Virus record (IMG/VR): IMGVR_UViG_3300014913_000056
Coordinates: 1-28,395 of that record
Source of the DNA: a virus
Direction: 5' to 3' (one strand)
Length of the DNA: 28,395 nucleotides
Notes under the pieces: model-generated
The model's database searches: none
Told to the model about the DNA's origin: nothing
The model's input: only the letters and a program-made list of their open reading frames with translations
Program-made: the position numbers and the translations under genes
In this document: positions 1-28,395 of the stretch, piece by piece
Position numbering within the stretch: the stretch's first letter is position 1
Layout: each line of letters opens with the position of its first letter

Positions 1-1400
1 CTCAATGATAGTGTCAAACCAAAGGCAAGGTCATTATAGTTCCAAGCCTTCAATCTGCTCTTAGCAGGAGTAACGTCAATGTCTTTTGTTATCTCATTAT
101 GTTTGCATTGGAACTTATAGAAGTCTAAATACACATTGAAGTTGTGGGCAGTAGGTAAAGGCTTGCCAGCTTGACTTATATCTACGAACTGAGGATGCTG
201 AGCCTTAACTAACTTGATAAGTGCACCAATAGTTATTGATCGATCAGCGTTGTCTAAGCCAAAGGATTTCCATGTAGCAAACGAAGCTTGTTCGTCGTAC
301 TTATCACCGTGTTTGCTCCACTCATTCCAACAGTAATACCCATCAAGTGACCCCTTGAAATTATCGTGTATGCCCTGACCTATTATCAACCAGGGCTCTC
401 GTGCTTCCTCAGTCTCCTCTGGGTCTAATATGCATATCTCATTGTTCATGAGCCTATCAAAGATGTCAGACGTTAAATTCTGAACAGGTATCTGAGTGAG
501 CAGATGCCGTACTTGTGCTTGGTCGAGTGGCTTCCGCCGTTTCTTCTTTTTCTTTTCTGCTTTAGCAATAGCACGGTCAGCAGCACGGTCCTTAGCAGCC
601 TGCAACTCTTCTTGCGTAGGTATCCTATCCTCTAAGGCAACGATCTTTTGATTAGCGTCGACAAGGGTCTTAGTCTCCTTCTGTTGAGCCTCAGCCTCAG
701 CATGCGCAAAAGGAAGAGACATCTTATTAGACTTGAAGTAGAGGAGTAGCAAGTCTATTATTTCCTCCGTCTCTATTGTACGTATCTGAGCAGGTTGTGT
801 AGGTAAGAGACGACCCGTGACCGTCACATAGCCAGAAGAAATAAACAAGTCTCGTTTCTCAGTTTTATTACGTTTGCCACTACCAAAGCGTTTTATTATC
901 TCTAACTTGTCAGCAATGGTCTTAGCTCTGATGATAATATGATATCCATTGTTAGAGGGTGACCATTCTGTATATGACTCTAAGTCATCCATGAATTTAT
1001 TATTATCCTCAGTAGCGAGGTCTATGTCGATACAGATAAATGGATGTTTAGGAGTATAGGCAAACCCAAATCCAATAGGAGGAGTTCTGTCGTTAGCTTT
1101 ATACTGATCATACTCAGCATAGATTTGTGAAAATAATTTCGTATTATTTTGCCAGTTGGTGGTTGACATCGGTTTTTTAAGAATCTTTGTTACTTGATTC
1201 GGATTAGTCGGTGTTGACTGGTTGTTAGGAGTAGGTACCCATAATAACCAGAAAGGAAAGAAGTCTAAGATTAACTCTTCTGGGAAATTGATTGGTTTAA
1301 CATATGTTAGATCTGATTGTAGTTTAGGTATTTGTAGGTCTGGAATGATGAGAGGATTTTGAGGCGAAGACGGGGAGGAGGTCTGGTCAGTTTTGTTCAT
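1..1400 (-). CDS. PrimPol (AEP/D5-type) DNA primase, N-terminal part, truncated by window edge
   Basis: The frame is open from an ATG at 1400 to the left edge (466 codons seen, C-terminus missing). The archaeo-eukaryotic primase-polymerase motifs are present in order: CIDID (D125, D127) as the metal-binding DxD, SPSNNGYHIII (H154) as the sxH nucleotide-binding motif, and RDLFISSGYVTVTG as the third acidic motif, which fits the family pattern of acidic residue then GRYVTVTG. A Lys/Ala-rich linker (about residues 270-290) follows, then a segment with WLIIGQGIHDN and YYCWNEWSKHGDKYD...WKSF that resembles the PriCT-2 primase C-terminal domain. In this family a D5/SF3-like helicase usually follows, beyond this window. 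The gene should prime phage replication. A GAGG Shine-Dalgarno lies 8 bases upstream. It is transcribed away from the virion genes, from the promoter at 1434-1462. Confidence 0.9.
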   Translation of the reverse strand, partial: MNKTDQTSSPSSPQNPLIIPDLQIPKLQSDLTYVKPINFPEELILDFFPFWLLWVPTPNNQSTPTNPNQVTKILKKPMSTTNWQNNTKLFSQIYAEYDQYKANDRTPPIGFGFAYTPKHPFICIDIDLATEDNNKFMDDLESYTEWSPSNNGYHIIIRAKTIADKLEIIKRFGSGKRNKTEKRDLFISSGYVTVTGRLLPTQPAQIRTIETEEIIDLLLLYFKSNKMSLPFAHAEAEAQQKETKTLVDANQKIVALEDRIPTQEELQAAKDRAADRAIAKAEKKKKKRRKPLDQAQVRHLLTQIPVQNLTSDIFDRLMNNEICILDPEETEEAREPWLIIGQGIHDNFKGSLDGYYCWNEWSKHGDKYDEQASFATWKSFGLDNADRSITIGALIKLVKAQHPQFVDISQAGKPLPTAHNFNVYLDFYKFQCKHNEITKDIDVTPAKSRLKAWNYNDLAFGLTLSL

Positions 1401-1433
1401 TAAATTACCCTCATTAAGTTAATGTAAAAGTAT

Positions 1434-1462
1434 ATTATAACATATTTTTGAGGAAATGTAAA
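1434..1462 (-). promoter_or_regulatory. Sigma70-type promoter of the primase gene
   Basis: On the minus strand, TTTACA (1462-1457), a 17-base spacer and TATAAT (1439-1434) with an extended -10 TGT directly before it. This is close to consensus. It lies 33 bases upstream of the primase start, with a dyad a further 29 bases upstream. Confidence 0.82.
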
Positions 1463-1490
1463 CGCCAAAACATCCAGCTGGGAAAAATAA

Positions 1491-1507
1491 TATACAGAAA
1501 CTGTATA
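1491..1507. promoter_or_regulatory. ATACAG-AAA-CTGTAT operator-like dyad upstream of the primase promoter
   Basis: Perfect inverted repeat TATACAG-AAA-CTGTATA. Its centre (1499) is 37 bp from the first -35 base of the primase promoter, which places it near -72. The same dyad sits at the same distance from the terS promoter (4564-4578). That position suits an upstream activator better than a simple repressor. The binding protein is unknown. Confidence 0.65.
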
Positions 1508-1661
1508 TTATAAAAATTGAATATTGTAAAGTAGGTTAAAACAGTCTAGAGATTCGGGCTCGTTACTCTCCGAAAATTTTTTATAATAAAATCAGATAGT
1601 TAGAGAAAAAATAAGAACGAGCGTATTGTTTCTAACATTTTAACGTTTAACTTTCGCTTCG

Positions 1662-1674
1662 TACACTTTGTGTA
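1662..1674. promoter_or_regulatory. TACAC-N3-GTGTA dyad, left copy 1
   Basis: TACACTTTGTGTA, a perfect 5-bp inverted repeat around three bases. It is the same site as in the array at 3974-4360, here as a lone copy just left of the phased repeats at 1697-1740. It differs from the promoter-linked ATACAG-N3-CTGTAT dyad mainly by a C/G exchange at one position in each arm. Confidence 0.6.
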
Positions 1675-1696
1675 TATTTATACTGGTAAATTAGTG

Positions 1697-1740
1697 CATT
1701 TATAGGTCATTTATAGGTGCATTTATAGGTCATTTATAGG
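1697..1740 (+). repeat. Four helically phased CATTTATAGG direct repeats (possible origin iterons)
   Basis: The decamer CATTTATAGG occurs exactly at 1697, 1708, 1720 and 1731, so the spacings are 11, 12 and 11 bp, about one DNA helical turn. It can also be read as a 23-bp unit repeated twice. A very AT-rich stretch (about 1741-1900) follows. Phased direct repeats beside an AT-rich tract, near the primase gene, fit an initiator-binding origin. This is inference. Confidence 0.6.
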
Positions 1741-1975
1741 CAATTCCCCAGATCTTAAAAAAGTTAAAGTTGACTTTCAAAATCTACTCAATTATACTCT
1801 TATACTCTTATTATATACTAATTTTATCTAATAATATCAACTACTTACTTACTAAAAGAGTGTTAATAAGAATAATAAAAAGAATAAGAATAGGGTTAAG
1901 CAAAACTAGGCCCCACTATTACTTTCTGGATATTGCCGAATCACAGATACTTTTGGCTAAAAAACCCAAAAAATG
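1741..1975. other. AT-rich non-coding tract
   Basis: Mostly A/T sequence with short repeats such as TACTCTTA. A 75-codon frame here has low-complexity, Ile/Leu/Tyr-rich content and no convincing ribosome-binding site, so no gene is called. It could be the DNA-unwinding element that goes with the adjacent phased repeats. Confidence 0.4.
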
Positions 1976-1981
1976 TCCTCG

Positions 1982-1994
1982 TACACTTTGTGTA
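1982..1994. promoter_or_regulatory. TACAC-N3-GTGTA dyad, left copy 2
   Basis: TACACTTTGTGTA, same orientation and flanks (CGTACACTTTGTGTATA) as the copy at 1662-1674. The two copies bracket the phased repeats and the AT-rich tract. Confidence 0.6.
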
Positions 1995-2038
1995 TAGAAG
2001 GAACGGGATCTTCAATCCGGCCAGAACAAGGAAAGGAA

Positions 2039-2069
2039 AAGGAGATATTCTATGTCAGAATATCTCCTT
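2039..2069 (-). terminator. Terminator after the HTH-a gene
   Basis: Perfect 13-bp stem (AAGGAGATATTCT and its complement) with a 5-base loop, starting 10 bases past the stop of the minus-strand HTH-a gene. On the minus strand the stem is followed by a T-rich run (TTCCTTTCC). The plus-strand side is also fairly T-rich, so it may work in both directions. Confidence 0.75.
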
Positions 2070-2079
2070 TATTTGGTAA

Positions 2080-2349
2080 TTATGACTCAATAAACTTACG
2101 CCCTTTTGAATCAGTGGCAATTGCGTATCCATCCCGCCTCAAGTATGTAAGCTGAGAAGATACATTTCGTGGTGATATTCCAATGATTGATGCAATATCA
2201 ACGACACTGATCTTCTTTTCCTTAAGGATGTCTAATACTTCGTCTTTACGACCTGGTTTAATTACCTTTTGCTTACTCAGTCGATCTTCTAAACAGACTA
2301 ACTGATTCTCTAACTCTTCTACTTGTGCCAACAGTTCTTTCTTGTCCAT
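2080..2349 (-). CDS. Small winged-HTH DNA-binding protein, copy a (89 aa)
   Basis: An N-terminal leucine-heptad helix (about residues 5-25, with VEELENQLVCLEDRL) suggests dimerisation. A basic linker (KPGRKDE) follows, then a helix-turn-helix: ISVVDIASIIGIS as the first helix and turn, PRNVSSQLTYLRRDGY as the recognition helix, and ATDSKGRKFIE as a likely wing. It differs from the copy at 3425-3694 at only six of 89 residues, all in the first half (2, 4, 8, 9, 18 and 45). It has its own promoter (2420-2448), a hairpin that presents the Shine-Dalgarno (2351-2368) and a terminator. It is probably a transcriptional regulator of this control region; its target sites are not proven. No named family is claimed. 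Confidence 0.85.
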   Translation of the reverse strand: MDKKELLAQVEELENQLVCLEDRLSKQKVIKPGRKDEVLDILKEKKISVVDIASIIGISPRNVSSQLTYLRRDGYAIATDSKGRKFIES

Positions 2350-2350
2350 G

Positions 2351-2368
2351 ATTACACCTCACTGTAAT
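2351..2368 (-). promoter_or_regulatory. Leader hairpin presenting the Shine-Dalgarno of HTH-a
   Basis: In the mRNA, ATTACA pairs with TGTAAT across a 6-base loop GTGAGG that carries the Shine-Dalgarno. The ATG begins one base after the stem. The HTH-b leader has the same structure with compensatory base changes (GATACA/TGTATC). It may allow translational autoregulation, or it may be a DNA dyad bound near the gene start. Confidence 0.55.
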
Positions 2369-2384
2369 TTTGGTTTGTGACGCA

Positions 2385-2403
2385 AGTGATTCAAATAATC
2401 ACT
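2385..2403 (-). other. 5' UTR hairpin of the HTH-a transcript
   Basis: 7-bp stem AGTGATT/AATCACT with a 5-base loop, between the predicted start of transcription (about 2413) and the Shine-Dalgarno hairpin. The HTH-b leader also has an upstream hairpin, of different sequence. Confidence 0.45.
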
Positions 2404-2419
2404 CACTCTCCATACATAT

Positions 2420-2448
2420 ATTATATCATAAATTTTACCAAAAGTAAA
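2420..2448 (-). promoter_or_regulatory. Sigma70-type promoter of the HTH-a gene
   Basis: On the minus strand, TTTACT (2448-2443), a 17-base spacer, then TATAAT (2425-2420) preceded by TGA, an extended -10. It has the same layout as the primase and HTH-b promoters. Confidence 0.8.
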
Positions 2449-2513
2449 CATTAAAATATCCATGGATGAAATTAGCTTTGGACTCTCTTTGGTTATGTCG
2501 GCTCAGTGACTCA

Positions 2514-2544
2514 GGTTCATCTGGCTACTATCATCAGATGAACC
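2514..2544. other. Hairpin overlapping the next terminator stem
   Basis: GGTTCATCTG pairs with CAGATGAACC across an 11-base loop that contains TACTATCATC. Its right arm shares 2541-2544 with the stem of the hairpin at 2541-2572, so the two cannot both form fully. The loop decamer recurs at 2978-2987 and 3021-3030. Confidence 0.5.
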
Positions 2545-2572
2545 CACTAGTATTGTATAATACTAGTGGGTT
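2541..2572 (-). terminator. Bidirectional-looking terminator after the 83-aa gene
   Basis: Perfect 14-bp stem (AACCCACTAGTATT and complement) with a 4-base loop, 5 bases past the stop of the minus-strand gene 2578-2829. The T-rich tail (TTAATTTAT) is on the plus side, and only TTCATCTG follows on the minus side, so termination of the minus transcript may be leaky. Confidence 0.6.
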
Positions 2573-2577
2573 TTAAT

Positions 2578-2829
2578 TTATCTTACAGTCTTTTCTAGTT
2601 TAACTGTAATATCTAAAAGGTCCTCCAGTCCTTCAAAACTAGGATTATCTCCATTCATATAGCCTAGTCTAGCATGCTCCATCAATAAGTCAAAGTGAGG
2701 AAGTAGAGCTAGTCTAGCTAATTCTTTTTCTTCAAGTGTTAAGCTAGGATACTTATCCTCAATTACCTCAGCTAACTCAGCCATTTGTTTACTCATGTAG
2801 ATTAGATGATTCTTTGTTGTTGTAATCAT
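2578..2829 (-). CDS. Small helical protein of unknown function, paralogue of the 81-aa gene (83 aa)
   Basis: I do not recognise the family. The protein looks all-helical. Its second half (ELARLALLPHFDLLMEHARL then GDNPSFEGLEDLLD) aligns with ELIRLSAIPIINELMTIAKA and GRQPNFDSLIDVMND of the 81-aa protein at 3122-3367, so the two are diverged paralogues. I chose the ATG at 2829 because GGAGG lies 9 bases upstream; a longer frame would need a TTG at 2844 that sits inside this Shine-Dalgarno. The gene has its own promoter (2888-2916) and lies between the two HTH genes. It could be an HTH partner or an early host-directed protein; there is no direct evidence for either. Confidence 0.75.
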   Translation of the reverse strand: MITTTKNHLIYMSKQMAELAEVIEDKYPSLTLEEKELARLALLPHFDLLMEHARLGYMNGDNPSFEGLEDLLDITVKLEKTVR

Positions 2830-2855
2830 AATTCTATCCTCCAATGTTAGTTTTT

Positions 2856-2878
2856 AATACCAAAGTTATTTTGATATT
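2856..2878 (-). other. 5' UTR hairpin of the 83-aa gene
   Basis: AATATCAAA and TTTGGTATT (as read in the mRNA) form a 9-bp stem with one G-U pair and a 5-base loop, upstream of the Shine-Dalgarno. Confidence 0.35.
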
Positions 2879-2887
2879 GTATACTTT

Positions 2888-2916
2888 ATTATAATCTATT
2901 TTTCTTCGCATGTAAA
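2888..2916 (-). promoter_or_regulatory. Sigma70-type promoter of the 83-aa gene
   Basis: On the minus strand, TTTACA (2916-2911), a 17-base spacer, TATAAT (2893-2888). The layout matches the other promoters of this region, but without the extended -10 TG. Confidence 0.82.
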
Positions 2917-2966
2917 CATAAATATTTCACCGAGGTAAAATGGTGACTGGATAAATAGTACGAGCT

Positions 2967-3061
2967 CATCCGGCTGCTACTATCATCGGACTTTTGATTA
3001 AATCGCACGGATTCATCCAGTACTATCATCAACCGGATGACTGAAGTATTTACAGTCATCC
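2967..3061. repeat. Cluster of GATGA/TCATC hairpins with repeated TACTATCATC
   Basis: Non-coding DNA between a terminator and the next promoter. It holds CATCCGG (2967-2973) pairing with CCGGATG (3033-3039), a second 9-bp stem GGATGACTG/CAGTCATCC (3035-3043 with 3053-3061), and two copies of TACTATCATC (2978-2987 and 3021-3030). A third copy lies at 2526-2535. A 60-codon minus frame across this stretch is not credible as a gene. The role is unknown; operator sites or a small structured RNA are possible. Confidence 0.5.
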
Positions 3062-3074
3062 AGTATAACAAAGT

Positions 3075-3111
3075 AAAATAAAAGCAGCGCTGTTAACGCT
3101 GCTTTTATTTT
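3075..3111 (-). terminator. Strong bidirectional terminator after the 81-aa gene
   Basis: Perfect 15-bp stem with a 7-base loop. GC core AGCAGCG/CGCTGCT is flanked by A-rich and T-rich arms (AAAATAAA, TTTATTTT), typical of a rho-independent terminator in both directions. It begins 10 bases past the stop of the minus-strand gene 3122-3367. Confidence 0.88.
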
Positions 3112-3121
3112 GCATTACTTT

Positions 3122-3367
3122 TTATACGTCATTCATTACATCTATTAAGCTGTCAAAATTTGGTTGCCTACCTGATAGATACTCAGCTTTCGCAATTGTC
3201 ATTAATTCATTAATTATAGGTATTGCTGATAATCTTATAAGCTCATGATCCCTTTCATGTAACTTATGTCCTGAATCATTTAACTGATTAGCTAATTGAA
3301 GCATATTTGTTCCCATGTTTTCCAACGCATTTTTAATACTTATTGTACGATTTGTTAGCTTTTCCAT
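3122..3367 (-). CDS. Small helical protein of unknown function (81 aa)
   Basis: Helical, no recognised domain. It shares the pattern LxRLxxxP...LM..A...Y..G..P.F..L.D with the 83-aa protein at 2578-2829, so the two are diverged paralogues. It starts at ATG 3367 with GGAGGT 7 bases upstream. It follows the HTH-b gene in the same direction with 57 bases between them and no promoter seen, so the two are probably co-transcribed from the promoter at 3778-3806. Transcription ends at the strong terminator 3075-3111. Confidence 0.78.
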   Translation of the reverse strand: MEKLTNRTISIKNALENMGTNMLQLANQLNDSGHKLHERDHELIRLSAIPIINELMTIAKAEYLSGRQPNFDSLIDVMNDV

Positions 3368-3383
3368 TTTATTACCTCCAGTT

Positions 3384-3415
3384 GTGAGAGAGTCATATTA
3401 CTATGACTCTCTCAC
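3384..3415 (-). other. Intergenic hairpin between HTH-b and the 81-aa gene
   Basis: Perfect 14-bp stem GTGAGAGAGTCATA/TATGACTCTCTCAC with a 4-base loop and no T-run on either side. It lies just upstream of the Shine-Dalgarno of the 81-aa gene. It may be an RNA stability or processing element that tunes the ratio of the two proteins, or a weak attenuator. Confidence 0.6.
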
Positions 3416-3424
3416 ATCAGTTGT

Positions 3425-3694
3425 TTATGATTCGATGAATTTACGTCCCTTAGAATCAGTTGCTATTGCATATCCGTCTCGTCTAAGATATGTCAGTTGA
3501 GATGATACATTTCGTGGGGATATTCCAATGATTGATGCAATATCAACGACACTGATCTTCCCTTCCTTTAGTATGTCCAACACTTCATCTTTTCTTCCTG
3601 GCTTAATTACCTTCTGCTTACTCAGTCGATCTTCTAAACAGATTAACTGATTCTCTAATTCTTCTACACATTTCAACAGTTCTTCTTTATTCAT
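3425..3694 (-). CDS. Small winged-HTH DNA-binding protein, copy b (89 aa)
   Basis: Same architecture as the protein at 2080-2349: N-terminal leucine-heptad helix, basic linker, then a helix-turn-helix (IASIIGISPRNVSSQLTYLR) and a wing; 83 of 89 residues are identical. I chose ATG 3694 because it aligns with the start of copy a and follows GAGGTG; the longer frame would need a GTG at 3706 inside the Shine-Dalgarno hairpin. At DNA level the last quarter of the gene carries many synonymous differences from copy a, while the middle (about 3500-3560) is almost identical. That suggests purifying selection with local gene conversion. It is first in an operon with the 81-aa gene. Likely a regulator; target unproven. 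Confidence 0.85.
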   Translation of the reverse strand: MNKEELLKCVEELENQLICLEDRLSKQKVIKPGRKDEVLDILKEGKISVVDIASIIGISPRNVSSQLTYLRRDGYAIATDSKGRKFIES

Positions 3695-3713
3695 GATACA
3701 CCTCACTTGTATC
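3695..3713 (-). promoter_or_regulatory. Leader hairpin presenting the Shine-Dalgarno of HTH-b
   Basis: In the mRNA, GATACA pairs with TGTATC across a 7-base loop AGTGAGG, and the ATG follows the stem directly. Against the HTH-a leader (ATTACA/TGTAAT), the two outer pairs are changed on both sides, so pairing is kept while sequence differs. Confidence 0.55.
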
Positions 3714-3716
3714 TTG

Positions 3717-3753
3717 TTTTATATTTAATAACTACATGTCATTAAATATAAAA
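3717..3753 (-). other. 5' UTR stem-loop of the HTH-b operon
   Basis: Perfect 13-bp arms TTTTATATTTAAT/ATTAAATATAAAA with an 11-base loop, between the predicted transcription start (about 3771) and the Shine-Dalgarno hairpin. All pairs are A-T, so stability is modest. Confidence 0.5.
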
Positions 3754-3777
3754 CGTTTTTAATTTTGAATAAAATTA

Positions 3778-3806
3778 ATTATAACATAAATTTTTTATTT
3801 TGTAAA
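3778..3806 (-). promoter_or_regulatory. Sigma70-type promoter of the HTH-b operon
   Basis: On the minus strand, TTTACA (3806-3801), a 17-base spacer, then TATAAT (3783-3778) with an extended -10 TGT. Its elements are the same as those of the primase promoter. Confidence 0.82.
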
Positions 3807-3973
3807 CGATTATTTTTATTTTTATTATAAATACATGATTTTATTATAAAAATTTATAAAATAATTAATCCCTGTATCCCAGGTAGGGTTGGGATTTGAA
3901 TTTTCAAAATTTTTTCTATATAAAGGGGGTATGGTGGCTTAAAATATATGAATTGGCGTATATAATCAAGCAA
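3807..3973. other. Non-coding stretch left of the repeat array
   Basis: AT-rich, with an AATCCC (3867-3872)/GGGATT (3891-3896) inverted repeat around a smaller CCC/GGG pair, and TTGGCG (3953-3958) facing CGCCAA in the first array unit. I see no gene, no tRNA cloverleaf and no convincing promoter. Confidence 0.35.
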
Positions 3974-4360
3974 TTCGCCAAAATTTTTTTCCCCCTTAAA
4001 CTCAAAATATACACAAAGTGTAAATACCTTATTTCGACCGAAATTTTTTCCCTTCATTTTAAGAATATACACAAAGTGTAAATACCTTATTTCGACCGAA
4101 ATATTTAAGCAGTTCGCCAAAATTTTTTTCCCTTCATTTTAAGAATATACACAAAGTGTAAATACCTTATTTCGACCGAAATATTTAACCGTTTCGACCG
4201 AATTTTTTTCCCTTCATTTTAAGAATATACACAAAGTGTATTTACCACTATATTATTTTGTTTCAAGCATTTCGACTGAAATTTTTCCCCTTAAACTCAA
4301 AATATACACAAAGTGTAATTTATTTTTCCCCACTTAAACTCAAAATATACACTTTGTGTA
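3974..4360 (+). repeat. Array of six composite repeats carrying two kinds of dyad
   Basis: Each unit runs: a TTTCGACCGAAA-type dyad or its variant (TTCGCCAA), an A/T-to-C run (AAATTTTTTTCCC), a spacer, AATATACAC-AAA-GTGTA, then AATACCTTA. The TACAC-AAA-GTGTA dyads are at 4010, 4068, 4148, 4228 and 4305; a sixth at 4348 is inverted. Start-to-start distances are 58, 80, 80, 77 and 43 bp. Frames crossing the array on both strands are artefacts of the repeats. Candidates are replication iterons, a multi-operator control region, a partition site or the packaging (pac) site, given terS next door. Confidence 0.8.
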
Positions 4361-4370
4361 AATTGATTCT

Positions 4371-4483
4371 CTAACACTATAAATCCCAATTTCTATATTA
4401 TTCTAATACTATAAATCCCACTCTCTATAGTATTCTAATACTGTAAATCCCAATTTCTATATTATTCTAATACTGTAAGTCCT
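4371..4483 (+). repeat. 32-bp tandem repeat, about 3.5 copies
   Basis: CTAAYACTRTAAATCCC begins at 4371, 4403, 4435 and 4467 (last copy diverged), so the period is exactly 32 bp. The repeat tails read AATTTCTATATTATT or a close variant. It directly follows the composite array. Function unknown. Confidence 0.75.
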
Positions 4484-4563
4484 ATGACTTCTATCAAATC
4501 CTCCAGGGGCTACTTATCCAGATCCATATTATATCATTTAATATAGGGCCAGAATATCAGAAA

Positions 4564-4578
4564 ATACAGTTTCTGTAT
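4564..4578. promoter_or_regulatory. ATACAG-TTT-CTGTAT operator-like dyad upstream of the terS promoter
   Basis: Perfect inverted repeat, the same site as at 1491-1507. Its centre (4571) lies 37 bp before the first -35 base of the terS promoter, the same distance as on the primase side. Confidence 0.65.
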
Positions 4579-4581
4579 TAT

Positions 4582-4596
4582 ATACACATTCTGTAT
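4582..4596. promoter_or_regulatory. Imperfect second dyad ATACAC-ATT-CTGTAT
   Basis: One mismatch from a perfect dyad. Centred 18 bp downstream of the first dyad, between it and the -35. It is a hybrid of the two dyad families (ATACAC left arm, CTGTAT right arm). No equivalent is seen on the primase side. Confidence 0.4.
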
Positions 4597-4607
4597 CGAA
4601 ATAAAGG

Positions 4608-4636
4608 CTTACAAAACACGAAAAACATGCTCTAAT
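4608..4636 (+). promoter_or_regulatory. Probable promoter of the virion gene operon
   Basis: CTTACA (4608-4613), a 17-base spacer, TCTAAT (4631-4636) with TGC before it (extended -10). It is weaker than the primase promoter but follows the same pattern, and would suit dependence on an activator at the dyad 29 bases upstream. TATAAT at 4642-4647 is an alternative -10 but lacks a suitable -35. Confidence 0.55.
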
Positions 4637-4671
4637 AATATTATAATTAACTAATCAATAGGGAACCCATT

Positions 4672-5172
4672 ATGCTGGACATAGCACTCCTAAAATTACA
4701 GTACGAGATTCTGAATAAGACACCGAGTGAACTCTCCGCTGATTGTGGGATGCCTGAAGAAGCCATCCTAGATACCATTAAAGAAAAAGGGTGGAAACAA
4801 TGGTGGCCCTCAGGTATTGATGACGAGATCCTAGCCAAAAGTACTGAGAACATCGAGGAACAAGATGAGCTCCTAGTACTACAATCTGAACAATTCCTGG
4901 ATCGAGCGAAACGGCGTCTCGCAGTGTATACCATCGCCAAAGAGATTCATCTCGCTCAAAAATATCTCAAGCTAGAGTCTGCTATTATCGATAAGGCTTA
5001 CACTTTAATTAATGACTTGTCTGGGCTTGACACTAAGAGCATTAAAGACTTGTCAACCTTGTATAAAGACATGACTGCTAAGTCTCCTACTTCTGCCTTA
5101 GCTGCCTTCTCATTCTGTGAAGATGAGGGAGGACTACCGAGTGTCATTATACGAGACCTTTCTGGTCGCTAA
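4672..5172 (+). CDS. Terminase small subunit (putative)
   Basis: 166 aa, first gene of the plus-strand virion operon and only 3 bases upstream of terL, the usual place for the small terminase subunit. The N-terminal part (ILNKTPSELSADCGMPEEAI) looks like a helix-turn-helix, the DNA-recognition part of TerS proteins. The rest is predicted to be helical (about residues 65-140), as in the oligomerising core. TerS would bind the phage packaging site and deliver DNA to TerL. The start has only a weak AGGGAA Shine-Dalgarno. The call rests mainly on position, size and the HTH-like segment. Confidence 0.75.
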   Translation: MLDIALLKLQYEILNKTPSELSADCGMPEEAILDTIKEKGWKQWWPSGIDDEILAKSTENIEEQDELLVLQSEQFLDRAKRRLAVYTIAKEIHLAQKYLKLESAIIDKAYTLINDLSGLDTKSIKDLSTLYKDMTAKSPTSALAAFSFCEDEGGLPSVIIRDLSGR

Positions 5173-5175
5173 TAA

Positions 5176-6645
5176 ATGAGATTTGAGTTATTAACAAAAC
5201 CACAGGGAGATGTGCTTGGCCGCTATGCCCGTTCTAGAGCGAGAGTGACCTTTATCATGGGTCCTCTCGGTTCTGGGAAAACTTTTGAGAGCTGTTCGAA
5301 AATATTTAACTTGATGTGCGAACAGAAGCCCAATGCCCTGGGGATAAGGAAGACAAGATTTTATGCGATTCGAAATACTTATCCTGACTTGATGTCTACG
5401 ACTGTCAAGGACTGGCTTGAGTTGTTCGGAGAGCTTGGAAAGTTTAAGGGTGGTGGTATGGAACCACCTAGTCATACCCTTAAGTTTAAATTGCGGGATA
5501 AGAGCACGGTACATAGCGAGCTGGTGTTTCTCGCTTTAGATAAACCCTTATCAATCAAGAAGCTTAGAGGTGCTCAGGTTACCGGTTTTTGGTTGAATGA
5601 GACGAAGGAGCTAGACAAGGCCATTGTCGATATGGCTGACCTTAGACATGGACGTTATCCCTCACCTATGGATGGAGGTGCTACTTGGCATGGTATGATC
5701 GGGGATACCAACGCACCGGATGACGACTCATGGTACTATGAGCTGTCCGAGACGAACAAACCTGAGGATTGGGAATTTTATCGGCAACCTGGCGGCGTCT
5801 ACCGGGAGATGATCACGAATGAGGCTGGTCGACAGGAATGGACTGGCAAATGGCTACTGAATGAAGAGGCGGAGAATTTGAACAACCTACCTGAAGGATA
5901 TTACAGAAAAGGTATCGAGGGTAAATCAGAGCCATGGATCGCTGTGAACTTAGCAAATGAATTTGGTACAGTCATGGATGGTCGGCCTATTTATCAAGAT
6001 CAATGGCGCGACAACATCCATATGTCAGAAGACATCGAGGTTATACCCGATCTTCCTCTGGCTATAGGACTTGACTTTGGATTAACTCCTGCTGCCATTT
6101 TCGGTCAGCAAACACCTATTGGTAAAGTCAATATCATTGACGAGCTGACTTCTGAGGGTATGGGCATTAATCAATTTATAACAAGTGTCGTAAAACCTCA
6201 TATCAATATACATTATCCCAAGCATAAAATCAGCTGGATCGGTGACCCTTCTGGCAACAGACGGATGGACACAGACGAGCAAACAGTGTTTAAAGAGCTA
6301 TATGACGAATTCAAGATAGACTGTGAAGCTGCCAATTCAAATGATCCAACTATTCGATGGGAAGCTGTCAGGTGGTTCTTAGAACAGATGCGGGATGGTA
6401 AACCTGCAATGCAAGTTCATAAACGCTGTAAAATTATTCGTAAAGGATTTAATGGTGGCTATCAGTTGAGAAGACTACAAGTCACTGGTACAACACGATA
6501 CACCGACAAAGCTGACAAAAATAAATATTCACATCCTCATGATGCACTGCAATACTTAATGATGTTTTATAAAGGCGACTACGGAAAAACTTCCGAGGGC
6601 TTTAGTCGTCCTGACGATGCTAACGAAGATCGATGGAGTCGATGA
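5176..6645 (+). CDS. terL: Terminase large subunit (packaging ATPase and nuclease)
   Basis: 489 aa, normal size for the family. The ATPase domain has a Walker A GPLGSGKT (residues 29-36) and a Walker B-like VTGFWLNE ending in the catalytic glutamate E142. The C-terminal RNase H-like nuclease domain shows three acidic residues in the expected order: LAIGLDFG (D300), WIGDPSG (D357) and HPHDALQYL (D456). It pumps DNA into the prohead and cuts it, docking on the portal encoded next. It starts 3 bases after the terS stop with no clear Shine-Dalgarno, suggesting translational coupling. Confidence 0.97.
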   Translation: MRFELLTKPQGDVLGRYARSRARVTFIMGPLGSGKTFESCSKIFNLMCEQKPNALGIRKTRFYAIRNTYPDLMSTTVKDWLELFGELGKFKGGGMEPPSHTLKFKLRDKSTVHSELVFLALDKPLSIKKLRGAQVTGFWLNETKELDKAIVDMADLRHGRYPSPMDGGATWHGMIGDTNAPDDDSWYYELSETNKPEDWEFYRQPGGVYREMITNEAGRQEWTGKWLLNEEAENLNNLPEGYYRKGIEGKSEPWIAVNLANEFGTVMDGRPIYQDQWRDNIHMSEDIEVIPDLPLAIGLDFGLTPAAIFGQQTPIGKVNIIDELTSEGMGINQFITSVVKPHINIHYPKHKISWIGDPSGNRRMDTDEQTVFKELYDEFKIDCEAANSNDPTIRWEAVRWFLEQMRDGKPAMQVHKRCKIIRKGFNGGYQLRRLQVTGTTRYTDKADKNKYSHPHDALQYLMMFYKGDYGKTSEGFSRPDDANEDRWSR

Positions 6646-8699
6646 TGCGGAAGACCATTTCTATAAAGCAACTACTTATGTGGGTTTCTGAAGCCCAAAC
6701 AATTCATGAAGGATGGAGAAAGGATTCATGGGAAGACTATGAGTTCAGAGATGGTCAACAATGGAATGGGGCTACTTTAGCCGCAATGAAATTGAAAGGC
6801 ATCAATCCTTTAACTATTAACAGAACCTTTCCAATTATCAATCTAGTTCATGGGCATTTCATAAACAACCAACAGGACATTGTCGCCAAAGGACGTACTA
6901 AGAAAGATAGCGAGCTTGCCCAAGTTATGGGTGAGAGCATCTCTTATGTACGTGATCAAAACCTCGGGTCGATGAGGGTTCAGAAAGCCTTTAACGAGCA
7001 GATCACTACTGGCATAGGATTTATGGGAGTTGGTCTGAATCCAGATCCCAGACAAGAAATCGTGAAGTGGTCCTCATATCCATGGTATAGCATTTGGTGG
7101 GATCCTTATGCCTCTCCTTGGTTAGATAAAGACGAGTGTCGATATTGCTTTAACGCCAGTTGGAAAGATCTAGAGAATGTGATTAAGGTTTTCCCTGACA
7201 AGAAAAGTGATATCAAGGAAATCTATTCAGCTTTATCAGTAGACACCTTTGTACCTGATGTATATGATGAAGGAACAGAGGTTGAGGAATTTAAACAGTT
7301 CCTTTCATCTGGTAATTGGATTAACACAGAACGAAAACGAGTACGTCCAGTAGAGATGTGGTATACACGCATCGAAAAAGCTTGGTTTGCCCTAATGCCT
7401 GACGGCCGAGTGTTTGACTTAGACAAGCTCTGTGACTGCAGCGAACAATTTCAAATTATCCAAGCCGCCAACGAAGTAGTCTCAGCTAACGTCAAAAAGA
7501 TGCGTGTTGCCACGTTTCTCGGTAACCTATTACTACAAGACATTCCATCTCCATATGTCCACGATGAATATCCTTTTATTCCTTTTGTGGGTTATCTTGA
7601 TCGGTTTGACTTTCCTTTTGGAATTCCTCGTCAGATTAAAGAACAAGACATGGAAGTTAATAAACGACGTTCCATGGCTTTATCATTATTAAGTAATCGA
7701 CGAGTCTATATTGAGGACGGTGCTGCTATAGATATTAATAAAGCCTACGAAGAGGCTAATCGAGCAGACGGCTTCATAGTCATGAAGAAAAATAAAATGG
7801 ATCGAATTAAGATCCAGGAAATGGGAGACCTTGCTCCTGCACAAATCGACCTTATGCATCAGAGTGAAAATGAGATCAAAGAAATCTCAGGCGCAAACGA
7901 TGAATCACTCGGCTATGAGACTCGGATTCAATCAGGCGTTGCTCTGGAGCGTAAGCAACAGCAATCTGCAACAGTTACTGCAAACCTTCTGGCCAATGCT
8001 CGTGAGAGTCAAAAACGCCTCGGTGAGCTGACAATGTCCTTGGTTCAAAATCGTTGGACTGAGGAAAAAGTTCTACGTATTGTTGATCGAGTGACTGGCT
8101 CTGAGAAATTTATATCTATAAACCAAAAAGTCTATAACCCTGAGTCTGGAGCTATTGAGATTAAAAATAATCTTCCACAAGGTCGATTTGATATAGTAAT
8201 AGCTAATAGACCAATGACTGATACTGTTCGTGAGAAAAACATGGACCTTATATTCTCTGCAATTAATAAGAGCCCACAAGAAGCTGTCGGGCCTTTACTT
8301 AACTTAGCTTTGGAACTTTCAGACATACCAAACAAAGACGAATTACTGAAGCAAGTACGTGCAGCAACTGGTGTGAGTCCTATTGATGACAATCTTTCTA
8401 TGGCAGAACGAGAAGAGAAAGAACGTCAAGAAGCTGAGGCTGTTAAAATACAGCAAGCAGAAGATAGGGAACTTGAAGTTGCTAATGAAGCTGCTGACCT
8501 TGAAGCTAAGAAAGCTAATGTTGAAAAAACTAAAGCTGAGACTGAAGAAATTCGATCTAATATTGGTACTGAAAAACAAATAGCCGATCAAAAAGGATAT
8601 GAGGCAGGCCATAAAATGGGTCTAGAGTTATTGAAAGCAAAGGAACCTACAAGTGAAGGAAAACCTTCCCAAATGGTTCAGGCTACAGGAGCAGCATAA
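6645..8699 (+). CDS. Portal protein, P22 type
   Basis: About 684 aa. It resembles P22-like portals: an N-terminal wing with SWEDYEFRDGQQW and NHxH-like VHGHFINNQQD, a central segment DFPFGIPRQIKEQDMEVNKR, and the SGANDESLGY...SGVALERKQQQ motif (about residues 420-445) typical of the crown/stem helices. The C-terminal ~100 residues are a charged, Glu/Lys/Ala-rich coiled coil, as in the barrel of the P22 portal. It forms the dodecameric DNA channel. Start choice: ATGs occur at 6633, 6642 (ATGA overlap with the terL stop) and 6645. GGAG at 6634-6637 is well spaced only for 6645, so I use that, but 6633 is possible. Confidence 0.92.
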   Translation: MRKTISIKQLLMWVSEAQTIHEGWRKDSWEDYEFRDGQQWNGATLAAMKLKGINPLTINRTFPIINLVHGHFINNQQDIVAKGRTKKDSELAQVMGESISYVRDQNLGSMRVQKAFNEQITTGIGFMGVGLNPDPRQEIVKWSSYPWYSIWWDPYASPWLDKDECRYCFNASWKDLENVIKVFPDKKSDIKEIYSALSVDTFVPDVYDEGTEVEEFKQFLSSGNWINTERKRVRPVEMWYTRIEKAWFALMPDGRVFDLDKLCDCSEQFQIIQAANEVVSANVKKMRVATFLGNLLLQDIPSPYVHDEYPFIPFVGYLDRFDFPFGIPRQIKEQDMEVNKRRSMALSLLSNRRVYIEDGAAIDINKAYEEANRADGFIVMKKNKMDRIKIQEMGDLAPAQIDLMHQSENEIKEISGANDESLGYETRIQSGVALERKQQQSATVTANLLANARESQKRLGELTMSLVQNRWTEEKVLRIVDRVTGSEKFISINQKVYNPESGAIEIKNNLPQGRFDIVIANRPMTDTVREKNMDLIFSAINKSPQEAVGPLLNLALELSDIPNKDELLKQVRAATGVSPIDDNLSMAEREEKERQEAEAVKIQQAEDRELEVANEAADLEAKKANVEKTKAETEEIRSNIGTEKQIADQKGYEAGHKMGLELLKAKEPTSEGKPSQMVQATGAA

Positions 8700-8878
8700 T
8701 GACAGAACAAGAAGAGAAAGTATTTGAAGCTAAAGCTGAAAAATACTTCAAATCGCACAGAGAACTTCCTTGTGGAAGAAACTTTTTATGTTTTCAAACA
8801 GTATCCCCTGAAAGTGATAAAAAGTATAAAGAAAATCATTCAAAAATATTTCCCAATTCACCGGGAGCAGAATTTTAA
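8699..8878 (+). CDS. Small protein of unknown function (59 aa), coupled to the portal gene
   Basis: The ATG overlaps the portal stop as TAATG, and a strong AGGAG (8687-8691) lies 7 bases upstream, so this frame is very likely translated. It begins MTEQEEKVFEAKAEKYFKSH and has two cysteines in PCGRNFLC; the C-terminus is polar and ends PNSPGAEF. I recognise no domain. Its place between portal and scaffold suggests a head assembly factor or minor head protein. A different frame at 8724-8915 is a shadow. Confidence 0.72.
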   Translation: MTEQEEKVFEAKAEKYFKSHRELPCGRNFLCFQTVSPESDKKYKENHSKIFPNSPGAEF

Positions 8879-8954
8879 GAGTTACCGTATCACTCGCCTA
8901 AATCTGAAGGCGTAAAACTTTAATTCATCCGTAGAGATGTAAAAGGAGACTAGT

Positions 8955-10307
8955 ATGTTTAAAAGGTATTCAATTGATGCATTTATCACAGGTATTCTGT
9001 TTGCACCAGACAGCGCTACAGCTGGGCTGTCAGGCGATGGTGCCCCTAGTGGAGACGCATCAGCAAAAGGCGGAGAGGGAGATAAATCAGGTGACAAAGC
9101 TGGTGATAAAACTGGCGACAAAGCTGGTGATAAAACCGGTAATAAATCAGGTGATGGTAAAACAGATGATAAAGCTAGTGATGACAAAACTGGCGATAAA
9201 TCAGGTGATGACAAAACTACAGACAAGGAACCTTCTATTGAAGACCTACAGGGATTACCTACTGTAACAGATAAAGAGCTTATGGGTACTCCTGATGACG
9301 CAGATGTTAAGGCGAAAGCTGAAGCAGATGCTAAGGCGAAAACTGAAGCAGATGCTAAGGCAAAAGCTGAAGCAGACACCAAGGCTCAAAAAGAAGCCGA
9401 AGATGCCAAGGCTGCAAAGGAGAAGGATGCGGCTAACTCCAAGTCGAAAGCAGACGATGACAAAAGCGGTAAAGGAGATGACAAGTCTGGAGATAAACCA
9501 CCTAAAGGCTTTGTTCCAACACAAGCTTTACATGAAGTTAGAGGTGAGAACAGGTATCTGAAAGAGCAAGTAGCGATAATGCAAGCGAAACTCGAAAAGC
9601 TACCTACAAAGGTTGAGGACACAAAACCAAAGGAACTGAAAAAACCTGAGGCTGGATTTGATATCCTAAGTGATTCAGACTTTGAGAAGCTCACTGACGA
9701 CGATCCTTCTAGCGCTTTAAAATACACGGTTAAGTTAGCAAAGCATAATGAAGCTTTGGCAGAATACACAGCCGCTGTAAAGCAGCAAGAAACTGACAAA
9801 GCAAATGCTGAGTCTACAAAATTGGCACTAGCTGAAATGTTTACAGCAACCAATGAGGCCATGGAAAAACATGTACCTGGGTTGTTTGATAAAGAGTCTA
9901 CTGCCCAAGCTGACTTAGTAAAGTTTGCTGACTCCGTGGGGTTCACAAAAGATTTATTTTATCTTACGGACCCATCAACACAGATAATTTTGCCAGGAGA
10001 AACTGACCCTCTTTATCTGGGTGAACAAGCCGCTGATGTAGTAAAAATATTGACTACTGTTAGGAAGACAATAGAAGACGCGGCTGTTGAACCACCAGAC
10101 CTTGAAAAGATCAAAGCTGACCTTACCAAGGAAATAGAGGCTGAGCTAATCAAAAAATTTAAAAACTCTTCAGATAAAAGTTTTACCTCTTTGAAAGAGA
10201 TTCCTGATAGCGATAATGCTCCGGAGTTCTCAGACAAAGTTTTGACAGATGCCCAATTTGAAAAACTTAGTACTAAAGAGAAAGAAGCTTATTTATCTGG
10301 AGCTTAA
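8955..10307 (+). CDS. Putative scaffolding protein
   Basis: 450 aa, directly before the major capsid gene, where scaffolds usually lie, with AAGGAGA 7 bases upstream. Residues about 40-95 are a low-complexity Gly/Asp/Lys repeat (units such as GDKAGDKT). Residues about 116-139 are three copies of the 8-mer ADAKAKAE, encoded by 24-bp repeats, followed by more Ala/Lys/Glu sequence. The C-terminal half is helical and charged (LREQV-like coiled coil near residues 195-215) and ends with ILSDSDFEKL- and LTDAQFEKL-like segments. Scaffolds are typically helical, charged and extended, which fits; direct motif evidence is lacking. It would direct coat assembly and leave before DNA packaging. Confidence 0.72.
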   Translation: MFKRYSIDAFITGILFAPDSATAGLSGDGAPSGDASAKGGEGDKSGDKAGDKTGDKAGDKTGNKSGDGKTDDKASDDKTGDKSGDDKTTDKEPSIEDLQGLPTVTDKELMGTPDDADVKAKAEADAKAKTEADAKAKAEADTKAQKEAEDAKAAKEKDAANSKSKADDDKSGKGDDKSGDKPPKGFVPTQALHEVRGENRYLKEQVAIMQAKLEKLPTKVEDTKPKELKKPEAGFDILSDSDFEKLTDDDPSSALKYTVKLAKHNEALAEYTAAVKQQETDKANAESTKLALAEMFTATNEAMEKHVPGLFDKESTAQADLVKFADSVGFTKDLFYLTDPSTQIILPGETDPLYLGEQAADVVKILTTVRKTIEDAAVEPPDLEKIKADLTKEIEAELIKKFKNSSDKSFTSLKEIPDSDNAPEFSDKVLTDAQFEKLSTKEKEAYLSGA

Positions 10308-10318
10308 GGAGATAAATC

Positions 10319-11413
10319 ATGGCTACAGACTTTCCATTAAATGACCCGTTAGCAGTACAGCGCTGGTCAACATCCCTAGCATACGAAGCTGCCAAGAAAC
10401 AATATTTTGCTAAGTTTATTGGCACCAGCAAAGATGCTCTCATTACCTTGAAAACTGAGCTTAACAAAGGTGCGGGTGAGAAAATCACGGTTGGCCTTCG
10501 TATGAAACTGAGCGGTAATGGTATTGAAGGAGATAATATCATTGAAGGTACATCCGCTGAAGAAGCACTCACATTCTACAATGACGCGGTGTTCATTGAC
10601 CAACTTAGGAAAGGTACCAAGTCCAAAGGTAAAATGTCCGAACAGCGTGTTCCGTATAACCTTCGTAAAGAGGGTCGTGATGCATTGTCTACTTGGTGGG
10701 CTGAAGAACTTGACGAGCAAATTTTCTTCTATCTCGCTGGTGAAGCAACCGCTGCCAATGTAACTACTACACATCACGGTACAATTACTACAAACGCTGG
10801 TCGAGCTAATAACGCCCTATCTGCGCCTTCTACAATTGTATATGGTGAGACTTCAGGTGTCGCAGCTACCGGTAAAGCGGATCTCGCAGCTGGTGACAAA
10901 ATGGGGTTGTACCTCGTTGATAAACTCGTTGCTGCCGCAGAAACTGCCGATCCTATGATTCAACCAATGATGGTTGACGGCGAGAAAAAATTCATCCTCT
11001 TGATGCATACATTTGACGCTTTTAATATGCGTGCAGGCGTATCTGAGAATGATTGGCTTATGATTCGTAAAGCAACTGATCGTGGCAATAAAGGCCTGAT
11101 CTACAAAAACGCTCTTGGTGAGTATGCTGATGTTATTATGCATAAACATCGTGGTGTAATTCGATACAACGACTATGGTGCAGGTGCAAATATCGCGGCC
11201 TCAAGGTCCCTGTTCATGGGCTCCCAGGCAGCTATGATTGCTTACGGTCAAAACTCTTCACCAAACCGTTACTCTTGGAACGAAGAGAAAGACGATCGTG
11301 GTAATGCACTGGCAATCACAGCAGGCGTTATTTTCGGTATCAAAAAAACAACCTATAACTCTCTGGACTTTGGCGTAATCGCTGTTGACTGTGCCTGCGC
11401 TTCACCAGTATAA
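10319..11413 (+). CDS. Major capsid protein, N4-gp56 family
   Basis: 364 aa. The N-terminus follows the family pattern closely: AVQRWSTSLAYEAAKKQYFAK, then KTELNKGAGEKITVGLRMKL, GDNIIEGTSAEEALTFYNDAV, IDQLRKGTKSKGKMSEQRVP and DALSTWWAEELDEQIFFYLA. These are the signature blocks of N4-gp56-type coats, an HK97-fold capsid family. The C-terminal part (SRSLFMGSQAAMIAYGQ, DRGNALAITAGVIFGIKK) also fits. It has a Shine-Dalgarno GGAG upstream and a strong hairpin after the stop. It builds the head shell. Confidence 0.95.
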   Translation: MATDFPLNDPLAVQRWSTSLAYEAAKKQYFAKFIGTSKDALITLKTELNKGAGEKITVGLRMKLSGNGIEGDNIIEGTSAEEALTFYNDAVFIDQLRKGTKSKGKMSEQRVPYNLRKEGRDALSTWWAEELDEQIFFYLAGEATAANVTTTHHGTITTNAGRANNALSAPSTIVYGETSGVAATGKADLAAGDKMGLYLVDKLVAAAETADPMIQPMMVDGEKKFILLMHTFDAFNMRAGVSENDWLMIRKATDRGNKGLIYKNALGEYADVIMHKHRGVIRYNDYGAGANIAASRSLFMGSQAAMIAYGQNSSPNRYSWNEEKDDRGNALAITAGVIFGIKKTTYNSLDFGVIAVDCACASPV

Positions 11414-11437
11414 CAGATCTTCTAGGACTGTTATGAG

Positions 11438-11474
11438 CTTGTCATAAACCCCGTAAGGGTTTATGACAAGTTTT
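11438..11474 (+). terminator. Rho-independent terminator after the capsid gene
   Basis: Perfect 14-bp stem CTTGTCATAAACCC/GGGTTTATGACAAG with a 5-base loop and TTTT after it. There is no room for a promoter before the next gene, so read-through must supply the rest of the operon. Confidence 0.85.
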
Positions 11475-11502
11475 AGTTATCAATTTATAAGGAGATTTAA
11501 AA

Positions 11503-11907
11503 ATGTCAAATCAATCAGATAATGTAATCGGGGCAGTTACTAATGTTCACGATATTCCCGCAGGCGTAGTTTTGTCTGCCAGAGGATCTTATACAAGCTC
11601 TGCAGAATTAGCAGCAAACTCTGTAATTGAAATGGTTTCACTCCCTCTTGGAGCTCAACCTCTTGGTGGTATTATTGAGTTTGATGCTTTTGGTGCAGGT
11701 AGAACCCTGGATATAGGTTTTACTGGCGGGGATATAGACGCTATGTTTGACGGCATAGATGTATCAGCTGCTGGTTCAGCCATTGCCAATGGAACAGGAA
11801 GTGCAGTTTTAGCTGCAGCAGATACTGTAGATGTTAAAGTACTCGGTGATGTCATGGACGCAGATACCACTATAGTTCTTACAATATTCTATGTAATGGT
11901 ACCATAA
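11503..11907 (+). CDS. Putative virion protein next to the capsid gene, possibly capsid decoration (134 aa)
   Basis: No domain recognised with confidence. It is Gly/Ala/Val-rich, likely beta-structured, without Cys or a signal peptide. It follows the capsid gene with an excellent AAGGAG Shine-Dalgarno, and lies between two strong hairpins (11438-11470 and 11935-11970). Small beta-rich proteins in this place are often head decoration or minor head proteins; that role is inferred only from position and composition. Confidence 0.7.
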   Translation: MSNQSDNVIGAVTNVHDIPAGVVLSARGSYTSSAELAANSVIEMVSLPLGAQPLGGIIEFDAFGAGRTLDIGFTGGDIDAMFDGIDVSAAGSAIANGTGSAVLAAADTVDVKVLGDVMDADTTIVLTIFYVMVP

Positions 11908-11934
11908 GATTCACTAACTAGTGGATTTGAATTT

Positions 11935-11970
11935 ATTATTCTCAGGCCCTTAAGTGGGCCTGAGAATAAT
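11935..11970 (+). terminator. Hairpin after the 134-aa gene, weak terminator
   Basis: 15-bp stem ATTATTCTCAGGCCC/GGGCCTGAGAATAAT with a 6-base loop. Only TTC follows, so it may attenuate transcription or protect the upstream mRNA rather than end transcription. The longest frame for the next gene would start inside it (11954), which argues for the later start. Confidence 0.6.
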
Positions 11971-11989
11971 TCAAAAGGGAGATATGCGA

Positions 11990-12328
11990 ATGAAAATAGT
12001 CAAAGTCCTTTATAAAGGGAGGAACCCAAATGAGGTAATTGAAAGTCCTGTAATGAAGAATAAATACACGGCTAAAGATGGTGTAATTGCAAAAATGACA
12101 TTAAACGACTTTCAAGCCATCCTGGCTAGTGGTGACAATAATAAATTGTTTGTACTTGACGATCCAGGTGCAATAGTTAACTTTAAACTGGAAGAGCCCA
12201 AGGTTGAAGAGCCCAAGGTTGAAGAGCCCAAGGTTGAAGAGCCCAAGGTTGAAGAGCCCAAGGTTGAAGATCCACCAATTGATAATGTTACTCCTCCAAC
12301 AGATGCTGAAGAAACAACTAACACATAG
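11990..12328 (+). CDS. Small virion-operon protein with five EEPKV repeats (112 aa)
   Basis: The N-terminal ~65 residues (MKIVKVLYKGRNPNEVIES...) look like a small folded domain. A Glu/Pro/Lys/Val stalk of exactly five EEPKV repeats and an acidic, Thr/Pro-rich tail follow. I chose ATG 11990 because GGGAG lies 8 bases upstream; 11984 is too close and 11954 falls in a hairpin. Function unknown. Position and the extended tail suggest a head or head-neck accessory protein. Confidence 0.75.
   Translation: MKIVKVLYKGRNPNEVIESPVMKNKYTAKDGVIAKMTLNDFQAILASGDNNKLFVLDDPGAIVNFKLEEPKVEEPKVEEPKVEEPKVEEPKVEDPPIDNVTPPTDAEETTNT
12191..12265 (+). repeat. Five perfect 15-bp coding repeats
   Basis: GAAGAGCCCAAGGTT repeated five times without a change, encoding EEPKV. 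Perfect identity, including third codon positions, indicates recent slippage expansion. Confidence 0.9.
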
Positions 12329-12338
12329 GAAGTAAGTT

Positions 12339-12995
12339 ATGCCGACACTTGAAACATTAAGAGAAAATGTAGTAGACGCTATTCAAGACACTTCTATAGA
12401 GGATGACTTCATAGACGCTAAGTTTAATGAGGCCCTTGAACTTTGTGCTGATTACGTCCTTTTGCCAGAACTAGAGTCGTCTGGAACATTTACAACTGCT
12501 ACAGACACTCATAGTGTTGTCATACCAACTTCTTGGAATTATCACCGGGGCCTCTATAGTGCTTATGCTCCTGACACTGAGCTTATTGATGTTGTATCTT
12601 CTTTGAGGCTTTTAAAGAATGATTATCCTGACATTGATAACACAGATATAATGTCTGGTAATATTTGTATTGTAACAACTGGTAGTGGTTCAATTTATTA
12701 TTATTTAAGTCCTGAAACTGAGACAATAGTGACTTGTGGTTTTTATCAGCATCCAACACCCTTAACAGAGGACTCTCATATTCCTTCTTGTTTACCAGCA
12801 TCTATGCAAAATGAGTTACTTGAAAATTATGCACTATGGAAATGTTGGAAAATAATAGAAGATGGGATTGAGGGACCAAAGATTAATACTGCCCATCATA
12901 GAACAGCTTTTAACACTGCACTTGCAGAGTTAGATGATCTTATACATGAAGGTCAGTCTACTCCAAATCCAAAACGTGGATCAGGGTGGATCTAA
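12339..12995 (+). CDS. Putative head-to-tail adaptor protein (218 aa)
   Basis: Begins with MPTLETLRENVVDAIQDTSI and a helix FIDAKFNEALELCADYVLLP, then a beta-rich middle (SGTFTTATDTHSVVIPTSW) and a C-terminal helical part (MQNELLENYALWKCWKIIED and FNTALAELDDLIHEG). This order of helix, beta insert and helices, and the place just before a P22 gp10-like gene, resemble podoviral adaptors of the P22 gp4 or SU10 adaptor kind that close the portal after packaging. The similarity is by pattern, not by search. Confidence 0.7.
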   Translation: MPTLETLRENVVDAIQDTSIEDDFIDAKFNEALELCADYVLLPELESSGTFTTATDTHSVVIPTSWNYHRGLYSAYAPDTELIDVVSSLRLLKNDYPDIDNTDIMSGNICIVTTGSGSIYYYLSPETETIVTCGFYQHPTPLTEDSHIPSCLPASMQNELLENYALWKCWKIIEDGIEGPKINTAHHRTAFNTALAELDDLIHEGQSTPNPKRGSGWI

Positions 12996-13915
12996 TGCCT
13001 GAAACAGCATTACTTTATACCGGAGCAGTTGGTTTAAACACCGTAAAGGACCCTACGCGTTCAGCGTATAATCCTGAAAGTGGTGTATCGGATCTAGGTG
13101 TCGCTGTTAACATAACTATAAGTGATACAGGTTATGCCAGTAGACGATCAGGCTATAATGATGTAGTCACTGCAACTGAACCACACAGTATGTTTTGTGA
13201 TGGTAACGATTGTTTATATATTGTAGGCGCTAATATGTATCAACTGTTACCAGATTATTCATCAGTATTGCTTAAAAGTGACATCAGTTTAAATAGACGT
13301 ATGTCTTATGCTCAGGTCAACAGTGACATTTATTATACTAATGAGGTTAATCTTGGTATAATTCGACGAGGTGGCATTGTAGAAGCTTGGGAAGCTAGCA
13401 CTTATGTAGGACCAGATACTAACAGAACTTTTGATGGTCCTCGTGCTGGAAGACATATAGCGTTTTATGCAGGACGGATTTTTGTATTTGAAGAAAACAT
13501 TCTTTGGTGGTCTGAACCTTTTGCGTTCAGCTGGTTTGATAGAACACGAAATTACTTGGTATTTCCAACTAACGGAAGAATGATAAAGCCCGTAGGTAAT
13601 GGAATTTTTGTCTCAGATGAAGAAAACACCTATTTTCTTTCTGGTCAAGATCCTAAGGAATTTACTCAAGATGTAGTATCGACTTACCCAGTAGTAGAAT
13701 GGTCAGACGCCATTGACTATGTAGACGGCGTTGAAATTGGCTTAACTGAACTAGGTCAATGTGCTTTGTGGGCTTCTTTCGAAGGTGCCTGTTTAGGTAC
13801 GTCCAATGGGAGCTTTATAAACCTTAACAAAAAGAAGGTAATTTACCCTGAGTATGGGACACAGGGAGCTGGATTACTTATGGGATATAATTACATTCAC
13901 AGTATAGGAGTTTAA
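12995..13915 (+). CDS. P22 gp10-like DNA-stabilising/tail hub protein
   Basis: About 306 aa, beta-rich, with repeated blade-like segments (CDGNDCLYIVGANMYQLLPD, YAQVNSDIYYTNEVNLGII, AGRHIAFYAGRIFVFEENIL). It starts with the pattern of a gene that reads N...D.....G....R.GY (GYASRRSGYND), typical of the phage stabilisation family related to P22 gp10. It would seal the head-tail junction below the adaptor. I use ATG 12995, which overlaps the previous stop as TAATG; a GTG at 12986 is the longer alternative. Confidence 0.7.
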   Translation: MPETALLYTGAVGLNTVKDPTRSAYNPESGVSDLGVAVNITISDTGYASRRSGYNDVVTATEPHSMFCDGNDCLYIVGANMYQLLPDYSSVLLKSDISLNRRMSYAQVNSDIYYTNEVNLGIIRRGGIVEAWEASTYVGPDTNRTFDGPRAGRHIAFYAGRIFVFEENILWWSEPFAFSWFDRTRNYLVFPTNGRMIKPVGNGIFVSDEENTYFLSGQDPKEFTQDVVSTYPVVEWSDAIDYVDGVEIGLTELGQCALWASFEGACLGTSNGSFINLNKKKVIYPEYGTQGAGLLMGYNYIHSIGV

Positions 13916-13916
13916 A

Positions 13917-14639
13917 ATGAGCTGGAGACTTTCAACAGGATTAAGGAATGCTTTACTGGAGAAAGCTGCATTCGTACCAAACGCCGTTTCAGGAACTACA
14001 ATATCATTTGGTGACGGTGATGGTTCTAGCAGCAGGGACACTATAAATGATTCAGGTAGTGGTTTAGCAGACTTCACTGCTGGTGATTATTTAACAGTGC
14101 TTGGATCAACTAGCAATGATGGAACTTATAAGCTTTTGTCAGTAACTGCTGGCATAATTGAAATTGCAGCGGGTAGTCTTGTTGCAGAAGCTGCGGGTGA
14201 TGCTATTATCTTAGCATCAGCTGAAGGTGGAAGTTATAGAGGAATTTTTCGAAACTGTATCATTGACATTTATTCAGGTTCTCAACCAACTTCAGCAGAC
14301 GACGCTGAAACAGGAACTAAGCTTTGTCGAATAACTGAGTCTAGTGGTGCTTTTGTAGCTGGCGCAGTAGACAATGGCTTAAACTTCGGACAAGTTGCTG
14401 CTGCAGTTCTTGGTAAAGAAGTTGGTGAAGTTTGGTCTGGTGTAAACCTTGCAACTGGTACAGCTGGTTGGTTTAGGATCTATGCTAATGACGTTACAAC
14501 AGGTGCAAGTACAACTGGTATTCGTATAGACGGTGCTTGTGCTACTTCAGGAGCTCAGCTTAACTTGACCAGCACTAGCTTGACAGTTGGTGTAACAACT
14601 ACAATTGACCAAGTTAACTTGTCAATGCCAGCATCTTAA
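13917..14639 (+). CDS. Virion structural protein, beta-rich (240 aa)
   Basis: Starts MSWRLSTGLRNALLEKAAF with AGGAGT upstream. The middle has DIYSGSQPTSADDAETGTKL, a motif I recall from many uncharacterised phage structural proteins (YSGxQPxSADxAxxGTxL). Residues about 25-100 contain GDGDGSS and DYLTVLGSTSNDGTYKLLSV, like a small beta-sandwich insert. Ser/Thr/Gly/Ala-rich with almost no charged helices, as in tail or fibre-associated proteins. The exact place in the virion is unknown. Confidence 0.75.
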   Translation: MSWRLSTGLRNALLEKAAFVPNAVSGTTISFGDGDGSSSRDTINDSGSGLADFTAGDYLTVLGSTSNDGTYKLLSVTAGIIEIAAGSLVAEAAGDAIILASAEGGSYRGIFRNCIIDIYSGSQPTSADDAETGTKLCRITESSGAFVAGAVDNGLNFGQVAAAVLGKEVGEVWSGVNLATGTAGWFRIYANDVTTGASTTGIRIDGACATSGAQLNLTSTSLTVGVTTTIDQVNLSMPAS

Positions 14640-14696
14640 GAATCATACCGAAACTAAAACCTAATTACTGATGATATAGTATAAGGAGATAAGAAA

Positions 14697-15362
14697 ATGG
14701 CTGAAAAAGGAATAGTTGTAGACGATGCATTAGCTGGTGAGAGTGTCGCATGTACAGACGCACGAGCAGTTGATGATGATACTAATGCAAGGGTTGCTCA
14801 GATAGTTGGAGAGTGTCCAAGAGTTGCAGTTTATGAAGCTTTAACAGATACGCCTTTACGTGAAGTTACAGCAACTGACGCTTTAGACCTGGACCCACTT
14901 CCAGCGGGAATAGCTAGTAATTTATTAGACGTATCAGATGCTACGCATGTGACTGTGTATGGTATGGTAACTATGCACGCTTCACAAACAACTGATGCTC
15001 CTTTAGTAGTAACCCCTCTTATAGTTTCCGAGGACGGTACCCCAGTTATATCAGCCCTATTACCGCCAATGAAGATGCTTCCTGTTAAACCTAGTGGAGG
15101 TGCTATAGCTGAATCTGTTGATTATTTACGAATAGCTGGTGAAGCTGGTAATACACCTATATATCCAGTGGTTTTAATGTCTTTTCCAACTTATGGAGCA
15201 AAAGAAATTGGTTTCCATGTTTATTTTACATCAGATATAGTTCAATTTGATTTATTTGCTTTACCAATATCTCATGGTAGTCGAAATGCAGCTCTTGATA
15301 CTCAACTTGCTGATGGTGACTGGGGCGGTTTGTTATTCCCAGCATATGTAGCTGGTGGTTGA
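14697..15362 (+). CDS. Virion-operon protein of unknown function (221 aa)
   Basis: AAGGAG lies 8 bases upstream of the ATG. No recognised domain. Predicted mostly beta, rich in Ala/Val/Asp, without Cys in the second half. It resembles the next gene product in general layout (beta-rich, with a statement-like segment near the end: KEIGFHVYFTSDIVQFDLFA here, NQMRFYVVSVSAGTLNLSMA there), so the two may be distant paralogues. Probably a tail or capsid-surface protein. Confidence 0.7.
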   Translation: MAEKGIVVDDALAGESVACTDARAVDDDTNARVAQIVGECPRVAVYEALTDTPLREVTATDALDLDPLPAGIASNLLDVSDATHVTVYGMVTMHASQTTDAPLVVTPLIVSEDGTPVISALLPPMKMLPVKPSGGAIAESVDYLRIAGEAGNTPIYPVVLMSFPTYGAKEIGFHVYFTSDIVQFDLFALPISHGSRNAALDTQLADGDWGGLLFPAYVAGG

Positions 15363-15396
15363 TACTAAGCAACTTTAAAGTTTACCGGAGAATATT

Positions 15397-15873
15397 ATGC
15401 TTTTACTCTTTACATCTGCAAACGATCCGGCACCATCACTTCCGGATCTATATATCAGAGACGCTGAGAGCGGCAGTAATATCCCTGTTGCTGGTATCGA
15501 TGGCTGGGATGATGATTTCATTCAGTCTCAGTCATTAACCTATGGACCCATGACTTTCGAAGATGTAGAGACTGGTCTTATTGCAACTAATGAAACTGGA
15601 GGATATTGGTGTCGTAGATTATCAAGAGTTTTACTTAAAGCCACTTTTTCAAACAGCGGTGCGAACGCTGTTGTATGGCCCATATACTATGACGCTAATG
15701 GCGTAGAGAATATAGGTGATGCTGTTACTATAACAGCTACTACTCGTACAGAAGGTGCTGGAGTTTATATGGCGCCTATGGAGTTTTTTGAGACAAACGG
15801 GGCTAACCAGATGAGATTCTATGTAGTTTCAGTATCTGCTGGTACATTAAATCTTAGTATGGCTGGAGTATAA
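15397..15873 (+). CDS. Virion-operon protein of unknown function (158 aa)
   Basis: Starts MLLLFTSANDPAPSLPDLYI with CGGAGA upstream. Beta-rich. It has LLKATFSNSGANAVVWPIYY and a closing strand pattern RFYVVSVSAGTLNLSM. No signal peptide despite the Leu-rich start. It lies between beta-rich neighbours, so a tail-associated structural role is likely. I do not recognise the family. Confidence 0.7.
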   Translation: MLLLFTSANDPAPSLPDLYIRDAESGSNIPVAGIDGWDDDFIQSQSLTYGPMTFEDVETGLIATNETGGYWCRRLSRVLLKATFSNSGANAVVWPIYYDANGVENIGDAVTITATTRTEGAGVYMAPMEFFETNGANQMRFYVVSVSAGTLNLSMAGV

Positions 15874-15877
15874 TCTC

Positions 15878-16687
15878 ATGGGTATCACGATTCTAGCAGG
15901 TGGAGGTTATGGGTTAGACGCAGAGTGTCCTATACTGCAAGGTGATTGCCACGCAGACTGGGAAACGGCTACCCTAACAGACGATGTTCCTGTACTAGCT
16001 GGAGATGCTTATATAGGTAATGGAGCCTATATAGAGGGATCTTTTCCTATATTTGATGATCCTATAACAGATGACTCCTTAGTTGGAAATAGCAATGCTG
16101 CATTTTTAGAGGATGAGATGCCAATTATAACAGGCGAACTCATCCCAGGAGGCGAACTCACTGTAAGTCTGCCTTTAGCCGAGGCAGACTTTACAGGTGA
16201 AGTTCCAAGTTATGGTACGATCGAGGACGACGTACCAGTTTATAGTGGTTCTTTTACTGCAGGTGCAGAGCTTGTAAGTGACACTTTGGTAGTGTCTGGC
16301 AGCTTTAGCGCTGTTGTACCTTCAATAGGAACCCTTAATTCCTTGTCTAGTTTACCTATAGTACAAGGATCTTGTGATTCAAGTGTTCCAAGTTACGGTA
16401 CTCTTGAGTCAGCATTACCAATTGTAACATCAAGTATCACAGGGTATCAGAATCCTACAGGCACTTTAACAGGATCTATGCCTTCTATAAACGGAACTCT
16501 AGATGCACAAGCAGCATGTAATGGAACCCTTACAGGTGACATGCCTACAATAGCAAGTTATCTCTCTGGCTATGAGATTCCAACTGGAGATTTAGAAGGG
16601 GACCTGTATATACTTTCAGGAACTCTCCAGGATGACGGAGAGTATACCTATCCAATTCTACGTCATGTTAGAGGACAAATAAGATAA
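15878..16687 (+). CDS. Repetitive beta-solenoid-like virion protein (269 aa)
   Basis: Built from repeats of about 22-26 residues with the pattern GxLxxxLPxIxGxLxxxxxx, for example VPSYGTIEDDVPVYSGSF, VPSYGTLESALPIVTSSI, PTGTLTGSMPSINGTL and CNGTLTGDMPTIASYL. About eight copies can be seen, diverged from one another; the last ends in a short basic tail. Regular short hydrophobic/Gly repeats suggest a fibrous or solenoid fold, as in fibre or spike parts. The gene ends with TAATG overlapping the next start. Confidence 0.75.
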   Translation: MGITILAGGGYGLDAECPILQGDCHADWETATLTDDVPVLAGDAYIGNGAYIEGSFPIFDDPITDDSLVGNSNAAFLEDEMPIITGELIPGGELTVSLPLAEADFTGEVPSYGTIEDDVPVYSGSFTAGAELVSDTLVVSGSFSAVVPSIGTLNSLSSLPIVQGSCDSSVPSYGTLESALPIVTSSITGYQNPTGTLTGSMPSINGTLDAQAACNGTLTGDMPTIASYLSGYEIPTGDLEGDLYILSGTLQDDGEYTYPILRHVRGQIR

Positions 16688-17148
16688 TGCTAACTTTAGA
16701 CGCGAATTTGAAAATAGACAGTGCAACATCGCAGTACACTAACTTTGATTTCAATTCCTTTGTTAATTTTAACGGAGTACAGTTAGGAGCAAAGGCTGAT
16801 GGTATATTTGAATTAGGCGGAGATGATGACAATGGTACCAATATTGATGCATACTTTGAGCCGTTCTTGACAGATCTTGGTACAATTCATCAAAAACGCA
16901 TGCGGTACTTGTATTTAGAGATGAAGACGGATGGGGATATTATAGTAACAATATCATCAGACGGAGGAACGGCGCAGGAATTTACAGTTTCTGGTAAAGA
17001 TCTATTACCACAGAAACATAGAATTCCTATTCCACGAACCTTACGAGGTACTTACTGGCTATATCAAGTCAAAAATGTAAATGGCGCAGACTTCTCAATC
17101 AACTCAATGAGCGGCATTTTTATTTTCAGAAATCATGGCTTATCGTAA
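16687..17148 (+). CDS. Virion-associated protein of unknown function (153 aa)
   Basis: The start overlaps the previous stop (TAATG). Beta-rich, with FDFNSFVNFNGVQLGAKADG near the N-terminus, DGIFELGGDDDNGT, KRMRYLYLEMKTDGDIIVTI, and a closing RGTYWLYQVKNVNGADFSIN. I recall this layout from uncharacterised tail-region proteins of other phages. The role is unknown. Confidence 0.72.
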   Translation: MLTLDANLKIDSATSQYTNFDFNSFVNFNGVQLGAKADGIFELGGDDDNGTNIDAYFEPFLTDLGTIHQKRMRYLYLEMKTDGDIIVTISSDGGTAQEFTVSGKDLLPQKHRIPIPRTLRGTYWLYQVKNVNGADFSINSMSGIFIFRNHGLS

Positions 17149-17725
17149 AGTTCCTAAAAAGACGGTTATTCTTGGAGATGTTGCAAAAGGGAAACAGTAT
17201 ATAGGTCAAGCAGACTCCCAACTTAATATCCTCCAGAATCAAATGCGTTTTCAAAAGATACAACAAGCTTGGAGAACAGTTCGACTAGCTAAAGATGTTG
17301 TAGTAGAATGCTTTTCTGGTTTTAATTTAAGTGAAGTTCGTATTCATGCAGCTCCTCTACCAACTGGTAAGTCAGCGTTATCTGAAACAAGACGTTGTTT
17401 TTGTGATTGTTGTGCAGCTATTGGAAAAATTGTTTCAGCTAGAGACGTTGAAGATGAGGGTTGGTTACCCAATAGAGGTTTAGATTATTTTTATGATGTT
17501 GAAATATGTCAGAAATCAAAATATACATTGTTAGAAGATCTTACTGTATCAGCAGATCATTTTATACATCTAGAAGGTGATATAGTTTTACTTATAGCAA
17601 AACCACATGATGAAGACGAGGATTTAGATATTGAGTTTGAGGATATTGAAGAAATTTGTGAATGGTTAAATTGGCGGATAACTTCAATTAATCCATCAAT
17701 CGCGGTGAGAGCATGGACTTCCTAG
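17135..17725 (+). CDS. Virion-operon protein with a cysteine cluster (196 aa)
   Basis: Overlaps the previous gene by 14 bases. Basic N-terminus (MAYRKVPKKTVILGDVAKGK), a helix with ILQNQMRFQKIQQAWRTVR, then a cluster RRCFCDCC (four Cys), one Cys upstream (VVVECF) and one downstream (VEICQ), which could bind metal or form disulfides. The C-terminal part is very acidic (PHDEDEDLDIEFEDIEEICE). No family recognised. Co-translation with the neighbours points to a tail-related part. Confidence 0.68.
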   Translation: MAYRKVPKKTVILGDVAKGKQYIGQADSQLNILQNQMRFQKIQQAWRTVRLAKDVVVECFSGFNLSEVRIHAAPLPTGKSALSETRRCFCDCCAAIGKIVSARDVEDEGWLPNRGLDYFYDVEICQKSKYTLLEDLTVSADHFIHLEGDIVLLIAKPHDEDEDLDIEFEDIEEICEWLNWRITSINPSIAVRAWTS

Positions 17726-19935
17726 CCTGGGTAAAAACAGATATTAGTGGACAAACTTTTTGCTGTTATAAAGCAAAAATTTTATCTATGATATTTGCTT
17801 TATCCACAAGCCCTGTACCTCCTGATGGAGCTTCAGCTCCTGCTGTTATAGTTGAATGGCTTGGAGAAAAGCCAGAAGACTCAGATGATGAACAGTGGAT
17901 TGACCAGATAGTTTATGACTGTGGTTGGTATTATACAAAAGTTGAAGCTTTAAATTTACCTGCCTTACCTAATAATGCATGGATGGCTTTTTGTGTAGAC
18001 GATGAAGTTATAATTTTAGAAACGTCAGATGGATTATTTTTAGCTGGCCATGATGATACTTCTGAGTTTAATGAAGATGAATCTATTGTAACTCCTGTCT
18101 ATTGTTTAAATGAAAATTATATTACTGTACCTGGCCTCTCAACTAGTTATAGCTTAGTCATATATGAGCACTATGATATTCCCTCGGAGATACTTTATAA
18201 ATATATACGACGAATTTACTTAGGTAGTAAAAGTACTCAAGCTGATACCGGAAGCTTTTATATTTCAGATAACTATGTTCTTTACAGATACCAAGGGGCT
18301 ACTTATTTTAAAAGTGACATAATTAGTTATCCTGAGAAGTCTGTTATAACTACTAGACTTAACTATGACCTTATCTCAAAATGCCCAAGAAAATGGTATA
18401 GATCATCTGATTATTTCTATGATCTAAACGATTCAGGAACTTTACAAAGAAGTAGAATTTATTATCCTATTAATCTTTCTTATACTTTACCTGAGTATAC
18501 TATTAATCCTAGAAATAGAGTTACTGAAGAAATTCATTTTCAAACAACAGCACCTTTTAGAATAACTGATGGAGGTACTTCAGATACTCTATGCCAACGT
18601 AAAGTGTTTACTCCAGAATACGATGCTGATGGTATACTAGATAACTATAGTATTGACTCATATGTAGATGTAGATCATTCATGTGAGGGAGAGTCAAGTA
18701 TTTCTAAAAGTATACTGCAGGAAGTAGAATCTTTTGATCTTGGTTTTAGTGGTATTTATTACGTTATAACTAAAAGAGAATGTCATTCAGAATTTACATC
18801 TATACGAGAAAATATAGGTACTTTATTAACTGATGGAGTAAACTCAGTTACTTATAATAAAACACAATCAGTTTCACTTATCATGGAACAAAATAGCTCA
18901 TGTGATGCAGAATTATATTATCCTCCTACAGGTGGAGTAACTATAAAAATTGAAAATATAGTTAATGAGTACTCTTACGAATCAACCTTTAGGGATCTTG
19001 AAGAAATTTATTATAAAGGTGTTAAACTAGGTGAAAATAAATTAGACGTAGATGTTACTTATGCTTTAGATTTTACTAACTCATTTAATTTAACTTGGAC
19101 TAAAAATGTAGTTAGTTCTATAGAAACAATATTTGTTCCTGCACATATAGACTTATTTGAAGACTTAATTATATTTACTATATACTCAATAGAAGCAACT
19201 GATGAAACTTATGATGAAAATAACCCAGAAAGTGAAGATGTTCATGATCGTCTACTTACTCTAGAAGTTACTATTTCTGTAAAAATGTATTACAAAGGTA
19301 CAATAACACTATTAAAAGAAGAAACCCTAGATCTTGAAAGTCCTACACTAACTACTTTTTCAGCAAGACCCGATGGAAGAGGTCCAGGGACGCTTTATGC
19401 TATGGCTCATGATGAGTATGATTTATATGGTAAGTGTGATTGGGGTGATGTTCTTGATAATGTAACTATATATCCTTTATACTTATCTGGTTTTCCTTTA
19501 TATGAATCAGGAGTTGCAGCTAAAACTCCACCAGCTGGTTTTCCAGATTACTATGACAATATAGATGAAGACGAAGAATACGATTCAACTAATGTAGTGT
19601 ATGACTTACATCAAACTTTTATGGATAGATTCCAGAGACCTAATCCTTTTACTACTCCTGATTCTTATATAAATAACTCACGTGATTTTATTTCAGGTTT
19701 TGGTCATGGTAATCAATTTGTTCTTCTAGGATTTTGGTATTTAAGTTTCTTACCTAAAATAACTGCAACTTATCCCACAACTAGTACACATGGAGATATA
19801 CTTTGGTTTAGAGTTTCAGCTTCAGATAGCTTATTTGAAAACTTAGATATTTTATTACACAATGGTGAAATAGTTACTGACACGTTTGATCCAAATGGCA
19901 TGACTGATAATTTTATACTTTTAAGTCAAACATAG
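17713..19935 (+). CDS. Large beta-rich tail-region protein of unknown function (740 aa)
   Basis: Overlaps the previous gene by 13 bases; GGTGAGAG just upstream serves as a weak Shine-Dalgarno. It is acidic, Tyr- and Asp-rich and predicted mainly beta throughout, without coiled coil or membrane segments. It has scattered Cys (for example CCYK, QIVYDCGW and DVDHSCEGE). It could be a tail fibre, spike or hub protein, but no receptor-binding or enzyme motif is recognisable. Codons are notably A/T-ending compared with the capsid gene, as in other genes of this half. Confidence 0.72.
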   Translation: MDFLAWVKTDISGQTFCCYKAKILSMIFALSTSPVPPDGASAPAVIVEWLGEKPEDSDDEQWIDQIVYDCGWYYTKVEALNLPALPNNAWMAFCVDDEVIILETSDGLFLAGHDDTSEFNEDESIVTPVYCLNENYITVPGLSTSYSLVIYEHYDIPSEILYKYIRRIYLGSKSTQADTGSFYISDNYVLYRYQGATYFKSDIISYPEKSVITTRLNYDLISKCPRKWYRSSDYFYDLNDSGTLQRSRIYYPINLSYTLPEYTINPRNRVTEEIHFQTTAPFRITDGGTSDTLCQRKVFTPEYDADGILDNYSIDSYVDVDHSCEGESSISKSILQEVESFDLGFSGIYYVITKRECHSEFTSIRENIGTLLTDGVNSVTYNKTQSVSLIMEQNSSCDAELYYPPTGGVTIKIENIVNEYSYESTFRDLEEIYYKGVKLGENKLDVDVTYALDFTNSFNLTWTKNVVSSIETIFVPAHIDLFEDLIIFTIYSIEATDETYDENNPESEDVHDRLLTLEVTISVKMYYKGTITLLKEETLDLESPTLTTFSARPDGRGPGTLYAMAHDEYDLYGKCDWGDVLDNVTIYPLYLSGFPLYESGVAAKTPPAGFPDYYDNIDEDEEYDSTNVVYDLHQTFMDRFQRPNPFTTPDSYINNSRDFISGFGHGNQFVLLGFWYLSFLPKITATYPTTSTHGDILWFRVSASDSLFENLDILLHNGEIVTDTFDPNGMTDNFILLSQT

Positions 19936-19950
19936 TAAAGAGGTTACTCA

Positions 19951-21882
19951 ATGGGAACATATGTAAGTATTCCAAGTCAAAAATTTTCAGGGTCTTTTGA
20001 TCTAGGTTCGCCATGGACTATAATTACTGAGCACATGGATCAAGCGGAGTATTACGCTGCACAGTCTTTTACAATCACTCAGGACTATATCACTTCTTTG
20101 TCAGATCTCCTCGATGACCTAGAAATTCCCGATACAAGTGCTATAAGCGTTACTACTCCAGATATTCCTGAAATGGACTTCGGTATTAGGCCGTCATTAG
20201 GTGATGTTACTTTACCAGGGGATTGGCCTGTGGATACCACTACGCCACCTAGTTGGTTAACCCTTCCAACTTTTACTCCTGTAACAATACCTGTGTTATC
20301 TGTTAGTCCTCCATCTTGGGTTAACCCTGACGTACCAGTTGCAGCTACTATTGAGCCTCCTGGAGATGCACCGGCTTTAGACCCTATAACTACTCCAACA
20401 GCTCCTAGTGTAACACTACCTACGGCGCCTTCATTTGATACTGTAGCTATTCCATCATCTCCATCAATTACACTTCCGGTGTTCTCTGCAACTTTACCCT
20501 CAGCTACTATTGATGAGCCCGCTCCTTTTACTTGGGGTGAGCCTGTATATGTTTCAGGTATTTGGGGAGACTTATTTGCAAAGGTACTTGAGGGTATACA
20601 AAATGGTGGTACAGGTCTCGATGCTACAGTAGAAGATGAAATTTATCAAAGACTACTTGATCGCCAACTTGATGAAAACGATAGGTTGTATATAGAAGCA
20701 ACCGATTACTTTGCAGCTCGAGGATTTACTATTCCTCCTGGCGCTCTGACAGGTAAACTCACTGAAATTCAAAATCAGATATCCAGAAATAATTCCGCGG
20801 CTAGTAGAGAGATTACTATTAACCAAGCTGAACTAGCCCAGAAAAACACACAATTCATTCTGGATAAAGGGGTTGAGCTCGAGGGTATCTTACGTAACTT
20901 TTTTGTTGACGGTACGAATAGACTCTTTGAGGCTAATAAAATAACTGCTGAGAATGCTATCTCTATCTATAATGCTTCGGTGGCAAAATATAATATAGAG
21001 GTTCAAGTATATGAGACAGAAAGCCGTGTTTATGAAGCTCGGATTAAAGCTGCGTTAACTGAGATCGAGATTTTTAAGGGCCAAATCGAAGCTGCCAAAG
21101 TTACCGCAGATGTTCAAAAGGTTCTAGTAGACGTTTATAGAGCTCAGTTAAATGCTGTTGAATCACAAATGAATTTATATGTAGCTGAGATGGAAGGTGC
21201 CAAAATAGCATCAGACATTGAACTTGCTAAACTTGAACAGTTCAGGTTAACCACTCAAGCTTATATTGCTAGGCTTGATGGTGAGAAAGCTAAGTTTAGT
21301 TTGTATGAGATTCAAATAAAAGGTGAAGAAGCAAAAGCTAGGACTTACGGTGAACAAGTCAGAGCTTATGCAACAGAAGTAGCCGCTGCTGAAGCTCAGA
21401 CAGATGCTCAGTTAAAAGAAATGCAAGTTTATCTAGAGCAAAATAAACAAGAGGTTTTACGTTATCAGTCAGAGCTTGATGCATATAAAACGGCACTACA
21501 GGCTAAGCTTTCTGAAACAGAGGCTGTTGTTTCTGGTTTTCAGGCTGAGACATCCGCTTATAATGCTGAGACACAAGCTATGGCTTCTATGTTCTCGGCT
21601 AAGATACAAGAGTTAAACCTAAGGATTGAAGAAGCAAGATTCAATATGCAAAAAGCCATAGCTGATGTAGAAGCAGTTACTGCAGGCTATACAGCTGTTA
21701 AGAAACTCCAGTCAGATGGAACTACAGGTATCATGAACGTTGGTGCTCAGTTAACAGCATCTGCTTTGAATGCCATAAACACTTCAGCCAGCTACGGATA
21801 TAATAGTAGTGAGAGTCTCAGTGAGGGTTGGAGTCATGGTGAAAGTATTTCTGAATCTCATCCATACAAGGAACACGAATAA
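19951..21882 (+). CDS. Pro-rich and long coiled-coil virion protein (643 aa)
   Basis: Three parts are clear. Residues ~1-60 are a mixed head. Residues ~60-190 are Pro/Thr/Ser-rich with short repeats (PTAPSVTLPTAPSF, PSSPSITLPVFS). From ~215 to ~610 there is a continuous helical region with many Ala/Glu/Gln heptads. The motif AARGFTIPPGAL (about residues 250-261) is one I recall from large uncharacterised podophage proteins of this build. The tail is Ser-rich (SSESLSEGWSHGESISES). A long trimeric or dimeric rod such as a tail needle, fibre shaft or internal rod is likely. AGAGGT lies 7 bases upstream. Confidence 0.78.
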   Translation: MGTYVSIPSQKFSGSFDLGSPWTIITEHMDQAEYYAAQSFTITQDYITSLSDLLDDLEIPDTSAISVTTPDIPEMDFGIRPSLGDVTLPGDWPVDTTTPPSWLTLPTFTPVTIPVLSVSPPSWVNPDVPVAATIEPPGDAPALDPITTPTAPSVTLPTAPSFDTVAIPSSPSITLPVFSATLPSATIDEPAPFTWGEPVYVSGIWGDLFAKVLEGIQNGGTGLDATVEDEIYQRLLDRQLDENDRLYIEATDYFAARGFTIPPGALTGKLTEIQNQISRNNSAASREITINQAELAQKNTQFILDKGVELEGILRNFFVDGTNRLFEANKITAENAISIYNASVAKYNIEVQVYETESRVYEARIKAALTEIEIFKGQIEAAKVTADVQKVLVDVYRAQLNAVESQMNLYVAEMEGAKIASDIELAKLEQFRLTTQAYIARLDGEKAKFSLYEIQIKGEEAKARTYGEQVRAYATEVAAAEAQTDAQLKEMQVYLEQNKQEVLRYQSELDAYKTALQAKLSETEAVVSGFQAETSAYNAETQAMASMFSAKIQELNLRIEEARFNMQKAIADVEAVTAGYTAVKKLQSDGTTGIMNVGAQLTASALNAINTSASYGYNSSESLSEGWSHGESISESHPYKEHE

Positions 21883-21893
21883 GGAGGCCCAAC

Positions 21894-22568
21894 ATGGCAG
21901 GTCGTGGATTTTTAGCTGAACGAAAACAACGAAAACGTGATGATACTATACGAGCAGAGCGCCGTGAAGACATACAAAAACAAGAGCGCCAAGTTCAACA
22001 GTTAAAAGACTCTGCAGCTCTGCAGCGTACTAAAACCTCTGGTGAGTATGATTTATCTGGAAGACGAATAGCTGCAAAGTCAGCTTTAGACACCACAGGT
22101 CTTGCTGGTAAACTAGACGCTAAAAAGGTATTAGACCTGCAAAGAGCTAGGGCTATATCTAATGCTGTAACTCAAGGTAGAGCTATAGAAGCAGATACTG
22201 CAGCTCAAGGTCGAAGAATCGATGCCGCTAGAAGTTTACAAGTGGGTGACATAACTAGAGACTTAGTTAAGTCAGGCCAGTTGTCAGGAACTGCAGCATC
22301 TAATCTCTTTAACACCGGCCCTACTTTTCAAGCAGACTTTAAAGACGTTAAAGCTCCTCTGCCTCAATTTGGATTTACCAAAGGAGATTTTGAGTACGAT
22401 CCAATAGCAAGGGAAACTATAGAGACTAGCCCTGCTGGTTTATATACAACTAAAGGACGGTCACCTTCTTTTGTCCCTTTAGGTAAAGCAACTGACATCG
22501 GTGATGCTACTGATAGTCAACTTGAGAGACTTATCAAAGAGAAAAAGAAAAACGCCAGAGTCTTTTAA
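21894..22568 (+). CDS. Basic virion-operon protein of unknown function (224 aa)
   Basis: Strong AAGGAGG upstream. The N-terminus is extremely basic and charged (RKQRKRDDTIRAERREDIQK), followed by a helical, Ala/Arg-rich middle (VTQGRAIEADTAAQGRRIDA) and an extended C-terminus ending KEKKKNARVF. No recognised domain. Its place between the coiled-coil protein and the giant polyvalent protein suggests a DNA-binding or ejected internal virion protein. Confidence 0.72.
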   Translation: MAGRGFLAERKQRKRDDTIRAERREDIQKQERQVQQLKDSAALQRTKTSGEYDLSGRRIAAKSALDTTGLAGKLDAKKVLDLQRARAISNAVTQGRAIEADTAAQGRRIDAARSLQVGDITRDLVKSGQLSGTAASNLFNTGPTFQADFKDVKAPLPQFGFTKGDFEYDPIARETIETSPAGLYTTKGRSPSFVPLGKATDIGDATDSQLERLIKEKKKNARVF

Positions 22569-22581
22569 ATAGGATTACATT

Positions 22582-25500
22582 ATGCCGAAACTAGCTGACT
22601 TGTCATATGAAGAATTAGTTGCTGAACGAGACAGGCGGAAAAATATTGTAAATCCTGTTGCCGATGTTCAGCATCAAGTTCAACCAGGGCTCATTCCTTC
22701 TGAACCTGCTACTGATATACCTGAGACTTCAACAGTAAGACGTTTTCTTGGGGACACTGGTATATCAGCTTTAAAAGGAGCTATAGGAGTACCTGAAGCT
22801 GCTATTGGTTTAGCTAATATTCCTACTATGGGTTTAGCTGGTAAGGCTGCAGAAAGCCTAGGAATAAACTTTAAAGAGTCTAAAGAGATTTTAGATGACT
22901 TATATTCACCTGCTCAGAAAGAAGCCAATCGTCGAGTAGCTGAAGCTAAAGGTTTTACTGGTACGCTCACAGCTGCTTTAAAGAATCCTAGTACTATAGC
23001 TCATGCTGCAATTGAAGCGTTACCTCTTATGGGAGCAGGTGGTGTTGTAGGTAAAGGAGCTTTAGCAGCAACTACTAAGCTTGGAAAGTACGTACCTACA
23101 ATAGGTAAGATGGTTGCAAAGAATCCTATTACTGCTAAGTTAGCCGCAAGTGCGATAGGTGAAGGTTCAGCTAGCGCAGGTAGTATGGCTGAAGATATAC
23201 GCCAACAAAATAAGTCAGGTAGAATTGATCTTAAAGAAGGCCTCATGTCGTTAGCTGCTGGTGTAGGTACTTCAGTATTCAATCTTGCAGGTGGTAGACT
23301 AGCTCAGAAGTTAGGTATTGCTGACGTAGATACTCTTCTGGTTGGAGGGACTTTAAAAGAGGTCGCTGAGGGAGCTGCAGAAAAAACATCAAAAGGTGTA
23401 GCCAGGAGAATTGTTGAAGGTGGTATATCTGAAGGTGTTTTTGAAGAGCTTCCACAAACTCTTCAAGAAACTATATGGATGAATGCCGCCACCGAAAAGC
23501 CTTTATCAGAGGGCCTTGGAGAAGCCGCTGCTATGAGTATATTAGTTGGTGGTGCTATGGGTGGTGTTGTTAATGTTACAGGAGGTAATCAAGATACTAC
23601 TCCTCCACCAGCTAATTCTTTAGTAAAACTCCGTAATGCTAATTTAACAGACAAACAGCTTGATGCTATTTCAGCTAATCCTGAAGTACTTGCTGATTAC
23701 GATCTTGAAAAATCAGACATTGACACTTTGCGTATTGAGCGTTCACTAGAAGAGCATGAACAAGTTCAGTTTCATGCTATGCTTGAGTCTGCTCCAAATG
23801 CTTCTGTTAAACAAGGTATCCTTGAGTCTCTTCAAGGTGAAGTTTATTTACGTAGGAAAAGTCAAGCAGATGAAAGAGCTGCAAAAGCTGAGAAAGAAGT
23901 TATTAACACAAAAGAGTTTACTAGTGTAGCACAATCCCCTGAAGCTGTTAAAGTTTTAGCAGACGCTTATATGGTAGAACCTGTAGAATTACCAGATGAG
24001 TCAGTAGCAGGTCTAAATACTTATGCTGAAGAAATCAAGAAAGGGACAGTCGATGTAAAAGCAGACACCATCGCTACTTTAGAGAATCTTGACGCCTCAT
24101 TAAAAAACCTTGCTAAAGCTGAATCACCACAAGCTAAGCAGTTAGCTCAAACAGCTGTTCAAATCAATAAGAATCAATTAATTCTTCTTGATCCTGAGCT
24201 TGATAATCGTGTTAAAGATCGTCGCGTTAAAGATGTCGCAGTCGAGAATGAACAGCGTAAAGCTGAACGTCGAGAAGCTGCTGGTTTGTCAATTAACAAG
24301 CGTGTTAAAGAAATGACTCCTGAAGAACAAGAGTCAGAATTACTAACAACTTCATTAACTAAGATGCCAAGTAAGAGAGCTTATGAGGAATCTGTACTTG
24401 ATGATATTGATAACGACAAAAGTCCTCTTACAGTATTTGTAGACGTTGATAGCTTAGCTTATGTTAATGATGAGCTTGGTGGTCATGAATCTGGTAACAA
24501 ATTATTAAAAGCTGTTGGAAAGATTATACATAAAGTTGGAGGAGATAAGAGTTTCCATATCAGTGGTGATGAATTCCTTATGAAGGCTGATACCATTGAA
24601 GAAGCTGAAGCTTTAATGACTCAAGTTAATGACGCACTAGCAGGAACTGAGCTTGATTTTAAACTTGAGAATGGAAAAACTTTTAAGTATACAGGTCCTG
24701 GAGTGAGTTATGGAATAGCTGAGACTCGACAGGAAGCTGACGCTAAAATGTCTGAGAATAAAGCTGCAAGACTTGATCAAAAACTAAGAGTTGGAAGGAA
24801 AGAAAAACCTCATGGTGTCTCTGAAGTAATACCTGCTAAAGAAGCTACAAGACAAAAAGCTAATCTTTCAAAATTAGCTAAGCGTTTACCAATAAGTAAT
24901 GCTTTAGGTCGAACAGCTTCAAAAGATGTGGTTAAAAATAAAAAAGTACTAATCCCCAAAGGTACAGTGTTAAACTCAGAACATGTTAACACTCTCGCAG
25001 AAGCTGGATATAAAAGTGTTCCTCTTGAGCCTAAGAAAGCTAAGGTACAAGGGGCTAAAGCAAAACAAAAAGCTAAAGTCACTAAGCTAGTAAGAAACCT
25101 TAGGGAGAAAGAACTTGATGCCCTCGCTGAGTGGTTACCTGCTGGCATGGAAGATGTTATCGAAACTGTCAGGAAGGAAGAAAAACACTTAACTGAACAT
25201 CCTGAAAATCTAAAATCCTTTTTAGTTGGTGTCGCTGAGAAACGAGGTCTCAAGGTTGATAAATCTAAACCAAAGGTAGAAATAAAAGACACTACTAGAC
25301 GTACTAAAAGGGTCAGTAAGAAAACTAAAACGATTATAGCCAAGGGTAAGAAAGCAGATCAAGTTAAAAAGAAAACCTTACGTAAGGTTCTGACGAGGTC
25401 TCCTTTAAGCAAACAGATCGGTAAAACTCTTACATCAGACGTAGCTAATCCTAAAACAGGAACAATATTATTTAAAGCTGGAGATACTCTTACACCTCAG

Positions 25501-28395
25501 AAAGCTACTACTCTTATTAATCTTGGAGTTACTGATATAGCAATTAAACCTCCGCCTAAGACAGTTAGACAAGCCAAGAAGAAAGTTGCTAAGACTACAA
25601 AGAAAACTACCAAGACTAAAAAAGCTGTTACAAAAGCTCAGGAAAAAGGTATAGACCTTAAGGGGGCTTTTGATACAAATGAAGCTATAAAAGAAGTAAT
25701 GACTGATGTATTTAATAGTGACAACGCAGCTACTCAAGACTTATCAAAAGACACGGCAAATCTCGAAGAACTTGAGATAACAGAAGCTGTGAATGAAGAT
25801 AACGCAAAAAGTAGTGTCGCTTCGGAGCTTCAGGCAGTCAAAAGGAAAACAGCTAAGAAAGGCACTAAAAAGAAGAAAAAGGAGCCTAAAAAGCGATCTA
25901 AGGCCGAATTAGATGCTCTAAATGATGAATTGTTACTATATAATAAAGCAGACGGAATCAACTACGAAGAAAATGTTGAAGACCTTCCTCAAGATGCCAT
26001 AGATGCCTTATCTGATGAAGATGAGCCTTCAGAGCTCATATTTGCTAGAGGCGATACGATTAAAAGTATTCAAGATATTAAAGGTCTCTATTGGAAAGGT
26101 CAAGTTTACTTAGTTAAAAATAATATTGACTCTGCTGACGAAGTCAAAGGCCTTGTGGCACATGAAGTAGGTCATTTCTTACGTAGACATGATTCATGGT
26201 TTCAGCGTAATTACCAAGACCTATATAACCAATTTCTTGAAATAGCTGAAGGTAGCCGATCTAACGTAGAAGCTGCGGCAGCAAGAAGGTCTATAGTAAA
26301 AGCCTTAGCCACAGGAGAACATAAGTCTGCTGACTTGATTCAGGAAGAAGCTTTTATGTACTTTATCCAGGACCAAGCTAATTCTAAATACAGCCTAGTT
26401 CAAGAGCTCATTGATCTAGTAAGACGATGGGTCTTTAAAGCTTTTAAGAAGTCAGCGAAACAATTGAATTTCTCTGGTCGTGACATGGCTGACATGGCGG
26501 TCAATGACTTTATGACAAAAAGTAAGAAAGCCCGTAATATAAACCCTTTAGGTGATGTAGTTCCTTTGGCAGCTAGATCTGAGAATTTCTTTTATCCTGC
26601 TGTTAGTCAGCTTAAAGCTATGGGACTTCCTAAGAAAGGTACAGCTAAAGAACGACTTGCTTTTATCCAGAAAGGTTTAAAGAAAGGATTAATCAATAAG
26701 ACTGAAGTTGAATTCTCAGGTCTTATGACTGAGTTAGAAGTTGCTGTAAAAAATAATCCTGATGTTAATGTACCTGCAAATGAGGTTTTTAAATATCTAC
26801 AAGATAATAAATTTGAATTTTCACATATTATACCTACTTTAGCTGAAGCTAGTGATCTAACTAACTATGAGAATCTTGTACCTATGATAGAAGCTCAGTT
26901 TAATGACTCCTATGATACTCTTATAGAATATGAAATGATGTTTTTTAACATGGCTTTCGATGACTCAAACCCTTTATCTAAAGCTGCTAAAGCCTTTGAT
27001 CAAGCTTGGGATGATAATTTACATAATGACTCAATATCTGATGAAATAAAAAACACAGAGCAAGTTTTAGCTAGGCTAGCTGCTAAATATTGGAAAGAGC
27101 ATTTAGGTATTACAAGAGATATCTTAATGGCTTTACCACCTGAAGTAAGAACATCAGTTATCAACGGTCATAGAGGTAACGTTGAAATTAACGGTACTGT
27201 GTATCCTATTAAAGTATCGAATGACCATGCTGAAAAGTATAAGTCTTTTATGGAAGTTGAAGTCGACGATTATATAACAACCCATCCTGATCTTGACTCT
27301 GAAACAATTGCACGTGAAGGACGGTATAGCACTATGAAGTTACCTGGGGCTATAGAAAATTCATACACTGAACAAGTTATTACTTACAATGATCCTATTA
27401 ATACTTACTCAGGACTTGGATTTGCTCATTGGAAGACAAATGATATACTAAGTCATTTTCGATCTGCTGCTTATGACTCTGATAAGGGCAAAGTATACAT
27501 GATTCTAGAAGCTCAATCTGATAGGGTTACTGACCTTAGAATTCAATCTGAAACTTCTAGAAGATTCTTAGACGATAATATGGAGGTTCCTGAGCTTTTA
27601 TTCGATGCTCCTCTATCAAGAAGTCCTTTTGAAAAATCGTGGTCTACTTTTACTTTTTACAATGCGTTAAATGACGCGATTATAAAAGAGCACAGCTATA
27701 TAACTTGGCCAGCAAATAAAGATACTGTGGGCTATATTGAAAACTGGCCTGCTAAGACAAGTCATTCTAGCATCGTTAAAATATATACTGATAAGTTTGT
27801 AAGACTAGCAAAGCGCTTAGCTAAGGAATATAACTCTGAGGTAGGTACTCTTAAACTCAAGGGAACTACAGCTAAAATTGGTGAAGTTAATTATCTCAAA
27901 ATAACTCCAGAGCTTAAAGAAGCTTTTACAAAAGATATTCCGTTACCTTCTAAGAAAGATCCTGTGGCTCAACCAATTGCACAAGTCGCCAAAGAGTCTG
28001 ACGAAGCTCGTAAGTTAATGGAAGATATATTCGGAAGTAAAGAAACACCTGAACAAGCGTCTCATACCTTTATGAGAGATATTGCTGCAAAGGTAGCTAC
28101 TTCACATCCTTCCGACTTTGGTAAAAAGTTCGCCAAGTTAACCTCAGATATACTTAATGGAACAGAAGATACACCAGCTAACTTTAGACGTGGACAACAC
28201 GAACAAACTGCAAACTGGTATGACCGTATTGCTAGTTCCCCAGAGTACTATTTCACTAAAGATGCAACAGCAGCTAGAGTTCTATATCATGCTCAGGAAG
28301 CTAACGATAAACAGTTTGCTTGGGAACATAGAATACTCGATAACTTTTTAGACACCGTAGATAAAATTAAATCCAAGAACAGACCTGCATATAAC
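22582..28395 (+). CDS. Giant polyvalent virion protein with GGDEF-like and zinc-peptidase-like domains (partial)
   Basis: Open from ATG 22582 through the right edge (1938 codons seen, no stop). Residues ~1-340 hold Gly/Ala-rich amphipathic helices and EGVFEELPQTLQET, a pattern known from phage polyvalent and internal virion proteins that enter the host. Residues ~585-740 form a GGDEF-type domain: SLTKMPSKRAYEE, VFVDVDSLAYVND (D621, N629, D630), ISGDEF (661-665) and GVSYGIA. Residues ~769-817 and ~939-990 repeat one beta motif (GKTLTSDV...GTILFKAGDTL). Lys-rich linkers follow. H1194-H1198 (HEVGH) with E1255/E1256 suggests a gluzincin-like peptidase. Residues ~1590-1760 (HWKTNDILSHFR, LEAQSD, PFEKSW) match a polyvalent-protein-associated domain. 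It is probably injected with DNA; this is inference. Confidence 0.88.
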   Translation, partial: MPKLADLSYEELVAERDRRKNIVNPVADVQHQVQPGLIPSEPATDIPETSTVRRFLGDTGISALKGAIGVPEAAIGLANIPTMGLAGKAAESLGINFKESKEILDDLYSPAQKEANRRVAEAKGFTGTLTAALKNPSTIAHAAIEALPLMGAGGVVGKGALAATTKLGKYVPTIGKMVAKNPITAKLAASAIGEGSASAGSMAEDIRQQNKSGRIDLKEGLMSLAAGVGTSVFNLAGGRLAQKLGIADVDTLLVGGTLKEVAEGAAEKTSKGVARRIVEGGISEGVFEELPQTLQETIWMNAATEKPLSEGLGEAAAMSILVGGAMGGVVNVTGGNQDTTPPPANSLVKLRNANLTDKQLDAISANPEVLADYDLEKSDIDTLRIERSLEEHEQVQFHAMLESAPNASVKQGILESLQGEVYLRRKSQADERAAKAEKEVINTKEFTSVAQSPEAVKVLADAYMVEPVELPDESVAGLNTYAEEIKKGTVDVKADTIATLENLDASLKNLAKAESPQAKQLAQTAVQINKNQLILLDPELDNRVKDRRVKDVAVENEQRKAERREAAGLSINKRVKEMTPEEQESELLTTSLTKMPSKRAYEESVLDDIDNDKSPLTVFVDVDSLAYVNDELGGHESGNKLLKAVGKIIHKVGGDKSFHISGDEFLMKADTIEEAEALMTQVNDALAGTELDFKLENGKTFKYTGPGVSYGIAETRQEADAKMSENKAARLDQKLRVGRKEKPHGVSEVIPAKEATRQKANLSKLAKRLPISNALGRTASKDVVKNKKVLIPKGTVLNSEHVNTLAEAGYKSVPLEPKKAKVQGAKAKQKAKVTKLVRNLREKELDALAEWLPAGMEDVIETVRKEEKHLTEHPENLKSFLVGVAEKRGLKVDKSKPKVEIKDTTRRTKRVSKKTKTIIAKGKKADQVKKKTLRKVLTRSPLSKQIGKTLTSDVANPKTGTILFKAGDTLTPQKATTLINLGVTDIAIKPPPKTVRQAKKKVAKTTKKTTKTKKAVTKAQEKGIDLKGAFDTNEAIKEVMTDVFNSDNAATQDLSKDTANLEELEITEAVNEDNAKSSVASELQAVKRKTAKKGTKKKKKEPKKRSKAELDALNDELLLYNKADGINYEENVEDLPQDAIDALSDEDEPSELIFARGDTIKSIQDIKGLYWKGQVYLVKNNIDSADEVKGLVAHEVGHFLRRHDSWFQRNYQDLYNQFLEIAEGSRSNVEAAAARRSIVKALATGEHKSADLIQEEAFMYFIQDQANSKYSLVQELIDLVRRWVFKAFKKSAKQLNFSGRDMADMAVNDFMTKSKKARNINPLGDVVPLAARSENFFYPAVSQLKAMGLPKKGTAKERLAFIQKGLKKGLINKTEVEFSGLMTELEVAVKNNPDVNVPANEVFKYLQDNKFEFSHIIPTLAEASDLTNYENLVPMIEAQFNDSYDTLIEYEMMFFNMAFDDSNPLSKAAKAFDQAWDDNLHNDSISDEIKNTEQVLARLAAKYWKEHLGITRDILMALPPEVRTSVINGHRGNVEINGTVYPIKVSNDHAEKYKSFMEVEVDDYITTHPDLDSETIAREGRYSTMKLPGAIENSYTEQVITYNDPINTYSGLGFAHWKTNDILSHFRSAAYDSDKGKVYMILEAQSDRVTDLRIQSETSRRFLDDNMEVPELLFDAPLSRSPFEKSWSTFTFYNALNDAIIKEHSYITWPANKDTVGYIENWPAKTSHSSIVKIYTDKFVRLAKRLAKEYNSEVGTLKLKGTTAKIGEVNYLKITPELKEAFTKDIPLPSKKDPVAQPIAQVAKESDEARKLMEDIFGSKETPEQASHTFMRDIAAKVATSHPSDFGKKFAKLTSDILNGTEDTPANFRRGQHEQTANWYDRIASSPEYYFTKDATAARVLYHAQEANDKQFAWEHRILDNFLDTVDKIKSKNRPAYN

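Follow-up and report, generated by a model that had tools for sequence, protein, structure and literature searches.

A composite dyad array between the divergent early and late genes of an uncultivated podovirus and its relatives: a candidate multi-site operator

In phage lambda, pseudo-palindromic operators form two clusters, OL and OR, about 2.3 kb apart that are connected by CI looping (PMC5880393). The stoperators of mycobacteriophages are asymmetric sites dispersed between genes and bound by one phage-encoded regulator (PMC9283540). Repeated sites are also found in lambda ori, where sites for the O dimer are accompanied by A tracks (PMC7466680), and in lambda cosB, which holds three TerS sites and an IHF site; N15 has one (PMC4669245). 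Here we describe an array of dyads from an uncultivated virus. Such an array keeps its place among related phages while its letters change, a pattern that suggests a DNA control switch with several sites and not a random repeat.

The analysed stretch of DNA, referred to as the window, is an entire IMG/VR virus record of 28,395 bases. It is probably a fragment of an uncultivated podovirus genome, since the record breaks off within a primase gene on the left and within the gene of a giant protein on the right. The minus strand encodes this primase (PriCT_2, 3..1400, cut by the record edge), a winged-helix protein of 89 aa counted from the ATG, with a coiled coil and a wHTH domain (3425..3694), and a second winged-helix paralogue that is 93% identical to the first (2080..2349). 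Gene calls in the window added two related small helical proteins. On the plus strand terS (4672..5172) is the first gene of the late operon and is followed by genes for terL, a P22-type portal and a capsid protein. The array is located in the divergent gap that separates the early from the late genes. A cassette of a winged-helix gene and a small helical protein appears to be duplicated at 2080-3706, with the paralogue pairs 2080-2349/3425-3694 and 2578-2844/3122-3367. The open-ended giant protein at 22582-28395 has at least 1938 aa and a GGDEF-like segment, reminiscent of polyvalent phage proteins. Rfam gave no matches within the window.

The array spans 3974..4360, has no assigned strand and contains six 17-bp pseudo-palindromes. 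Their TACAC-(AAA/TTT)-GTGTA cores start at 4010, 4068, 4148, 4228, 4305 and 4348, with the spacings of 58, 80, 80, 77 and 43 bp given in the first-pass annotation, and the two lone dyads that it had listed were found as well, as exact copies on the primase side (1662..1674 and 1982..1994, both on the minus strand). Together these are the eight exact copies of TACACNNNGTGTA (TACAC-N3-GTGTA) in the window, compared to 0.06 expected; none of 100 shuffles reached eight. The natural unit is the longer pseudo-palindrome TATACAC-AAA-GTGTATA. Most of the six dyads are preceded by TTTCGACCGAAA or TTCGCCAAAA plus a T-then-C run. The element TTTCGACCGAAA is itself a dyad, TTTCG-AC-CGAAA, with copies at 4032, 4090, 4170, 4192 and 4270 (range 4032..4281), the last two carrying one mismatch each, and TTCGCC variants near 3974 and 4113. 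With at most two mismatches it was found 10 times in the window against 1.5 expected; three of these matches duplicate others on the opposite strand, which leaves seven distinct places, five of them inside the array.

Contrary to the earlier description, the two dyads are not combined in every unit: unit 6 lacks the TTTCG element, and two of these elements are present in each of units 3 and 4. The inverted unit that had been reported is a misreading: unit 6 shares the orientation of its left flank, CACTTAAACTCAAAATA, with units 1 and 5, and the sole change is a switch of the central triplet from AAA to TTT. A relative, L052, is likewise centre-flipped, with near-identical left flanks around TTT at 972 and 1031 but AAA at 1113. 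Such flips would be compatible with strand-switching at a palindrome or with the indifference of a symmetric binder. The paired dyads of the window may be due to two proteins, a possibility suggested by the two dyad classes at many loci of the wider set described below. The array is flanked on the left by a GC-rich element, AAAGGGGGTATGGTGGC (3922..3938), which relatives retain at the equivalent place, with the winged-helix gene on one side and the array on the other, and which may be cosN-like. Three 32-bp direct repeats (4370..4482) lie in the interval between the array and terS.

Related copies outside the array had been overlooked. A perfect dyad with variant arms, TATACAGAAACTGTATA, is located 5' of the primase promoter (1491..1507), and two degenerate dyads, AATACAGTTTCTGTATT at 4563 and GATACAGAATGTGTATA (minus strand) at 4580, occupy 4563..4596 immediately 5' of the terS promoter. 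A 17-bp profile (consensus TATACACAAAGTGTATA) was trained on terS-upstream regions including those of relatives; with such a training set, sites upstream of terS are in part bound to be found again, which does not apply to matches elsewhere. Scanning whole records at 13.5 bits gave 10 matches in the window, 9 in G010 and 6 in G016, with 0.3 expected in each from first-order shuffles (0-0.4 expected per record overall). Beyond the terS gap the matches were mostly intergenic and near the primase and early genes. The G010 sites at 18845 and 23967 overlap with a ribosome-binding site plus start codon (TATACACTTTTAGAAAGGAGAAATATG), and in G013 the same is seen at 12850 and 17645. Between both lone exact dyads of the window, at 1690-1740, there are tandem CATTTATAGGT repeats.

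The genes on both sides of the gap are preceded by sigma70-like promoters. In the window these are TTTACA-17-TATAAT for winged-helix gene 1 (3778..3806, minus) and for the primase (1434..1462, minus), and a TGn-extended CTTACA-17-TCTAAT for terS (4608..4636, plus); the second winged-helix gene also has a sigma70-like promoter. At most loci terS has TTTAC(A/T)-16/17-TATAAT upstream, which is of the strong sigma70 type. A dyad ends up 4-11 bp 5' of the terS -35 element in L001-L003 and in the window. Distances between sites and -35 elements are variable, and most sites of the window are hundreds of bases away from any -35. The leader of winged-helix gene 1 contains a 17-bp inverted repeat (3716-3754).

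An IHF-type site, ATAATAAAATCAGATAGTTA, with an A/T stretch 5' of it, matches the consensus WATCARNNNNTTR (1583..1602, plus), and a variant, TAATAATATCAACTACTTA, is present at 1829..1847 (plus); both are situated between lone dyads. The 19-mer TAATAAAATCA(A/G)NNNNTTA, which we take to be a match to the IHF consensus, occurs in the gaps around the winged-helix gene at many loci, including those of distant relatives, and IHF would be predicted to bind there. The window also carries CTATCATC motifs at 2528, 2980 and 3023. In L058, L005, L007 and L059 this motif recurs on one strand, in the gap between the winged-helix gene and the primase, and one copy lies within a clear stem-loop, GGTTCATCT-GGCTACTATCATC-AGATGAACC. 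A role of these hairpins as a priming element was considered and dropped as insufficiently specific.

Searches with TerL and TerS yielded a clade in which TerS is 26-51% identical to that of the window. The 13-mer, allowing one mismatch, was present in 11 of the 21 clade records searched, and after conversion of coordinates its places lie 5' of terS. The exact dyad occurs at one place in G010 (62,969 bases, circular-looking, with a terminal repeat of about 127 bp that is consistent with circular assembly) and at two in G013 (54,677 bases), in each case upstream of terS. Its orientation relative to terS varies among the phages, and all 27 copies with exact arms have AAA or TTT in the centre. 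Mixed orientation and the AAA/TTT centre are what one would expect of a dimer site and not of a directional element. Where the 13-mer is missing, other repeats are found at the same spot: TATACTAAAAGAGTATA three times in L059, ATCTTTTTAATAAG-type repeats in L055, CATACTTTGTAAGTA six times in L007 and CATACTATGTAAGTA-type repeats four times in L005. The TerS of L055 is the closest (51%) yet its dyad differs, and L071, with a TerS that is only 26% identical, retains TTACACAAAGTGTAA. The refuting condition of the first-pass annotation, an array that is absent or shuffled in relatives, thus had a mixed outcome: an array is present at the same place, but its sequence, copy number and orientation differ.

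Every relative with sufficient sequence has a winged-helix gene beside terS with dyads in the gap; the gene adjoins the gap in G000 (two copies), G001, G003, G004, G005, G006, G009/G010, G011, G016 and L060. More distant TerL relatives (about 50%) have a different TerS family and no array. A DNA search in named phages gave no useful match, neither the winged-helix protein nor TerS matched any isolate phage significantly, and a scan of genome contigs with TerS gave no relatives. In L061 (1-640, an end of G013) a 130-base, 98.5% identical copy of the 3' region of its own terL is fused to the array in inverted orientation, either an assembly chimera or a genuine rearrangement.

Scanning with a winged-helix alignment gave 35 loci. 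In most of these a TerS homologue is divergent from the winged-helix gene (the two are co-directional in L103 and L111) and TerL is often without detectable relation to that of the window. Distant phages, many with an unrelated TerL, have an array at the same position composed of other dyads. In 14 whole records ATGAAT-N3-ATTCAT, a dyad similar in geometry to that of the window, was found at 30 places, counting each palindrome once, and 28 of these lie 5' of the winged-helix gene (coordinates converted); one of the others is within the predicted 5' end of that gene (L098) and one is downstream (G029). Many loci have two dyad classes, such as GAATCGGATTC with GGGATGGATCCC in L089 and TTGCACAAAATTTGTGCAA with ATGAAT dyads in L119. 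In L091, L095 and L116 a CTAC(A/T)TTGTGGTA dyad abuts the TTTACA (-35) of the winged-helix promoter, and the winged-helix leader of L095 carries CACCACAAAGTGGTG. L114 has ten tandem dyads, mostly with an 18-bp period. L115, whose TerL is unrelated, combines a TTTACAT-ATC-ATGTAAA array close to terS with a lone TTTACAC-TTT-GTGTACA on the primase side. A further motif, TGGCAC-N5-(C/T)TGCA, lies 5' of the winged-helix gene in L089, L092, L098 and L104; it resembles a sigma54 -24/-12 promoter, and a sigma70 reading is possible too.

AlphaFold modeled the winged-helix protein with a pLDDT of 92 (seven sequences). In Foldseek the model was nearest to MarR/ArsR/SmtB repressors with a probability of 1.0 at a best E-value of only 0.006, and the HTH_5 match of the sequence was barely above the cut-off. 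We lean towards this adjacent protein as the binder of the dyads. Other candidates are a second winged-helix protein (e.g., G010 26721-27260), TerS, whose structure model was of low confidence (pLDDT 69) and had no convincing PDB match, and the primase-helicase. Because many phages have two dyad classes, any assignment of a protein to a dyad is tentative, and because site class tracks lineage, co-variation of winged-helix protein and site is inseparable from shared ancestry.

The first-pass annotation had listed an iteron origin, a partition centromere, a superoperator and a pac site as options for the array. The superoperator fits best, the origin is a serious rival, packaging is weakened and partition is disfavoured. 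The preference for a superoperator is due to the presence of the same sites near the terS promoter and, in the window, also towards the primase at a distance of about 2-2.7 kb, and of related dyads at winged-helix and early-gene promoters of relatives. Near-identical dyads are thus found at more than one phage promoter, counting the array, the primase side and other intergenic copies. Also in favour of an operator are the location where early and late genes part, the indifference of the sites to orientation and a neighbour that resembles repressors; against it, G010 has a single exact dyad. On these grounds we judge the chances evenly balanced that the array serves the divergent early and late promoters as an operator with multiple sites, comparable to lambda OL/OR. 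A small dimeric winged-helix protein, most likely from the divergent gene 0.3 kb to the left, would bind each 17-bp pseudo-palindrome by contacting a pair of TATACAC half-sites spaced by roughly one helical turn, and the A-tract centre would be recognized by its shape. The six sites would be occupied cooperatively and jointly with the lone sites 2-2.7 kb away, with IHF bending the DNA on the primase side. The outcome would be control of the early (winged-helix, primase) and late (terS) sigma70 promoters. The sequences themselves show the sites, their conserved position, the dispersed extra copies, the promoter motifs and the conserved adjacent gene with its predicted fold; binding and regulation by the winged-helix protein, be it repression or activation, IHF binding, cooperativity and looping are inferences.

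A replication origin is the main rival, and we consider it possible, if unlikely. The dyads would be iterons beside meltable AT-rich DNA with IHF bending, as in lambda ori, and the initiator would be the winged-helix protein or the PriCT/VapE-like primase-helicase. The array region has 27% GC, so AT-rich DNA does adjoin the iteron-like dyads, a feature that is unspecific. Tandem dyads such as the ten of L114, A-tract centres like those of the lambda O iterons, the IHF-type 19-mers in the gaps and the adjacent primase would all suit an origin. The GC-skew minimum at 4.5 kb would suit it too, but it is confounded by the coinciding divergence of transcription. The sites are not confined to a putative origin; copies at the primase side, in early-gene leaders and at promoters are unexpected for iterons alone, and a helicase-loading domain was not recognized in the winged-helix protein of only 89 aa.

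A packaging function ranks next and is improbable. The element at 3922-3938 would be cosN and the dyads would correspond to the R sites of lambda cosB, bound by TerS and accompanied by bends; alternatively, the array itself would be pac. The order of GC-rich element, array and terS is conserved, and a variable number of sites has precedent in the cosB regions of lambda and N15. Matching dyads are, however, also found far from terS (1491, 1662 and 1982 in the window; 18845 and 23967 in G010), and similarity of TerS and identity of the dyad are uncoupled in L055 and L071. Where TerL is unrelated and the dyads are of the ATGAAT type, the array stays close to the winged-helix gene. Contigs end at varying places near terS, and the ends examined do not coincide with the GC-rich element.

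A partition centromere of a phage-plasmid is very unlikely: tandem dyads next to a small DNA-binding protein would agree with it, but ParA (AAA_31) was found in none of nine records, including those of 55-63 kb, whereas the control was positive in 14 of 14. Hardly any credence can be given to each dyad being a hairpin promoter for an N4-like virion RNA polymerase, an idea prompted by AATACCT after the hairpin, which resembles N4 promoters in their printed form: a 5-bp stem, a loop of three purines and giant proteins in relatives agree with N4, but the polymerase recognizes -11A/G, -10G, -8G and +1C (PMC4496689), the printed form of N4 promoters gives the template strand 3'->5', the window dyads have A at -10 and -8 in place of the required G, stems are imperfect in L005 and L007, orientation is mixed, late promoters are sigma70-like, and phmmer found no homologue of this polymerase in relatives (the window record being incomplete).

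More broadly, the succession of primase, winged-helix gene, dyad array and terS could be a control module that is widespread among uncultivated podoviruses whose terminases are unrelated. Position and dyad geometry would be fixed, and the letters would diversify rapidly and define immunity or incompatibility groups, possibly with operator, origin and packaging start united in one IHF-assembled complex; this is speculative and rather doubtful. An odd repeat hereby becomes a testable regulatory module common to many uncultivated phages. The many natural dyad variants, each with its own winged-helix gene, would allow one to study how a small winged-helix protein changes jointly with its DNA site, and could tell whether one hub switches early and late phage genes.

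Compared to known systems, the locus shares with lambda cosB a set of multiple sites that lies between terS and a GC-rich element, with IHF-type sites elsewhere in the region, but its sites are palindromic, some are far from terS, and its TerS belongs to another family. Repeated dimer sites, an A-track and AT-rich DNA alongside are features in common with lambda ori; in contrast, the array is intergenic instead of lying within an initiator gene, copies are dispersed at promoters, and a lambda O homologue was not identified. The neighbouring protein has the predicted fold of ArsR/SmtB/MarR repressors, although its sequence match to them is weak. With stoperators the locus has in common a candidate single phage regulator with dispersed intergenic sites, but unlike the asymmetric stoperators its sites are palindromes that cluster in a single place. 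It differs from lambda OL/OR in having six plus three sites, a composite structure with a second dyad, a location beside terS and primase, putative looping and a winged-helix candidate instead of a lambda-repressor fold. Like OL/OR, it has pseudo-palindromic sites in two clusters, here separated by 2-2.7 kb.
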